Assembly (NCBI RefSeq): GCF_020091585.1
Contig: NZ_CP083582.1
Coordinates: 6,334,536 to 6,398,535 of the forward strand
Reading direction: 5' to 3'
Length of the DNA: 64,000 nt
From: Kovacikia minuta CCNUW1
GTDB lineage: Bacteria; Cyanobacteriota; Cyanobacteriia; Leptolyngbyales; Leptolyngbyaceae
Part shown: positions 1 through 64,000 of the stretch, piece by piece
Numbering within the stretch: position 1 is the first letter of the stretch
Layout: each line of letters opens with the position of its first letter
Position numbers and translations under genes: made by a program
Notes under the pieces: model-generated
Told to the model about the DNA's origin: nothing
Seen by the model: the letters and a program-made list of their open reading frames with translations, nothing else
Database searches by the model: none

Positions 1-218
1 TGGTAGGGACCATAAGCCTGCTCTGTCGGAATGATTTCTGTTTTGGACTCACCCAGGCTCATCCCAACGACTGCCTTTTCAAAGCCGGGGATAATATTGC
101 CTTCTCCGATCGTAAACTCTAAGGGATCTCGATCCCTGGAGGAGTCAAACTCGGTGCCATCTTCTAGTTTGCCGGTGTAGTGAACCTTGACGGTATCACC
201 GCTTTTCGCATGTGCCAT
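1..218 (-). CDS. FKBP-type peptidyl-prolyl isomerase, SlyD-like (3' part missing)
   Basis: The reverse strand reads from an ATG at 216-218 and runs off the window edge, so about 72 N-terminal residues are visible. They match the FKBP fold of SlyD-type cis-trans prolyl isomerases, which help proteins fold in the cytoplasm. The first strand reads [18 protein letters not shown], followed by [19 protein letters not shown] and a final AYGPY of the kind found before the SlyD flap insertion. A strong AGGAGAAACT ribosome-binding site lies just upstream of the ATG. There is no signal peptide. The insert-in-flap domain and any metal-binding tail are outside the window, so SlyD versus another FKBP subtype cannot be settled. 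Confidence 0.85.
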
Positions 219-471
219 TCAGTTTCTCCTTCGCTTGTCTAACCGTTAAGTATGGTGCGATCGCCCGATGAACTGCTGTTACTTAAACTTATTTTTTGTT
301 TGCTGTTGTGCTGTTTATTTACAGTTGTGATCACAACCCTGGACCAACTGCCCCTTTTCCTCCCCATAATAGTTCGCACTCTAAAGGCTGCAAGTATCCC
401 TAAAGAAATATAGAATCCAGAATCCAGGAGCCAGAATCCAGAATAGTTGTATCCTCCTGACTCCTGAATCC

Positions 472-1377
472 ATGTCCTTATCTTTTCTGACTGACTTCCG
501 TGGTGAATTTGCTGCCCTCGGTGCGGCATTGATTTGGGCAGTAGCGGCTGTGGTTTACACAGGTGTGGGACGGCAGCTTTCGCCATTGGTGCTGAACCTG
601 GTCAAGGGAGGGATTGCGATCGCCCTGCTGCTGTTCACCCTGATGCTTCGGGGTGAACTGTTTCCAGTCGTGTCCTCAACTGCGGTCTTGCTCCTGAGCT
701 TCAGTGGGGGAATTGGGATTGGGATTGGGGACACCGCCTACTTTTCAGCCCTGAATCGTTTGGGGGCAAGACGAACATTGATTTTGGAGTCCCTGGCTCC
801 TCCCCTATCAGCGCTATTCGCAATGGTTTTTCTCCAGGAACGTTTGACAGCGCAGGCCTGGTGCGGCATTTTCTTGACCATTCTGGGTGTTGTTTGGGTT
901 GTGGCTGAGCGGGTGCCCGATGTCATTCAACCTCAGATTCAGCCGTTACGGGGAATTCTGTATGGGTTACTCGCAGCACTCTGTCAGGCAAGCGGTGCCG
1001 TTCTTTCAAGGGCAGCATTGGCAGGGACAGATATCAGCCCTCTATGGAGTGCAGCCATTCGTATCATCGCTGGAATGGTGGTGCTGCTGCCGTGGATTGC
1101 CGTTCAACAACACCCGCTCCAGGAACTCAAGTTTCTACGTTCCCGGCGGTTGGTGGTAACGATTGCTGGGACTGCCTTTGCCAGTACTTATTTGGGGATC
1201 TGGCTCCAGCAAACCTCACTCAAGTACGCTGCCACAGGCATTGCTCAATCGCTGACCTCAACCAGTCCGTTGTTTGTTTTACCGATCGCCATTGCAATGG
1301 GCGAACGAATTAGCCTGCGTAGTTTAGCTGGAGTTCTGCTGGCGATCGGTGGAATCTGGTTACTGTTTAGCCGTTAA
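472..1377 (+). CDS. EamA/DMT-superfamily transporter
   Basis: A 301-residue, very hydrophobic protein with about ten membrane segments arranged as two EamA repeats (roughly residues 9-141 and 158-299). This is the usual size and architecture of drug/metabolite transporters, which exchange small metabolites across the inner membrane. Typical family features are the repeat-end segments such as LQERLTAQAWCGIFLTILGV near residue 122, and a matching GERISLRSLAGVLLAIGG near the C-terminus. The substrate cannot be predicted from sequence. The gene stands alone; upstream lies a tract of reiterated 'atccagaatccag' words and downstream a palindromic repeat. The first ATG gives the expected first helix, so the start is credible. 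Confidence 0.85.
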   Translation: MSLSFLTDFRGEFAALGAALIWAVAAVVYTGVGRQLSPLVLNLVKGGIAIALLLFTLMLRGELFPVVSSTAVLLLSFSGGIGIGIGDTAYFSALNRLGARRTLILESLAPPLSALFAMVFLQERLTAQAWCGIFLTILGVVWVVAERVPDVIQPQIQPLRGILYGLLAALCQASGAVLSRAALAGTDISPLWSAAIRIIAGMVVLLPWIAVQQHPLQELKFLRSRRLVVTIAGTAFASTYLGIWLQQTSLKYAATGIAQSLTSTSPLFVLPIAIAMGERISLRSLAGVLLAIGGIWLLFSR

Positions 1378-1459
1378 TGTTTAAGAGTTGATTAAAGAAT
1401 TGAATTTACGCTGGCGCTAACCGCACCCTTGCATCTTCAGAGCCAGGTAAGTGAACATC

Positions 1460-1563
1460 TAGAACACCGGTACAGAACCGGGTTTCTTTTGTGAGATGCC
1501 CAGTTTTGTTGAACATCCTCACCAGAAACCTGGTTTCTCGACATACTGTACCGATGCTCTAGC
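1460..1563. repeat. Palindromic intergenic repeat (ccgggtttct family)
   Basis: The left arm 'agaacaccggtacagaacc' plus 'gggtttct' is answered about 50 bases later by 'agaaacctggtttctcgac' and 'atactgtaccgatgctct', which pair imperfectly into a long hairpin. The same 'agaaacc(g/t)ggtttct' core appears in the repeats at 6858-6922 and 34797-34871. It lies after the EamA gene and may act as its terminator, or may be a small non-autonomous repeat. The rest of 1378-1740 is AT-rich leader with no gene seen. Confidence 0.6.
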
Positions 1564-1740
1564 ACCTCAGCGACCTATTCCTTTCGATAGATCTTTTGGA
1601 TTTCCTACCCAATAATAGAATTGATTGTTATATTAATTTACATAGCTTAACGAAGCTTGACCAAAGGTAAGGTTACTTCGATAAGCCTTGCTGTCAGCTT
1701 CGTCTTTCCCTATCAACGAACCCACACTGGAGAGCTAACC

Positions 1741-1923
1741 ATGACTGACACAACTAAAGTGACTGCTCCCGTAGTAGAGACCGATCGGAATGCCTGGAAG
1801 TTTGGCTTTACCCCCCAAGCTGAAATCTGGAATGGTCGTCTGGCAATGATTGGTTTTCTGTCTGCAATTCTGATTGAGCTGTTCTCAGGGCAAGGTTTAT
1901 TGCAATTCTGGGGGCTGCTGTAG
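1741..1923 (+). CDS. hli: High-light-inducible protein (Hli/Scp), one-helix chlorophyll-binding protein
   Basis: A 60-residue protein with a single membrane helix carrying the chlorophyll a/b-binding signature: [12 protein letters not shown] at about residues 29-40, with the E and R/N chlorophyll ligands in place. Hli proteins bind chlorophyll and carotenoid in thylakoids and protect photosystem assembly under excess light. The open frame extends upstream, but the ATG at 1741 is preceded by GGAG and gives the standard small-Hli N-terminus (a short polar tail rich in T, V and E, then [10 protein letters not shown]). The gene is monocistronic. Its long AT-rich leader (about 1600-1740) probably carries the promoter, but no HLR1 element could be placed with confidence. 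Confidence 0.92.
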
Positions 1924-2035
1924 TTTTATAAAACCGCAGCATTCCAAATGATCTGAAATCGGTATCTATCTCCTTAGTGTTCGTAGCCACTGTCTAGCCC
2001 TTAACAATGGGTTGGTTGGTGGCTACATCCCTTTA

Positions 2036-2135
2036 TGGAGAAGGATAAAGGATAAAAGCTGAAGGATAAAGGATAAAAAGGTTAGGTGTCAGGTGTCCAC
2101 TGTCCCCTGTTTACTGTTTCTCAACTGAAAACTGA
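2036..2135. repeat. Intergenic short-word repeat tract
   Basis: The tract 'aaaggataaaagctgaagg', followed by reiterated 'ggataaa', 'gtcaggtgtcc' and 'actgaaaactgaaaact' words, lies between the hli gene and the convergent gene at 2146. It is one of about a dozen similar tracts in the window and shows no coding potential. Confidence 0.8.
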
Positions 2136-2145
2136 AAACTCTTCG

Positions 2146-2661
2146 TCACCGTCCCGTCGGGTCAGTATATCCCTGAATGTTCTCAGGATTGAACTGGCGC
2201 AGGATTGTGGTTGCTCGCCGAATTAGGGGTTCTTCTCCTTTGACCACAATCAGGTACTTCCCAGCATTGAGGCGATTGCGGTAGGGCAAAGCATCACCGC
2301 TTGCTGCGGATAGCCCTACACTTCCCCCGACAAAAAAGCTGCCCATCCCCCCCGCGATCGCTCCTAAAAGACCACCGATAATGTGATTCCCTATTTCCCC
2401 TGCCCAGGCAAAAGTATTGAGTCCTGTAATCAGGCTAAATGTGAAGCCTGCTGCAAACCCAAAGGGAATCAACCAGGAAGACATCAGCTTAGACAGCCTA
2501 TTGGCTTCCTCCTGGGGATCAATTAAGCCATATTCATCCGCGCTCTTGTAACCTCTTCCCAGAATAGCCACCGTATCCATTGGAAACTTTTCCGTTTCTA
2601 ATTCAGAGTAGGCAGCTTCCGCCTGGATGCGATCGCTCAAAACAGCAACGAGATAGTTCAT
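2146..2661 (-). CDS. Conserved hypothetical membrane protein with glycine-zipper-like core
   Basis: A 171-residue protein with three parts. The N-terminal soluble domain (about 1-60) is of the kind seen in general-stress DUF1269-like proteins (MNYLVAVLSDRIQAEAAYSEL). Two hydrophobic segments (about 65-125) include a glycine-rich stretch, GGLLGAIAGGMGSFFVGG, which resembles a glycine zipper. The C-terminal soluble segment reads NRLNAGKYLIVVKGEE and ends with a short Q-rich tail. The architecture is common in cyanobacteria for putative stress-response membrane proteins, but no biochemical role can be given. The gene stands alone and converges on the hli region. The ATG start is preceded by a purine/pyrimidine repeat tract rather than a clear ribosome-binding site. 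Confidence 0.75.
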   Translation of the reverse strand: MNYLVAVLSDRIQAEAAYSELETEKFPMDTVAILGRGYKSADEYGLIDPQEEANRLSKLMSSWLIPFGFAAGFTFSLITGLNTFAWAGEIGNHIIGGLLGAIAGGMGSFFVGGSVGLSAASGDALPYRNRLNAGKYLIVVKGEEPLIRRATTILRQFNPENIQGYTDPTGR

Positions 2662-3100
2662 CGGAGGGGGGTGGGGGGTGAGTTTTAAGTTTAAGTTTTG
2701 AGTTTTAAGTTGAAAATGAGGGGTGAGGTGGAGGTCTTTATCCTTTATCCTTTCCTGACACCTGACACCTTACCCAGGTTACCAAGCCTGTTGACAACTT
2801 TTGCCAGGTTAAGAAAAACAGACAATTTGAATAAATCTGTCGCCAAAATGCCGTAGTTTAAAGATTCTGCTTGACTAGCAACTGTTCAGTCTACCCCAGA
2901 GGAAGGAAGCCTCTATGATCTTTACTGGTACGTTTGATGGTGGTCGCTAGTAGGGCTTGTGCAAATCTGCCTGCCGTTCCTGAATCCGGGCTGCCTCAGA
3001 ATGGTTGCTGCACCTGTGGCGTTTAATATTAATCTGATTAGCGCTACCTCCCAATCCCGTTACGCTCAAGCACTTTACTCTTTAATCCTGTTAGTTCACC
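2662..3100. other. Intergenic region upstream of serA
   Basis: The first 110 bases are reiterated 'gttttgagttttaag', 'tcctttatcc' and 'tgacacctgacacc' words. The remaining 330 bases are ordinary mixed sequence leading to serA, with one small hairpin-like element near 2897 ('agaggaaggaagcctct'). No RNA gene or recognisable riboswitch was found. The serA promoter should lie here. Confidence 0.5.
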
Positions 3101-4681
3101 ATGCCTAAAGTTCTTGTTTCAGACCCGATTGACCAGGTCGGGGTCGATATTTTGTCCCAGGTCGCCCAGGTGGACGTGAAAACAGACTTGTCTCCTGAAG
3201 ATCTGATCCGCATCATTCCAGATTACGACGCCCTCATGATTCGCTCTGGAACCCGTGTCACAAAAGACGTAATCGAGGCTGGAAATAACCTGAAGATTAT
3301 TGGTCGGGCTGGGGTGGGGGTTGACAATGTGGATGTGTTGGCAGCGACCCGCAAGGGAATCGTGGTTGTTAACTCTCCGGAGGGGAATACGATCGCGGCG
3401 GCTGAGCATACCCTGGCACTGATGCTGGCAATGTCCCGCTACGTTTCGGAAGCAAACCAATCGGTTAAAAGTGGTAAGTGGGATCGCAAGAGTTTTACGG
3501 GGGTCGAGGTTTATAAAAAAACCCTGGGTGTGGTTGGTTTGGGCAAAATTGGTGCCCATGTTGCCAGTGTAGCGCGGGCAATGGGCATGAAACTGCTTGC
3601 CTATGATCCCTTTATCTCCCATGAACGGGCGGAACAGTTGGGCTGTCGTTTGGTTGATTTAGATTTGCTGTTTCAGGAGTCAGACTACATCACGCTACAC
3701 ATTCCCAAGACCGCAGAGACGACCCATTTAATCAATGCGGCAGCGATCGCCAAAATGAAACCCACCGCCCGCATTATTAACTGCGCCAGAGGTGGGATCA
3801 TCGATGAGTCAGCCTTAGCCGACGCCATCAAGTCTGGGAAGATTGCTGGCGCTGCGCTGGATGTATACGAGCAGGAACCTTTGAAAGAGTCTGCCCTGCG
3901 GGAACTGGGCAAGGAAATGGTGATGACGCCCCATTTGGGTGCTTCAACCGAAGAAGCTCAGGTGAATGTGGCGATCGACGTAGCGGAGCAAATTCGGGAT
4001 GTATTGCTGGGCTTGCCTGCCCGATCTGCGGTCAACATTCCCGGTCTGCGCCCCGACCTGCTGGAACAACTGCGTCCCTATCTGCAACTGGCGGAGACCT
4101 TGGGAAATCTGGTGGCGCAACTGGCAGGCGGACGGATCGAATCGCTCAACATTCGGCTTCAGGGGGAGCTGGCAACAAATCAAAGCCAGCCGATCGTGGT
4201 TGCTGCCCTCAAAGGATTGCTCTCCCATGCCCTGCAAGAGCGGGTCAACTACGTCAACGCCAGCCTGGAGGCGAAAGAAAGGGGAATTCATGTGATTGAA
4301 ACCCGGGATGCCTCTATCCGGGACTACACGGGATCGCTGCATTTATCTGCAAAAGGCTCCCTTGGCGAGCATTCTGTCAGTGGAGCGTTGTTGGGTGATT
4401 CGGAAATGCGGATTACCAGCGTGGATGATTTCCCGGTCAATGTTCCACCAAACCGCTATATGCTGTTTACGTTGCACCGGGATATGCCGGGGATCATTGG
4501 TAAAATCGGTTCATTTCTGGGCAGTTTCAACGTCAACATTGCCAGTATGCAGGTAGGGCGTAAGATTGTCAGAGGAGATGCCGTTATGGTACTCAGCATT
4601 GACGATCCCCTGCCGGAAGGAGTTCTGAGTGAAATTCTGAAGGTTCCAGGGATTCGAGATGCATATACGGTAACGTTGTAA
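3101..4681 (+). CDS. serA: D-3-phosphoglycerate dehydrogenase
   Basis: A 526-residue enzyme that oxidises 3-phosphoglycerate to 3-phosphohydroxypyruvate with NAD+, the first step of serine synthesis. The length fits the long type-1 PGDH: substrate/nucleotide-binding domains (about 1-315), an intervening domain (about 320-450) and a C-terminal ACT domain (about 453-526) that usually mediates serine feedback. Visible catalytic features are the Rossmann motif GLGKIG, the arginine in [10 protein letters not shown], the glutamate in YEQEP and the histidine in HLGAST. The ACT domain begins at [20 protein letters not shown]. The gene is followed by a repeat tract and then prmA, a neighbourhood seen in many cyanobacteria. 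The ATG at 3101 fits the family N-terminus (PKVLVSDPI). Confidence 0.97.
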
Positions 4682-4683
4682 AG

Positions 4684-4888
4684 AGTTTTGGGTTTTGAGT
4701 TTTGAGTTTTGAGTTTTTTTAAGCGTCAGTCGTCAGTCAACAGTGAACAGTTTCCAGTCAACAGTGAACAGTGAACAGTGAACAGTGAACAGTCTCTAGT
4801 GACAACTGACAACTGATAACTGACAACTGATAACTGATAACTGATCGGTACAACTCATAACTTAAAACTTAAAACTTAAAACTCCTAA
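4684..4888. repeat. Intergenic short-word repeat tract between serA and prmA
   Basis: Tandem 'gttttgagttttgag', then 'cagtgaacagtgaacagt', then 'gacaactgataactgataa', then 'aacttaaaacttaaaact' words fill the whole gap. Word units of about 7-10 bp are reiterated with few changes. There is no coding potential, and the tract separates two genes that would otherwise look like an operon. Confidence 0.85.
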
Positions 4889-4893
4889 CTCAA

Positions 4894-5808
4894 ATGGCAA
4901 ACAGTTGGTGGGAAATTCGGATTCTGTGTGACTCAGCCCTGGAAGATATGCTCTTCTGGCGGCTGGAGAAGTTTGGCTGCCGGGGAACTTCCAGTGAAAC
5001 GAAGGGAAATTCCTGTTTAATCCGTGCCTATTTGCCTCAGTTCCAGGCCCACCTGCTCGATCTGGCAGCTCTTTCCCTGCTGATTCGTCAGGATGCGCTC
5101 TGCGTTGGGCAGGCGATCCCGGTTGTGCAGTGGGATCTGATTGATGAGGAAGACTGGGCAAGCACCTGGAAGCAACACTGGCAACCCCAGGAAATTGGCG
5201 ATCGCTTCCTCATCTATCCCGCCTGGTTGCCTCCCGCCGAACCCTCCGATCGCCTGCTGCTGTTGCTGGAACCTGGAGTTGCCTTTGGCACCGGGGATCA
5301 CGCAACGACCCAGCTTTGCCTGGAAGCGCTGGAAATGCGGTTAGGTGCTCTCCCTGGGATGGCAAAGAAGGAAGATGAAGCAAGGGCGATCGTTGCAGAT
5401 ATTGGTTGCGGTTCCGGTATTTTGTCTGTGGCAGCAATATTGCTGGGGGCAGCAAAAGTCTACGCGGTTGATACCGACCCCATCGCAGTGAAATCGACGT
5501 TAGAGAATCGGGAACTGGACAAAATTGAGGAACAGAAAATTATTGCTGCCCAGGGAAGTGTAGAGCGGGTCGCCCAACTGGTTGAAGACCCGGTGGATGG
5601 AATTGTCTGTAATATTCTGGCGGAAGTGATTGTGGAACTGGTGCCGCAAATGACCGCGATCGTTAAACCTTCCACCTGGGGCATCTTCAGCGGCATTTTG
5701 CTGAGTCAGGCAAAACCTGTTGCCGACACGTTGGAGGAGAATGGCTGGATTGTTGCCGCTCTCTGGAAACGGCAGGATTGGTGTTGCATGAATGTGCGGC
5801 GATCGTGA
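4894..5808 (+). CDS. prmA: Ribosomal protein L11 methyltransferase
   Basis: A 304-residue SAM-dependent enzyme that methylates ribosomal protein L11. The N-terminal substrate-recognition domain (about 1-115) starts with [20 protein letters not shown]. It is followed by the methyltransferase domain, with [22 protein letters not shown] motif [14 protein letters not shown] (about residues 170-182) and the NILAEVI motif near residue 230, which replaces the NPPY-type loop in this family. Length and motif order match PrmA throughout, with no sign of damage. The C-terminus ends in CCMNVRRS, slightly shortened compared with some orthologues. It lies downstream of serA, as in other cyanobacteria. Confidence 0.95.
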
Positions 5809-5930
5809 AGGGAATTAAGAATTAAGAATTAAGAATGGTGTTTTGAGGAGTCCTATGAAATCCAGTTAATGCGTGTAACTGTTGCTTGGCAATTAATGCT
5901 TGTCAGCTTTTTCCAATTTGACAGTAAGAT

Positions 5931-6284
5931 TTGAAGGCAAATTTGGGTGGAAATGCTTTGTCAGATATTATTGCTGTCATTCGCAATGAGCAGGGCGTCG
6001 GAATGTCTTCAATCGACGGAGAACTGAGCGTTGTTCTGCTGGCTATGGGTGGAGTAGTAATTGACCAGCAACCTGTGATGATGCGATCAGGGATTGCGAT
6101 TTTTGGAAATTTGCCCTCAGGTTCTTATACGGTTTTGGCAAGACATACGTCTCTTGATCCGACAGAGGCGCGACAGGATGTTGTACTACAGAGCAATGTG
6201 ATGCTTGGGGTAAAATTTATTTACACTGAGTCTGAGCGACAGTTGCTCAGGATTGAGTTACAGGAGGAACGTCTAGATGCCTGA
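5931..6284 (+). CDS. Small beta-sandwich (carboxypeptidase-regulatory-like) protein
   Basis: A 117-residue protein with no signal peptide. The central part resembles Cna-B/carboxypeptidase-regulatory-like beta-sandwich domains: AIFGNLPSGSYTVLARHTSL (about 64-83), then EARQDVVLQSNVMLGVKFIY. No catalytic motif is present and the function is unknown. The only upstream starts are TTG codons (5931, 5943, 5958), so the exact N-terminus is uncertain; the ATG at 6003 would trim 24 residues. The last 8 bases overlap the start of the next gene, which indicates translational coupling and a two-gene unit with the 64-residue protein. Confidence 0.6.
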   Translation: MKANLGGNALSDIIAVIRNEQGVGMSSIDGELSVVLLAMGGVVIDQQPVMMRSGIAIFGNLPSGSYTVLARHTSLDPTEARQDVVLQSNVMLGVKFIYTESERQLLRIELQEERLDA

Positions 6285-6471
6285 AACGAAACGCTATGCC
6301 ATCGATCCTGACTCTTTAGAGGGATGTCGCGTCCGGGTGTCGTTCCATTTCAGAGAGTTACAACGGGAGACGAATCCGATCGTTCGAGCAAATATTGCTC
6401 AATATCTGGCAGAAGCAACTGCCGACCTGGCTCTGCTGGAGGCTGAGGAAGCACGCAAGATTGCGATGTAG
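6277..6471 (+). CDS. Hypothetical 64-residue protein, coupled to the preceding gene
   Basis: A charged, mostly helical small protein (MPETKRYAIDPDSLEGCRVR at the N-terminus, then a helix rich in R, E, A and L). An AGGAGGAA ribosome-binding site lies inside the end of the preceding gene, 9 bases before the ATG, and the two frames overlap by 8 bases. No known family was recognised. The arrangement, a small beta protein followed by a small helical protein, suggests the two products work together, but nothing visible says how. Confidence 0.6.
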   Translation: MPETKRYAIDPDSLEGCRVRVSFHFRELQRETNPIVRANIAQYLAEATADLALLEAEEARKIAM

Positions 6472-6515
6472 CACTTTAAGCTTGTTGTCCCACAAACTTG
6501 AACCTTTAGAGTCAA

Positions 6516-6761
6516 TTAATCGCCTTCCTGCTCCACTGAGTTGTGATCTGGCTGACTAATTCCTACCGCCTCTAGCTTTTGGCGAATTGCGGCTTGAATT
6601 TTTTCGTCAAAATCTGGATCGCCTGGACTGGCAATGATTGTCCTTGGTCGCTGATTCAGCCTATCCAAATAAGCTTCAAGCGCAGCTTTGTCCGGGCGAT
6701 TTTGCAGAAAGTACTGCCTTAGCTCCAAATCAGACATCGCATCGTAGTTAACCTGGCTCAT
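6516..6761 (-). CDS. DUF6887-type small cyanobacterial protein
   Basis: An 81-residue acidic protein, MSQVNYDAMSDLELRQYFLQ then DPDFDEKIQAAIRQKLEAVG. It is a paralogue of the product at 11560-11778: both begin M/V-S, reach an AM(S/T) motif at about residue 9, continue with EL(R)xY, and end in an IRQKLE helix. This pattern belongs to a small cyanobacterial family (DUF6887 in my recollection) of unknown function, often found near toxin-antitoxin-like genes. ATG 6761 was chosen over the TTG three bases upstream because GGGAGG lies 8 bases before it. No partner gene is adjacent on the same strand. Confidence 0.65.
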   Translation of the reverse strand: MSQVNYDAMSDLELRQYFLQNRPDKAALEAYLDRLNQRPRTIIASPGDPDFDEKIQAAIRQKLEAVGISQPDHNSVEQEGD

Positions 6762-6857
6762 CAAAAGACCTCCCCATTTGGCAAGATTTGGACAAGCCCT
6801 TCACGGTTGCCAGCGATAATGACTTGTTTTGGTTATCAACTTATGCCGGGAAAATTC

Positions 6858-6922
6858 GAGAAACCGGGGTTCTGCGAAATGTTGAGGCTGAGCGTTGAAG
6901 GCTAAAAAGAACCCCGGTTTCT
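6858..6922. repeat. Hairpin repeat, 'agaaaccggggttct' family
   Basis: The left arm 'gagaaaccggggttct' (6858-6873) and right arm 'agaaccccggtttct' (6908-6922) are near-perfect inverted repeats around a 34-base loop. Essentially the same arms occur at 34797-34871. It lies between two divergently placed genes (6761 reverse, 7049 forward), so it is not an obvious terminator for either. A REP-like or MITE-like dispersed repeat is the simplest reading. Confidence 0.8.
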
Positions 6923-8007
6923 GGCTTACGTGTCCCGCTTAATGGTGTTATTCGACATTTTGAGTCTGATTATCAAAAGAATAAACCCGTTTCTACAGGA
7001 ACTACAGCTAATTTAATATTAGTGAGATACGGGAAATGGCGAACGGTAATGAGTGATGACAACACGGGCAAAACTGGCTTGGGCGCGTTTCTGACCCGCT
7101 TTAGCGCTCCCATTGCAGCAATCCTTGCCTTCATTACCAGCGTTCATGGCTTTACCAAGCTGTTTGCCGAAAAAGATGCGGGACTGATCACGCTGATTTC
7201 CCTCGCTGTTGGAATTCTGTTGTTCTGGGGGATTTGTTTCTACTACGCCCGTCTCTGGAAACCAGAGGAACAGGATAAAGGAGCTTCAGCTTTTGCCCCT
7301 GCTTCAACGGATAAACAGGTGAAAGCCCAGGCAACCAAGGAAAAGCGGCGCAGGGTGATTCGCCGTTCCGCGATCGCCGGCTTAGTTCTGATTCCTGTCC
7401 TGACCGTTGCTGGAATTTTCGGCTGGTACCACGTCCAAAATCTGCCCACCAAGGATGTGGTCATCCTGATTGCAGAGTTTGACGGGCCTGACCCGCAAAA
7501 TTACCGCGTTACCAGCACCATTTATGGAAATCTGCGGGAGGCAACGAAACCCTACCCGGATGTGAAGGTAAAACTGCTGGGTAAGGCAATTAAGGAGCAG
7601 GAGGAAAGTAATTCAGTTCGCGAGGAGGGAAAAAAACAAAAGGCAACCATTATGATTTGGGGTTGGTACGGCAAGACAAAAGACATTGTGCCTATCAGCG
7701 CTAACTTTGAACTGCTGAAACCCCCAGAGCATTTTTCAGATTATTTGCCCGAATTGGGATCGGAAGCGAGAGGAAAGGTACGGACAGCAGCGATCGCAGA
7801 ATTAGAAAGCTTCCAGCTACAAACTCGTCTTTCTAATGAGATGGCATATTTGACTTTAGTAACGTTAGGCGTATCACACTATGCGGCAGCAGAATGGGAT
7901 GACGCTATCACATCTTTTACCAATGCCCTAAGGCAAGTCAGAAATCCTGTATCTGCTCTAAATCAGGATGCTGTTTATTACAATCGGGGTAATGTTTATT
8001 ACGCTAA

Positions 8008-9272
8008 CTCAGATCTTGCACCAGTCTCAATAAGGGTTGCCAAAAGAGACAAAATCTGAAAGAAAGGGCGTAGTAAAAAAAATCAGAAGACGGTCATGGA
8101 AACCATTCTTCAACACGCCCAAGCATTAGTGTATAGCCTTCTCTGCTTGATGCCCAGTGCCGATCAAAAAGCTAGTCTCAAGGCTCTATTGGGGCTGTTT
8201 CTAGACGCTCAAGGTCATGCTTTACCCGCCCATACCTGTGTCAAATCCCCCAGTGCGTTAAGTCGTTTTCTCAACCACTATCGTTGGTCTACTCGACAGG
8301 TGATTCGCACCACTCGACAGGCGATTTTGCAGCAGATTGCCACTCATCTGCCTCATGCCAAAATACCGATCCGGATTTTGATTGACTTAACAACCTTAGA
8401 AAAAAGTGGCAAGTTTCGGCAGTTGAGTACACCAACCTCAGATCCCGATCACCCCGACCCCTGGGTGCGCTTTTTGAATGGTAAACGAGGTCTGCACCTG
8501 GTTGTCCTCTACCTGGTCGTGGGGGAGTGGCGAGTGCCCTGGAGCTTTCGGGTTTGGCGAGGCAAGGGCTATGCTAGTCCGGCTCAGTTGGGGTGCAAGT
8601 TGTTGGCAACGGTGCCCCAGTCCCTGCTCAAGGGGCGAGTGGTGCTGGTGCAAGCCGATACCGAGTTTGGCACCGTTGAGTTTCTCAATGCCGTTCGCCA
8701 ACGCTCTTGGCGGTTAGTCGTGGGTCTCAGGAGCAATCGCACCCTGCAAGATGGTCGCTGCCTCAAAGACCTTTACCGGCACGCGAAGCGGGGTCTCCAG
8801 GTGGTTCTCAAGGACATCGACTATCCCCTCACTGTCTCCTGGTTTTGGCTGAAGCGAGCGGATAACAAACGAGAATTACGATTTGTCGCCTCCACCTATC
8901 CGTATTCTGGGGCGTATCTCGTCCAGTTGGGGCGCAAGCGTTGGGCAATTGAAGGCTTTTTCAAAACTGCCAAGCATCAGTTTGGTTTGCATTGCTTTGG
9001 TCAAAGCACCCAGTTAGGCGTGTATCGTTGGTTGATTTTGTCGCTGATTGCTTACTTGTTGGCGCATTGGATAGATCAATGGTCACTTCCGTCTGTACTG
9101 GACTGGAAGATTGCCAGTCGCTTGGCAGTTGAAACGTTATTGCCCTCGATTGTCTGGTTTCAATTACTTAAACAGATCCGAAGGAGCACAGATATTGCCG
9201 CACAATATGGCTTTGAAATTACGCTCAAATCATTGCCTGACCCAGCTTACTGGGAAAGGTGCAAGATCTGAG
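8008..9272 (+). mobile_element. IS701/IS4-superfamily insertion sequence, complete
   Basis: About 1265 bp with 15-bp perfect terminal inverted repeats: CTCAGATCTTGCACC at the left and its complement at the right end. It is flanked by CTAA at 8004-8007 and 9273-9276. A 4-bp YTAR-type duplication is the hallmark of the IS701 family, and CTAA fits. The transposase occupies almost the whole element; its stop codon lies within the right terminal repeat. The ends and frame are undamaged, so recent insertion and current activity are plausible. Confidence 0.9.
8096..9271 (+). CDS. DDE transposase of the IS701/IS4-like element
   Basis: A 391-residue transposase that would cut and join the element ends. 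The acidic residues are visible in IDLTTLEKSGK (about 102-112), VQADTEFGT (about 184) and the C-terminal KRWAIEGFFKTAKHQ, which matches the R(3)E(6)K part of the IS4-superfamily signature. The reading frame is intact. The protein starts with METILQHAQALVYSLLCL. The TGA stop overlaps the terminal inverted repeat. Confidence 0.9.
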   Translation: METILQHAQALVYSLLCLMPSADQKASLKALLGLFLDAQGHALPAHTCVKSPSALSRFLNHYRWSTRQVIRTTRQAILQQIATHLPHAKIPIRILIDLTTLEKSGKFRQLSTPTSDPDHPDPWVRFLNGKRGLHLVVLYLVVGEWRVPWSFRVWRGKGYASPAQLGCKLLATVPQSLLKGRVVLVQADTEFGTVEFLNAVRQRSWRLVVGLRSNRTLQDGRCLKDLYRHAKRGLQVVLKDIDYPLTVSWFWLKRADNKRELRFVASTYPYSGAYLVQLGRKRWAIEGFFKTAKHQFGLHCFGQSTQLGVYRWLILSLIAYLLAHWIDQWSLPSVLDWKIASRLAVETLLPSIVWFQLLKQIRRSTDIAAQYGFEITLKSLPDPAYWERCKI

Positions 9273-10226
9273 CTAAGAAAGATTACAAGCGAGCCATCAG
9301 CGATTACAGTCAAGTGATTAAACTCCAACCCAATTTCGCTGACGTTTACAATAACCGGGGCATTGCTTATTCCAAAAATGAAGACCTTGACCACGCAATC
9401 GTTGACTATAACCAAGTAATCAAACTCAAACCTGAATATAGTTTGGCTTACTACAATCGAGGCAATACTTACTACCTTCAAGGAAAATATAAACAGGCAA
9501 TAGCCGATTATACAAAAGCCATCGATTACACAATATATATACCCCTTTCTAAACAGTTATATTTTTATGGCAGCCAGAAAGACTACGAGCAAGCAAGAGC
9601 TAATTCCACAAAAATAAGCCAGATTGATGGAAATTGGAGAGGTATTAATCTTGCAGATGGTTATTACAACCGTGGCAATGCATATGCAAGGTATAAGGAT
9701 TACGAGCAAGCAATTGCCGATTACGCCAAAGTCGTTGAACTTGATCCTAATAATGCTGATGTTTATAAAAATCGAGGCAATGTCTACTCTGCCATGAAGG
9801 ATTACGACCTAGCGATTGCTGACTACACCTACTCGATTAAGCTCAAGTCTAACGATGCTGATGCTTACTACAATCGAGGCATTGCCTATGACGACAAACG
9901 AGACTATGAGCGGGCGATCGTTGACTACACCCAGGCAATTAAACTCAAGCCAGACTTTTCTATCGCTTACAACAATCGAGGACTTGCTTATGGTGAGAAA
10001 CGGAACTTTGAGCGTGCTATTTCTGATCTCAACCAGGCAATCAAGCTCAAACCTGATGATGCTAACGCCTACGACAGTCGAGGTACGATTTACCGGAATA
10101 AGGGCGATAAGAAGAGTGCAATTAGAGACTTCAAGAAGGTTCTTGAACTAACCAAAGATCCAGATTTGAGAAAAAATGCGAAGCAGGAGTTGAAAAAGCT
10201 GGGAGTGCGGTAACTTGACCAGGGTC

Positions 10227-10260
10227 AGATCCCCGACTTTTCCAAAAAAGTCGGGGATCT
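10227..10260 (+). terminator. Strong hairpin after the TPR gene
   Basis: The arms 'agatccccgactttt' and 'aaaagtcggggatct' pair perfectly around a loop of four bases, 14 bases after the TPR stop codon. The stem ends in T/A-rich bases but there is no long T run after it, so it may be a bidirectional terminator with the convergent PIN gene. The 'ccccgacttt' core is also a common cyanobacterial dispersed word. Confidence 0.75.
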
Positions 10261-10299
10261 CAAGGCACAGTTTTCCTTTTGCCAACGCCTACCAGCTAA

Positions 10300-10743
10300 T
10301 CAAGAAATTTCATCCCATAGACGAGCAGGTACAAACCGGTTCAAATGATCGACATTTGTTGTCGCAACTGTCACAGTATTACCCAAATCAACCAGAACTG
10401 CTGCCTGCGCTGCCAAGATCACATCTGCATCGAGTGATCTGTCATCTGCTGTAGGATAGCCTTGCTGACGAGCTTGCGCCCAGAATTCAGCCGCTCTTAG
10501 CATCACCTCTGTTGTAATCGGAACATAACCAAGTATCGTTTTAAGGGTATCGAGTCGTTGGATTCCTTTGAGTTTATTGGCACGCAGCAATTCCCGGCGA
10601 ACTTCGTAGTCCCAAATTTCTGGTATCCGAACAACTGTCCCAGTCTGGAGTAAAGCTTGCAACCATGCTTTGATTGCTGGATTTTTGCGCGGATGGCTGA
10701 TCATCCCCAAAGGCCCAGCATCTAGTAAAACAACGCGGTTCAA
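10300..10743 (-). CDS. PIN-domain ribonuclease toxin, VapC-like
   Basis: A 147-residue PIN-domain protein, probably the toxin of a VapBC-type pair that cleaves RNA when the antitoxin is lost. The N-terminal acidic residue is in VVLLDAGPLGMISHP (D8). A conserved glutamate lies in IPEIWDYEVRREL (about 46-47), and later acidic residues lie in DDRSLDADVILAAQA (about 104-115). The C-terminal strand is TVTVATTNVDHLNRF. Length and spacing fit the VapC fold. The ATG overlaps the stop of the upstream antitoxin gene by 4 bases. It is a cyanobacterial chromosomal pair next to repeats and Uma2, consistent with an accessory region. Confidence 0.8.
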   Translation of the reverse strand: MNRVVLLDAGPLGMISHPRKNPAIKAWLQALLQTGTVVRIPEIWDYEVRRELLRANKLKGIQRLDTLKTILGYVPITTEVMLRAAEFWAQARQQGYPTADDRSLDADVILAAQAAVLVDLGNTVTVATTNVDHLNRFVPARLWDEIS

Positions 10744-10943
10744 TGAAACAGACTCCGGGCAGAAACGGTTTTACGCTGTTGGTTGAGAGACTGAACTAGC
10801 TTAGACCAGGTTTCTTCTTCATAACCAGACTCATCAGCGATCCACTCATCCAAAATCTGCATTAACTCTGAAATCTGTTCAGGAGTAAGCGGTTGCAGTA
10901 GAGATACCTGCTCAGGTTCTTCTGGATACTCAATCGATTGCAT
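10740..10943 (-). CDS. Putative antitoxin paired with the PIN toxin
   Basis: A 67-residue acidic protein (MQSIEYPEEPEQVSLLQPLT, then a helix around EQISELMQILDEW). It lies directly upstream of the PIN gene with a 4-base overlap, the usual antitoxin-toxin order. No AbrB, RHH or Phd fold is obvious in the sequence, so the assignment rests on size, charge and position. The C-terminal part (KLVQSLNQQRKTVSARSLFH) is basic and might bind the toxin or DNA. Confidence 0.65.
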   Translation of the reverse strand: MQSIEYPEEPEQVSLLQPLTPEQISELMQILDEWIADESGYEEETWSKLVQSLNQQRKTVSARSLFH

Positions 10944-11079
10944 AAAAATATCCCCCAGAGTTCTGCCTCAACAGATGTTCACTCTGATTTTATCCTAATG
11001 CTGACTTTGCTGTTTCTGCGAGATACCACCCAAGCCAAGTCAGGAAGCTTTTTGGGCAAAGCCTCAGGCACAGATTCGA

Positions 11080-11562
11080 CGCTCGCAACTTCGACCTCAA
11101 AGCTTGGACAATCGTGTTCAGAACATGAACGGTGAACTTCGGAGCTTGAGCGATCGTGCTTTAAGCATGAACGGTGAACCTCTGAGCTTGGAAGATCGTG
11201 TTCTGAGCATGAAACTTGAACCTCAGAACTCAGAATTTTGACCTCTGAGCTTGGACGATCGTGTTCAGACCTCGAACGTTGAACCTTTGAGCATGAACGT
11301 TGAACCTTTGACCTCGGAATTTCGACCTTTGAGGTTGAGCGATCGTGTTCTGACCTCGAACGTTGAACCTTTTAGCATGAACGTTAAACCTTTGACCTCG
11401 GAATTTTGCCCTTTGAGGTTGAGCGATCGTGTTCAGAACGCGAAACTTCGACCTTTGAGCTTGGGCGATCGTGTTCTGAGCATGAACGGTGAATCTTTGA
11501 AGTTGGGCGATCATACTCTGAACTCAAAACCTGGGCTTCTGAACACAAAACCTCAGCGCCTA
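11080..11562. repeat. 23 tandem units of 21 nt in perfect register
   Basis: Cutting the sequence every 21 bases from 11080 gives 23 consecutive related units with no insertion or deletion. Three unit types alternate: 'agcttggrcgatcgtgttctg', 'agcatgaacgktgaacctttg' and 'acctcggaattttgacctttg'. The phase divides by three. One forward frame therefore reads as heptapeptide repeats of the S-(L/M)-x-x-(E/R)-(P/V)-L kind. It is open over almost the entire array, broken only by a TGA at 11239-11241 where sister units have CGA or TGC. The reverse strand is also largely open. Whether it is coding, decayed coding or a noncoding minisatellite cannot be decided by eye. Confidence 0.9.
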
Positions 11563-11778
11563 AGCCTGGTTCATTTTCAGTTGTTCTAATTTCTGCCTGA
11601 TCAAGATTTCCACTTCTTCAACTTCAGCAGGCGATTTCGGAATATCAAAAGTCTCTGGAGATGCCTCGGACGTAAACCGGTCAACAAATGCCTGGAAAGC
11701 GCTCTGATCATCAGGATGAGCAATCACGTAAGCCCTGAGTTCCGGTTTAGTCATGGCACCAAAGTCAGGCTTGCTCAC
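11560..11778 (-). CDS. DUF6887-type small cyanobacterial protein (second copy)
   Basis: A 72-residue acidic protein starting VSKPDFGAMTKPELRAYVIA and ending EVEILIRQKLEQLKMNQA. It is the same family as the product at 6516-6761, with the same order: short N-terminus, AM(T/S)xxEL(R)xY, a helix with a D-Q-S-A-F or K-A-A-L core, and a terminal IRQKLE helix. The GTG at 11776-11778 was chosen because GGAGG lies 5 bases upstream and the N-terminus then aligns with its paralogue. The longer in-frame extension to 11826 is unsupported. The 3' end abuts the 21-nt repeat array. Confidence 0.6.
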   Translation of the reverse strand: MSKPDFGAMTKPELRAYVIAHPDDQSAFQAFVDRFTSEASPETFDIPKSPAEVEEVEILIRQKLEQLKMNQA

Positions 11779-11901
11779 AAGCACCTCCAAAGACCATTCC
11801 GATAAACTTCCTATATGCAGCAGCATCCCTGACCCCTGACCCCTAACCCCTGATACCTGCTATACAATCAGGGTGAAACGTCCAGCAGGAGCGATCGCCC
11901 A

Positions 11902-12498
11902 ATGACAGTTTCAGCCGGAAAACGCATGACGTTAACAGAGTTCCTGCACTTCGACAATGATACCGGAACTCGCTATGAACTCGTTGATGGAGTCTTAGTT
12001 GACATGGGGGCTGAAAGTACAAACAACACCTCCATTGCAATGGCTCTAGCATTTTGCTTGATGCAACAGCTTGGCATTCCCGCCTATCGATTGGCAACAA
12101 AGCATTGGATTCAGGTTCGCAGCACCAAAGATACCGCTCGCACCCCAGACTTGATTGTGCATTCTGAAGCATCTTATGCTGCGATCGCGGGTGATCCTGA
12201 AGCGCTGCTCAAATTAACCGATCCTGCACCTTTGCTCGTTGTAGAAGTGGTTTCTCCAGGTAAGCCAGGAACACCAAATTACGATCGCGATTACATTGAA
12301 AAGCGCCAGGAATATGCCACTCGTGGCATTCCAGAATATTGGCTGATTGACCCGCAGCGCCAGGTTGTGATGGTGCTATGGATCGAGGCAGAAGCTTATC
12401 AAGCGGTTACTTACACCGGGGAAGATGCGATCGTCTCACCTACATTTCCCAACCTTTCGCTAACAGTAGAACAGATCTTGCGTGCAGGACGCTCCTAA
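11902..12498 (+). CDS. Uma2-family PD-(D/E)XK endonuclease-like protein
   Basis: A 198-residue member of the Uma2 (DUF820) family, which is greatly expanded in cyanobacteria and has a restriction-endonuclease-like fold. The family core is visible: YELVDGVLVDMGAES near residue 28; RTPDLIVHSE (about 96), which carries the metal-binding aspartate; LLVVEVVSPG (about 119-128) with the catalytic glutamate; and KRQEYATRGIPEYWLIDP with the downstream lysine/glutamate. The biological role of these proteins is poorly known; mobile-DNA or repair roles have been suggested. It is a single gene with no partner. A HIP1 octamer overlaps the upstream region. Confidence 0.88.
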   Translation: MTVSAGKRMTLTEFLHFDNDTGTRYELVDGVLVDMGAESTNNTSIAMALAFCLMQQLGIPAYRLATKHWIQVRSTKDTARTPDLIVHSEASYAAIAGDPEALLKLTDPAPLLVVEVVSPGKPGTPNYDRDYIEKRQEYATRGIPEYWLIDPQRQVVMVLWIEAEAYQAVTYTGEDAIVSPTFPNLSLTVEQILRAGRS

Positions 12499-12562
12499 TA
12501 AAGTTGAACCTGACTAAGCGTTGATGTGAAACTAACCCTGTATTAAATCTTCCAAGGATTGT

Positions 12563-13450
12563 ATGCAAAAACTCCTGATTACGGGAGCCAGTGGTTTTTT
12601 AGGGTGGCATCTCTGCCAGGTTGCGGCGGCGGATTGGGAGGTGTATGGAACTTGCCTTTCGCGATCGATTCAGGTGCCAGGAACAAAAACACTCCCGGTT
12701 GATCTGAGCAACTTTCAAGACCTCAAAACCCTCTTTCAAACCGTCCAACCCGATGCTGTGATTCACCTGGCAGCGCAGGCTAACCTGAATCGGTGTCAGG
12801 AACAACCCAAAGCATCCCATCTCATTAATGTCACTGTTTCCAGCCATATCGCCGGACTTTGTGCAGACTACGGCATCCCCTGTGCCTTCTCCTCCACAGA
12901 CCAGGTATTTGATGGCTTGCATCCCCCCTATCGGGAAACGGATTCCGTCTCTCCGATCAACCGCTATGGGGAACAAAAAGCTTTAGCAGAGAACGAGATG
13001 CAGAGCCGTTATCCCCAAACAGCCATTTGCCGGATGCCGCTCATGTTTGGAGCAGTGCCACCCACTGCCAGCAGCTTCCTGCAACCCTTCATTCAAACCC
13101 TGAAAGAGGGACGGGAACTCAATCTGTTTGTGGATGAGATTCGCACTCCCGTCAGTGGTACTACGGCTGCCACAGGTCTACTGCTGGCACTCCAACAGGT
13201 ACAGGGATTGATTCACCTGGGCGGCAAGGAACCGATCTCCCGCTATGACTTTGGTCGCCTGATGGTGGAAGTGTTGGAACTGCCCGCCGCTGGTTTGAAG
13301 GCATGCCGTCAACAGGATGTAAAAATGGCAGCCCCCCGCCCACCGGATGTTTCTCTAGACAGTTCAAAGGCGTTTGATTTGGGCTATGCGCCTCCGTCTT
13401 TGCGAGAGGAATTGGAGAGGGTTAGGGAAAGGATGAGGGAGGAAGGATGA
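12563..13450 (+). CDS. SDR-family sugar-nucleotide reductase/epimerase (RmlD-like)
   Basis: A 295-residue extended short-chain dehydrogenase. The NAD(P)-binding TGASGFLGWHLC is at residues 6-17, IHLAAQANLNRCQEQP lies at about 70, and the catalytic Y-x-x-x-K is in NRYGEQKALAE (about 133). The fold and length resemble dTDP-4-dehydrorhamnose reductase and related sugar-nucleotide enzymes, though the substrate is not fixed by sequence. The last residues (about LEEVRERMREEG) run into the downstream 'gggataaaaggggg' repeat tract, so the C-terminus may have been extended by repeat DNA. No sugar operon surrounds it, although two glycosyltransferases lie a few kilobases downstream. Confidence 0.85.
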   Translation: MQKLLITGASGFLGWHLCQVAAADWEVYGTCLSRSIQVPGTKTLPVDLSNFQDLKTLFQTVQPDAVIHLAAQANLNRCQEQPKASHLINVTVSSHIAGLCADYGIPCAFSSTDQVFDGLHPPYRETDSVSPINRYGEQKALAENEMQSRYPQTAICRMPLMFGAVPPTASSFLQPFIQTLKEGRELNLFVDEIRTPVSGTTAATGLLLALQQVQGLIHLGGKEPISRYDFGRLMVEVLELPAAGLKACRQQDVKMAAPRPPDVSLDSSKAFDLGYAPPSLREELERVRERMREEG

Positions 13451-13555
13451 GGGATAAAAGGGGGAAGGGGAAAGGGGAAGGGGAAGGGAGAAAGGGGAAG
13501 GGGAAAGGAGAGGGTATTTCTCAGTTCTCAACAGCAGCACTTGGCTTCCGCTTAA

Positions 13556-13911
13556 GAGGGTGTTTGAAAAGTCCTACTGTCGGTAGCAAAGATGCCATCC
13601 CCCTAAATCCCCCTTAATCAGGGGACTTTAAGCCTGTTTCCCCCTTTTTAAGGCTACCGTGTACACACAAGTCGGAAATCTGTGAACACAAGTCCTGAAA
13701 CCCTTGCTCTGCCTCAACTTTGGAAATTGGCTGAAATCTCAATAATCTCGGCTTATTGAGAACCGGCAACGAGAAATCAAGGTTGTGGAGGATCAGGTTT
13801 TCGGAAAACGAATCAGCGATCGACTTGTGTGTACACCGTAGCCTTTTTAAGGGGGGTTAGGGGGATCTCTGAGTGTTGCATCTTACAGTCCATACCTTTT
13901 CAAACATCCTC
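13556..13911. mobile_element. Outer MITE, 'gaggRtgtttgaaaag' ends
   Basis: The inverted terminal sequences 'gagggtgtttgaaaag' (13556-13571) and 'cttttcaaacatcctc' (13896-13911) match at 15 of 16 positions. Just inside lie 'ccccctaaatcccccttaa' and its counterpart 'ttaaggggggttaggggga'. There is no coding capacity. The element is non-autonomous and has itself been invaded by a second element at 13654-13841. Confidence 0.8.
13654..13841. mobile_element. Inner MITE nested in the outer MITE
   Basis: The terminal inverted repeats 'ctaccgtgtacacacaagtcg' and its near-perfect complement at the right (one mismatch) enclose about 190 bp without an open frame. The same 11 bases, 'cctttttaagg', lie on both sides (13643-13653 and 13842-13852), which points to a target duplication of 7-11 bp. 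The subterminal word 'acacaagtc' occurs twice at the left end, as expected for transposase-binding sites. No source element is visible in this window. Confidence 0.8.
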
Positions 13912-13959
13912 CAAGACTCAAAACTCAAAACTCAAAACTTAAAACTTATAATTCTCAAT

Positions 13960-15021
13960 TCATCGGCGGCGGTGTCTTGCTCCGCGATATTGCATTTGCC
14001 GCTTGAGGGCGTACTCGGCAGCAAATTGGGGGATATCGCCGCGATGTCCCATAACAATCACGGTGTCTCCTTCGTGCAGAAAAACTTCGCGGCTGGGATG
14101 GATGATAGTGGAGCCATCTGCCCGCCGCAGTGCCACGATCAAAAATGTGCCATGTCCCCGCACTTCAATTGTGCCAATGCTGGTGCCAATGAGGGTTGAA
14201 CCGGGCGGAATCAGCAATTCATCAATTTGCAAATCAATCTGTGCCAGCAGTTCGTTGATCGATCGCCGTCCGTCGCTTTCTTCTAAAAAGTTGAGTGAGG
14301 CTGGATGGGTGATGATTTGAGACATGCGAAATGCACCAATCTCTGCGGGTAGGACGACGTGATCTGCGCCCGCTTGCCGGAGTTTCTTCTCGGTCGTTGG
14401 GAACTCGCCTCGTGCCAGGATAATGAGATCTGCGTTGAGATTGCGGGCAGTCAGGGTAATAAAGACATTGATGGCATCGTCAGGGAGGACGGTTGCCAGT
14501 GCCCTTGCCCGATCGATGCCAACAGAGTCGAGGATCACTTCGTCAGAGGCGTTGCCCAGATGCACCAGGTAGCCTCTTGCTTCTGCGGCTGCGATGCGAT
14601 CGGGATTATTGTCAATCACAACAAATGGGATCTTTGCATCGACCAGTTTGCGGGCCAGAATTTGTCCGATCCGACCAAAGCCACAAATGATGATGTGGCC
14701 ACTCAACTGGGCAATTTCCCGTGTCATCCGTCTTGCTCCCAATGCTTTATTTAACTCACCTTCCGCCACCATCTGGAGGAATCCACCCACAATGTAGACA
14801 ACCGCAGTGTAACCAGCGACGATCACAAATATGGTGAAGATCCGCAGCGGTGGGTTCATTGGACCGATTTCACCAAAGCCGACACCAAAAACGGTGATCA
14901 CTACCATGTAGATGGCATCCAGCAAGTTCCAGCCTGCCAGCATATAGCCAGCGACCGCTACCACAAAGATGACTGAGAAGCAGACTGCACCAACCAGGAT
15001 TTTTTTGAGGGATTGTCTCAT
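13960..15021 (-). CDS. Two-helix potassium channel with RCK (TrkA-N/TrkA-C) domains
   Basis: A 353-residue membrane protein. Helix 1 spans about residues 8-30, a pore loop follows, helix 2 spans about 60-82, and then comes a cytoplasmic RCK domain. The Rossmann motif GFGRIG is at 114-119 with an acidic residue after the next strand (VVIDNNPDR), typical of NAD-binding TrkA-N. A TrkA-C domain follows (about 260-340: ELLIPPGSTLIGTSIG and GDTVIVMGHRG). The protein would gate K+ or another cation across the inner membrane. The filter reads T-V-F-G-V-G-F-G-E rather than T-V-G-Y-G-D, so ion preference is uncertain. It is a single gene transcribed toward the nested MITE. Confidence 0.88.
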   Translation of the reverse strand: MRQSLKKILVGAVCFSVIFVVAVAGYMLAGWNLLDAIYMVVITVFGVGFGEIGPMNPPLRIFTIFVIVAGYTAVVYIVGGFLQMVAEGELNKALGARRMTREIAQLSGHIIICGFGRIGQILARKLVDAKIPFVVIDNNPDRIAAAEARGYLVHLGNASDEVILDSVGIDRARALATVLPDDAINVFITLTARNLNADLIILARGEFPTTEKKLRQAGADHVVLPAEIGAFRMSQIITHPASLNFLEESDGRRSINELLAQIDLQIDELLIPPGSTLIGTSIGTIEVRGHGTFLIVALRRADGSTIIHPSREVFLHEGDTVIVMGHRGDIPQFAAEYALKRQMQYRGARHRRR

Positions 15022-15159
15022 CAGGTCAGGTTAACGTGATCAATGGAATTTCGGAAGTGAAGGTGGCGATCGCTACCTGTTACCTCTCCGCCAGTCAGGA
15101 ACAGAAGATTATTAAAGGTCAGGTTTGCCCCCGGTTTTGTATAGACTGCACCAAATAAA

Positions 15160-15389
15160 AAGTCCCCACACTGGAAGAGTGCAGGGAAGAGGGGGCGGGG
15201 AAAAGATAAAGGGTGAAGGATAAAGGATAAAAGGGGGAGGTGTCAGGCTTCGACGTTAGCTTCAGGCGAATGGTGGCAGGTGCTAGGAGCGGAAGGCAGA
15301 AGGCAAGCAAGAATTTAGGAGCAGGAGACAGGAGCCAGAATTCACTCAAAACTCCTCCCTCCACCTCCCTACTCCCTACGCCCCATTCC
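15160..15389. repeat. Intergenic short-word repeat tract
   Basis: Reiterated 'ggataaaggataaaag', 'gaaggcagaaggcaag', 'ggagacaggagccagaa' and 'ctccctactcccta' words fill the gap between the channel gene and the PEP-CTERM gene. The first 138 bases (15022-15159) are ordinary sequence containing one HIP1-like site. No gene was seen. Confidence 0.75.
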
Positions 15390-15929
15390 CTATTTCCTGC
15401 GGTGACGGATATAGGTAATGCTTGCTCCAGCCATTAGCAGACCTGCGATCGAGGCGGGTTCGGGAACAGGTGCCGCAGTGAAGGTGAGGGAATCCTGGGC
15501 AAAATAGCGACCGGAGATGGGTCCATCCTGGCTGAAGGCATAGCCGACCACAGTGCTTTGCAGTTCCGTATTACTGCGCCAACCGCGTCCATTGAGAGGG
15601 GTGTTCGCGGGGGCTGTAACCCAGAAGGCATAATTGGCGGGACCGATAAAGTAACTGAAGGGGGCCAGGTTTGTCAGTCCCCAGGAAACAGCGGTGAATC
15701 CCGGTTCACTGCCCTGAAAAGTAGAGGTAAATGTGGTGAATTCAGCCGCATCCAGTTGACCGTTTTCGTTGGCATCGATACCAGCAAATTCACCTGATAA
15801 CGTTCCACTGGAGGTCAGATCTTGCTGAAATGTAAAACTGTATGCCTGAGCACTGTTGGCATGGATGACAAGCATACCTGCGGTTACACTGGTTGCTGCG
15901 ATCGCCCATTTTAGAAACTGCTTGAACAC
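15390..15929 (-). CDS. PEP-CTERM sorting-domain exported protein
   Basis: A 179-residue exported protein. The N-terminal signal peptide has a charged start (MFKQFLKW), a hydrophobic stretch and a likely cleavage after ANSAQA (about residue 29). A C-terminal anchor of the PEP-CTERM type begins VPEPASIAGLLMAGASIT and ends in a basic tail, RHRRK. It should be exported and processed by an exosortase-like system, usually in bacteria that make extracellular polysaccharide. The mature region contains a D-x-N-x-N-G-x-L-D-x-x-E loop (about 52-63) that looks like an EF-hand or dockerin-type calcium site. There are no neighbours in the same pathway within the window, although two glycosyltransferases lie just downstream. 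Confidence 0.88.
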   Translation of the reverse strand: MFKQFLKWAIAATSVTAGMLVIHANSAQAYSFTFQQDLTSSGTLSGEFAGIDANENGQLDAAEFTTFTSTFQGSEPGFTAVSWGLTNLAPFSYFIGPANYAFWVTAPANTPLNGRGWRSNTELQSTVVGYAFSQDGPISGRYFAQDSLTFTAAPVPEPASIAGLLMAGASITYIRHRRK

Positions 15930-16212
15930 GTTTTTTCTCCTACTGTTGATGCAATTTGAGCAGGCAAAGGCAGGGACCGCAAGATACCCTGCAAGTCAAT
16001 CAAGGACCAGGATCTGTCAGCTTGCAGCAATCCGCCTATGGGGGTTAATGCTGTCTATAGCAGTCCTAAATTAGTTGTGAGATGGAGAGGCTTTGTGAGA
16101 AATGATTCCATCGGAATTCTTGCTCACGATCCAAATAGGATCGCTATATCTGCCCAACGCTTCAATTTCAGCAAATTGCTCTGTAAGGGGTGAGTGTTCC
16201 TAACGACACGGT

Positions 16213-17410
16213 TTATGAAGTTTTGATGAAGTCGTGGATCACCCGTTCGATCACTGCGATCGTTTCTTCCACCATGCGTTCTTCCCGAAACAGTTCCTCT
16301 GCCCGGCGTTTGCAGGACTGTCCCACCTTTTGCCGGAGAGGAGCATCCTCAGCCCAGGTACGCAAAGTGGATACTAACTCCTGAATCATTGCCCTGGAAT
16401 CGTAGAGTGGTGAAGTCAATAATTTTCCGGTTTCACCCAAACCCTCGGGTACACCACTAACCGCAGAGGCGGCAACGGGTATTCCCTTAGCCATCGCTTC
16501 CATCACGGCTAAAGGTAATCCTTCTGACTCGGAGGGCAGCACAAAAATGTCGCTGGCATCCAGCCAATCCTCGATCGCATCTAGCTCTCCCACAAACGTG
16601 ACCCGATCGTCCACCCCTGCCTGTCTAACTGCTTGCTTGAAATGATCCTCCAGGGTGCCTTTGCCTGCCCAGACAAAGTAGAGGTTAGACCCCACGGATG
16701 TTTGTTTAAGTTGCTTAATTGCTGCAAGCTGGTACTGGTAGCCTTTGATGATACTCTATGCGGGCAGCGGTAAAACAAACCACAGCATCAGCCGGAATAT
16801 GCCATTGCTGGCGCAGGCGCGATCGCACGTCTGGGTCGGGCGATCGAAAATAGGTGGCGGGTCGTCCACAGTAGATCACCTGTCCCTTGTCTGCCGCCAG
16901 CCCAAACAGTTTACGTAGCAACATCAGATTGTTTTGGGAGACTGCAATGACCGCTTTTGCCTCAACATATTGCTGTGCCAGTTCGGCATAGGCTTGGGGA
17001 ACTTCCTTCGGTTTAATCGGATGAACCAGATGTTCGATGATGATGAAGGGAATATTTGCTCGAATGGCAGCCCGTTTGGGCGAAAAGTTGGCGATCGGTC
17101 CCCCATTGCTCAAGATCAGTAAATCGGGTGCTATTTCCCGCACAATTCGTTCTGCCTCTGCTGGAGTAGCTGATTCCAACCAGAAATGCTGCTGAATCCC
17201 AAGCTGCTTTTGTTGCTGGGCAAACCACTCCGCCCGCTGCCGGGTGCGCTCCATCCCCTCAGCGCCAAACATCTGAACCAGTGCCTCAGGAATATCCTGC
17301 ACATAGGTTATCTGATACCCTAAAGCTGCCAGGGCACAAAGAATGGAGTGGTTGTACTGCAAGATTCCCCCGATCGCAGGGGAGGCGTACAGCAAAATAT
17401 GAGGAGCCAC
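16213..17410 (-). pseudogene. Group-1 (GT4-like) glycosyltransferase, frameshifted
   Basis: Two reverse-strand reading frames form one glycosyltransferase. The N-terminal half (16715-17410) starts MAPHILLYASPAIGGILQYN and reaches AARIEYHQ. The C-terminal half (16213-16750) continues as GYQYQLAAIKQL and contains the donor-binding signature SDIFVLPSESEGLPLAVMEA and VSGVPEGLGETG. The frame changes near 16744-16756, where 'tatcatcaaaggc' has one base too many or too few to read -(V/I)-KGYQYQ-. The joined protein would be about 395 residues, normal for a GT4 enzyme transferring sugar from a nucleotide donor. Either the gene is newly broken or the assembly carries an indel; four other frame breaks in the window make the second explanation realistic. 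Confidence 0.85.
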
Positions 17411-17504
17411 GGAGTTATTAGGGGGGCTGAGTGGTTAGTTGCTAGAATAGACAACGCTGTTCGACAACTAACACAGATCAATCATTTTCAACAACGGAGG
17501 AAGC

Positions 17505-17737
17505 ATTGGGAATTAAGAATTGAGAGTTTTGAGTTTTAAGTTTTAAGTTTTAAGTTTTGAGTTAAGAAACAGTGAAACAGTGAGACAGTTAACAGTCGCC
17601 AGTAAACAACTGGTGACTGCCAACTAGTGACTGCCAACTGCCCACTGACCCTGCCCCCTACTCCACTTTTATCCTTTATCCTTCAGCCTTTATCCTTTCC
17701 CTGCCACCTACCACCTGCCCCCTCACCTTTCCCCCAA
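17505..17737. repeat. Intergenic short-word repeat tract before the GT2 gene
   Basis: Reiterated 'gttttaagttttaagt', 'cagtgaaacagtgagacag', 'ggtgactgccaactagtga' and 'tcctttatccttcagcc' words run up to the start codon of the next gene. The open frame of that gene could be read back into this tract, but the translation there is repeat-derived. Confidence 0.8.
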
Positions 17738-18676
17738 ATGTTCTTCAGCATCGTCATTCCAACCTATAATCGCAAACCGATTCTGGAAAAGTGCCTCAAA
17801 GCGTTAGAAGATCAACGGTTTGATCCCGCGCTGATTGCCGGGTATGAGGTGGTCGTAGTGGATGATGGTTCCACCGATGGGACGGTGAACTGGCTCCAGG
17901 CGACGGCGATGGATTTTGCCCATGTGCGGTTGGTGCAACAGGATCACCAGGGTCCAGCCGCTGCCCGTAACCTGGGGGTTGAGAGCGCCACAGGCGATAC
18001 GATTATTTTTATTGATAGTGATCTGGTCGTGACCGATCGCTTTCTCCAGTCCCATGCGGAGGCTTTGCAACGAGGAAAAGTAGAACTGGGCAGCGATCGG
18101 CTGTTTACCTACGGGCGGGTGATCAATACCTGCAATTTTGAAAACCCGACCGCGGAACCGTTTAAAGTAACCGATTTCTCGCAGGCGTTTTTTGCCACAG
18201 GTAATGTGGCGATCGATCGCAAATGGTTGGAACAAGCCGGACTGTTTGACACCCGCTTTCAGCTCTATGGCTGGGAAGATTTGGAATTAGGAGTGCGGCT
18301 GAAGCAACTGGGCTTAACCCTGATCAAGTGTCCCGAAGCAGTTGGTTACCACTGGCATCCCCCCTTCAGCCTCGATCAGATTCCCAATTTAATTGAGAAA
18401 GAAATCCAGCGGGGCAGAATGGGCGTTTTGTTCTACCAAAAACACCCCACCTGGGAAGTCCGCATGATGATCCAGATGACCTGGCTGCATCGCCTACTTT
18501 GGGGCGTTCTTTCCCTGGGTGGGCTACTAAATGAGCGGACGATGGCTCCTTTTCTGCAATGGCTCATAGATCGGGGTAAACCCCAACTCGCCCTGGAAGC
18601 CGCCCGCATTTTCCTCAACTGCTACAACGTCCAGGGCGTTTACGCTGCCTATGCTGAAATTCAGCAAAAAAATTGA
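17738..18676 (+). CDS. Family-2 glycosyltransferase
   Basis: A 312-residue GT-A-fold enzyme that transfers sugar from a nucleotide donor, probably for a surface glycan or glycolipid. The N-terminal motif FFSIVIPTYNRKPILEKCL is typical. It is followed by EVVVVDDGSTDGT (about 38-50), AAARNLGVESATGDTIIFID with the D-x-D-like IDSD, and the C-terminal GYGWEDLE-type acceptor motif here as LYGWEDLELGVRL. ATG 17738 was chosen because the 37 residues upstream in the same frame are encoded by repeat DNA. The gene is on the strand opposite the frameshifted GT4 gene, which may belong to the same glycan pathway. Confidence 0.88.
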   Translation: MFFSIVIPTYNRKPILEKCLKALEDQRFDPALIAGYEVVVVDDGSTDGTVNWLQATAMDFAHVRLVQQDHQGPAAARNLGVESATGDTIIFIDSDLVVTDRFLQSHAEALQRGKVELGSDRLFTYGRVINTCNFENPTAEPFKVTDFSQAFFATGNVAIDRKWLEQAGLFDTRFQLYGWEDLELGVRLKQLGLTLIKCPEAVGYHWHPPFSLDQIPNLIEKEIQRGRMGVLFYQKHPTWEVRMMIQMTWLHRLLWGVLSLGGLLNERTMAPFLQWLIDRGKPQLALEAARIFLNCYNVQGVYAAYAEIQQKN

Positions 18677-18707
18677 TAGGCTCAAGTCAAGTTAGAAAAC
18701 TAGGACG

Positions 18708-20099
18708 ATGAGCCAAGCTACTTTTCCTACCAACAAAAGAAAGCATTCTGTAGTGGGAGTTACTGGTATTACCGTACAGGGATATAAGTCACTGTATGAA
18801 GAACGTAATATCGAAGTTCGCCCACTTACCATTCTTGGAGGCGCAAACAGTTCTGGAAAATCTAGCATCATGCAGCCACTGTTGCTAATGAAGCAAACAT
18901 TGGAAGCCCTCTATGATCCAGGTGCTTTATTACTCAACGGGCCGAACGTTCAATTTACCTTTGCGGAACAATTTATATCTCAAGCTGGCAATAGGGAAGA
19001 TAGAAATATTTTCTCAATAGGAATTGAAGCAGATGGACATACTTTTGTTCGTAATGTTTTCGACAAAAGAAATGCTCAAGACATAGAAATAGTAGAAACG
19101 ACTTATTTGGAAAAGCACAGGAAGATATTTCTTTCGCCTCGAATGTCACAGCAAGAGATTTTAGATTCTCTGCGTGAAGTAGAGATAATAACTCACGATC
19201 AAGAATACAATGAGATTGCTGTTAAACTCACAAGATTTGAGCCCCTTCGATGCGAAATCTTGCGTGAACGTTGTTTTCTACAGGTTTACTGTGAAAGAAT
19301 TACAGAATTTTATGATGAATTTGGAGAGAAACTCAGTAAGTATGCTGAAGATATTTATGACAATCGCCTCCCTATCGATAGAATTGGACATTGCATTCGT
19401 GATTTAATTCATGTTCCAGGGCTTAGAAATAATCCTGATCGAGCTTATAAAGTTGCAGCGATAGGGGCTAATTTTCCTGGTAAATTTGAAGAATATGTCG
19501 CCAGCTTAGTGAATAATTGGAAGAATTCTAGAGATAGAAGAATCTTGGATCTAGAAGGTAATTTGAGAAGTCTGGGATTAACTAATAGAATTAATACTAA
19601 TCGGGCCAATGATGTGCAGATTGAATTACTTGTGAATCGTCTATTTACCACTGATGATTCAGAAGACATGGTTAGCCTTGCAGATGTTGGTTTCGGAGTA
19701 TCACAAATTTTGCCTGTTCTAGTTGCCTTACTCGTGGCTCAAACTGGTCAGCTTGTTTACTTAGAACAACCAGAGATTCATCTTCATCCTCGTGCTCAGG
19801 TTGCTTTAGCGCAGATAGTTGCGGATGCGGCAAATCGAGGGGTACGGGTTGTGGTGGAAACTCATAGCGAATTACTGCTTGTAGGAATTCAATCGCTGGT
19901 GGCAGAGGGTAAGCTGTCACCTGACAAGGTAAAACTACATTGGTTTACCCGTCGAGAAGATGGGGTGACGGAAGTAAGCAGCGCTGATTTAGACGAGACC
20001 GGGGCGTTTGGAGATTGGCCCGAAGATTTTGGAACGATTTCTCTGGATTTGCAAAATCGGTATCTCAGTGCTGCCGAATCCCGTTTGTGGCAACGTTAG
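18708..20099 (+). CDS. AAA ATPase of the DUF3696/OLD-like type
   Basis: A 463-residue SMC/ABC-type ATPase. Walker A is GGANSSGKSS (about 44-53), right after the ITVQGYKSLYEERNIEVRPL segment typical of RecF/OLD-like proteins. A long inserted region (about 90-310) precedes the signature-like GFGVSQILPVLVALL. Walker B and D-loop follow in YLEQPEIHLHPRAQ, with the switch histidine in VVETHSELLL. The C-terminus has the DWPEDF motif of DUF3696 proteins. No nuclease (TOPRIM) domain is visible. Only 2 bases separate its stop from the next gene, which encodes a PIN-like protein. Such ATPase-effector pairs are typical of phage defence, but this pair is not one I can name. It is lower in GC than the surrounding genes. 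Confidence 0.85.
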   Translation: MSQATFPTNKRKHSVVGVTGITVQGYKSLYEERNIEVRPLTILGGANSSGKSSIMQPLLLMKQTLEALYDPGALLLNGPNVQFTFAEQFISQAGNREDRNIFSIGIEADGHTFVRNVFDKRNAQDIEIVETTYLEKHRKIFLSPRMSQQEILDSLREVEIITHDQEYNEIAVKLTRFEPLRCEILRERCFLQVYCERITEFYDEFGEKLSKYAEDIYDNRLPIDRIGHCIRDLIHVPGLRNNPDRAYKVAAIGANFPGKFEEYVASLVNNWKNSRDRRILDLEGNLRSLGLTNRINTNRANDVQIELLVNRLFTTDDSEDMVSLADVGFGVSQILPVLVALLVAQTGQLVYLEQPEIHLHPRAQVALAQIVADAANRGVRVVVETHSELLLVGIQSLVAEGKLSPDKVKLHWFTRREDGVTEVSSADLDETGAFGDWPEDFGTISLDLQNRYLSAAESRLWQR

Positions 20100-20101
20100 A
20101 T

Positions 20102-20599
20102 ATGGCGGCAAAGGTTTCTCGACGGCTTGTGATTGATGCTTCGGTTGCTCGTTCCTGTGGGGGAGAGGATGCTACTTATCCTACGTCCGTCAACTGTCGT
20201 GATTTTTTGCAAGCGGTTCTAGTCATTTGTCATCGAGTGGTGATGACTCCCGATATCCGGGAAGAGTGGGACAATCATCAATCCAAATTTGCCCGTTCCT
20301 GGTTACGCAGCATGGTTGCCAAGCGGAAGTTAGAAGCTTTACCCGAAATTCCACTCGACAATGAACTATGGAACAAGGTTGAGCAGTTTGCTGAAACGGA
20401 TAAAGAACGAGCAGACATGCTCAAAGATTTGCGATTAGTGGAGGCGGCGATCGCAACCGACAAAACCGTCATTTCTTTGGATGAAAACACCGCTCGCAAA
20501 TTGTTCAGGAAAGCTGCACCTGAGATAGAAGCCCTAAAAATGATTGTCTGGGTCAACCCCGACAAAACAGAAGAGCAACCGATTGAATTGGTTGCATAA
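20102..20599 (+). CDS. PIN-like nuclease, partner of the AAA ATPase
   Basis: A 165-residue protein starting MAAKVSRRLVIDASVARSCG, with the first PIN-type aspartate at D12. Further acidic positions lie in MTPDIREEWDNHQ (about 62-70), in KDLRLVEAAIATDKTVISLD (about 108-128), and in the final -VNPDKTEEQ-. This order (DAS, then E/D, then late TDKTVISLD) fits a PIN-fold RNase. ATG 20102 follows the upstream stop by 2 bases; the longer in-frame extension lies inside the ATPase gene and is not credible. The tight coupling argues that the ATPase controls the nuclease. Confidence 0.75.
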   Translation: MAAKVSRRLVIDASVARSCGGEDATYPTSVNCRDFLQAVLVICHRVVMTPDIREEWDNHQSKFARSWLRSMVAKRKLEALPEIPLDNELWNKVEQFAETDKERADMLKDLRLVEAAIATDKTVISLDENTARKLFRKAAPEIEALKMIVWVNPDKTEEQPIELVA

Positions 20600-20643
20600 T
20601 GGCGCTGAACCAGAGCTAGCGAGGACGTTGGGGGCTTAAGAAA

Positions 20644-22917
20644 TCATTTGTAGACAACGACAGGGACTCGTTTATAGGCGGGTGTTCCCGATCGCTCCTC
20701 AATTTTTGCCTTAAAGATGACATTGACTTCGGGATAGAACATAACGGCACTTCCCTGCCGCACCGCACCAAAGATGACTTCCACATTTTCCAGCTTGCCC
20801 GCATCCCCCTGCACCGTTACCCGCTGATGTTCTGCTAAACCGACGCTCTCTGCATCCTGTCGGTGCATCAGAATGCAGTTGCGGTGCGGCATGCCGCGAT
20901 AATTGTCGCCGATTTTGTATACCACCGTGTTGTGCTGAGAGTAGCTGCGTCCGGTCATCAATGCCACAACCACACCTCTGGCTGATTCAGGAATTTCGAA
21001 CTCCTGGGGAGTGGGTAGGGTCAACTTGGGTAGCGGTGTCACCATCATGTTGGCTTTGCCAGAGGGAGTCTTAAATTTTGGCTCGGTGAAAATTCTGCCC
21101 GAAATGGTGAATTCCTCTTCTGTTTGGTCAATCTCTGCAATCTTTTCGTAACCAGGAATGCATTGGGCAATTAACTGACGAACGTACCGGGTATCTTGCA
21201 GTTTGCGCCAATCTACGGGAAAGTCGCCATGAATTCGGTGTGCTAGTTCGGTGAGAAATTCCACTTCCGAAATCAGGTCGGCATGTTTGAGATGAGTTTT
21301 GCCTTCACTGTTTAACCGCACAAAGTTGTTGCCCGATTCGACCGTTGTTTTGTGGGGATTTTCAAACCGATTCAGCACGGGAATGATAATTGTGTTGTGT
21401 TTAGCCAGCCCGTGGAAATGCCCTAAATTTGGTTTAGTTGCGAGGTAGAGAATGGTTTCAATATTGCCCAACGCCCGTTTTGCCTGAGCCGAATCAGGAT
21501 TAGCAGCGTAGAGGTTGCCCCCCAGGCACAGCAGCGTATCGACTTTGTTTGCTTCTGCGGCTTCGATTAAATGGCGCGTGTGATAGCCCGGATTCAGGTT
21601 CAGCGATCGCCCCAACAATTTTTCCAACGCCGTCCGAATTTCTTCCTTCAGCTTTACAGTCACACCCATCGAGCCAAAACCCTGCACATTCGAGTGTCCC
21701 CGCACGGGCATCACACCCGCGCCCAGTTTCCCCACATTACCGGTCAACAAGGCTGTGTTGGCAATGCTGTAGACGTTATCAACCCCATTGGTATGCTGGG
21801 TAATTCCCATTGCCCAACCAAAGACGACCCGCTGGGACGTGCCAATGATTTTTGCCGCCGCTTCAATTTCGGGTTGGGAGACGCCACAGGTGGTGGTAAT
21901 CGTTGCCCAGTCGGTCGATCGCGCCTGTGCGACGATCGCTTCCCATCCTTCCGTATGGGCTTGCAGAAATGGTTGATCGATCAAGTTTTGTTCGATCAGT
22001 GCTTTTTGCATGCCAACAAACAGTGCCACATCGCTGCCCGGAATCGGTTGCAGGTAAAGGGATGCAATTTCTGAGCCTGTCAGCAGGGACTTCACTGGAA
22101 AAGCGGGAGAGCCGAACTTAACCAATCCAACTTCCATCACGGGATTGATCACAATGATCCTGCCGCCCCGATCGCGCAATTTGATCAACTCATTCATCAA
22201 GCGGGGATGGTTGTAGCTGGCATTGGAGCCTGCCAGAACAACGCAATCTGACTGCTTCAAGCTTTCCAGGCTGACGATCGAAGTATTGGTGCCCAATACT
22301 TGCTTCAGTCCCACCGTAGAAGGGGCATGGCACAGATCGGAACAATCCGCCAGGTTGTTCGACCCTAAGGTTCGCATCATCAGTTGCAACAGATACGCCG
22401 CTTCGTTAGACGATCGCCCGGAACTATAGGATGCCACCCGTTCAGGGGATTTGCGAAAAGCGGTGGTTGCAAGCTCGTAAATCTCTGCCCAGGAAATGCG
22501 CTCGTAGTGGAAACTGCCCGCCCGCAGAATGACCGGAAAACTGAGGCGACCCAGGCGATCGGCTTCATAGGAAGTCAGTTGTTGCAGTTCAGCAATGGTG
22601 TGTTGATCAAAAAAATGGGTCGGTACGGGGGGTTGCAGCTCGGCAGAAATTGCCTCCACACTTTTCATGCACCGTTGCAATACCTCCCCTTCTTCGTTGG
22701 TAAAGCCCCCCTTTTGTCCCCCTGTTCCCCAGGAACAGGACAGGCAGGCACTTTTGTGGAGTAGGGTCTTCCACAGGTTTGGCCCTTCAGGCGACAGCGT
22801 ATGCTCTGCCCAATATTGAATCACAGGCAAGCCCCCACCCATGTCGGGTGTTTTGTCATTAGTCTCATGGTCGGGGGGAACGGGTTGAACCGTTTGCTGT
22901 GGGCGATCAAGTTCCAT
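20644..22917 (-). CDS. Molybdopterin oxidoreductase, FdhF/YdeP family
   Basis: A 757-residue molybdopterin-dependent oxidoreductase related to formate dehydrogenase alpha subunits and YdeP. Conserved segments include YSSGRSSNEAAYLLQLMMR near residue 160; DLCHAPSTVGL, with the cysteine at the position usually holding the Mo ligand; and FGWAMGITQHTNGVDNVYSI and MPVRGHSNVQGFGSMG. The C-terminal molydopterin-binding domain carries LMTGRSYSQHNTVVYK and MHRQDAESVGL. A CLSC motif near residue 58 could belong to an iron-sulphur site. The real substrate is unknown. No fdh accessory or Mo-cofactor gene is nearby; it sits between the two toxin/defence-like gene pairs. Confidence 0.88.
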   Translation of the reverse strand: MELDRPQQTVQPVPPDHETNDKTPDMGGGLPVIQYWAEHTLSPEGPNLWKTLLHKSACLSCSWGTGGQKGGFTNEEGEVLQRCMKSVEAISAELQPPVPTHFFDQHTIAELQQLTSYEADRLGRLSFPVILRAGSFHYERISWAEIYELATTAFRKSPERVASYSSGRSSNEAAYLLQLMMRTLGSNNLADCSDLCHAPSTVGLKQVLGTNTSIVSLESLKQSDCVVLAGSNASYNHPRLMNELIKLRDRGGRIIVINPVMEVGLVKFGSPAFPVKSLLTGSEIASLYLQPIPGSDVALFVGMQKALIEQNLIDQPFLQAHTEGWEAIVAQARSTDWATITTTCGVSQPEIEAAAKIIGTSQRVVFGWAMGITQHTNGVDNVYSIANTALLTGNVGKLGAGVMPVRGHSNVQGFGSMGVTVKLKEEIRTALEKLLGRSLNLNPGYHTRHLIEAAEANKVDTLLCLGGNLYAANPDSAQAKRALGNIETILYLATKPNLGHFHGLAKHNTIIIPVLNRFENPHKTTVESGNNFVRLNSEGKTHLKHADLISEVEFLTELAHRIHGDFPVDWRKLQDTRYVRQLIAQCIPGYEKIAEIDQTEEEFTISGRIFTEPKFKTPSGKANMMVTPLPKLTLPTPQEFEIPESARGVVVALMTGRSYSQHNTVVYKIGDNYRGMPHRNCILMHRQDAESVGLAEHQRVTVQGDAGKLENVEVIFGAVRQGSAVMFYPEVNVIFKAKIEERSGTPAYKRVPVVVYK

Positions 22918-23082
22918 AGTGCAGCTTGGGTTTACTAATGCCGTTTATTGTAGCGAGTTAAGAAGGAGAAGGCAGAGAACTACATGCAGGCACCCTAGAA
23001 TTAGGGTATGCCTTCTAAAAAAATAATAAGTAGCAAGGTACGCTTAGTCTTCTGTCTTAAGTTAAGGCGCAAATCTCACACC

Positions 23083-24801
23083 ATGACAGGTTCACGAATC
23101 AACAAACCAAACGCTAGAACATTTCCACTGGAGGATCTCATTGATGAAGTCCTTACAGGAGGCGTGCGGATTCCCAAATTTCAAAGACCGTTTCGTTGGC
23201 AGTGGGAAGATGTCAAACGGCTCATGGATAGTATTATTCGAGGTTACCCCATTGGGAGTATGCTTCTTTGGGTAAGACCTGCCCAACAAGAGAATCTAAG
23301 AATAGGAGCATTACAGATCAATGCTTCTAGCAGAGATGATGCACTCTGGGTTGTTGATGGACAACAACGCTTAACTAGCCTCGCAAATGCACTTCACGAT
23401 TCTGGAGGGGCTGATCCACGCTTTGCGATCGCATACAACCTTTCACGCAAAGAATTTGTCAAACCAGTTAACGAGCAAATTCATGTTATTGGTCTTCCAA
23501 CTGTCTTTGATTTACAAAAGCTACTTAAGTGGTTTAGCAAACATTCTGAATCCGCAAAATACTTTGAAGAAGCAACAAGAATTGCCAAAGCAATTCGTGA
23601 ATATTCAATACCCGCCTATATCGTGAAACAAGAAGACGAAGATGTCCTCAGAGATATCTTTGATCGCATGAATAACTATGGAAAACGGCTCACTCGGGCA
23701 GAAGTTTTCTCTGCCTTACATGGAGGTTCAAGAGACGACGGTTCATCACACACCCTGGCTGACATTATTTTGAATATTGGTGCAACTTATCTTTTTGGCG
23801 AGATTGATGACGACACAGTTCTAAGAGCGATTTTGGCTCGACGGGGGCCTGATGTTAACCGTGATATTCGTGCAGAGTTTAAGATAGAAGATGTAGAGTC
23901 TAGGACAAATCGAGTTTCTCGTGAGTTTCCTAACGAGACGCCTGATCAGGCATATCGTGCGGGTGAACAAGCTCTAGGACGAGCAGTTAAATTTTTACAA
24001 AATGAAGCTGGAGTTCCCCATTTTAGTTTTCTTTCCTATCGATATCTTCTTGTTGTCCTGACACGCTTCTTTGCATACTACCCTCAACCTGCTCCACGTA
24101 ATATTGAGTTGTTAAGACGCTGGTTTTGGCGTGCAGCAATTGTCGGCCCAGAAGTATTTAATGGGCGAACACAAGCTATTCGGGTATTATGCTCAAAAAT
24201 CATTTCAAATAACGAAGTACAGTCTGTTCAGTCTTTATTGAAAGCTATTTCAGAATATCCGCTCAAGCTACCGAATCTTCAAAGCTTTAAAACTCAAGCA
24301 GCTAGTACCCGTATCCTTCTCTGTGCCATGTGGTCTCAACGTCCTAGATCCTTTCTGACAGGAGAGCCTTATCTCCAAGATGAACTGGGTAGATCCCTTG
24401 AAGGAAAACGGACAGCGAAAGACATAGTTGCCACAATACGTCCTAAAGATCTGACTCCTACAGCCAATCGATTCATTTTTCTTGAAGAAGATTCTGTTGA
24501 ATATGCAAGAGATATATTCCAGCAGAGACCTGAAACAATGGCTGAATCAACCTGGCTTGAATTATTAATTTCACATGCTGTTGATGCTGATATGAGAATG
24601 TCTTTAATTGAGGAAAATACTGTTAATTTTCTGAAACTTAGGGAAGCTTACTTAAGCAAGTTAACAGCAGATTTTCTTAGTTCTATGACTGAGACATCAT
24701 TTGAGGATACACCTCCACTTTCTTCGTTGATTATTGACGAAGACGACGAAGACGATGCAGAAGAGTTTAATGAAGAGGATCTAGTTGATGACCGCGATTG
24801 A
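23083..24801 (+). CDS. DUF262 (GmrSD N-terminal-like) protein
   Basis: A 572-residue protein with an N-terminal DUF262 domain: RIPKFQRPFRWQWEDVKRLM (about 28-47), GYPIGSMLLW, and the DGQQR motif in WVVDGQQRLTSLANAL (about 88-103), which is required for nucleotide hydrolysis in GmrSD-type enzymes. The middle (DIFDRMNNYGKRLTRAEVFSALHGG) is also typical. No C-terminal DUF1524/HNH nuclease is recognisable; the C-terminus is a highly acidic tail (EDDEDDAEEFNEEDLVDDRD). It overlaps the HipA gene by 14 bases. ATG 23083 was preferred over one 75 bases upstream because the extra residues look unlike the family. Low GC suggests recent acquisition. Confidence 0.85.
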   Translation: MTGSRINKPNARTFPLEDLIDEVLTGGVRIPKFQRPFRWQWEDVKRLMDSIIRGYPIGSMLLWVRPAQQENLRIGALQINASSRDDALWVVDGQQRLTSLANALHDSGGADPRFAIAYNLSRKEFVKPVNEQIHVIGLPTVFDLQKLLKWFSKHSESAKYFEEATRIAKAIREYSIPAYIVKQEDEDVLRDIFDRMNNYGKRLTRAEVFSALHGGSRDDGSSHTLADIILNIGATYLFGEIDDDTVLRAILARRGPDVNRDIRAEFKIEDVESRTNRVSREFPNETPDQAYRAGEQALGRAVKFLQNEAGVPHFSFLSYRYLLVVLTRFFAYYPQPAPRNIELLRRWFWRAAIVGPEVFNGRTQAIRVLCSKIISNNEVQSVQSLLKAISEYPLKLPNLQSFKTQAASTRILLCAMWSQRPRSFLTGEPYLQDELGRSLEGKRTAKDIVATIRPKDLTPTANRFIFLEEDSVEYARDIFQQRPETMAESTWLELLISHAVDADMRMSLIEENTVNFLKLREAYLSKLTADFLSSMTETSFEDTPPLSSLIIDEDDEDDAEEFNEEDLVDDRD

Positions 24802-26032
24802 ACGCCATTATGGGGTATGGCTGTATGAACAACGTGTCGGGAGCATTACGCTAAGCGAAGGTATTATTCGTTTTCAACTAAATGAAAGCTATATTTATGA
24901 TGCAAACCGGGCTGTGTTGGGTCTTTTGTTTGAAGATGATTTAGTTGCCATCCATCGCTCAAAGGTACGCTTACCCCCATGGTTTTCCAACCTTTTGCCA
25001 GAAGGTCGTCTGCGTGAATGGATCGCTCAAGACAAAGGTGTAAACAAGAATCAAGAATTAGATCTACTGCTCAAAGTTGGTCATGATCTTCCTGGAGCAG
25101 TTCGGGTTGCTGAAGCAGAAATTGGACAAACAGTGTTTGATTCTGATAGGCGTGAAGTAGCAACAGATATGGCCAATGATAATGATTTAAAGAATATATG
25201 GCGCTTCTCCCTTGCAGGGGTAGCACTCAAGTTTTCAATGCTCCGTAAGGGTGAGAGATTTACCTCACCAGGTATTGGGGAAGGGGGAGATTGGATTGTC
25301 AAGCTTCCAGATCAGAGATATCAAAATGTACCTCTGAATGAGTACTCAATGATGGAGCTTGCACGTAAGGTCGGTCTCAATGTTCCTGAAGTGCGTCTTG
25401 TTCATCGAGATCAATTAACAGATGTACCCGATAACTTGTGGCCTGATTCAGAAGATACGGCATATGCGATCCGACGCTTTGATCGAACGTCCTCAAGAGA
25501 TTTAGTACATATTGAAGATTTTGCGCAGGTGAGAGGGTTTTATCCACGTGATAAGTACAAGGGGACTTTTGAAACGCTTGCTGCCTTGGTTTACCGTCAA
25601 TATGATACGGAGTCACTACTTGAGTTTGCACGAAGATTGGCATTTAACTATGCAATTGGTAATGGCGATGCACATTTGAAGAACTGGTCACTGTTATATG
25701 CAGATCCGCGTCGGCCAGTTCTTTCTCCAGCTTATGATCTGGTATCAACAGCTATTTATAGACCACCAGATAGACCTGAAGATCTCGGCTTGAAATTTAC
25801 TAAGTCAAGGAGTTTTAAGTCAGTTACACTTGTTAGTTTTGAAAGGCTAGAGAGAAAAGTGAATGCTAATGGAGTTGGGTTGCGTGATGCAGCATATGAG
25901 GTAATTCAAAGAACTTTATCTTTTTGGCCGGAGATTGCAGAGGAGATACTCAAGAATTCACCCTGGTTACAGAAAGCGATCGGCGAAGGAATCGCAGCAC
26001 GAGCTTCGGCAATAATCGCTACGAAACTTTAA
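24788..26032 (+). CDS. HipA-family kinase toxin, coupled to the DUF262 gene
   Basis: A 414-residue serine/threonine kinase of the HipA fold. The N-terminal HipA_N region (GVWLYEQRVGSITL at about 7-20; LPPWFSNLLPEGRLREW) precedes the kinase core, with GNGDAHLKNWSLL (about 294) holding the catalytic D and metal-binding N, and SPAYDLVST as the DFG-like motif. HipA toxins phosphorylate targets such as glutamyl-tRNA synthetase and are normally neutralised by a HipB helix-turn-helix antitoxin. No HipB is present; the gene overlaps the end of the DUF262 gene instead, and its stop is 17 bases from the IS end at 26050. Start ATG 24788. Confidence 0.88.
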   Translation: MTAIERHYGVWLYEQRVGSITLSEGIIRFQLNESYIYDANRAVLGLLFEDDLVAIHRSKVRLPPWFSNLLPEGRLREWIAQDKGVNKNQELDLLLKVGHDLPGAVRVAEAEIGQTVFDSDRREVATDMANDNDLKNIWRFSLAGVALKFSMLRKGERFTSPGIGEGGDWIVKLPDQRYQNVPLNEYSMMELARKVGLNVPEVRLVHRDQLTDVPDNLWPDSEDTAYAIRRFDRTSSRDLVHIEDFAQVRGFYPRDKYKGTFETLAALVYRQYDTESLLEFARRLAFNYAIGNGDAHLKNWSLLYADPRRPVLSPAYDLVSTAIYRPPDRPEDLGLKFTKSRSFKSVTLVSFERLERKVNANGVGLRDAAYEVIQRTLSFWPEIAEEILKNSPWLQKAIGEGIAARASAIIATKL

Positions 26033-26317
26033 AGTACGCCCTAATATTTCTAGTTCTGACTGATTGTGTGTTTTCTGAATTTACCTCCACCTCTGCCATT
26101 GATCGAGGAGGCGGTCAGGAAATTGCGTAGCCAATTGTGGTGGTAGTTGTCAAATGTCAACTACCTTTTTGAGAAATGACAGCTACTTGGCGGATTTATA
26201 GGATCGCAAAGACCCCATTTAGCATCATAAATACACAGAAATAAAAGCCATGATTCAATCATTTCTAGATTCAATACTTGATGTAGGGATAAACGAGTAA
26301 GGATTCATTGACGCAGA

Positions 26318-26445
26318 ACGACACTTGAGATCGAAGTGACAGTCAAGAACGAAATGACAAGCCAGATCGAAATGACAAGCCAGATCGAAATGACAAGTCG
26401 GATCAAAGTGACAACTAAGATCGCAACGACAACTAGGATCGGCAA
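26318..26445. repeat. 18-bp direct repeats near the IS21 end
   Basis: About seven consecutive 18-bp units follow the pattern 'gatcgaaatgacaagcca' and drift at their edges ('gatcgaagtgacagtcaa', 'gatcaaagtgacaactaa'). The 'aaatgaca' core resembles the terminal TGTCAAATGTCAAC of the element, so these may be multiple transposase-binding sites at this end. Confidence 0.75.
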
Positions 26446-26448
26446 AGG

Positions 26449-27258
26449 TTATTGAGGATTTGCTGCTGGTTTGTTGGAATCTACTGACTTGGCCACCGCT
26501 GCTTGCTTACGATAACTATCGGCTTGAATCTCGACAATGAGGGCATGATGAACTAATCGGTCTACGGCTGCAACGGTCATCATGGAATCGGAAAAGATGG
26601 CATCCCACTGACTGAAGGGTTGATTAGCCGTAATCAGTAAGCTCTTACGCTCATACCGATGGGCAATGAGTTCAAATAGAACGGAGGTTTCGGCTTCTGA
26701 CTTTTTGACATAGCCCAGGTCATCGAGTACTAGCAAGTCAAAGCGGTCGAGCTTTTTGAGGGTGGATTGCAGTTGCAATTGCAGTTTTGAGTGCTGCAGA
26801 TGTTGCACCAGGGCGATGGCGGAGCAGAACTTGACGCGTTTACCAAACTCCACCATGCGACGAGCTACACCTGCAGCCAAATGCGTTTTTCCCACGCCAC
26901 TGCTGCCAAAGAGCAACAGATTCTCCGCCCGTGTGAGCCAGGTAGAATCGTCTGCCAGTTGCATTAAGGGGGCAGGATTGAATTTTGGACACCAGGAAAA
27001 GTCAAAGTTGGAAAGGGTTTTTGCGTTTGGCAGTTGGGCTTGGCTTAAGGCTCTTTGCAGGCGAGCACTCCAGCGACGCTGAGCCTCCAATTCGCAAAGA
27101 GCCAGCAAGAACTGCGCGTAGGACCAACTCTCCTGCATCGCCTGAGCCTCGAGGGTTTCCCAATGAACCAGCATGTGGGAGAGGTGCAATTGCTTGAGGT
27201 GTAGACTTAGGCTTTGGTAAGGGCTGGGTTGGGGCGGTGGGGGACAGGAGTTGGTCAT
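26449..27258 (-). CDS. istB: IstB helper ATPase of the IS21 element
   Basis: An AAA+ ATPase that assists the IS21 transposase in target selection. Walker A is LLLFGSSGVGKTHLAAGVA, Walker B is FDLLVLDDLGYVKKSEAE, and sensor 1 is LLITANQPFSQW. The C-terminus is VDRLVHHALIVEIQADSYRK. The start is uncertain: the frame is open to 27321, but ATG 27258 (MTNSCPPPPQPSPYQ) gives a closer length (269 residues). It ends in a short tail, KSVDSNKPAANPQ. It lies downstream of istA in the same direction. Confidence 0.85.
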   Translation of the reverse strand: MTNSCPPPPQPSPYQSLSLHLKQLHLSHMLVHWETLEAQAMQESWSYAQFLLALCELEAQRRWSARLQRALSQAQLPNAKTLSNFDFSWCPKFNPAPLMQLADDSTWLTRAENLLLFGSSGVGKTHLAAGVARRMVEFGKRVKFCSAIALVQHLQHSKLQLQLQSTLKKLDRFDLLVLDDLGYVKKSEAETSVLFELIAHRYERKSLLITANQPFSQWDAIFSDSMMTVAAVDRLVHHALIVEIQADSYRKQAAVAKSVDSNKPAANPQ

Positions 27259-27373
27259 AGGAGGCGAGATCCGGTTGGGGAGGATGCAGGGGAGGCAGGT
27301 GGATGGGTTTGAGCAATCCAAAGTGTTGCTGCAAGGCTGAAAGCGTCAGAGTATTGGTTTGCAGATGGTGATG

Positions 27374-28735
27374 TCAGTATTCGGCAACCTGAGATTCTTT
27401 GTCATCGGCAGCCGCAATATACAAGCTTTCAACCATCAGGACAGCGGCGGTATCGAGGTCAAACTGCGTTTTCATCTGTTGCCACAGGTGTTGCCATTGC
27501 TCATTGGGCAGTAAGTCCTGTTGCCAGGTGCAGTACAAGAATGCTCGGGGCTTGCGCCTGAGTCCTTCAGCCACATGTCGGTAGTTGATACACCGAGCAC
27601 GTCGTTTGCCTGTGCCACTGGTTCGAATGCGAGGCAACTCCACCACCTGCTGGCGATGTAAATACCCGACAATCCGGTCATGATATAGATGGAGTTCAAG
27701 TTGCCGTCCAATCAGTCGGGCAGGCACGGTATACAACACACAGCGCACATCAATCGTGCTGTGGCAACTCACACGGGCGGTGAGGATTTCGTAATCGGCG
27801 ACCCGTCCTTGGGGCAAGGGTTGCAAATAGGCTTTTTCAGCCTCAATCTTCTCGGTGTGCTGGGCGTTAAGTCTATCGACCGCCTGGTTAATCAAGGCTT
27901 GATACTCGGCAATGCTGCTGAACTCATAACTCCCGCGCAGCAGCAAGGCTTGCTCAATGCGATTCTTCAAGTGTCCATGGGGAGACTCAATCGACCCATT
28001 CTCATGGGCAATGCTGGTGTTGTTTCGCGTCGGTTGCATCCGATAGTGGTGGCACAGATCGTCATACAACCGCGTTAAGGGTTTGTTCCGAACACCCCCC
28101 AGGTTTCGATAGGCGGCACTCAAACTATCGGTACGGTGCTGCTTTGGCGCACCTCCACAGGCAAACAGAGCATTTTGTAAGCCTTCGGAGAGCGCAATGA
28201 AACTCTCCCCACCTTGGATAATTTGGGCATATTGCCAGCCACTGTATCCCAGACGATAGTGATAGATTAAATGCTCAAACGGCTGACCATTGAGGGTGAT
28301 CTCAATCCCCTTTAACTCGGTGAAGTCGGAAAATCCCAGCCTCCCTGGTTCATGCCGCAACTCAAACATCACTTCTGGGGCTGACCCATGCAGCGCTTTC
28401 CATGTTGCCACTCGTCGCTGTAGGGTTCGCAGCACCTGCGGGTACTTGCCAGGGTATTTTGTTTGCAGATATTCGAACAGTGTCATCGGTTTGAGCTTTG
28501 GTTGCGCTCGCAGCATTGGCTCTAGTTCACTTTCCCACACCTCCGCTAACGGGTCGGCACTCGTTCGCCACGCTCGCACCTTTCCCCGGTTTGGTTGGTA
28601 GTCCCCAGATTCAATGCGTTGTCCACTGCGTTCTGAAAATTGGGCAACATAAGCCGCTTCGGCTTGAGTTAAACCGAGTTCTCGGGCATTCATGTACACT
28701 CTGACTTGATAAGTTTCAATCAGTTTTCCAGGCAT
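27374..28735 (-). CDS. istA: IstA transposase of the IS21 element
   Basis: A 453-residue IS21-type DDE transposase. The N-terminal helix-turn-helix region reads MNARELGLTQAEAAYVAQFS. The catalytic core follows with GFSDFTELKGIEI (first acidic residue), TDSLSAAYRN (second aspartate), and NTSIAHENGSIESPHGHLKNR, where the glutamate is followed by the typical HLKNRIEQALLLRG motif. A C-terminal domain follows. The frame is intact. Confidence 0.9.
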   Translation of the reverse strand: MPGKLIETYQVRVYMNARELGLTQAEAAYVAQFSERSGQRIESGDYQPNRGKVRAWRTSADPLAEVWESELEPMLRAQPKLKPMTLFEYLQTKYPGKYPQVLRTLQRRVATWKALHGSAPEVMFELRHEPGRLGFSDFTELKGIEITLNGQPFEHLIYHYRLGYSGWQYAQIIQGGESFIALSEGLQNALFACGGAPKQHRTDSLSAAYRNLGGVRNKPLTRLYDDLCHHYRMQPTRNNTSIAHENGSIESPHGHLKNRIEQALLLRGSYEFSSIAEYQALINQAVDRLNAQHTEKIEAEKAYLQPLPQGRVADYEILTARVSCHSTIDVRCVLYTVPARLIGRQLELHLYHDRIVGYLHRQQVVELPRIRTSGTGKRRARCINYRHVAEGLRRKPRAFLYCTWQQDLLPNEQWQHLWQQMKTQFDLDTAAVLMVESLYIAAADDKESQVAEY

Positions 28736-28883
28736 TAGAGGCTTTCCCTGATGAGGTGATCCTCCAGTGTCTTTTCTACTGCTGGTTTTGATTCAGATAG
28801 CTAACAACCCAACACGGTTTTAGCAGGGTTCTAAATCCGCTATGTAGCTGTCACTTATCCGCTACCCTCATTGTCATCTGATA

Positions 28884-30064
28884 GGTAGTAAAAGCCATTG
28901 AGTTCCTCAAAAGGCGAAACGGTGTCAGTCGCGTTGGATTGAGAGCGCCGTCCGTAGGGATGGAAGTTCCACAGCATAGCCATCGCCCGTAAGGTTAAAT
29001 TGGCTGAGTCCTGATACCCATGAAAATACTGCATCGCAAACAGAACCCGGTCCTGGTAATTCATCAAGCGGTCGAGCATGTTACTGGTACGATGAGCCTC
29101 TGGAAACTGGTAAGCCAGGGTAAAGTGGGAGGCTTTCACCGATAGATTGAGGATTTTCGTCATCACACTTTCCGGCAGATTTTGCCCAATCGCCCAGGCT
29201 TGTAGGTGTCGCAAACGTTCAATAAATTCTGCGGCATCGGGAGCGTGATAGATGTTCCACAGTTTATCTTGCAAACTCTGCCACAATTCCCCTTGCAAGC
29301 GGCAGCGTTGGCCGATAGCGAGCACACTGTGCAGGAAACAGAGAATCAGGTTTACTCCTGCAAACAGTCCTCTCCAAGCGTTCTGAGTCGCCTCCCAACC
29401 ATCCGTGTTGAGAGTTTGGGGGCTGTAGTGTGAATCCAGTTCTCTCGCTTCTTGGGCAAATACTCTGTACGCCTCTTGCAACGCCTCGCTTCCCGCTCCT
29501 ACCGACAACTGGGCCCCTAAAATACAGCCCTCCCCCACCGTCGTTGCCACATACACCCGTTCCCCCTGCCACCAAGTATGCTTTTCATCGCTTAACAGAT
29601 GAGGGGGGAATGGCCTCCCCATCTTTGATGGTGGTTCCTACAATGGACGGTCGACCTAAGGACTGAGAGGCTCGATACCAATACATCGCGTCTTTCCCCA
29701 GCACATGGGCAATGGCATCAAACGGCACTCCGAACTGGCGTAGATATAAGCCCTTTTCCACATCTTCCGTATTGCCAATCATGTAAGGCATGACAAAATC
29801 GGGTCGCAGTTGATAGGCTTCTCCATTGGCCACTAACCGTATGCGCCGACTCACCAGACCTAATTTGGCAGAGGTGCGAAACCCATGGAAGCAATAACCA
29901 GCTTCCATTTCAGCAGGAAATAGTTCGGGGTGTTGAGCAATCTGCTGGTCAAGGTACTGGCGAAATGCTTTGCGGTCTTGGACTAAGGTGTCGTACTCCA
30001 CCCCATCACCGATGGGAAGACAAATTGTCTTGTCTCCAGGAACCGTCGAGACATCTTCGCTCAT
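28884..30064 (-). pseudogene. Transposase of IS copy A, truncated and in two frames
   Basis: Reading from ATG 30064, the first frame encodes about 160 residues (MSEDVSTVPGDKTICLPIGD, ending at a TGA near 29585). A second frame continues as HLLSDEKHTWWQGERVYVAT, holds the DTDGWEATQNAW-like catalytic segment (here LNTDGWEATQNAW), and runs until the IS21 insertion cuts it after NGFYY. The protein is missing its last about 33 residues. The same frame break is present in copy B, so it is an inherited feature rather than a local error. Confidence 0.85.
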
Positions 30065-30402
30065 ACGAACCTCCCGCAATCCAAATCATCTACCTTTGAG
30101 CCTAACAGCCTTGCTAGGTCTTGACCTTGAAAACACACAATTAATTAGAATTAGGATCATTTCAACAAATCACTCAACGTTCTATGGCATGAAACGATGG
30201 GAGGATTTCCTAGAAGCCGATTGTCTCCGCTTGATGCAGCTTGAATCAGCTAAAAACACTTTTCCAAACCACATCACATGCATTCTGTGAGTATGCTACG
30301 CCTCAAAACAAATTTGAGAAGCATACTCCAAATGCATCAAAAGCAATGAATTTAACTTTAGGCTCTAGCTAAAAATGCAGAAGAACAAACATAAAGAACA
30401 AT

Positions 30403-31820
30403 GGTTCGGACAATTTTTAGGGAGAAAAATCAGCATCTAGACAAAAGGCTACCTCCATTTGTAAGGTGCAGATAACCAATCGAACACCCAAGAGGTAGCA
30501 ATGCAACCTATTCTACAAGCCCTATTATCCAAAATGGGGCATTTAGCAAACCCCAACAAAAGTTTCTGTTGAGCTTGTTTCCCACGATTCTTTTGGTGGT
30601 AGGCAAAGTCAACTTCACTAACTTGAGTCGGTATAGTGAATGGTCAGAGAAAACCTATCGCCGTCAGTACACTCAAGCGTTCAACTTCATAGGACTCAAT
30701 GCTCAGTTGATTCAGGAGGCAGTTCCACCTAGCGCGACTCAGATTGGCGCAATCGACTGCTCGTTTATCGCCAAAAGTGGCAAAATGACCTACGGCTTGG
30801 ACTGGTTCTACAACGGCAGTCGCAATCGCACCGAAAAGGGCTTAGAGATCTCGGTGATTGCGGTAATTGATGTCGAAGCTCGCCGAGGGTATAGCTTGTC
30901 GGTGCAACAAACCCCGGCAACCAACCCAGGGAAGCAGACTCAAGCACAAAGCAAGACTGTTAGCTGGCAGACGATTGAGCAAGTACAGCAGAGGTTGCAA
31001 CAGTTGCCCCCGAAACCTCCCACACCTGCCCCCTTGACTCGGATTGACCATTATCTGGAGCATCTCAAGCACACTCGTCAGTCTCTGCCGCCAGCAGTGA
31101 AGTATTGTGTTGCCGATGGCGTCTATAGCAAGCAGAAGTTTGTTGCAGGAGTCGTGGCGTTGGACCTACACCTGATTAGCAAATTGCGCAGTGATGCCAA
31201 TCTGCGCTACCTCTACACGGGTGAGCAGAAACCTCGGGGTGCCAGACGCAAATACGACGGCAAAGTAGACTTCAAAGACCTCAGTCGTCTCACCTTTGTA
31301 GAACAACTTGAAGCTGGCTTAACCCTTTACACTGCTGTAGTTTGGCATGTCTCCCTGAAACGGCAAATTCGCATTGCTTACCTGGTCGATACTCGTAAAG
31401 CCGGGAAAACGGGTGTGGCCTTGCTGTTTTCCAGTGATGTTGAACTGGATGCCAAATTGATGGTGCAATATTACCAGGCGAGGTTCCAAATTGAATTCAT
31501 TTTTAGAGACGCAAAACAGTTTACAGGGTTGTGTGATGCTCAAACTCGCGACCCTCAAAGACTCGAGTTCCATTTCAATGCCTCTCTAACGACGTTGAAC
31601 CTGGCAAAATATCAAGAGCAATTACGTCCAACTCAACCCGATGCAACTGTGTCTTCAGTCCCCTTTTCGATGGCAAGCTACAAGCGCTTTGCCTTCAATG
31701 ACCATCTGCTGGAGCGATTTATTTGCCAATTAGAGTTAGACCCAACTTTGATTAAATCCCATCCCAACTATGAAAACCTCCGTTCCTACGGCATTATAGC
31801 CGCCTAATTCTGACCGGACT
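30403..31820 (+). mobile_element. IS4-superfamily element, boundaries approximate
   Basis: The imperfect ends 'ggttcggacaatttttagg' at 30403 and, on the opposite strand from 31820, 'agtccggtcagaattagg' share a 'gtYcggWca' core. No clean target duplication could be placed. The element carries one transposase gene with a damaged 5' end. The 248 bases between copy A and this element contain no gene. Confidence 0.55.
30501..31807 (+). pseudogene. IS4-superfamily transposase with 5' frameshift
   Basis: From ATG 30501 the frame reads MQPILQALLSKMG and then goes out of phase at 'atggggcattt', stopping at a TGA. The main frame continues AFSKPQQKFLLSLFPTILL and is open to 31807. A fifth G in the G run would restore M-G-A-F-S-K. 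The body carries a complete Y(2)R(3)E(6)K motif (YQARFQIEFIFRDAK, about residue 313) and the acidic residue in AIDCSFIAKSGK. Translation might start at the TTG before SLFPT, which would remove only the first 23 residues. It is either inactive or an assembly indel. Confidence 0.75.
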
Positions 31821-31990
31821 ATTGAAAGAAAAGATTTGAATTTGACCGATTTTGTTGAGCACAAAGTGATGTAAAACTTCTGAACTTAAAACTAGAAGCC
31901 CGTCTGCGACTCCTAAAATTTCCCTTCGTTAAGTATATTTTATGGTCTAAAAATCAGATTATGACGCTGCCCCTTCCTATGTCATCTGTC

Positions 31991-32275
31991 TTAAGTCATA
32001 CTCCTACTCCTTAAAGATACAAGGGGTTGGGGGATGAGGGCAGTTCGGAATGCAAGATCAATTATTGCCAGGTTAATATATGCCCAACGATCGTCCGTTC
32101 CTGTCCACTCTTCTCGATCAAAACCTGATCCATTTTGACCATATAGAAGCACCGAGCTTAGCTCACAGGGATGTTTGGGCACGAATATTCTGGTAGACCC
32201 ATCGAGTTCTGTTACCGGATGAATAGGTTTCGATCCCCGTAATGGGGCGGGAAGTGTTCTATTAAAACCCATGAG
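31991..32275 (-). CDS. Possible small hypothetical protein or gene remnant
   Basis: About 94 residues from ATG 32275 (MGFNRTLPAPLRGSKPIHPV), with a protein-like middle (IFVPKHPCELSSVLLYGQNG, then DREEWTGTDDRWAYINLAII). Codon use looks coding, but no family was recognised. The start lies 5 bases inside the divergent hydrolase gene. It may be the tail of a larger gene displaced by the nearby insertion sequences. Confidence 0.35.
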   Translation of the reverse strand, partial: LMGFNRTLPAPLRGSKPIHPVTELDGSTRIFVPKHPCELSSVLLYGQNGSGFDREEWTGTDDRWAYINLAIIDLAFRTALIPQPLVSLRSRSMT

Positions 32276-33725
32276 ATTAAACCATAAACGACTAGGGCTA
32301 CTGTTACTGGCAATCCTGCTGATTGCCTCATCCTGGTTGGGCATCGTGTCTGCCCGATCGGGTTTAGCGGTGCGATCGTTCCAGCAAGACGATATTCCTT
32401 TGCTATACGTTGCACCCCAGCAGGCAAAAGCTACTCCAGGCGTGCTCGTTGCCCACGGCTTTGCAGGTTCTAAACAGTTGATGTTGGGTTATGCCCACGT
32501 TCTGGCTCACGCAGGCTATGCGACTCTGCTGTGGGATTTTGACGGACACGGGGCAAATCCCACACGCTTACAACGGCACGAATTGCAGCAAAACCTGGAT
32601 GTTGCCCTGCAAGCCCTATTAAAACAACCAGAAGTTGATCCAAATCGTCTGGCACTCCTGGGGCACTCAATGGGCAGCGGAATTGTCATGACAGCTGGAA
32701 TTCGTGACCCCGATCGGTTTGCGGCAACCATTGCGGTTTCCCCTACCGGAGCGGATGTCACCCCCCAAGCTCCCCGTAACCTTCAGCTTCAGGCTGGTAG
32801 CGGAGAGGGAGGATTTGTGGCAAACGCCCAACGCCTATTGGCACAGGCGGGGGGCGCAAACACCAACCTGGCAACCGGGCAGGGGCGAGAACTGGTGGTA
32901 GTTCCCGGTGTGGAACACATCACGATTTTGTTTAGCGATGGCAGCCATCAGGCAGCACTGCGATGGTTAGACGCAACCTTTGGCACAAGGCACAGGAGCC
33001 AATATGTCGATCGCCGCATGGCATGGTACGGCATCCATTTGTTGGGCTGGCTGATCGGGTTAGCTGCCATCGCACCACTCCTGCCCCGATCGGAAGCCCT
33101 GGGAAGGAAAAGCACTCCCCTGCAACGATGGGCAGGTTTAGTCAGCGCACCGTTTGCAGCCGTAGCAGGGCTGGTATTGCTGAGCCAAAAATTTGACCTC
33201 CAGGATCTGGGTGGGGTGCAGGTGGGTGGAGCCGTGGGCGTCTGGTTTTTGATTGCTGGACTAACCTGGTTGGGGGTGCTGGCTCGTTTGCCCCGCCCCA
33301 CCCTGCGGTCAGTCGGTTTAGGGGTTGCCCTGTTTGGGCTGCTCTGGGTTGCCTTTGGTGCAATGGCGCAGGTTGTCTGGCTTCAGTGGTGGCTAATTCC
33401 AATTCGGTTGAAATTGTGGTTGCCCCTGACGATCGCCTGTTTTCCCTGGTTCCTCGCCTCCGGAATCGTGCAACAAAACATCGGTGGAGGCAAACGAGTT
33501 CTCTGGTGGTTAGGACAAAGCCTGGTTTTGGTGGGTGGGTTCGTGCTGACGCTAAGCTTTCTACCCCAACTGGGTTTCATGTTCCTGCTTCTGCCCCTGT
33601 TTCCCCCTCTGATGGGAATTTTATCGTTCGTTGCAGGCTGCTTGAATCAAGCCTGGGTATCCGCGATCGGCTCTGCCCTCTTTTTCGGTTGGTTACTGGC
33701 AGCAGGGTTTCCCCTCTCAGCCTGA
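32271..33725 (+). CDS. Alpha/beta hydrolase with C-terminal membrane domain
   Basis: A 484-residue protein. A hydrophobic N-terminal segment (about 8-28) precedes an alpha/beta-hydrolase domain: LVAHGFAGSKQLM with the oxyanion HGF, the nucleophile elbow LLGHSMGSG (about residue 126), a WDFDGHGANP loop, and a likely catalytic histidine in GVEHITILF (about residue 209). From about residue 245 the protein is a second module of about six or seven membrane helices. The hydrolase half resembles dienelactone hydrolase/peptidase-S9-like esterases; the substrate is unknown. The gene sits in the segment between the two inverted IS copies. Confidence 0.82.
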   Translation: MRLNHKRLGLLLLAILLIASSWLGIVSARSGLAVRSFQQDDIPLLYVAPQQAKATPGVLVAHGFAGSKQLMLGYAHVLAHAGYATLLWDFDGHGANPTRLQRHELQQNLDVALQALLKQPEVDPNRLALLGHSMGSGIVMTAGIRDPDRFAATIAVSPTGADVTPQAPRNLQLQAGSGEGGFVANAQRLLAQAGGANTNLATGQGRELVVVPGVEHITILFSDGSHQAALRWLDATFGTRHRSQYVDRRMAWYGIHLLGWLIGLAAIAPLLPRSEALGRKSTPLQRWAGLVSAPFAAVAGLVLLSQKFDLQDLGGVQVGGAVGVWFLIAGLTWLGVLARLPRPTLRSVGLGVALFGLLWVAFGAMAQVVWLQWWLIPIRLKLWLPLTIACFPWFLASGIVQQNIGGGKRVLWWLGQSLVLVGGFVLTLSFLPQLGFMFLLLPLFPPLMGILSFVAGCLNQAWVSAIGSALFFGWLLAAGFPLSA

Positions 33726-33962
33726 CCTTGCCCATCCCCAAAATTCTCCCTTTGGAAGCAACCTCTCTTAGAAAGACTTGGTTACAGTGGGAGATGGTTT
33801 CTATGTCGATGCCCCAGCGAAAAATGCGCTTGCGCCCGTAGCTTGAATGATAGTACCAAATTAGATAGTCTTCGTGGCACATCAACATCCTGTAAGGGCG
33901 TTTGGCCAAACGCCCCTACCAGATCTGTCGCGTTTTCAATTCAAATTGGGATAACAACGATC

Positions 33963-34796
33963 ATGCGAACCCTGCAACTACCTTCTGGACAAACCATCCC
34001 TGTTCTTGGCATGGGAACCTGGCGCATGGGCGAGAGTGCCAAAAACCGTCAAATTGAAATCGATGCTTTGCATCATGGATTAGATCTGGGATTGTCGCTG
34101 ATTGATACGGCTGAAATGTATGGCGAAGGTGGCGCAGAAGAGGTGATTGCTGAAGTCATTACCGATCGCCGTTCAGAGGTTTTCCTGGTCAGTAAAGTCT
34201 ACCCGCATAATGCTTCCAAGCGAGGGGCGATCGCGGCCTGTGAACGCAGCCTCAAACGCCTAAAAACGGACTACCTGGATCTTTACCTGTTGCACTGGCG
34301 TGGTTCTGTACCCTTGGCAGAAACCCTGGCGGCTTTTCAAGCCCTGCAACAGGCAGGCAAAATCCGTAGCTATGGGGTCAGCAATTTTGATACGGAGGAT
34401 ATGCAGCAGGCGATTCAGTTAACGGATGGGAATGGAATCGCAACCAACCAGGTGCTTTATAACTTGATGCGACGCGGAATTGAGTTGAACTTGCTGCCCT
34501 GGTGTCGGCAACAAGGAATTCCAATTATGGCGTATTCTCCGATTGAACAGGGGCGATTGCTGAACAACCAGGCACTCAAAGCGATCGCCCAGGAACGCGG
34601 AGTAACTACAGCCCAGGTCGCGATCGCCTGGTTATTGCATCAAGAGAAGGTGATTGTGATTCCCAAATCCAGTCGGATTGAACATGTGGAGCAAAATTAC
34701 GCTGCTTTAGCGTTGAAACTCAGTGCGCCAGAACTGGCAACCCTGGATTCTGCCTTTCCACCCCCCGCTAAACCCGTTCCACTGGAGATGCTTTAG
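33963..34796 (+). CDS. Aldo/keto reductase
   Basis: A 277-residue NADPH-dependent aldo/keto reductase with a TIM-barrel fold. The N-terminus is MRTLQLPSGQTIPVLGMGTW, LSLIDTAEMYGEGGAEEVI (about 41-60) holds the catalytic D and Y, KVYPHNASK the lysine, and LYLLHWRGS the histidine, so the catalytic tetrad is complete. IPKSSRIEHVEQN near residue 240 is the NADPH-phosphate-binding motif. The substrate is not predictable. ATG 33963 was chosen over the upstream in-frame start at 33843 because the extra 40 residues do not fit the family. A hairpin repeat follows the stop codon. Confidence 0.92.
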   Translation: MRTLQLPSGQTIPVLGMGTWRMGESAKNRQIEIDALHHGLDLGLSLIDTAEMYGEGGAEEVIAEVITDRRSEVFLVSKVYPHNASKRGAIAACERSLKRLKTDYLDLYLLHWRGSVPLAETLAAFQALQQAGKIRSYGVSNFDTEDMQQAIQLTDGNGIATNQVLYNLMRRGIELNLLPWCRQQGIPIMAYSPIEQGRLLNNQALKAIAQERGVTTAQVAIAWLLHQEKVIVIPKSSRIEHVEQNYAALALKLSAPELATLDSAFPPPAKPVPLEML

Positions 34797-34871
34797 TCTC
34801 AGAAACCGGGGTTCTTGTCATGATTAAACGCTGCAAGCATTGATTCCTCACTAAGAACCCCGGTTTCTCAG
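34797..34871. repeat. Hairpin repeat, 'agaaaccggggttct' family
   Basis: The left arm 'tctcagaaaccggggttct' and right arm 'aagaaccccggtttctcag' are near-perfect inverted repeats, closely similar to 6858-6922. It directly follows the aldo/keto reductase stop and its right arm overlaps the last codons of the convergent 2'-5' RNA ligase-like gene, so it may terminate both. Confidence 0.85.
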
Positions 34872-35387
34872 CCCTTGTTGAAAGGAGAATTCGTTTGCCA
34901 GTTCCCACGGGCCACCCAGATAGTACCAGAGCAACAATCCTTCGCCAAAACCCTTGATGGGTTGCCATTCAGCTTTAAGTTGTTCATAGAGTTGGCGAGC
35001 TTCTGCCGATGAAACCTTATTTTGAATCGTAATGTGCGATCGGTAGCCCTGCTGATCCTGGGGGCTAAGCCATTGGCTCCAGGAGTTTGCCAGCGTTTGC
35101 CGTAACTGCACCAGTTCGGGAGAAGCAACGTCGATCGCCACGCCTCTGCCCAAAAACCGCAGCGTGGGCAATTGAAGCGACACCTTTGCCGTTTGGCAAC
35201 AGAGCGTTTCTAAAGTCTGGGAAATGGCAATTTCCTGATCACCGGGGAGGGCATGAAACAGCGTGACATGGGCAGGGATAAAGTTTCTCTCAGGTGGAAA
35301 GTGTTGCTGCCGCAGGCGATCGACGTAATCAAAAGTACTCTGATCCAGTTTGAGCGTCAGGATCAGGGGTGGGGATTGCAGCGCCAT
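34851..35387 (-). CDS. 2'-5' RNA ligase superfamily (2H phosphoesterase) protein
   Basis: A 178-residue 2H phosphoesterase. Both H-x-(T/S)-h motifs are present: PAHVTLFHAL (about residue 40) and YRSHITIQNK (about residue 116), with the expected spacing. Proteins of this superfamily cleave or join RNA 2',3'-linkages, or act as cyclic phosphodiesterases in RNA repair; the exact substrate is not set by sequence. The stop and the last six residues (LRNRGS) are encoded by the hairpin repeat, so the native C-terminus may have been slightly altered. The start lies 1 base after the stop of the DUF3891 gene, which is upstream on the same strand. Confidence 0.85.
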   Translation of the reverse strand: MALQSPPLILTLKLDQSTFDYVDRLRQQHFPPERNFIPAHVTLFHALPGDQEIAISQTLETLCCQTAKVSLQLPTLRFLGRGVAIDVASPELVQLRQTLANSWSQWLSPQDQQGYRSHITIQNKVSSAEARQLYEQLKAEWQPIKGFGEGLLLWYYLGGPWELANEFSFQQGLRNRGS

Positions 35388-35388
35388 T

Positions 35389-36186
35389 TCAATTCTGCCG
35401 TTGGCCTGGACGAAGGGTTGCGGTCAGAGAAATCCAGGGAGCCGTGGCAAGCCGATCTTGCATCGTTTGCTCATCCGTCGCTTTCTCTGCCAGAATCCGT
35501 CCCTCAAAGGTAACGGTCACTTCATCCGGCTGAAAGCACCAGGGGTCTACGGCTAACTGGGTGGGGTTATCGGCGATCGGTGTCAGTGTTAACGTGGTTT
35601 CCCCGCTTGCGGCGGGCACGTGCTCGACCTGCCGTTGTTCGCGAATGCCCATACAAATCAGCAGGGACAGGGCATCCAGGGTGGCAACCAGGTGTTGATT
35701 GCGAACGATCGCCGCTGGGGTGACATGGGGTGCATAGGCTGGATCTTGTTCCAGGCGGTTGATTAATTGCTGCTGAAATTCCTTTTCCTGGTTCAGAAAT
35801 GCTTCGACAACCTGGGTTGACTGGGGTGAATCCTTCCAGTGGGTAAAGCGTTCATACAACCCCGTCCCATGCAAGGAAACCAGCAACGCCACATAGCGCC
35901 CCATCGGCATTGCCAGGTGTTTTGCCCCTGCCCATAGTTGGGTATGAACCGGCAGGGCAACTTCAGTGAAGTTGTGGGGGTAGCCCGTGTTGGAGTTGAG
36001 GGTTGGGGCTGCTTCCCACGGTAACCAACCAATATCATGTTGTTCTGCCCCCAGACAAACAGCCTGGTAGGGCGCGATCGCCCCAAACTGCTGATTCCCC
36101 CAAACCTGTGCCAATTGTCCCGAAACCCAGGCGTGGGTCGGTTGAGTAATGCAAATCCGGTTCCCAGCGATCGTGCGATACAACAT
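35389..36186 (-). CDS. DUF3891-family protein
   Basis: A 265-residue protein with the DUF3891 pattern: ITQPTHAWVSGQLAQVWGN (about 13-31), EQHDIGWLPWEAAP with H and D residues that could bind metal (about 47-60), and LVSLHGTGLYERF (about 102-114). The histidine/aspartate spacing recalls HD-type hydrolases, but function is not established. It is translationally adjacent to the RNA ligase-like gene (1-base gap), so the two are probably one transcript. Both genes lie in the segment bounded by the inverted IS copies. Confidence 0.8.
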   Translation of the reverse strand: MLYRTIAGNRICITQPTHAWVSGQLAQVWGNQQFGAIAPYQAVCLGAEQHDIGWLPWEAAPTLNSNTGYPHNFTEVALPVHTQLWAGAKHLAMPMGRYVALLVSLHGTGLYERFTHWKDSPQSTQVVEAFLNQEKEFQQQLINRLEQDPAYAPHVTPAAIVRNQHLVATLDALSLLICMGIREQRQVEHVPAASGETTLTLTPIADNPTQLAVDPWCFQPDEVTVTFEGRILAEKATDEQTMQDRLATAPWISLTATLRPGQRQN

Positions 36187-36293
36187 GGCTGCCCTCAGAA
36201 CATCCTTTTCCCACTCTAGCCCTCAGTGGGACAAATGCCTTCCTGCTAGGGGTAAGAACTTGGAGCGGTTGTCAGCTTGAATACTGAAATTTC

Positions 36294-37656
36294 CTAATTC
36301 TAATTAATTGTGTGTTTTCAAGGTCAAGACCTAGCAAGGCTGTTAGGCTCAAAGGTAGATGATTTGGATTGCGGGAGGTTCGTATGAGCGAAGATGTCTC
36401 GACGGTTCCTGGAGACAAGACAATTTGTCTTCCCATCGGTGATGGGGTGGAGTACGACACCTTAGTCCAAGACCGCAAAGCATTTCGCCAGTACCTTGAC
36501 CAGCAGATTGCTCAACACCCCGAACTATTTCCTGCTGAAATGGAAGCTGGTTATTGCTTCCATGGGTTTCGCACCTCTGCCAAATTAGGTCTGGTGAGTC
36601 GGCGCATACGGTTAGTGGCCAATGGAGAAGCCTATCAACTGCGACCCGATTTTGTCATGCCTTACATGATTGGCAATACGGAAGATGTGGAAAAGGGCTT
36701 ATATCTACGCCAGTTCGGAGTGCCGTTTGATGCCATTGCCCATGTGCTGGGGAAAGACGCGATGTATTGGTATCGAGCCTCTCAGTCCTTAGGTCGACCG
36801 TCCATTGTAGGAACCACCATCAAAGATGGGGAGGCCATTCCCCCCTCATCTGTTAAGCGATGAAAAGCATACTTGGTGGCAGGGGGAACGGGTGTATGTG
36901 GCAACGACGGTGGGGGAGGGCTGTATTTTAGGGGCCCAGTTGTCGGTAGGAGCGGGAAGCGAGGCGTTGCAAGAGGCGTACAGAGTATTTGCCCAAGAAG
37001 CGAGAGAACTGGATTCACACTACAGCCCCCAAACTCTCAACACGGATGGTTGGGAGGCGACTCAGAACGCTTGGAGAGGACTGTTTGCAGGAGTAAACCT
37101 GATTCTCTGTTTCCTGCACAGTGTGCTCGCTATCGGCCAACGCTGCCGCTTGCAAGGGGAATTGTGGCAGAGTTTGCAAGATAAACTGTGGAACATCTAT
37201 CACGCTCCCGATGCCGCAGAATTTATTGAACGTTTGCGACACCTACAAGCCTGGGCGATTGGGCAAAATCTGCCGGAAAGTGTGATGACGAAAATCCTCA
37301 ATCTATCGGTGAAAGCCTCCCACTTTACCCTGGCTTACCAGTTTCCAGAGGCTCATCGTACCAGTAACATGCTCGACCGCTTGATGAATTACCAGGACCG
37401 GGTTCTGTTTGCGATGCAGTATTTTCATGGGTATCAGGACTCAGCCAATTTAACCTTACGGGCGATGGCTATGCTGTGGAACTTCCATCCCTACGGACGG
37501 CGCTCTCAATCCAACGCGACTGACACCGTTTCGCCTTTTGAGGAACTCAATGGCTTTTACTACCACCACAATTGGCTACGCAATTTCCTGACCGCCTCCT
37601 CGATCAATGGCAGAGGTGGAGGTAAATTCAGAAAACACACAATCAGTCAGAACTAG
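36294..37656 (+). mobile_element. DDE insertion sequence, copy B, complete
   Basis: 1363 bp with imperfect inverted ends: CTAATTCTAATTAATTGTG at the left and, read inward from the right, CTAGTTCTGACTGATTGTG. Left flank is 'gaaatttc' and right flank 'aatgatc', with no direct repeat in the present arrangement. The right flank reappears, reverse-complemented, at 30155-30161 next to copy A. The right end lies one base before the ATG of the sugar-binding protein gene. Confidence 0.9.
36384..37656 (+). CDS. Transposase of IS copy B, read in two frames
   Basis: The first frame starts at ATG 36384 after GGGAGG and encodes MSEDVSTVPGDKTICLPIGD through a stop at 36863. The second frame continues as HLLSDEKHTWWQGERVYVAT and ends at the terminal TAG of the IS (37654-37656). 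A +1 change at 'attccccccctcatc'-like C-rich sequence (here att-ccc-ccc-t) joins IKDGEAIPP to HLLSDEKHTWW. The catalytic-like segment is LNTDGWEATQNAW and LILCFLHSVLAI. The family was not identified. Both copies have the same break, consistent with programmed +1 frameshifting or with duplication of an already damaged copy. Confidence 0.8.
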
Positions 37657-37657
37657 A

Positions 37658-38824
37658 ATGATCAAACCATTAAAAATCTTTTTGTCTTCTTTCCCGATCA
37701 CAGGGCTACTGCTGCTTGTAGGTTGTAACAACAGCCCACCGGGCAATCAGGCGGATAACGCGCAGCCAAATCAGGCTAACAATGTGACCAATACCGCTGC
37801 CACCTATCCGGCTGCAAAAGGCTGCAAAAATGTGGGCGTGTTGTTGCCAGAATCGGATTCTTCCGCTCGTTATGAAGCCTACGATCGCCCCCTGTTAGAG
37901 CAGGAAATCAAAAAGGCAGTTCCGGGAGTTACGATTCAATACACGAACGCCAACAACAATGCCGATACCCAACAAAACCAGGCAGAAGCCTTACTCACAA
38001 AAGGAGCCTGTATTCTGGTAGTCGATCCACAGGATGCAGACAAGGCAGCGGTGATTGTGCAAAAGGCAAGGGCAAGTCAGGTGCCGGTTATTTCCTACGA
38101 TCGGCTGATTCAAGACCCCGACCTTGCCTACTACGTTTCATTTGACAATGTGAAAGTGGGTGAATTGCAGGGGCAATATCTGGCAGACCTGTACCAGAAG
38201 GGCGCAAATGGTCTGAAAAAGGGAGCCAACTTGGTGCTGCTGGCAGGGGCACAAACCGACAATAATGCCCTGCTGTTTCGCCAGGGTGCCCTGAACAAAC
38301 TGCAACCGCTGATTGACCAGAAGAACGTTGACCTGGTGTTTGATCAGTACACCCCCAATTGGGACCCGACCCGCGCCCAGAACCTAATGGAAGGTGCCCT
38401 GACCAAACAGGGGAATGATGTGCAAATGGTCTATGCGGCGAACGACACCCTGGCAAATGCTGCCATTGCTGCCCTCCGTACCCAAAAGCTGAATGGCAAA
38501 GTTCCCGTCACCGGGCAGGATGCCACCCCGACTGGAATTCAAAATATTCTGGCGGGGGATCAGGTGATGACGGTGTATAAACCGATCGCCAAGGAAGCCC
38601 AGGCAACTGCCCAACTGGTTGCTGCGTTGAGCAACGGCACCGATCCAGGCTCCCTGGTAAATGGTCAAACAGACCTTAAGGGCGGGGGCAAAGTTGCCTC
38701 GGTTCTGCTGACCCCGATCGCTGTAGACAAAAACAATGTGAAGCAGACCGTGATTGCAGACGGGTTTGTCAAAAAAGACCAGGTTTGCCAGGGGGCGGCT
38801 GAAAAGTCAACGGCTTGTCAGTAA
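37658..38824 (+). CDS. Xylose-type sugar ABC transporter, substrate-binding lipoprotein
   Basis: A 388-residue periplasmic binding protein. A lipoprotein signal peptide ends in the lipobox LLLVGCNNS (Cys about residue 22). The body has GVLLPESDSSARYEAYDRPL and VISYDRLIQDPDLAYYVSFD, the signature of the XylF/ChvE branch of sugar-binding proteins (xylose, glucose, galactose or related), and GQYLADLYQKGANG. Start ATG 37658: an in-frame extension upstream is encoded by the IS end. The first of three genes, followed by the ATPase (38858) and permease (39688). The IS sits where the promoter and ribosome-binding site would be. Confidence 0.9.
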   Translation: MIKPLKIFLSSFPITGLLLLVGCNNSPPGNQADNAQPNQANNVTNTAATYPAAKGCKNVGVLLPESDSSARYEAYDRPLLEQEIKKAVPGVTIQYTNANNNADTQQNQAEALLTKGACILVVDPQDADKAAVIVQKARASQVPVISYDRLIQDPDLAYYVSFDNVKVGELQGQYLADLYQKGANGLKKGANLVLLAGAQTDNNALLFRQGALNKLQPLIDQKNVDLVFDQYTPNWDPTRAQNLMEGALTKQGNDVQMVYAANDTLANAAIAALRTQKLNGKVPVTGQDATPTGIQNILAGDQVMTVYKPIAKEAQATAQLVAALSNGTDPGSLVNGQTDLKGGGKVASVLLTPIAVDKNNVKQTVIADGFVKKDQVCQGAAEKSTACQ

Positions 38825-38857
38825 AGAATGGGCGACACAGAAACAGGAAAGAACATT

Positions 38858-39691
38858 ATGACAACAGGTTCAGTTTCCGTTGCAGCACAGGAAGGCGCAG
38901 CGGCGCAACAGATCCCACGACTGCAACTGCGGGGCATCAATAAATCCTTTGGCGGTGTCCATGCCCTGAAAAGCGTAGATTTTGAAGTCTATGCTGGTGA
39001 AGTTGTGGGGCTGGTCGGGGATAACGGCGCAGGTAAATCGACCTTGATTAAAACGATGTCTGGAGCCTATGTCCCTGATGCAGGAGAGATCCTGATTGAT
39101 GGGCAACCCGTGACGATCGCCAGTCCCCAGGATTCTACCCGTCTGGGGATTGAAACCGTGTATCAAGACCTGGCTCTGTGCGACAACCTGGATGTGGTTG
39201 CCAACTTATGGCTCGGACGGGAAGCCTACCGGGAGGTGATTCCGGGGGTGTTGCGGGTGCTGGATGAAACCGAAATGGAGCGGCGCACCAGCGAAGTTTT
39301 GAAGACTCTGGATGTCCGGATTCCTTCCCTGCGATCGCCCGTCGCTACCCTGTCTGGTGGACAACGGCAGTGCATCGCGGTGGCAAAAACCATCCTGCGA
39401 CAACCCAAGGTGGTGCTGCTGGATGAGCCAACTGCGGCATTGGGGGTGGCTCAAACCCGTCAGGTGTTGAATTTGATCCAACGGCTGAAGGAGCAGGGAC
39501 TGGCAGTTGTGGTCATTTCCCATAACCTGCATGACGTGTTTGAAGTCGCCGATCGCGTCATTGTCATGCGGTTGGGACAACGAGCTGCCACCTTTGAGAT
39601 TCGCAACACTACCCCAGAACGGATTGTTGCTGCCATTACCGGGGCAGAGTACCAGGACGTTTCTAAACCAGAATCAAGGGTCGAACCATGA
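38858..39691 (+). CDS. Sugar ABC transporter ATP-binding protein (single domain)
   Basis: A 277-residue ABC ATPase: Walker A GDNGAGKST (about 63-71), Q-loop TVYQDLALCDNL, signature LSGGQRQ (about 168) and Walker B VVLLDEPTAALG. It belongs to the CUT2 (RbsA/XylG) type but has one ATPase domain, whereas RbsA and XylG have two; single-domain versions such as FrcA form homodimers. ATG 38858 was preferred to ATG 38828 because AGGAAAG lies 7 bases upstream. It overlaps the permease start by 4 bases (ATGA). Confidence 0.88.
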   Translation: MTTGSVSVAAQEGAAAQQIPRLQLRGINKSFGGVHALKSVDFEVYAGEVVGLVGDNGAGKSTLIKTMSGAYVPDAGEILIDGQPVTIASPQDSTRLGIETVYQDLALCDNLDVVANLWLGREAYREVIPGVLRVLDETEMERRTSEVLKTLDVRIPSLRSPVATLSGGQRQCIAVAKTILRQPKVVLLDEPTAALGVAQTRQVLNLIQRLKEQGLAVVVISHNLHDVFEVADRVIVMRLGQRAATFEIRNTTPERIVAAITGAEYQDVSKPESRVEP

Positions 39692-40944
39692 ATGATCCGA
39701 ATCGCGGTGTCTCCCAGCAGGGGAACCCAACCACGTTTGCTGAACAACCTGCCTGCAGTGGCATTGGCGAACTTCCTGCACCACGCCCCAAATTTAGCCT
39801 GCAATCAATGATGCGGGGAGATTTGGGGTTTATTCCCGTGTTGCTGACGTTAGTCGTCGTGACCATCTACTTTCAAATCACCACCACTGGGGTATTTCTC
39901 CAAGCCCGCAACCTGTCGAATCTGACTCAGCAGATTGTGGTGATCAGCATTCTGGGGACAGCAGCCGTGCTGGTGTTGCTGCTGGGCGAAATTGATTTGA
40001 GCCTGGCATCCGTTGCCCAAACTTCCGCTGCCATCATGGCAGTTCTGTCGGTTTACCAGAACTGGAACCCCTGGCTGGCAATCTTAGCAGGGCTGCTAAC
40101 GGGAACCTTAATTGGGCTAATTAATGGCTTTTTTATTGCTGTACTGCGAGTACCATCCTTTATTGTCACGCTGGCAGGGTCGATCGGCTATGGGGGATTG
40201 CTCCTGCTGGTACTGGGGCGGCAGACCACGCTGGTGGTGCGCGACCCGACGATTCGGTCCCTGGCTCCTACCTATCTCGACCCGGTGTTGGGTTGGGGAA
40301 TTCCGCTGCTGCTGGTCGCACTCTATGGGCTGGGCATCTGGTTTGAGCAACGACGACGATCGCAGGTGGGTTTGCCCACCCGATCTTCCTCCCAACTGGC
40401 GATTCAGATTGGCGTTCTACTGCTGATTACCCTGGTTGCCGTCTTTCTGTTTCAGTCCTACCAGGGTGTGCCCCAGGCAGTTCTGATCTCGCTGGGTGTA
40501 ATTGTGGTCTTCTGGTTAATTCTGAAAAAGACCCCCTTTGGGCGGCATCTCTATGCGGTGGGAGGGAATGCAGAAGCCGCCCGGCGAGCGGGAATTAACG
40601 TCGTGGGTATGAAACTGGCGGTATTTGCCCTGGCATCTACTCTGGCTGCCCTCGCCGGAATTATGCTGACTTCCCGCAGTACTGCCGTTGCAACTCAGAT
40701 CAGTTCAACCTTGCTACTGAACGCGATCGCCGCTGCGGTCATCGGTGGGGTTAGTTTATTTGGGGGACGCGGTTCGGTTTGGGCAGTTGTTTTGGGGGCT
40801 TTGATTATCGGGAGTCTAGATAATGGTCTGGATTTGTTGAACCAGGATCAGAGCGTCAAGGCGATCGTTCAGGGAGCGGTTCTATTACTTGCAGTTACAG
40901 TGGATGCCGTGGTGCGCCGTGCCAGTCCAGCTAAAGCGAGATAG
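39688..40944 (+). CDS. Sugar ABC transporter permease (CUT2 family)
   Basis: A 418-residue membrane protein with about ten helices of the RbsC/XylH type. The family pattern PSFIVTLAGSIGYGGLLLLV and the conserved GGNAEAARRAGINVVGMKLAVF loop (about 292) are present, as is AIAAAVIGGVSLFGGRGSVWAVVLG near the C-terminus. With the upstream binding protein and ATPase it completes a monosaccharide importer. A proline/polar N-terminus of about 45 residues precedes the first helix. Start ATG 39688 overlaps the ATPase stop. Confidence 0.9.
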   Translation: MNDPNRGVSQQGNPTTFAEQPACSGIGELPAPRPKFSLQSMMRGDLGFIPVLLTLVVVTIYFQITTTGVFLQARNLSNLTQQIVVISILGTAAVLVLLLGEIDLSLASVAQTSAAIMAVLSVYQNWNPWLAILAGLLTGTLIGLINGFFIAVLRVPSFIVTLAGSIGYGGLLLLVLGRQTTLVVRDPTIRSLAPTYLDPVLGWGIPLLLVALYGLGIWFEQRRRSQVGLPTRSSSQLAIQIGVLLLITLVAVFLFQSYQGVPQAVLISLGVIVVFWLILKKTPFGRHLYAVGGNAEAARRAGINVVGMKLAVFALASTLAALAGIMLTSRSTAVATQISSTLLLNAIAAAVIGGVSLFGGRGSVWAVVLGALIIGSLDNGLDLLNQDQSVKAIVQGAVLLLAVTVDAVVRRASPAKAR

Positions 40945-41521
40945 GAGGGGTGTTGTCGCACCTGGGCAGTGGTCGATCGGGGAAAGATTCCCCCGATTTC
41001 TGCCGATTGCACTGCTCCTGGTGCTAACAGGTTGTAATCTGATCGATCGCCTGCCCCAACTCTCACCTCCCTGGCAAACCAAACCCGTTGCCAGACCGAC
41101 GGTTAAATCGGCTCAGTCGGCGGCAACCGCTGGCATGGAAAGCGAAGTGCGGCAACGGATCAATACCATCCGTCAGCGTCAGGGACTGACGGCATTGCGC
41201 TACAACGACAGGTTAGCCCAGGTTGCCCGCAGCTACAGCCGCCGCATGGCAGAACAAAACTTCTTTGCCCATGTGAGTCCCCAGGGAGATACGCTCAGCG
41301 ATCGGGTGGGAGCGGCGAGAATTTTCTACTTTACAGTCGGCGAAAACCTGTTTACCAGCACCAACATTCCCCAGCCCACCCCCGCCGCAGTTGAGGGGTG
41401 GATGAAAAGCCCAGGGCACCGAGAGAATATTTTGTATCCTGAGTTTCGAGAAACGGGAGTAGGAGTTTGGAAACGCGGAAATACCTACTACTTCACCCAG
41501 TTATTTATGCGATCGTTGTAG
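40904..41521 (+). CDS. CAP/SCP-domain (cysteine-rich secretory) lipoprotein
   Basis: About 205 residues. A hydrophobic N-terminal stretch ends in the lipobox LVLTGCN, so the product is likely an exported lipoprotein. The CAP domain has the typical Q-G-L-x-x-L-x-x-(N/D)-x-x-L (RQGLTALRYNDRLAQVAR), HVSPQGDTLSDRV and SPGHRENILYPEFRETGVGV with the conserved H and E positions. The start is unresolved: ATG 40904 lies inside the permease gene with no ribosome-binding site, while an AGGAGG at 40942-40947 has no standard start codon in this frame after it. Such proteins are extracellular, of varied or unknown role. Confidence 0.78.
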   Translation: MPWCAVPVQLKRDRRGVVAPGQWSIGERFPRFLPIALLLVLTGCNLIDRLPQLSPPWQTKPVARPTVKSAQSAATAGMESEVRQRINTIRQRQGLTALRYNDRLAQVARSYSRRMAEQNFFAHVSPQGDTLSDRVGAARIFYFTVGENLFTSTNIPQPTPAAVEGWMKSPGHRENILYPEFRETGVGVWKRGNTYYFTQLFMRSL

Positions 41522-41574
41522 CAATAAACCTACAGGTTTGCGTCAGGTAAGAGGGGTTGTAATAGGGTTAAAAG

Positions 41575-43100
41575 CGATACCTGTCTAGGTGTTATTTATC
41601 CAGGAGATAAAAGTTTTGCCGTTGAAACGTGGGGATGCTTGGGGTCACGGACTCGTGGAGGCGTTTTGGATTTACTTTTCCTGGGTTGCTTGAGAAATCG
41701 CTTGAGATTGACCTGGGTTGCCAACTGTTTGAGCAGCGTGGCTAACTCTGCCAGGGGCATAGTGCGGAATGGTTGCCAATACTGGGGCGGAATCGCAATC
41801 ATCATGCCGCGATAGGTTCCCTGCAGCTCATCAACCATGTAAAAGTCAGACACCGTGGCGGCTATGGTTGCCACTCCGTGTACACTGGCTAAAGCCGCTT
41901 TGAGCGTTGCCAGAATGTTGTAAGTCACTAAAGCGAGAGAAAAGCTGAATAAAGCGGCTCTGGGATAGGCTAAAGTCTCAATCTCACACTCGAAATTCTT
42001 CGTAACCGTTAAGAATAGTCCTTCAACTTGCCAACGTTCTCGATACAACTCAAGCACAACTGTGGCACTGGCAACGGTAATCGGTAAATTCGTGAGCACG
42101 ACAATCTCACAATCTCCATGTCGGGTTGGTTGTGATAAGCGTAAGACAATTCGTCGTAGATGCAACCACTGACCCTCAAACTCAATCTTGACCATCTGCT
42201 CAAGCACCTCCCCGGCTTCCATGACAGTGACCAATTGCAACTCGCTTAACGCTTGCCAGGGGAGATTTTGATGTTCTCGAATGACAAAGGTACTGCGCCG
42301 TCCGGCAATGCCAGTCAGCATCTCCAACGTACACATATTGCGGTCGGCAATCCACAATTGCCCTGGTGCGACCGTCGCTAACACTTGCCCAAACAATCGT
42401 CGTTCCTGGGCATGACCATCTTCACAGGGAAAGATGTCCACCGCCAAACCTAATTCTGGGTCGAGGACAACCAACGATTTCCCTGGTAAGGGAGCCGCTG
42501 CTACCGAGCGCAGCACTTTCAACCGATGCTCGGTTGCTGCTAACGCATTCCCATCCAGAATCCGCACCCGATACCCTGGCAATAACGCGGCCTGTTGCCC
42601 TCCCAGGTGCTCAATCAGTTGGCTCAATTCCCCTGCCGTTTCTCGCAGCAACGCCGCACTCACTCCGATTTCTATGCCATTGAGTTTTTGATAAAAGGCC
42701 GCCCGTTCCACACTCAATTCCGTCGCTTTGGCTTTGTAGGCGGCGTTGACTGACGGATGCACCCCACACACCACCAAACTCAACACGTTCACCACCTCTG
42801 AAAACAGCAACTCCTGGGTGTACTGCACTTTGGCATAGGTTTCAAACAAGGCATCGAGCCGCTCTGCTTGAAACACATGTTCCATCAGTCCCCGCATCAT
42901 CACACTGATCGGGCTTTGCTCGATGAAGGCATCAAAGATACTGGCTAACATGCTGGCACCCTCCACGCTGATGCAGACGACTTCTCAACTCTAACCCGGT
43001 TGCGCTCAGCACTGGCAACCATCAACCACCGCAAAGGGCTTTACCAGAGACCTTCGCTAATATTTTCTCTCAATCAGGTTTAACACCTAGACAGGTATCG
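41575..43100 (-). mobile_element. IS4-type element with 8-bp target duplication
   Basis: 1526 bp with inverted ends 'cgatacctgtctaggtgtta' at the left and the complement at the right (19 of 20 or more positions). It is flanked by the direct repeat GTTAAAAG at 41567-41574 and 43101-43108, possibly 10 bp (GGTTAAAAGC) if the ends start two bases inward. The transposase is intact. Confidence 0.9.
41596..42966 (-). CDS. IS4-family transposase
   Basis: A 456-residue DDE transposase. Acidic residues are visible in RILDGNALAATEHRL (about 134), LWIADRNMCT (about 205) and the C-terminal LYRERWQVEGLFLTVTKNF, which carries the Y(2)R(3)E part of the IS4 signature. The C-terminus is rich in lysine, RDPKHPHVS. 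The start may be the first or second methionine (MEGASM). It fills nearly the entire element at 41575-43100. Confidence 0.9.
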   Translation of the reverse strand: MEGASMLASIFDAFIEQSPISVMMRGLMEHVFQAERLDALFETYAKVQYTQELLFSEVVNVLSLVVCGVHPSVNAAYKAKATELSVERAAFYQKLNGIEIGVSAALLRETAGELSQLIEHLGGQQAALLPGYRVRILDGNALAATEHRLKVLRSVAAAPLPGKSLVVLDPELGLAVDIFPCEDGHAQERRLFGQVLATVAPGQLWIADRNMCTLEMLTGIAGRRSTFVIREHQNLPWQALSELQLVTVMEAGEVLEQMVKIEFEGQWLHLRRIVLRLSQPTRHGDCEIVVLTNLPITVASATVVLELYRERWQVEGLFLTVTKNFECEIETLAYPRAALFSFSLALVTYNILATLKAALASVHGVATIAATVSDFYMVDELQGTYRGMMIAIPPQYWQPFRTMPLAELATLLKQLATQVNLKRFLKQPRKSKSKTPPRVRDPKHPHVSTAKLLSPG

Positions 43101-43407
43101 GTTAAAAGCTCAGGCAATTTGTTTTGAATTACATCCCAGACGACATCTAAATCTACTTGATCGTACTCATGCACAATGACATCTCTCATTCCTGCAATAT
43201 CTCGCTAGGGGATTTCCAAGTGCTGCTGGCGGGACGCTTGAGATAATCGCTACGATTGTTCGCATTTGCCCAGAAGTTCATTTAAATCGGTATTAGTTGA
43301 ACTATCAGCTATCCCAATCCAGGATTGCTCGTTTGATGTTCAGTGCTCATCTATACACGGATTGTTTTCCAGTTTTCTCGTACTTTGTATCGGTTAGAAT
43401 ATTGCGC

Positions 43408-44358
43408 TTAAATATCGTTGTTCGCGATCGAAATTTGCTGTTGCAGTTCTTCGTGCTGGACTTTAAAGAATTCTTCGGGATATTGCTTGATCGCTTGCTG
43501 TGAGGACAAAAGTGCAGCGTCTAATTGTCCTAATTGACGTAGGGACTCAATCTGGTAGTAATGGGCGCGGATACGGGAATCACGATCGCGTTCAGCACTT
43601 TTTAGCACCTGGTTGAACATTTCCAATGCCTCCTCATAGCGTTTGAGGTGATAGAGGGCATACCCTTGATCGGTCAGAATATGGGGATTACCAGGGGCAC
43701 GCTGCAAGTAGGTATTGAAGGCAGCAATCGCTTCCTCATAGCGCTCTAGCTCCAATAGGGTATCGCCCCGTTCGTGGGCAAGATCCCGATCGTGGGGACG
43801 CAACTGGTAGGCGCGATCGTAGCTTTGAATGGCATCCTCAAACCGTTGCAGTTTCGCAAGTACCAGCCCCCGTTCGTGCCACAACCGAAAGTCCTGGGGA
43901 TGGTGGCGCAAACCCTGGTCGAAAACGGCTACTGCTGCTTCGTATTGCTGCGATCGCTCCAGCTCTTTTGCATAGCTGACCCATTGCAACGCCTGGGTGA
44001 AGTGCAACTTGCCTGAATCTTGATGGATACCCGCTTCACCAACAGAGGAGTTGGCAGTAGAGTTTGGATCTGGGGAGGAGGGCTTGCGGCTTCGCTGATA
44101 GACAATTTGCCCACCAACGATCGCTGCTAAACAAAGAAGGATAACCCAACCCGCGATCGGGGAGTTTGTTAACTCAGTCCCTGAATCTTGTAGTTGTTCA
44201 ATCTCCTGGATTGGAATGGACTGTGAGGAGCCAGAAGCCAGAAGCCAGGAGTCAGAAGCCTGCTTCATTTTGACGCCTGACTCCTGATTCCCCATTAATT
44301 GGATAGTACTCATGCGAGAATTGCTACCGTCAAAATGCATCGGTTCTACTGACTTCAA
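43408..44358 (-). CDS. Membrane-anchored TPR protein
   Basis: A 316-residue protein. Residues 1-65 are polar, one membrane helix follows (about 69-87, AGWVILLCLAAIVGGQI), then a linker and about six TPR units from residue 120 to the end (for example KELERSQQYEAAVAVFDQGL and YEEALEMFNQVLKSAERD). Such proteins are usually adaptors on the cytoplasmic or periplasmic face of the membrane; the partner is unknown. Part of the N-terminal region is encoded by 'ggagccagaagcc' repeat-like DNA (44226-44290), so the native start may be downstream. It is separate from the split TPR gene at 7-10 kb. Confidence 0.8.
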   Translation of the reverse strand: MKSVEPMHFDGSNSRMSTIQLMGNQESGVKMKQASDSWLLASGSSQSIPIQEIEQLQDSGTELTNSPIAGWVILLCLAAIVGGQIVYQRSRKPSSPDPNSTANSSVGEAGIHQDSGKLHFTQALQWVSYAKELERSQQYEAAVAVFDQGLRHHPQDFRLWHERGLVLAKLQRFEDAIQSYDRAYQLRPHDRDLAHERGDTLLELERYEEAIAAFNTYLQRAPGNPHILTDQGYALYHLKRYEEALEMFNQVLKSAERDRDSRIRAHYYQIESLRQLGQLDAALLSSQQAIKQYPEEFFKVQHEELQQQISIANNDI

Positions 44359-44405
44359 ATGTCTTTAAATTAACACTCTAATTTCGCAATCCGCCTCAGC
44401 CAGGA

Positions 44406-45581
44406 TCAACATCTCTGGTATCGCATCCCAGGCAATTGGGCAACCAAGCCCATCAGTTCTAACTGAAGTAGGGCACTGGAAACACTACCTGCCAATAACT
44501 CTGAGGCTTGAACGATGAGATCAAAGGGAATAGACTCTACATTCTGTCCCCGTGAGAGGTCGGTAATTGCTTGTAAAACTTTCTCCAAATCCGGTTCCAG
44601 GTTCAGGGGAAGTTGGGTTTGTTGAGCCTGGGCAGGTGCCTGTAATTGAGGAATTGTACCTAACATTTCCAGCAAATGAGACTCGCTCAGGATCGGCTGC
44701 GCTCCCTTACTCCAAAGGTTTAAGCACCCGATCGCCTTAGGATTATCCAAACTCCCTGGCAGGATGTAGATATCACGCCCATAGTCATTCGCGAAATAGG
44801 CAGTAATCAGAGCACCAGATTTCTTTGGCGCTTCCATGACCAGAACGGCGCGGCACAGCCCAGCAATGATCCGGTTGCGGCGGGGAAAGTGGATGCGATC
44901 GGGTTGGGTGCCCGCAGGATACTCACTGAGAACCAACCCCTGTTTAACAACCTGCTGGTAAAGATTGCGGTTAGACCAGGGGTAAATGGTATCTACCCCC
45001 GTCCCTAATACTGCCAGAGTCCGTCCTTCCATATCCAAACAACTGTGGTGAACTTCGGTATCAATCCCTTCGGCTAATCCAGACACAACCGTGAAGCCAT
45101 TTTGGGCAAGCGTCGTCGTAATCCGGCGTGTCCAGCGTCTGCCATACTCTGAGGGGGAGCGGGTACCGACGATCGCCACCATCGGCAGCAAGCCCTGATT
45201 CTCCTGAAGCTTGACCTGACCCCGGAAATAGAGCAAAGCCGGTGGATCGGGGATTTCTAGCAGCAGTTGGGGGTAGTCTGGGTCAGCAGGAGTCCAGAAG
45301 TCAGGGTTGTCTTGCGTATGCTGTTGCAACAATTGGTCAGGATCAAGATGTCGCCGCTCTGCCGCGATCGTTTCTACGGTCTGGGAACCCAACCCATCCA
45401 CTTCCAACAAATCCATAGGGCTAGCTTCCCAGGCATCAGCCAGAGTGCCAAAATGTTTTTGCAACCGTCTCAGCAAAATCGGACCGATCCCATTCATTTG
45501 CGACCAGGCAAGCCAAAATGCACGTTCTTCTACCAATGTTTCGTCCTCATCTACCCGACTCTTCGTAGTATTCCCTGGCAC
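44406..45581 (-). CDS. dprA: DNA-processing protein A
   Basis: A 391-residue DprA (Smf) protein. It loads RecA on incoming single-stranded DNA during natural transformation. An N-terminal helical region with an HhH-like sequence (VDGLGSQTVETIAAE, about 64-78) is followed by the Rossmann-like domain: VAIVGTRSPSEYGRRWTRR (about 135-153), SGLAEGIDTEVHHSCLD, VLGTGVDTIYPWSNR and FPRRNRIIAGL. A C-terminal winged-helix-like region (SELLAGSVSSALLQLELMG) completes it. Length and motif order are normal. Most cyanobacteria carry dprA. The stop codon lies 47 bases from the start of the TPR gene on the same strand. Confidence 0.95.
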   Translation of the reverse strand: MPGNTTKSRVDEDETLVEERAFWLAWSQMNGIGPILLRRLQKHFGTLADAWEASPMDLLEVDGLGSQTVETIAAERRHLDPDQLLQQHTQDNPDFWTPADPDYPQLLLEIPDPPALLYFRGQVKLQENQGLLPMVAIVGTRSPSEYGRRWTRRITTTLAQNGFTVVSGLAEGIDTEVHHSCLDMEGRTLAVLGTGVDTIYPWSNRNLYQQVVKQGLVLSEYPAGTQPDRIHFPRRNRIIAGLCRAVLVMEAPKKSGALITAYFANDYGRDIYILPGSLDNPKAIGCLNLWSKGAQPILSESHLLEMLGTIPQLQAPAQAQQTQLPLNLEPDLEKVLQAITDLSRGQNVESIPFDLIVQASELLAGSVSSALLQLELMGLVAQLPGMRYQRC

Positions 45582-45594
45582 CTAAGTTCTGCTT

Positions 45595-45758
45595 TAAAGC
45601 CGTCGAATTTTGGTTACGCGAGGGCTGAGGGCTGAGGAGTGAGTGATTGCCTTTTCTCAGCACCCAGTCCTCAGTCTTAGCACCTTTAAAGCACGCCCTA
45701 CCACCTGACACCTGACACCTACCACCTACCACCTACCACCTACCACCTACCACCTACC
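45595..45758. repeat. Intergenic short-word repeat tract
   Basis: 'gagggctgagggctgaggag', 'cacctgacacctgacaccta' and six copies of 'ccacctac' fill the gap between dprA and the GNAT gene. Confidence 0.8.
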
Positions 45759-45759
45759 G

Positions 45760-46197
45760 ATGAACGAGCTGGTGATTAAACTTGCAGAACTCCCTTCAGA
45801 CTTGCCTCAAATTTATCGAATCAGGTACCTGGTCTTTCAAATTGAGCAGGGTGTTGACCCGTCTTTGGAGTTTGATGGCAAGGATGAGTCATCCCAGCAT
45901 CTTTTGGCGTACTGGCAGGAGAATGCGGTAGGGACTACCCGAATCCGGATGCTTGCCCCCAAAACCGCTAAAATTGAGCGGGTTGCAGTACTTCCCGAAG
46001 TTAGGGGATTGGGGATTGGTAAACAGATGATGGTCAAGGCGATCGAGATACTCAAGTCTGCCCAGGTTTCAGAGGTTCAAATGAATGCTCAGGAACAGGT
46101 GCGCGATTTCTATCAAAAACTTGGGTTCGAGCCAGAGGGTGCCGTGTTTGAAGAAGCGGGCATTCCCCATGTCAAGATGAGAAAGCTGTTGAGGTAG
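45760..46197 (+). CDS. GNAT-family N-acetyltransferase
   Basis: A 145-residue acetyltransferase of the ElaA/YjcF type. The N-terminal part IRYLVFQIEQGVDPSLEFDG is typical, and acetyl-CoA binding is in RVAVLPEVRGLGIGKQMMVK (about 74-93, Q/R-x-x-G-x-G/A). The C-terminal FYQKLGFEPEGAVFEEAGIP also fits. The acceptor substrate is unknown. The start ATG follows a repeat tract directly, and the gene ends 11 bases before the next start. Confidence 0.88.
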   Translation: MNELVIKLAELPSDLPQIYRIRYLVFQIEQGVDPSLEFDGKDESSQHLLAYWQENAVGTTRIRMLAPKTAKIERVAVLPEVRGLGIGKQMMVKAIEILKSAQVSEVQMNAQEQVRDFYQKLGFEPEGAVFEEAGIPHVKMRKLLR

Positions 46198-46207
46198 TTG
46201 GACTGCG

Positions 46208-49200
46208 TTGATAATCGGCAAGCAGTGGCATCCCTGGGTGAGAGGGCTGCCCGTTTTAGGAATCCTTTGGTTGGTGGGAGCGATGGTCGATCGCATCTGG
46301 TTCGCGATCGACCATAGCACCCCCAGTTGGGATCAGGCAGAATACCTGACCGGAGCACTCAACTACTGGCGGGCACTACAAACTCCCCAATGGTTCTCAG
46401 CGGATTGGTGGACTGGGTTATGGCAGTTATCCTCCAAAATCCCTCCCCTAGTCTACATTTCGACCGCTCCCTTCCTTACCCTGTTTGGAACCGGCCCCGA
46501 TCAAAGCACCTTAATAAATTTGCTCTACAGTGCTATTTTGCTGGGTTCCGTTTATACCCTGGGCACGTTCCTGTTCAACATTTCGGTTGGTCTGTGGGCT
46601 GCGGGTCTTTGTTTGCTACTGCCTGGTTTGTACCGTGTTCGACTGGACTACTTACTAGATTATCCCCTGGCAGCGATGGTGACTTTGAGCTTTACCTGTC
46701 TCACGATTTGGAGAGGGAGGGCTGAGGGAAGGGAGAAGGGGGAAGGGGATAGGAGGATGCGAGGACAGGGGGACGCAGAGACGCGGGGACACGGGGACAC
46801 GCGGGCAGAAAGTGGGAAAGGCAGGGAAGATGAGGGAGATGGGGAAGATGGAGGAGAAAGTCCATTCCCTACTCCCCACTTCCCACTCTCCATTCCCCAA
46901 TTCAAAATTCAAAATTCAAAATTCAAAATTCTTCCCTCTTCCTCCTGGCTTCTGGCTATTGCCTTGGGACTCACCTTCGGGTTGGCGTTGATGGTCAAGC
47001 AGCCTGCGTTGCTATTTCTCCTGGTGCCATTGGTTGCAGCAGCAGTAGAAACCCTCTGGAATCGTCGCTGGCTGCGCCTGGCCCAATTGGCGATGGCACT
47101 GACGGTATCGCTGTTGGTGTGGTGGCCCTGGTATCGGACAAATTGGTTACTTGTCTTAACCGCAGGTAAGCGGGCAACGGTGGATTCGGCGATCGCCGAG
47201 GGTGATCCTTCGCTCCTGTCTCTGGATGCCTGGACATTTTACCTGAAGGTACTCCCGCTGATGGTGTCATCCCCGTTACTGCTGGTTGGGTTGGCGGGAA
47301 TCGTGTTGTTTTGGCGACGATCGCGAGTCAGTAGCCGCTGGTTCGACAAACCAGACTATGCCCCAATGAAACGGGACTATCGCCAGCAGATCTATGTCGC
47401 CTCCCAACGATCCCTCAGTTGGCTGCTGCTGTTCTGTGTGGGCGGTTATCTTTTCTCCTCCCTCAACATCAACAAGGACGAGCGTTATGTTGTCCCCTAC
47501 CTGCCCACGATCGCCGTGATTCTAGCCTATGGCTTCACACTTTTTCCCCGGCACTGGCGCGGGTTGACCTGGGGGGCAGTGGGTCTGTCCAGCGTTTTGA
47601 TGATCTCTAATCTGTTTCCAATGCAACTGACGAATACGGCAGTGTTGCGCAATCCAGTTGCCTATCATCCTGCCTATTTGGGTTCGGAGTATCCCTATTC
47701 CAAGGTAGTAGCTGAGGTGATTCAAACCGAGCCTTACTTGCGCTCGACGATCGGCGTTTTGCCTTCGACTGCCGAAGTCAATCAGCACAACCTTAACTAC
47801 TACGGCAATTTGAAGAACTTTCAGGTCTATGGACGCCAGGTAGGCACCCGCCTAAAACAGGTGCAGCAAGACGGGCGATCGCTATCCTGGTTCATCACCA
47901 AAACGGGTAATCAGGGTTCCATTCGGAAGCAGGAAGCCCACAACGCGATCGTGCAACGGGTTGAACAGGGAGGTGATTTTCAACTCCACGCAACCTGGGC
48001 GATCCCCGATGGCAGCATGCTGAAGTTGTTTCGGCGTCAGATTCCATTGCTAAAGGTTGAGCCAAGTATTGAGCGAGAAGAAGGGCGTCAGGAGTCAGGA
48101 GTCAGGAGAGGGCAGGGGGCAGAAGAGGACACGGGGACACGGGGACACGGGGACACGGAGATAAAGGCAGAGGGCAGAGGGCAGAAGGCAGAAGGCAGCA
48201 TACAGTCCTCAGTCCTCAGTCCTCAGTCCTTGGCATCAACTCAAAACTCAAAACTCAAAACTCAAAACTCTTCCCCCACACCCCACTCCCTACTCCCCAC
48301 TCCCCATTCCAAAATTCAAAACTCTTCCCCCACACCCCACACCCCACACCCCACACCCCCCATTCGCCTGGAGCAAATGATCCTGCCCCCCAAAGCTCCT
48401 CCTGGGAAGCCGATCCCAGTAACCTACCGCTGGTCTGGTTCCTGGGACGCACTACAGTCTGGGCTGGTGCTGTTGACCTGGCGCAGTCAAAAGAACCTAT
48501 CCGTTCAGGGATCAACGCGCTGGTTGCACGACCACGGCATCGGCATGGGTTCCCTCCAACTTGATGGAGGAAAAACCCTCTCCGCGTCCCCCCGTCCCCG
48601 CGTCTCCCCATCCCCCGCCTCTCCTTCCTCGCCGCCATTTCAAGTTACAGAGCGCATGGCAATGCAACCTCCCACGGATTTGGCAGCGGGAATATATACG
48701 CTGGAAGCCATTTATCTGAATCGAAAAACGGGAGAAACCAGCACGATCGCCGTTCCACCCGTCAGATTGCAAATTGATCCTGCTGCAACTCCCACCGTCG
48801 CACCAGAACTGGATTGGCTCACCCAACTGCGATCGCTGGCGGCTGCCCTGCCCCAAGGTATCAAAGGGCTGAATCTTGCCTTTGATGAAATTGGCCGGTT
48901 GAATCAGTATGATCCGGTGCAGGACTACATCACTCAAACCCGTCAGGCAATGGAATATCGGCTCCAGCAGGAACCAGAAAACCGGGATTTTGCCTATGCC
49001 CTGGCACTGGCAAACGTGCTAAAGCGCAGGGTCAATCCAGCGATCGCGGCGATGCAGAAAGTGACGCAAGTTGACCCTCGCAATCCCAATGCTTACGCCT
49101 ATCTCGCCTTCGTCAACCTGTACGATTTCCGCCCCCAAGCCGCCCAAACTGCGCTTAACACTGCCCTCAAACTCAACCCCAACCTCCCAGAACTTCATGC

Positions 49201-49330
49201 CCTGAGTGGGGTTGCTGCCCTCATGCGGGGAAATTTACCGCAAGCCTGGCAGAATGCCCAAGCGTATCAGCGGTTGCAGAAAAAGGTGGGGAGTGAGGGG
49301 GTGAAGAGATCGGGGATAGGGGGAAGATGA
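46208..49330 (+). CDS. Large membrane glycosyltransferase (GT39-like) with TPR tail and in-frame repeats
   Basis: A 1040-residue protein. The N-terminal part (about 1-165) and 240-420 make a multi-helix membrane module of the dolichyl-phosphate-mannose (GT39/ArnT-like) kind, with DQAEYLTGALNYWRAL after the first helix. A soluble domain follows, and the last about 130 residues form TPR-like repeats (NPNAYAYLAFVNLYDFRPQA). Three stretches are encoded by intergenic-type repeat DNA without breaking the frame: 46712-46945, 48070-48370 and 48565-48640 (for example GQGDAETRGHGDT). The start TTG 46208 is provisional. Role: probably sugar transfer from a lipid donor at the membrane. Confidence 0.82.
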   Translation: MIIGKQWHPWVRGLPVLGILWLVGAMVDRIWFAIDHSTPSWDQAEYLTGALNYWRALQTPQWFSADWWTGLWQLSSKIPPLVYISTAPFLTLFGTGPDQSTLINLLYSAILLGSVYTLGTFLFNISVGLWAAGLCLLLPGLYRVRLDYLLDYPLAAMVTLSFTCLTIWRGRAEGREKGEGDRRMRGQGDAETRGHGDTRAESGKGREDEGDGEDGGESPFPTPHFPLSIPQFKIQNSKFKILPSSSWLLAIALGLTFGLALMVKQPALLFLLVPLVAAAVETLWNRRWLRLAQLAMALTVSLLVWWPWYRTNWLLVLTAGKRATVDSAIAEGDPSLLSLDAWTFYLKVLPLMVSSPLLLVGLAGIVLFWRRSRVSSRWFDKPDYAPMKRDYRQQIYVASQRSLSWLLLFCVGGYLFSSLNINKDERYVVPYLPTIAVILAYGFTLFPRHWRGLTWGAVGLSSVLMISNLFPMQLTNTAVLRNPVAYHPAYLGSEYPYSKVVAEVIQTEPYLRSTIGVLPSTAEVNQHNLNYYGNLKNFQVYGRQVGTRLKQVQQDGRSLSWFITKTGNQGSIRKQEAHNAIVQRVEQGGDFQLHATWAIPDGSMLKLFRRQIPLLKVEPSIEREEGRQESGVRRGQGAEEDTGTRGHGDTEIKAEGRGQKAEGSIQSSVLSPQSLASTQNSKLKTQNSSPTPHSLLPTPHSKIQNSSPTPHTPHPTPPIRLEQMILPPKAPPGKPIPVTYRWSGSWDALQSGLVLLTWRSQKNLSVQGSTRWLHDHGIGMGSLQLDGGKTLSASPRPRVSPSPASPSSPPFQVTERMAMQPPTDLAAGIYTLEAIYLNRKTGETSTIAVPPVRLQIDPAATPTVAPELDWLTQLRSLAAALPQGIKGLNLAFDEIGRLNQYDPVQDYITQTRQAMEYRLQQEPENRDFAYALALANVLKRRVNPAIAAMQKVTQVDPRNPNAYAYLAFVNLYDFRPQAAQTALNTALKLNPNLPELHALSGVAALMRGNLPQAWQNAQAYQRLQKKVGSEGVKRSGIGGR

Positions 49331-49456
49331 GGGGGGGATAGGGGGATGGGAGGCATAGGCTGGTTATTAATCCTTTATCCTTCATCCTTTATCCTTCATC
49401 CTTTATCCTTCATCCTTTACCTGACACCTGACACCTGACACCTGACACCTGACACC
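49330..49456. repeat. Intergenic short-word repeat tract
   Basis: 'tcctttatccttcatcct' and 'gacacctgacacctgaca' words, with at least five copies of each word, separate the glycosyltransferase from the convergent hybrid kinase. Confidence 0.85.
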
Positions 49457-52400
49457 TCACAAGTACTTAAACAACAGTGATTCCAGTTCTGCCACATTCA
49501 CCGGTTTGCTGAGATAGTCATTTGCACCTGCGGTCACAAATTTTTCGCGATCGCCTGCCATTGCCATTGCCGTCACCATCACAACTGGAATAACATTCAA
49601 ATCAATTTGGCACCGGAGTTGGGTTAACAAATCCAAACCAGTCAGATCATCTGCCAATTGCATATCCAGCAAGATCAGGTCGGGCTTAAAGCAACGAACA
49701 CGGTCAAGAAATCCAACTCCGTTCGTCAGATGCTCAATTTGATGCCCGGTTGCCTGCAAGTAATCCCGTAAGAGCATGGCACTGCGAACATCATCCTCCA
49801 CCATTAGAATTCGTCCAATCCGGCAGAACTTTTGAATTGAGGGTAGGCGAGAAGCAGGTGAAGCTTCACAACTGGGTTGTTGAGCGGAAAACTGAGCCGG
49901 ATGGTCTGGTAGAAAAAGGGTAAATCGGCTGCCCTCACCTACCCTGGAGTCAACCGTAATCTCACCGCCATGCATGCAGGCAAGATTATGAGAAAGGGCT
50001 AATCCCAATCCGGTGCCACTATACTGGCGGTTCAGTTGGCTATCCAATTGGGAAAAGGGTTTAAACAGGAGAGGAAGCTTTTCAGCTGGAATCCCAATGC
50101 CTGTATCGACAACCGAAAAGGTAATTCCTCCAGTTTCTTTCGCCACAATCAAAGAGACGCTCCCGGATGGAGTGAATTTGATCGCATTCGACAGTAAATT
50201 GAGCAAAATTTGCTTCAGACGACGTTCATCAGCAAAACAGGTGCTGACAGCGGGTTCAATCTGGCTTGTTAGAGCCAACTTACGATCGTGGGCCTGCTCT
50301 CGAACCAATGCCAGACAATACTGGCACACATCAGAAACCACCAGGATGATTGGCGTTAAAATTTCTCGCCCTGCCTCAACTTTTGCTAAATCGAGAATGT
50401 CATTGATTAACAGCAACAAATGCTCGCCGCTGCTGTGGATGTGATTAATGTATTCAAGCTGCTTTTCATTCAGCGGTCCAAAAATCTGCCGTTCCAGGAG
50501 TTGAGACAGACCTAAGACCGCGTTTAAGGGGGTGCGCAACTCATGACTCATGGTTGCCAGAAATTCGCTCTTGGCACGGTTTGCTGCTTCCGAAATCAGC
50601 TTCTCCTGCTCTAGTTCCTGAGTCCGATCCTGAACCAGTTGTTCCAGTTGTTCATAGCTCTGGGCGTTGTAAAGAGCAATCACTGCCTGGTCTGCAATTC
50701 GTTGCAGCAGGGAGATCTCTTCGTCTGTAAAGGTCCGATAGTGGGTAACAGTGTGTAAGGTAAACGAGCCAAAAAGTTGATCTCGAATAAAAATGGGCAC
50801 GCTCAAAACTGAGCGCGTTTGTGCTTCTTGCACCCAATTTTGACGGGTTTCGGTTTGCTCTAGTTGACTCAAATCAGGCGCATGGAAGACTCCTCGCTGG
50901 TTAAAGGCGGACTCCGGATCTTGTAAATCGGGCCATTCGGTTAAAGGCGCATTAAAGTCCAACAACGAAAGAATCTGGTCGTTTGCCCGCCATTCATGAA
51001 GGGTTTGAATTTGTTTACCCAGACTAAAAATGAGTACCCGGTCAACCGCAAAACACTCCCCTGTGCGATTAACAATCTCTTGCAAAATATGGGCCGGATC
51101 GAAACTGGAGCTTAAGGATTGACTCAGTTGATTGAGGAGTTGCTCTCGTTGCGCTTGCTGCTGAACTTGAGCAAAAAGTTGTGCCTGTTGAATGGCGATC
51201 GCAACTTGGATTGCCAACTGTTGCAGAAAATCGATTTCAAAGGCTTGCCATTGGCGTGTAGCAGAACACTGATGGACTGCAATCACTCCCCAGACCTGCT
51301 CCCCTTGCAAAATGGGAACCACAAGTTTGGCTCGCACCTGGAGCGTGTGGATAAACTCCAGAAATTGGGTGGAAAGCCCCTGTTGGTCAACATCATTGAC
51401 AACCGATGTTTGCCCCTGTTCGTAGATCGCCTGACCATCTCGATACCAGGTACGGTGGAATTCGATCGCATCGTCAAGATTCCATTCAGGCGCAACCGAG
51501 TCAGCAACCAGCACACCAGAGTGAGCCTGATCAAATCGATAAATCAAAACCCGATCGGTTTGCAAAAATTGGCGCACTTCAACCACTGTGCGGCAAAGAA
51601 TTTCCGTTAGATCCAGGGATTGGCGAATGCGGAGGGCAATTGCACTGAGCAATCGATCGCGCTCAGCCTGTTGCTGAAGCTGAACTTCAACCCGTCTTTG
51701 TTCGGTAATATCCCGTCCGGTCGCCTGAAACTCAATCAACTGTCCCTGTTCGTCCAACAGCATCCGATTCGTCCACTGCCAGCAGCGAACTTCCCCATCC
51801 CCTATCCTGAAAGATTCATCGTAGGTCACCACAGGATTCTCAGGGCTGAGGGAAGCAATCAATGTCCGAATTTTTTCCTGTTCTGTTTGGGCAACAAAAG
51901 GCAAGAAACTTTGTCCCAATAGTTCCTGTCGTGATTTGCCATGACAACGACAATAGGCATCATTGACAAAGGTCAGAGTGTAATCGGACAGATAGCGACA
52001 GATCATATCGGTTTGATCTTCAACCACTGCCCGGTAACGGGACTGACTCCGTTGGAGTGCCTCGGCAAATTGCTGACGTTCAATAATTTCTGCTTGCAAG
52101 GCGGCGATCGCACCTGCCAGTTCTTTTGTGCGGATTGCGACCCGTACTTCTAATTCCTCTTTCGCCTGGTCTAGAAGACGTGCCTGATTTCGGAGGGTTT
52201 GTGCCTGTTGCTCTAACAGTTCATGGGCTTGTTTTCGCTCAGTGATATCAACCGAAATTCCCACAAACCCAATCGTATTTCCTGCCGTATCTCTAATTAA
52301 AGTATTGGTTACATCTGCCCAAAAAGTGCTGTCATCTTTTCGGCGTAAGATAATCTCTCCCTGCCACAAATCTTTTCTGGAGGTAATGGACAGAATTTTT

Positions 52401-52741
52401 CTTGCCAGTTTCTGGCGGTTTTCCTCTACAAGCACAGTAAAAATATTTTGCCCAATGACTTCCTCCGGCTTCCACTGATAAAGCTTCTCTGCATAAAGAT
52501 TCCAGTACGTAATTCGACCTTCCCTATCCGTTGCAATTACCGCATTGCAAACCTGATTCAGCAAGGACGCCTGAAAAACAACCTGCCTGGAGTTTTCCAG
52601 GTTTTGTTGTTGAACGCAAGCAAGACGTTCTTCTAACTGCTGCGCACGCATTTCAACGCTGGAAACAATCCGCTGTACTTCTTCAAAAGCTGCATCGTCC
52701 CGGCAGTATTCCCGCAGGCTCTTGAACTGGTCCTTCATCAC
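49457..52741 (-). CDS. Hybrid sensor histidine kinase (PAS-PAS-GAF-GAF-HisKA-HATPase-REC)
   Basis: A 1094-residue cytoplasmic signalling protein. In order: an N-terminal coiled coil (1-50), two PAS domains (about 55-165 and 230-350, each followed by a PAC-type DITERK or DITEQR), two GAF domains (about 370-530 and 545-690), a HisKA domain with phospho-acceptor histidine in MSHELRTPLNAVLG (about residue 731), a HATPase domain (LLSNAIKFTP N-box; DTGIGIP; GTGLGLALS) and a receiver with acceptor aspartate in LILLDMQLAD. No phytochrome-type chromophore cysteine was identified. All kinase motifs are intact. It is divergent from the threonylcarbamoyl-AMP synthase gene. Confidence 0.93.
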   Translation of the reverse strand: MMKDQFKSLREYCRDDAAFEEVQRIVSSVEMRAQQLEERLACVQQQNLENSRQVVFQASLLNQVCNAVIATDREGRITYWNLYAEKLYQWKPEEVIGQNIFTVLVEENRQKLARKILSITSRKDLWQGEIILRRKDDSTFWADVTNTLIRDTAGNTIGFVGISVDITERKQAHELLEQQAQTLRNQARLLDQAKEELEVRVAIRTKELAGAIAALQAEIIERQQFAEALQRSQSRYRAVVEDQTDMICRYLSDYTLTFVNDAYCRCHGKSRQELLGQSFLPFVAQTEQEKIRTLIASLSPENPVVTYDESFRIGDGEVRCWQWTNRMLLDEQGQLIEFQATGRDITEQRRVEVQLQQQAERDRLLSAIALRIRQSLDLTEILCRTVVEVRQFLQTDRVLIYRFDQAHSGVLVADSVAPEWNLDDAIEFHRTWYRDGQAIYEQGQTSVVNDVDQQGLSTQFLEFIHTLQVRAKLVVPILQGEQVWGVIAVHQCSATRQWQAFEIDFLQQLAIQVAIAIQQAQLFAQVQQQAQREQLLNQLSQSLSSSFDPAHILQEIVNRTGECFAVDRVLIFSLGKQIQTLHEWRANDQILSLLDFNAPLTEWPDLQDPESAFNQRGVFHAPDLSQLEQTETRQNWVQEAQTRSVLSVPIFIRDQLFGSFTLHTVTHYRTFTDEEISLLQRIADQAVIALYNAQSYEQLEQLVQDRTQELEQEKLISEAANRAKSEFLATMSHELRTPLNAVLGLSQLLERQIFGPLNEKQLEYINHIHSSGEHLLLLINDILDLAKVEAGREILTPIILVVSDVCQYCLALVREQAHDRKLALTSQIEPAVSTCFADERRLKQILLNLLSNAIKFTPSGSVSLIVAKETGGITFSVVDTGIGIPAEKLPLLFKPFSQLDSQLNRQYSGTGLGLALSHNLACMHGGEITVDSRVGEGSRFTLFLPDHPAQFSAQQPSCEASPASRLPSIQKFCRIGRILMVEDDVRSAMLLRDYLQATGHQIEHLTNGVGFLDRVRCFKPDLILLDMQLADDLTGLDLLTQLRCQIDLNVIPVVMVTAMAMAGDREKFVTAGANDYLSKPVNVAELESLLFKYL

Positions 52742-53005
52742 ATTTCCAGAGAATGATCGTCGTAAAATGAAGAAGATTTATGCTAAATCAACGCCATAGC
52801 AAGAACCTGTAATAAGTTCCTGCGAAAATAAATATAAACAAGGACTTTCAACTGAGAGAACTATAACAACTGTATGGGCGTCCGCGCAGTGTACTCCCTT
52901 CCCGCCAAACAGACAACATCTGAGAAAGTTTCATTTTAATCACGAATGGCTTTCCCAGTAACGATGATGGTCGTCTCTTTTTTAGTTTTCCCCATTTGTT
53001 TGCAG

Positions 53006-53630
53006 ATGCCTCAAGTTTCCCTCAGAAACCTTGTTAGCCAGGTTTTGTCAGGCGAGTTCCTGGCCAGTTTTTCTACGGATACGGTTCCTGCCTTAGCCTG
53101 CGCGTCCCGATCGGGCAGATTTGATCTATCAGCTCAAACAGCGCAGTTTAGACAAACCCCTAATTCTGATGGCGGCAACAACTACCGATCTCTATCCCTA
53201 TGTTGTTGGTAGCCCGCTGGAGCATCAAATTTGGCAGCAGATTGCCGATCTCTATTTGCCCGGAGCTTTGACCCTGGTTTTACCTGCCAGCAACCGGGTT
53301 CCTACCGCAATGAACCCGAAAGATCCCACCTCCATCGGTGTGCGGGTGCCCAACCATCCGATCGCCCAGGCAATTTTGGCTCAAACCGGGCCTCTGGCAA
53401 CCACCAGCGTCAACCGCTCTGGTCACCCCCCCCTGCTAACAATGGCTGAAATTGAGCAACAGTTTCCCCAGGTTTTAACCCTGTCCCCCTCTGAACTGGA
53501 AACTCTTAGCAATGTTCCTGAATCGGTCACTGAAACCGCGATCGCATCCGGTGTTCCCTCAACCGTTGCCCGCTGGACTGGAACCGGGTGGGAGATTCTG
53601 AGACAGGGCGCGGTTTTGATTGAGCTTTAG
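53006..53630 (+). pseudogene. tsaC: L-threonylcarbamoyladenylate synthase (Sua5/YrdC/TsaC type), frameshifted
   Basis: The first frame starts MPQVSLRNLVSQVLSGEFLA and contains FSTDTVPALA. The second frame continues ARPDRADLIYQLKQRSLDKP and runs to the end, with LYLPGALTLVLPAS and DPTSIGVRVPNHPIAQAIL. They join if one T at about 53099 ('gcctgcgcg') is removed, giving -LA-ARPDRADLIYQLKQR-. The enzyme makes threonylcarbamoyl-AMP for t6A modification of tRNA and is normally essential, together with TsaD (also in this window at 62.9 kb). An assembly indel is therefore at least as likely as a dead gene. Confidence 0.85.
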
Positions 53631-53639
53631 CAAAAGGAT

Positions 53640-53735
53640 GAAGGATAAAGAAGATAGGAGCCAGGAGCCAGGAGTCAAAATTAACTCAAAACTTAAAACT
53701 CAAAACTCAAAACTCTTCCCCCCACTCCCCACCCA
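53640..53735. repeat. Intergenic short-word repeat tract
   Basis: 'ggagccaggagccaggagt' and 'aaaactcaaaactcaaaact' words follow the frameshifted threonylcarbamoyl-AMP synthase gene. Confidence 0.8.
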
Positions 53736-53820
53736 ATTATGTTGTTTCAGTAATCTATAGACGCACTGCGAATAAATTTGGGTACAAAAGAGGTACTTAA
53801 CTTAAGCAGGACTAACGCCA

Positions 53821-53887
53821 AGATCCCTGGCTTCCACGGTAGAGTAATTTTTTACTGTATCAGGTTCTAATTAGAAGCCGGGGATCT
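53821..53887. repeat. Hairpin repeat, 'agatccctggcttc' arms
   Basis: The left arm 'agatccctggcttc' (53821-53834) and right arm 'gaagccggggatct' (53874-53887) pair with one mismatch around a 39-base AT-rich loop. It is similar in layout to the other palindromic repeats in the window but differs in sequence. It lies upstream of the kinase gene at 53976. Confidence 0.75.
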
Positions 53888-53975
53888 AACCCTTTTGGGC
53901 ATCGGTTCTGCTAAGGAAAGCGGTATTTCCTGCATTCAACGAAATTGCCTGGAACGATTAACCTGAGTTGGTTGG

Positions 53976-54950
53976 ATGGTGATGAACTGGACTAACCTGA
54001 TATGGCTGGGACTGGGTTTTGGATTTGGTCTGGTAGTTCGGGGTCTGTGGCAACACCCTGCTCGAAAATCGCAACCTGCGATCGAGCCGCTGCCCGAACC
54101 GCCCTCTCAACTGCTGTCCCCTCCTGTTGCGGCTCCCATAGCTGACAAGCCTGACCATCTGGATCAGCAGAAATGGCCCGACCCATCGCAACAGCTCAAG
54201 CTGGCATACCGGATGGCAACAGAAATGAGCCAGTTTAAGGGAGGTTTTTTGGCGCGGGCTTCCCATGAGCTGCGATCGCCCCTGAACGGGTTAATTGGGA
54301 TGCACCAACTCATCCTCTCCGACCTGTGCGACAGCCCTGAGGAGGAGCGCGAATTCATTAAACAGGCAAACGAATCAGCCAGAAAAATGGTCGATGTCCT
54401 GGACAGGATTTTGGATGTTGCCAGAGTTCAGCATGGCACCGTCACCCTCAACATTCAGCCCGTGCAACTGATGCACATTCTTCAGGAAGTTCAAGACCTG
54501 ACCCATCTCCAAGCCAGAAATCGCAATCTCCAGCTTCAGGTTCTTCTGCCTGAGCCAGACATTTACGTCTCCGCAGACCCTCAACGCCTGCGTCAGATTT
54601 TGATTCACCTCATCGATAGTGCCATCTCGCGGGTACCAGAAAACGGCATCCTGGTCTCTACCCACCCTTCCTTAAAACCCAACCATATTGATGTCTGGAT
54701 TGACGATCACTGCCCAGCCGATGCCCGCAGCGAACCTGTAGACCTGCTTCGGGGAGACTCTACACCAGATTCAGAAGCGCTCTCATCCGGGCTAAACCTG
54801 CTATTAGCTCAAACTCTCCTGCAAACGATGCAGGGACATCTGGAAGTTGCCGCGATTCCCCCGGACACTAAAAGTTCTCCAGATAACAATCCTCTCACTC
54901 GCATTCAATGTTCGATTCCGGTGATAAAAGAGGAGGGAGTGGGGAACTGA
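53976..54950 (+). CDS. Short histidine-kinase-like protein with degenerate ATP site
   Basis: A 324-residue protein. It starts with one membrane helix (about 5-25, LIWLGLGFGFGLVVRGLW), then a proline-rich linker. The HisKA domain has the H-box ASHELRSPLNGLIG (about residue 97). The HATPase domain is eroded: the N-box reads RQILIHLIDSAISRV (D in place of the usual N), the D-x-G-x-G box is replaced by IDDHCPADARSEP, and the G2 box reads SGLNLLLAQTLLQTMQG. No sensor or receiver domain is present. It may be a phosphotransfer or scaffold partner instead of an active kinase. Confidence 0.8.
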   Translation: MVMNWTNLIWLGLGFGFGLVVRGLWQHPARKSQPAIEPLPEPPSQLLSPPVAAPIADKPDHLDQQKWPDPSQQLKLAYRMATEMSQFKGGFLARASHELRSPLNGLIGMHQLILSDLCDSPEEEREFIKQANESARKMVDVLDRILDVARVQHGTVTLNIQPVQLMHILQEVQDLTHLQARNRNLQLQVLLPEPDIYVSADPQRLRQILIHLIDSAISRVPENGILVSTHPSLKPNHIDVWIDDHCPADARSEPVDLLRGDSTPDSEALSSGLNLLLAQTLLQTMQGHLEVAAIPPDTKSSPDNNPLTRIQCSIPVIKEEGVGN

Positions 54951-55050
54951 GAATCAAGAATTGAGAGTTTTGAATTTTAAGTTTTGAGTTCTGAAATGAG
55001 GAGTAGGAAGTAGATTTTCTCCCCCATCTCTCCCTCTTCTACCCTCTGCC
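54950..55050. repeat. Intergenic short-word repeat tract
   Basis: 'gttttgaattttaagtttt', 'ctctgccttacctcatccc' and 'ctctgccctttgcc' words. It continues into the C-terminal codons of the convergent GNAT gene, which are translated from it. Confidence 0.75.
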
Positions 55051-55542
55051 TTACCTCATCCCTCCCACCTTCTGCCCTTTGCCCTCTGCCCTTTGCCTGA
55101 TTTCATCCCCCATCCCCCATCCCTCATCCTTTTGATTAAGCAGCACCATCGTTGTGCTGGAATTTTGTTCGAACCCAATACGTTCATAAAATCGCTGATG
55201 GTGGGTGGTCATCAGGTAGATTCGTTCGACCCGATTCATTTTGGGGTGGCTGAGTACGGTTTCCACCAGTTTTCGTCCCAATCCTGCCCGCTGGTAGTCT
55301 GGATGAATCACTACGTCCCAGATGGTGGCACGATAGACCGCATCGGAGGTTGCTCTGGCAAACCCAATTAGCTGTTCCCTATCCCAGGCAGTAACGACGG
55401 GATCGCTATGGGCGATCGCCACTGCCAGGTCTTCTTTACGCCGATCCTTTGCCCAAAACGCCGATGTCTGAAGCAATTCCTGAAGTTGCTCCAGATCGAT
55501 CTTTTCCTTCTGATCACAGAACTGAATATGACGACAATCCAT
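55051..55542 (-). CDS. GNAT-family N-acetyltransferase with repeat-derived C-terminus
   Basis: About 163 residues from ATG 55542 (MDCRHIQFCDQKEKIDLEQL). The acetyl-CoA-binding region is VVIHPDYQRAGLGRKLVETV (about 75-94, Q-R-x-G-L-G), with FYERIGFEQNSSTTMVLL near the end of the fold. Residues after about 140 (KDEGWGMGDEIRQRAEGKGQ and on) are encoded by the short-word repeat DNA and are probably not part of the original enzyme. The acceptor is unknown. A TTG at 55575 is an alternative start with a good ribosome-binding site. Confidence 0.85.
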   Translation of the reverse strand: MDCRHIQFCDQKEKIDLEQLQELLQTSAFWAKDRRKEDLAVAIAHSDPVVTAWDREQLIGFARATSDAVYRATIWDVVIHPDYQRAGLGRKLVETVLSHPKMNRVERIYLMTTHHQRFYERIGFEQNSSTTMVLLNQKDEGWGMGDEIRQRAEGKGQKVGGMR

Positions 55543-55739
55543 CCCGATCTCAAAAAACGAAGTGTTCCTCCTCAAAATAGTTCAATTCTTATGATTGCGA
55601 GTTCCTGCAAGCGACTGAAATTTCGCCGCGATCGTGCTTGGGCAGAGCAAAACCGTTACAAAATAACGCCCCAGGAAGCCCTCCCTATTCATTCCGATGT
55701 CAAAAAACCATGAAAATCCGGTTCTGTGACCGCTAGAAT

Positions 55740-55834
55740 ACACAAAGAAGTTATGAGTTGTGGGTTTATGAATTTTGAGTTAAAGCCCATCAGTCATCAT
55801 TCAAAACTCAAAGCTCAAACCAAATAACTTGCCC
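55740..55834. repeat. Intergenic short-word repeat tract
   Basis: 'gagttgtgggtttatgaa' and 'aaaactcaaagctcaaacc' words precede the cytochrome gene. The preceding 55576-55739 is ordinary sequence with no recognised gene. Confidence 0.65.
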
Positions 55835-56503
55835 ATGTCCTATCCTGTTCGGCAAAACGCTCGTTATTCCATCCGCCCATTCGCTAGGCACAGCAGGCAG
55901 CGTCATCCTAGGCGGGGACGCTCAATTTTTGTTCTGCTGCTCTTGCTCTTGTTGTGGAGTCTGTGTTTGGGATGGGGTCTGGCATTGGCAACGGAACCGC
56001 GATCGCCCGAACTTATCACTCAAGGATCAGCCACGCCCAGTCCTGAACCCTCTGCTGTTCCCGATCGCCCCTCACCGACCCCCAACGCTGCACCTGTTGC
56101 CACGATCGGTACCGTAGATGCCATTCCTAAACGCTACCAGCTGGGTCAGGAAGTTTACCTGCAAACCTGTGGCACCTGTCATTTTGCTTTGCCACCTGCG
56201 GTCATGCCCAGCGAAACCTGGCGACAACTCCTGCAAGACCCGGAACACTATGGCGCAGAGCTAAAACCGCTGGATAAGGTTAACCTACGAGTCATCTGGG
56301 AATATATCCGCTTCACCTCCCGCCCGCTCCCCAATGAAGATGAGGTTCCTTACCGGATCTACCAATCCCAGTATTTCAAAATTCTCCACCCTAAAGTTAA
56401 ACTTCCATCGCGTCCAGGGATGAACACCTGTATCTCCTGTCACCCTGGTGCAGATAAGTATGATTTCCGTACTCTCAGTAGCGAGTGGCAGAACGCACCG
56501 TAG
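55835..56503 (+). CDS. Dihaem cytochrome c
   Basis: A 222-residue protein with one N-terminal membrane segment (about 30-50), probably an uncleaved anchor or signal peptide, a proline-rich linker (about 60-90), and two C-x-x-C-H haem-binding motifs: CGTCH (about 115-119) and CISCH (near 203). It should be a periplasmic or lumenal electron carrier. Similar dihaem proteins are seen in cyanobacteria, often without known partner. ATG 55835 was preferred to the TTG two codons upstream. It is followed by a repeat tract and then secA. Confidence 0.85.
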   Translation: MSYPVRQNARYSIRPFARHSRQRHPRRGRSIFVLLLLLLLWSLCLGWGLALATEPRSPELITQGSATPSPEPSAVPDRPSPTPNAAPVATIGTVDAIPKRYQLGQEVYLQTCGTCHFALPPAVMPSETWRQLLQDPEHYGAELKPLDKVNLRVIWEYIRFTSRPLPNEDEVPYRIYQSQYFKILHPKVKLPSRPGMNTCISCHPGADKYDFRTLSSEWQNAP

Positions 56504-56680
56504 GAAAGGATAAAGGATAAAGGATAAAGGAGTTTTAAGCTCTGAGTTTTAAGTTTTGAATTGAAAAGGAGAAATGAGGAAGAATTTTGAATTCTTTCCC
56601 TCTGCTCCCTGTCTCCTACCTTCATTGCATCCTTTATCCCTTATCCTTTCCTTCTGTCCTCTGCCTTTCCTTTCGCATTA
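56504..56680. repeat. Intergenic short-word repeat tract before secA
   Basis: 'aaaggataaaggataaagg', 'gttttaagttttgaattg' and 'tcctttatcccttatcctt' words. The remaining leader to 56803 is ordinary sequence and presumably holds the secA promoter. Confidence 0.8.
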
Positions 56681-56803
56681 AACCAAAGTGATAGGATTAA
56701 GGTACCCTGGGTCATACTCTGTGTGAGCTTCTCCGTTTTGGATTTGTAGAAGTGTCCAAAGCCACCGAAACCCTATTTGAGATTAGAAATCTTTCACGCT
56801 GCC

Positions 56804-59603
56804 ATGCTTAAAACTCTGCTGGGCGATCCAAACGCACGCAAACTCAAAAAATATCAGCCAATCGTGACTGAAGTTGCTCTGTTGGAGCAAGAAATTGAAA
56901 AACTTTCTGACCAGGACTTGCGAGGTAAAACAGCGGAGTTCAAGCAACGGCTGGACAAGGGTGAAACCCTCGAAGATTTGTTGCCGGAAGCTTTTGCTGT
57001 GGTCAGGGAAGCCGGTCGTCGGGTGTTGGGGCTGCGCCCACTTTGACGTGCAAGTGTTGGGTGGCATGATCCTGCACGAAGGTCAAATTGCTGAGATGAA
57101 AACGGGTGAGGGCAAAACCCTGGTTTCCACCCTCCCAGCTTACCTAAATGCCCTCTCAGGCAAAGGGGTTCACATTGTCACGGTGAACGATTACCTGGCC
57201 CGACGGGACGCGGAGTGGATGGGACAGGTTCACCGCTTCCTGGGATTAAGTGTGGGGCTGATTCAGCAGAATATGAGTCCGATCGATCGCCAGCGCAACT
57301 ATGCCTGCGATATCACCTACGCCACCAACAGTGAGTTGGGGTTTGACTACCTGCGCGATAACATGGCAACCTCGATGGTTGATGTGGTGCAACGCCCCTT
57401 TAACTACTGCATCATCGACGAAGTTGACTCGGTATTGATTGATGAAGCCCGAACTCCCCTGATCATCTCTGGGCAAGTCGAACGTCCCAGTGAGAAATAT
57501 GTGCGTGCGTCGGAAGTTGCCGCAGCACTGATTCGGAAAGCGAATGAGGATGATCCGAACGGTCACTACGAAGTGGATGAAAAGCAGCGGAATGTGATCC
57601 TGGCGGATGAGGGCTTCATTGAGGCAGAAAAAATGCTGGGGGTCGATGATTTGTTTGACCCCCAAGATCCCTGGGCACACTACATTTTCAATGCAATCAA
57701 GGCGAAAGAACTGTTCATTAATGATGTCAACTATATTGTTCGCAACGATGAAGTTGTGATTGTGGACGAGTTTACTGGACGGGTGATGCCGGGACGTCGG
57801 TGGAGTGATGGGCTGCACCAGGCGATCGAAGCCAAGGAACGGGTCGAAATCCAACCGGAAACCCAAACCCTGGCAACGATTACCTATCAGAATTTCTTCC
57901 TGCTTTACCCCAAACTGGCAGGCATGACGGGCACCGCGAAGACTGAAGAAGCCGAATTTGGTAAGATTTACAATCTGGAAGTCACGATTATTCCGACGAA
58001 CCGAGCGACGGGGCGGCGAGACCTATCGGATGTGGTCTATAAAACAGAGGAGTCTAAGTGGAAAGCGATCGCCGCTGAGTGCGCCGAAATGCATGAACTG
58101 GGTCGTCCAGTTCTGGTGGGCACCACCAGCGTCGAAAAATCGGAAGTTCTCTCCCGCCTGCTCTACGAACTGGGCGTCACCCATAACCTGCTGAACGCCA
58201 AGCCAGAGAACGTGGAGCGAGAATCTGAGATCATTGCTCAGGCAGGACGAAAAGGAGCAGTGACGATCGCGACCAACATGGCAGGGCGGGGAACGGACAT
58301 CATCCTGGGCGGAAATGCCGATTACATGGCACGCCTGAAACTGCGGGAATACTTCATGCCCCGGATTGTACAACCAGAAGATGAGGACAGCCTCGCCGTG
58401 GCAGAGGTGCCCGGAGCAGACAGCAGACGTGGTGGTGGTGGTCAGGGATTTGTTCCTGGCAAGAAGGTAAAAACCTGGAAAGCCTCCCCTCAGATCTTTC
58501 CCACAGAACTTTCGAAAGAAACGGAGAAGAAGCTGAAACAGGCAGTGGAATTTGCCGTTCAAAACTATGGGGAGCGATCGCTGCCCGAACTGGAAGCCGA
58601 AGACCGGGTGGCGATCGCTTCCGAAAAAGCGCCCACCGATGACCCCGTGATTGAAAGACTGCGGGAAGTCTACAACCTGATCCGACACGAATATGAAGCC
58701 TTCACCACCCGTGAACACGAGGAAGTGGTTGGCGTCGGGGGGCTGCATGTAATCGGAACAGAACGGCACGAATCCCGCCGGATCGACAACCAACTTCGGG
58801 GACGGGCAGGACGGCAGGGAGACCCTGGCTCCACTAAATTCTTCCTCAGCTTACAAGACAATTTGCTACGGATTTTTGGGGGCGATCGGGTTGCTGGCTT
58901 AATGAATGCCTTCCGAGTCGAAGAAGACATGCCGATCGAATCTGGGATGCTGACCCGCTCCCTGGAAGGTGCCCAGAAGAAAGTCGAAACCTACTACTAC
59001 GATATCCGGAAGCAGGTGTTTGAGTACGACGAAGTGATGAACAATCAACGGCGTGCCATCTATGCCGAACGCCGCCGAGTGCTGGAAGGACAGGACTTGA
59101 AAGAGCAGGTCGTTAAGTACGCTGAACGCACAATGGATGACATTGTGGAGGCAAAACTTAACCCCGACCTGCCACCGGAAGAGTGGGATCTGCAAGGATT
59201 GGTCAGCAAGGTGCAGGAATTTGTCTATCTGCTATCCGATTTACAGCCTGACCACCTGGAAGATATGTCGATCGCCGAAATCAAGACGTTCCTGCATGAG
59301 CAGGTACGAATTGCCTACGACCTGAAGGAAGCCCAGGTCGATCAGATCCAACCGGGTTTGATGCGGCAAGCCGAACGTTTCTTTATCCTTCAGCGGATCG
59401 ACACCCTCTGGCGCGAACACCTGCAACAGATGGATGCACTCCGTGAATCGGTGGGACTGCGTGGCTACGGTCAGAAAGATCCCCTGATTGAATATAAGAG
59501 TGAAGGTTACGAACTGTTCCTGGAAATGATGACCGAAATCCGTCGCGATGTCGTCTACTCCCTGTTCCAGTTCCAACCCCAAATTCAGTCTGATGCGGCT
59601 TAG
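56804..59603 (+). CDS. secA: Preprotein translocase ATPase SecA, with a frameshift
   Basis: The ATPase that drives proteins through the SecYEG channel. The first frame starts [20 protein letters not shown] and goes out of phase at 57037-57039, where 'gcgcccac' has one C too many; the second frame continues [20 protein letters not shown]. Joined, the product is about 932 residues. It has Walker [11 protein letters not shown], the DEAD-type [19 protein letters not shown], motif V/VI segments [13 protein letters not shown] and [11 protein letters not shown], and a cyanobacterial insertion around 500-560. The C-terminal zinc-binding motif of E. coli SecA is absent; the protein ends [10 protein letters not shown]. 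Since secA is essential, an indel error in the assembly is the best explanation. Confidence 0.92.
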
Positions 59604-59669
59604 GGATTTTCCTAACCTAGTTCGGCTGACCTCTGTATGAGGCTCAGTCGAACCAGGTTCGCAATGCCG

Positions 59670-60089
59670 CTATTCTCCTCTTGGACGTAATTCAAAAGCA
59701 AGATCCGCACGATAGAAACACACATTGAATTCTGCAAAGAAATTCATGTGACCCAAGATTAAGGGAGCTTCCCTCGATTGCGTCCAAGCAAACGCAAGTA
59801 GAACGGCGGGAAACTCGGCAACTGTGGCAGACAGGACTAAGCCTCGTGCCTCCATCTGAGCTAGATTACCACTCAATTGAATTGGCACTGTTTGAGTTTC
59901 CCAAACCGCTCCTAATTGCGAACCAACCTCATAGGGCAACACATTGACACTTGCACCCGTGTCCAGCAAAGCCATAGCCTCCATAGACCGATCCCTGTAG
60001 GTTAGTGTGATTGGTAGATAGGGCAAGGTGCTGGACAGACCGAGACGATTACTGCGTTCGATAAAAGGAAATCGCTTGCCATCAAGCAT
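59670..60089 (-). CDS. Retropepsin-like aspartic protease-fold protein
   Basis: A 139-residue protein with the aspartic protease hallmark ALLDTGASVNVLP (about 40-52). A later hydrophobic segment with LILGHMNFFAEFNVCF matches the hydrophobic-hydrophobic-glycine segment of retropepsins (LGxxxL). It would act as a homodimer if active. It overlaps by 8 bases the small gene upstream (60082-60345), and the two form a recurrent cyanobacterial pair in my reading. Substrate unknown. Confidence 0.75.
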   Translation of the reverse strand: MLDGKRFPFIERSNRLGLSSTLPYLPITLTYRDRSMEAMALLDTGASVNVLPYEVGSQLGAVWETQTVPIQLSGNLAQMEARGLVLSATVAEFPAVLLAFAWTQSREAPLILGHMNFFAEFNVCFYRADLAFELRPRGE

Positions 60090-60345
60090 TATCCTGTAGC
60101 CTTGCCGTGACTAAAAGATCTGAAAGGGTTTGAGCTGCTTCGTGTGCTTCATGGGGTGACCATACAACTGCTTCAGTGGATGCTAATTGCTCCAGTAACA
60201 CATCTTCCTGAGATTGAATACCAGTTGTTGCTTGTAGCTCACACCCCTCTTCTTTTGCTACCTCTACTAAAAGAAAATGGATAAGGCGTAGCTTATCTTG
60301 ATGAGACAGTTGACTGACAGCAGGAAGTAATGGTAAGAGGGACAT
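60082..60345 (-). CDS. Small hypothetical protein paired with the retropepsin-like gene
   Basis: An 87-residue protein starting MSLLPLLPAVSQLSHQDKLR and ending TLSDLLVTARLQDNA. It is mostly helical and acidic, with a leucine-rich middle. It overlaps the retropepsin-like gene by 8 bases, so translation is coupled. No known family was recognised. ATG 60345 was chosen over an upstream TTG. Confidence 0.6.
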   Translation of the reverse strand: MSLLPLLPAVSQLSHQDKLRLIHFLLVEVAKEEGCELQATTGIQSQEDVLLEQLASTEAVVWSPHEAHEAAQTLSDLLVTARLQDNA

Positions 60346-60500
60346 AGGATAAACCGACAATTTACCTATTAGCCTAACTCAATAATAATAGCTGTGGTTT
60401 GCTTCAAGCAAGGACTAAACAACTAACAATGAAACTCAACAATGGTAGACAATCTAAAACACTCACAGATATATCTCTCATTGTTGAGTTCCATTCTAAT

Positions 60501-62561
60501 CTATGAATCCCGCCAGGAAATTCCGGCGAAAAAATCCTTTAGTTCCCTAAGACAACGTAAAATATCCTCAACTATTTTCTTAGATACCACCTCGTTATCG
60601 GCGCAAAGTTCTCGAAGATGTTGAATATACGCTTGAAATTGCTCCTCAACTTCATTGGCTCCCTTTTCAAAAGCTTTGGCTGTATCTTGCCAATACTCAT
60701 CGCTACCTTGTAGGAGCTTATCTAATACTTTTTGCTCCTCAAAGTGACTAACGATTTTCTTCGCCAACCGACGCTCCCAGGACTCCCCAAAAAGTGCTAA
60801 ACCTAGAAAAACGGCAGACACAAATAATCCTATTCCCAGTGTAATTGGACCACCGATGGCAGCAACAAAAGATACAACTGTAGCAACACCACCACTAATG
60901 CTGATGCCTAGTGCAGAGAGAAGACTGACAAATTTAGCAACTAGGATATAAGCACCAAGATTTCCCAATGAGGCAGCCCAAACAGCAAGAGCGCCAACGC
61001 TACCTGCACCTACAAGACCACCTAGAAATGCTCCTTTCGGATCAAAAGGTATGGAGACGGAACCAAGATTGAGCTTAGGAAGTTTGAGAAATACTTCTTC
61101 ATAAATATTCAAAAAATCATCAATATCGGCGTTCAGGGAATTGGAATTTTCCTTAATGTAGGTTTCAAGCTTACCCTGAAGCTGCTCAATCAGATAGCCT
61201 GCGGCATACTCTTTTGCATCCTTCTTGTCTCTGTAACGATTGCGGATCATTGTTTCAACGGCAGAAACATGAACCAAACTAGCATAAGTTTCTTGGAAAG
61301 AATTTTTGGTTTTACTACGCAACGCTGCAATACGTTTCTGAAGTTTAAGACGCCGCTGCTTTAACAAAGCCAATCTTTCAGGTTCTTCCTTTTCTAACTC
61401 TTCAAGCTCTCGTCGGCGTTGTCCTAACTCAGATGTTGTCTGTTCATAAGCACGAATTTGCTCAGCAATTTGCTTTGGAACTTCATTTTTTAGCAAGTTA
61501 ATTTCATAGTCAATTTTGTTTCTTCGAGCCTTGGGGAGAGATTGACCAAGAATTAGAATCAATTCTTTTTTCAGGTTTTCCCAGCGACAAGGTGTTTCTT
61601 CCCAGAAGGCAAAGAAACGCATCTGCAAGTTTTCCTTTTCAATAGAGCGATCAATGCTCTTGCTACGCTCTAAGAGGACTGTTTCATTGATGTGTTTATA
61701 AAGCCTAATTGAACCAGTTTGCAGAATTGAACTGATGTCTAAGCCAGAAATAGTTGGATTGGCGTGAGTACCTACGATGAATAAATTTCCAAGTAGCGGA
61801 AACTCCTTATTATAAGTTTCAGGTGATGGTAAAACCTTTAGCAAATAACTGAGACGGCTAAAGTCCTCAGCATTCATAAAACCATTGACTGGTGAAGTGT
61901 AAAGAATCAAATCTGCGATTTGAACAGCACTACTTGCTTTCTTTACATCTTCTGATGTTTGATCTGCTTGATCTGAATAACCAGGGAAGTCTACGATATT
62001 ACACGATTTAAGAAGTGGTGAGTCAACGTACACAATTGCTGAGTGCCCTTCAATCTCAATTTCACTGAGATGATCGTGTACGCCATGCTGTCGCAAAACT
62101 TCTAAAGAACCAGCTTTAACACAGTGCCTTTCAAACCAACGTTGAGAATCTAGCAAGGTTAAGTCAAAAACCTGGTTCCCTTTTTCATCTCTTGTCCAAA
62201 AATCTTCAGCTAGAATCCCGACTTGATCTTGGAACCAAGAGGGGCGATCGCTACTGTGCCTTACGAATGTAATAACTCTGGTAGCAGGTTGATATTGTGA
62301 AGGTAGTACCTTTGCACCCATTAAAGTGTTAGCCAGATGAGATTTTCCAGAGTCAAATCGCCCTACTAATACTAAATTTGGCTTTTGGCGATAACGATAG
62401 ATTTGCTTGATGACATCGTTTGGTGTCGGAGGTTTATTGGGAATATTAAGTTCTCCATTTGGAGAAGAATCGGTCACGTACTGTTCAAGCAAATTCAAAT
62501 CTCGCCGTAATTGTAGATACGGATCGCCAGCACTCAACAGGAGGAGGCAATGGGATAGCAC
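60501..62561 (-). CDS. Dynamin-like GTPase
   Basis: A 686-residue large GTPase. The G1 loop is VLVGRFDSGKSHLANTLMG (about 66-84), a switch region follows with QPATRVITFVRH (T as the G2 residue), G3 is DFPGYSDQAD (about 191), and a G4-like GTHAN lies near residue 265. A long coiled coil follows (about 375-470, rich in R, E, L and K), then two hydrophobic stretches (about 505-590, GAFLGGLVGAGSVGALAVWA) that could insert in membrane. It is the architecture of bacterial dynamin-like proteins, some of which protect against phage or membrane damage. It overlaps the upstream XRE gene by 77 bases in another frame; the GTG at 62559-62561 is a provisional start. Confidence 0.85.
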   Translation of the reverse strand: MLSHCLLLLSAGDPYLQLRRDLNLLEQYVTDSSPNGELNIPNKPPTPNDVIKQIYRYRQKPNLVLVGRFDSGKSHLANTLMGAKVLPSQYQPATRVITFVRHSSDRPSWFQDQVGILAEDFWTRDEKGNQVFDLTLLDSQRWFERHCVKAGSLEVLRQHGVHDHLSEIEIEGHSAIVYVDSPLLKSCNIVDFPGYSDQADQTSEDVKKASSAVQIADLILYTSPVNGFMNAEDFSRLSYLLKVLPSPETYNKEFPLLGNLFIVGTHANPTISGLDISSILQTGSIRLYKHINETVLLERSKSIDRSIEKENLQMRFFAFWEETPCRWENLKKELILILGQSLPKARRNKIDYEINLLKNEVPKQIAEQIRAYEQTTSELGQRRRELEELEKEEPERLALLKQRRLKLQKRIAALRSKTKNSFQETYASLVHVSAVETMIRNRYRDKKDAKEYAAGYLIEQLQGKLETYIKENSNSLNADIDDFLNIYEEVFLKLPKLNLGSVSIPFDPKGAFLGGLVGAGSVGALAVWAASLGNLGAYILVAKFVSLLSALGISISGGVATVVSFVAAIGGPITLGIGLFVSAVFLGLALFGESWERRLAKKIVSHFEEQKVLDKLLQGSDEYWQDTAKAFEKGANEVEEQFQAYIQHLRELCADNEVVSKKIVEDILRCLRELKDFFAGISWRDS

Positions 62562-62745
62562 TCACCATAAGAGTTTGAATATCTGTTCCCAATGCTTGTG
62601 CCCAACGGAGTAGGAGTTCGGTCGGTATGGCTCCTGGATCTTGTTCATACCGACTCACTTGTGCCTGAGAAAGTCCAAGTATAGTTGCAAGCTCTACCTG
62701 ACTTAGTCCTGCTCTCTCACGTGCGCCACGCAAATTGATGTTCAT
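62485..62745 (-). CDS. XRE-family helix-turn-helix protein, possibly fused to the GTPase
   Basis: An 86-residue protein from ATG 62745 (AGGAAA 7 bases upstream). The HTH covers about residues 3-55: LRGARERAGLSQVELATILG then LSQAQVSRYEQDPGAIPTEL, a classical Cro/CI-type fold. After ALGTDIQTLMVSAIPLPPPVE the reading frame continues CWRSVSTITA, but moving one base on at about 62525 gives AGDPYLQLRRDLNLLEQYV, the start of the GTPase. That continuity suggests either one HTH-GTPase gene with an indel or two overlapping genes. Two palindromes upstream fit autorepression. Confidence 0.8.
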   Translation of the reverse strand: MNINLRGARERAGLSQVELATILGLSQAQVSRYEQDPGAIPTELLLRWAQALGTDIQTLMVSAIPLPPPVECWRSVSTITARFEFA

Positions 62746-62775
62746 GAGTTTATTTCCTGAAATCTTTAAATCCAT

Positions 62776-62792
62776 TATGCATTAAACGCATA
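62776..62792. promoter_or_regulatory. Candidate operator 1 of the XRE-GTPase unit
   Basis: The palindrome TATGCATTAAACGCATA, with arms TATGC and GCATA, lies 31 bases upstream of the XRE start codon. It shares its TATGC/GCATA arms with operator 2. XRE repressors usually bind such palindromes at their own promoter. Confidence 0.6.
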
Positions 62793-62820
62793 TAGTTTGC
62801 CATCGTAAAAATACATAACC

Positions 62821-62837
62821 TATGCGTTTTGCGCATA
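62821..62837. promoter_or_regulatory. Candidate operator 2 of the XRE-GTPase unit
   Basis: The palindrome TATGCGTTTTGCGCATA, with 6-base arms (TATGCG and CGCATA), lies 45 bases upstream of operator 1, which is roughly four helical turns. The paired sites suggest cooperative binding of an XRE dimer across the promoter. Confidence 0.6.
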
Positions 62838-62937
62838 AATCTCACAAGTTTCCGGTGATTTGAGAATTAAACCCTAGTAAAGGTACTGTCCCCCAATACA
62901 ACAGGAGCAGCCTGACGCCTGCTTTATCAAACAACGC

Positions 62938-63978
62938 TTAACTATATAAATGCATCACGTCGGAGATCGCCATCCGCGATTGGACACCCAGCGTCAAGGG
63001 AGAGGAATGTCCCCGTTCCAGGTGATCCGCCGCAGCGCAGGCAATCATGGCGGCGTTGTCAGTACAGAGGGTCAGAGGGGGGAAGAGGACGCGCAGGTGA
63101 TGGGCTTGGGCAGCCGTTTGGAGTTGGTGGCGCAAGCCGCTGTTGGCGGCAACTCCCCCCCCTACGGCGATCGTATCAAGTCCATAGTTGAGGGCACAGG
63201 CGATCGTTCGCTTAGTTAGAGCCTTGGCAACCGTTGCCTGAAAGCTGGCTGCCAAATCTTCCACAGGCAAAATATCCGTCATTTGCTGAAGCTTTTGGGT
63301 CAGCCGTAAAACGGCTGTTTTCAAACCGCTAAAACTGGAGTCGTAGGGATGGAAACCACCTTCAGGCAGGGATATCTGCCCCTCAGGGAGCGGGAACGCC
63401 TGGGGGTTTCCCTGCTGCGCCAGTTTATCGATAATGGGGCCACCAGGATAGCCCAGGTTCATCAGGCGGGCAACCTTATCGAAAGCTTCACCCGCAGCAT
63501 CATCGCGGGTCTGTCCCAGGGTTTCGTAGTGCCCACAGTCTTTGACATAGATCAGGCTGGTATGCCCGCCGGAAACCAGCAAGCAGAGAAAGGGCGGTTG
63601 TAGATGGGGGGCGGTTAAATAGGAGGCATAGATGTGTCCTTCCAAATGGTGGACACCAATCAATGGTTTCTGGTGCAGGAGTGCCAGCGTTTTGGCGGCA
63701 GTTAACCCAACCAGCAGGGCACCGACCAGACCAGGGGCGCAGGTGGCAGCAATCCCGTCGATCGCTGCCCAAGTCAAATTCGCATCCTGAAGTGCCTGGG
63801 CGATCGCAGAATTGAGGGTCTCAACATGCTGACGCGAAGCAACCTCAGGCACAATACCGCCATACCGCTGGTGAACTGGAATCTGGGACGAAATCACACT
63901 ACTTAATATGTGACGATTCTTAACGATCGCCACCGCTGTTTCGTCACAACTTGTTTCAATCGCTAATACTGTTGCCAT
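62938..63978 (-). CDS. tsaD: tRNA N6-threonylcarbamoyladenosine transferase
   Basis: A 346-residue enzyme that adds the threonylcarbamoyl group to A37 of ANN-decoding tRNAs, working with the threonylcarbamoyl-AMP made by TsaC. The N-terminus [19 protein letters not shown] is the classic one. The metal-binding H-x-x-x-H is in [14 protein letters not shown] (about 106-119), followed by [10 protein letters not shown] and the C-terminal [10 protein letters not shown]. Length and motifs are normal. ATG 63978 was chosen over the one 18 bases upstream because it gives the family N-terminus. It is transcribed toward the XRE/GTPase unit, with an AT-rich intergenic region between. Confidence 0.96.
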
Positions 63979-64000
63979 TTGCTGGTAACTTTGCAAGGTA

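Follow-up and report, generated by a model that had tools for sequence, protein, structure and literature searches.

Heptanucleotide islands lie in frame inside ordinary genes of Kovacikia minuta CCNUW1, where 34 island units were found in 25 of 791 called genes. Nearly all islands that have two arms are polar, with words of the G strand on the left and words of the C strand on the right. A membrane glycosyltransferase gene in the stretch of 64,000 nucleotides that was analysed (the window) carries two such islands, and the same loops of this protein hold different words in other cyanobacteria. These are probably composite islands of STRR type that form or insert largely irrespective of coding, and that genes retain only in loops and with the reading frame left open. 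Relative to known heptamer repeats, the polarity rule is the new element of this analysis.

Heptad islands of the glycosyltransferase gene and its orthologues

Pfam recognizes PMT and TPR in the 1040-aa product of the host gene, and the AlphaFold model of this protein (pTM 0.85) has ArnT (5ezm and 5f15) as best Foldseek matches among solved structures. Two islands in this gene, I1 and I2, contain arrays of 7-nt (some 8-nt) words that TRF places at 46763-46931 and 48087-48359; the island boundaries given in Table 1 were set from an alignment to 61 orthologues. I1 begins with a G-rich part (about 46715-46857) and continues with a C-rich part and an AATTCAA array (about 46858-46942). I2 has the G words GTCAGGA, GGACACGG (8 nt) and AAGGCAG, followed by the C words CAGTCCT, AACTCAA, CCCCACT and CCCCACA. 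As the original prediction had it from the letters alone, the frame is open over the whole gene, the orthologue alignments confirm conserved sequence on both sides of the inserts, and the inserts lie in loops. pLDDT falls below 50 only in the insert loops (residues 195-238 with small gaps, 632-711, and 791-799 with one gap) and in the last four residues, and the model shows inserts that are predicted to be disordered.

Three repeat sites had been claimed in this gene; I1 and I2 proved to be clear 7-nt islands, but I3 is neither a 7-nt array nor a carrier of words shared above chance. No 7-nt run of at least 10 is present at I3 in any of the 62 aligned rows, host gene included, and the occurrence of its 11-mers elsewhere is no higher than for 22% of random coding segments. 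Having neither such a run nor words above the null, I3 was not upheld as a member of the heptad class; its loop has 25 residues vs a median of 10 (62 rows). A fourth site, missed by the earlier reading, is weakly indicated at the C-terminus of the glycosyltransferase; of 29 orthologue rows, almost all have a shorter C-terminus and one matches it in length. In addition, the window contains overlapping 21/42/84-nt tandem arrays (11124-11512, TRF), whose unit length is unlike that of the 7-nt islands though made of multiples of 7, and a tandem array of 18/36/54 nt (26317-26441, TRF).

Table 1. Repeat features and host gene, in positions of the window
Feature	Position	Strand	Basis
Intergenic heptad island, words GAGTTTT, CAGTGAA, TGATAAC, AACTTAA	4683..4894	+	TRF
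Intergenic CCTACCA array, directly upstream of the GNAT gene (45760-46197, Pfam GNAT)	45697..45758	+	TRF; words abundant elsewhere
ArnT-like GT-C membrane glycosyltransferase with C-terminal TPR, 1040 aa	46208..49330	+	ORF list, Pfam, AlphaFold, Foldseek
I1, in-frame heptad island	46715..46942	+	TRF, alignment to 61 orthologues, pLDDT
I2, in-frame heptad island	48065..48361	+	TRF, peptide recurrence, alignment, pLDDT
I3, short C-rich loop, imperfect 8/16-nt period	~48572..48640	+	TRF, alignment, word null, pLDDT
Weak G-rich stretch that lengthens the C-terminus and continues beyond the stop codon	49286..49346	+	TRF, alignment, words
Intergenic arrays ATCCTTT/ATCCTTC then ACCTGAC, 3' of the glycosyltransferase gene	49370..49461	+	TRF; words abundant elsewhere

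The insert alignment comprises 62 rows, namely the host gene and 61 of 101 prepared ORFs (at least 780 aa). The orthologue hosts are cyanobacteria, and the orthologue search gave no match in 7 of 58 genomes. With the host gene counted, a 7-nt run of at least 10 is found at I1 in 11 rows and at I2 in 7 rows; the remainder of the same genes (142,533 bp) contains 5 such runs, one of them made of N and two with CGATCG. The array words at these loops vary between species. Array carriers include records of Okeania, Limnofasciculus, Fischerella and Richelia, and they do not group together in a tree of 31 rows that holds part of the carriers; furthermore, the two rows nearest the host gene in this tree are without arrays. 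Inheritance of the inserts within a clade was rejected since the carriers fail to form one. There may have been a single early gain of the inserts, followed by losses.

Array-free orthologues have a median loop of 32 residues at I1 and of 10 at I2. Long unrelated loops are carried by 4 of the 51 array-free rows at I1 (68-82 residues vs 78 in the host gene) and by 1 of 55 at I2 (65 residues vs 100 in the host gene). A comparable site exists in LarC, where arrays occupy one loop in 7 of 30 rows, with words that differ by cyanobacterium as in the glycosyltransferase, and where the loop exceeds the query's 87 residues in 3 of 23 array-free rows. Equally long, unrelated loops in repeat-free orthologues had been named beforehand as the observation that would count against inserted repeats, and they were found in this part of the rows; the three sites are therefore indel-tolerant loops in general. 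LarC (L096:10441-12075) also has a second variable loop, His-rich and without 7-nt arrays, that varies in most of the 30 rows.

Islands in spacers and in coding sequences

For a 10% sample of the genome, 40 pieces of 20 kb were drawn from the main contig by stratified random choice and combined with the window to a total of 864 kb. Counts of perfect tandem runs are 127 for period 7 but only 2 for period 6 and 7 for period 8, and none of period 7 appeared in shuffled sequence. The 287 arrays of the sample are covered by 84 word classes. Genes were called with a purpose-built dicodon gene finder, and the called genes make up 82% of the sample. The sample has 219 islands: 157 lie in spacers and 37 inside genes (internal), the remaining 25 being at an edge or uncertain; merging islands within 100 bp of each other gave 209 units with fuzzy ends, 34 of them internal. 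The claim that the gene contains the same words as the spacers held in the sample and in a search of the genome, where these words were met again in spacers and in further open frames. The same repeat class was also looked for in other genes, as had been proposed, with the in-frame result given above. Some non-periodic junctions between words recur across units as well. The I2 peptide has 128 matches in the genome at E <=0.01, and long open frames contain many of these. In this count a site with overlapping frames enters more than once, and being open does not by itself make a frame a gene. Some inserts fall within conserved Pfam domains, most clearly in LarC, residues 5-530 of which match a 375-position profile.

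The sample contains other features of note. A dispersed non-heptad repeat of MITE-like look, with a palindromic core around AGAAACCCGGTTTCT, is present at 12 separate places of the 864 kb (among them L070 16022, L071 13786, L075 13840, L077 1413, L079 12534 and L080 15525). Moreover, a short ORF (L098:18297-18620) that is followed by a heptad unit aligns to the cytochrome b561 model (179 positions) from position 95 to 177 only, and may be a truncated gene.

Intergenic units have a density of 0.98 per kb. If insertion were uniform and an insert survived only by containing no stop (34% of frames) and by preserving the frame (one third), coding-blind insertion would leave 80 internal units, a figure that depends on uniform insertion and on our own gene calls; the 34 units observed are, roughly, of the order expected for coding-blind arrival followed by such a filter. 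Stops are absent from 62 of 63 internal arrays, which is partly circular since an internal island is defined by its open frame. Besides, 22 same-strand gene pairs that tightly flank an intergenic unit were listed (15 Pfam-matched on both sides, 6 with one side lacking a match, 1 with an unscanned partner), and none of the 15 judgeable pairs consists of the two halves of one gene. The proposal of a mechanism that tolerates coding DNA and of retained in-frame events thus stood in part: it is supported by the in-frame units, by their number and by the lack of split genes among these pairs, but weakened by the third insert and by the long array-free loops. The repeats may have spread, as words are shared genome-wide, but we found neither a common core (non-periodic 18-mers common to at least three units touch only 37 of 209 units) nor a mobilising gene beside the arrays nor an empty site at the DNA level, the nearest of 30 other tree rows having 74% protein identity.

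Polarity of the islands

Words richer in G than in C were called G, and pairs with an equal-G/C word were set aside. In the 864-kb sample, array pairs less than 100 bp apart are ordered G-then-C in 50 cases and C-then-G in 1. The order is inverted at 200-2000 bp (G-then-C 10 vs 43), as expected because such pairs span separate units. When the 75 units of at least 60 bp were split, 53 were found to run from G to C and none in reverse, 22 showing neither. One-armed units are true to their side of the spacer, the left half for G-only units (39 of 57) and the right half for C-only units (36 of 41). In spacers of this genome that bear arrays, skew is positive on the left and negative on the right in each of the four gene contexts, with left above right in 115 of 145 spacers, which rules out polarity driven by transcription. 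Array-free spacers of the genome have little skew (176 of 312 left above right); the direction of the islands also prevails in array-free spacers of 80 named loci (124 of 187), which blunts the rule.

Near pairs pooled over other genomes are ordered G-then-C by 26:4. The counts are 7:0 in the near relative G003, 2:1 in G032, 1:0 in G013, 6:0 in the 80 named loci, 3:0 in Calothrix NIES-4105, 4:1 in Calothrix parasitica NIES-267 and 3:2 in Scytonema NIES-4073; near pairs were not found in G019, G022, G025, G029 and G051. The heptads of Scytonema NIES-4073 are sparse and without clear polarity in the 400-kb sample (L271-L290), where the two orders are taken by 2 and 2 of 9 units. Hence, polarity is strongest in our genome and in G003 and is not seen in this Scytonema; since its counts are unlike those of K. 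minuta, the rule may be lineage-specific.

Inserts of orthologues can also be compared by halves. The left half is more G-skewed in 11/11 array rows vs 36/47 array-free rows at I1, and in 7/7 vs 24/55 at I2. Because the array-free rows of I1 also lean to G on the left, I1 is weak evidence of polarity and I2 alone is informative among these inserts. The array rows of LarC follow the rule in 6 of 7 cases, one being opposite. Among the titles and abstracts of open-access papers that were searched, we found none describing a polarity that holds between different words or a census of in-frame heptads, which does not prove that none exists.

The two arms of a unit are largely independent of each other. 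Complementary words were found in 0 of 54 innermost G/C pairs (1.7 in shuffles), and only 1 of 43 units has any complementary word between its arms (2.46 in shuffles). The arm-swap alignment test gave a mean percentile of 0.52, and a unit's own partner arm is the best pairing in 7 of 53 two-armed units. Since the arms are non-complementary, a palindrome or fold-back copying was ruled out for most units, this hairpin minority of 7 staying. When right-arm words are read on the G strand, 37 of 62 also occur as left-arm words. Growth of the G strand from the 3' end at either side of a break or gap would give polarity together with independent arms.

Origin of the islands and comparison with known repeats

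In the composite-island explanation that we favour, islands would lengthen by slippage in 7-nt steps and would also copy words from other islands, while selection would purge the events that break frame or fold. The non-periodic junctions that recur between units are as copying would give; no strain pair displays an insertion event. Slippage alone accounts for neither the polarity nor the shared vocabulary. Hence, a purely local process, in which tolerant loops turn low-complexity in place and sites exchange no words, is rather unlikely: although the sites are indel-tolerant and heptads have been proposed to favour polymerase slippage (Mrazek, as related in PMC4679880 and PMC4692102), identical words and some of their junctions recur genome-wide and the polarity is consistent at unrelated sites. 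An assembly or sequencing artefact has hardly any likelihood. Short repeats are hard to assemble, but independent assemblies of many species carry the repeat class at the same loops, the host frame is open throughout the inserts and the genome itself was assembled in 3 contigs. The islands could also derive from a palindromic mobile element (REPIN-, MITE- or Rickettsia-palindromic-element-like) that inserted in genes and decayed into heptads, and the islands are indeed dispersed, two-armed and present in genes, with a minority that pairs best with its own arm; the genome has, moreover, 10 matches to Y1 transposases. We consider this origin improbable, as most arms are non-complementary, a core is lacking and arrays are scarce near the Y1 genes: no array was found within 1.8 kb of the two longer ones, and at the four IS200-sized loci, one or two short arrays lie about 330-400 bp away in two cases and none in the others. 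An association of the RAYT/REPIN kind is not favoured by these counts. Rickettsia palindromic elements are palindromic families with a consensus that lie in frame inside protein-coding genes; the islands resemble them in being in-frame repeats of coding genes but differ by their lack of a common core and their mostly non-complementary arms. Involvement of a reverse transcriptase was rejected as well, since the flanks fetched around the 4 matches in the genome are free of arrays; judged by eye, one of these matches resembles a group II intron maturase.

What might underlie the composite islands is growth at two ends, in which the 3' ends at a break or gap gain G-strand heptads and are then joined, so that both strands read G then C, much as when telomere repeats are added at breaks; it would be a mechanism beneath the favoured explanation and not opposed to it. 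It is possible that G-strand repeats are added in this way to the 3' end on each side before rejoining, which would produce the polarity. The near pairs and split units, the single sign of polarity across the gene contexts, the independence of the arms, the vocabulary that right arms share with left arms and the side-true one-armed units all favour such growth. Against it, a candidate enzyme is lacking, Ku is absent from 34 of 34 genomes (which rules out Ku-type end joining), Scytonema NIES-4073 is without polarity, the array-free spacers of the named loci lean alike, and the polarity may instead be inherited by copying from a polar ancestral unit. We know of no telomerase-like enzyme of this kind in bacteria. 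We thus regard two-ended growth as unlikely on balance, and speculate with the same reserve that a bacterial DNA-end reaction adds fixed-length, many-word G-strand heptamers to both 3' ends at breaks or gaps prior to their rejoining, leaving convergent non-complementary islands whose in-frame survivors are new disordered loops. Whatever its cause, a polarity that is independent of gene direction and of arm complementarity constrains models of island formation and is directly testable. In-frame islands can be viewed as supplying ordinary enzymes with novel disordered stretches, and they show where host proteins permit insertion.

I1 and I2 belong to the known STRR-type heptamer repeats of cyanobacteria: they are made of 7-nt tandem units of a class that is dispersed and chiefly intergenic (157/219 islands), and their host is a cyanobacterium. 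According to Rehm 2015 (PMC4692102), such repeats were described in 1990 (Mazel, cited therein), and those of Nostoc PCC 7120 are 68% intergenic, which leaves a sizeable share within genes; few are paired in Nostoc, and one heptamer forms 70 and 75 convergent pairs in two xanthomonads. The likeness to the STRR of that account lies in 7-nt tandem words placed mostly between genes and chromosome-wide, and the differences in the many words, the multi-word in-frame inserts and a polarity between different words, as opposed to the few paired repeats of Nostoc. Tandem repeats of Borgs, as presented in PMC9879509, likewise occupy spacers and ORFs and yield disordered protein segments, but they are A-rich repeats of archaeal extrachromosomal elements, whereas the islands are 7-nt words with G/C-skewed arms in a bacterial chromosome. 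The constant-length, variable-sequence tandem repeats of Bacillus (PMC8161180) also combine a fixed length with a varying sequence, with units of 52 or 20-21 nt and not 7. Finally, mammalian interstitial telomeric sequences are, according to PMC7215372, short G-strand repeats put in at breaks, as two-ended growth would have it; the telomere-like arrangement, with the G strand 3' at both ends, prevails in K. minuta (50:1 and 53:0) and elsewhere (26:4), Scytonema having 3:2. Unlike the islands, these sequences are a telomerase product, and none is reported in human exons because stops would arise in both orientations.
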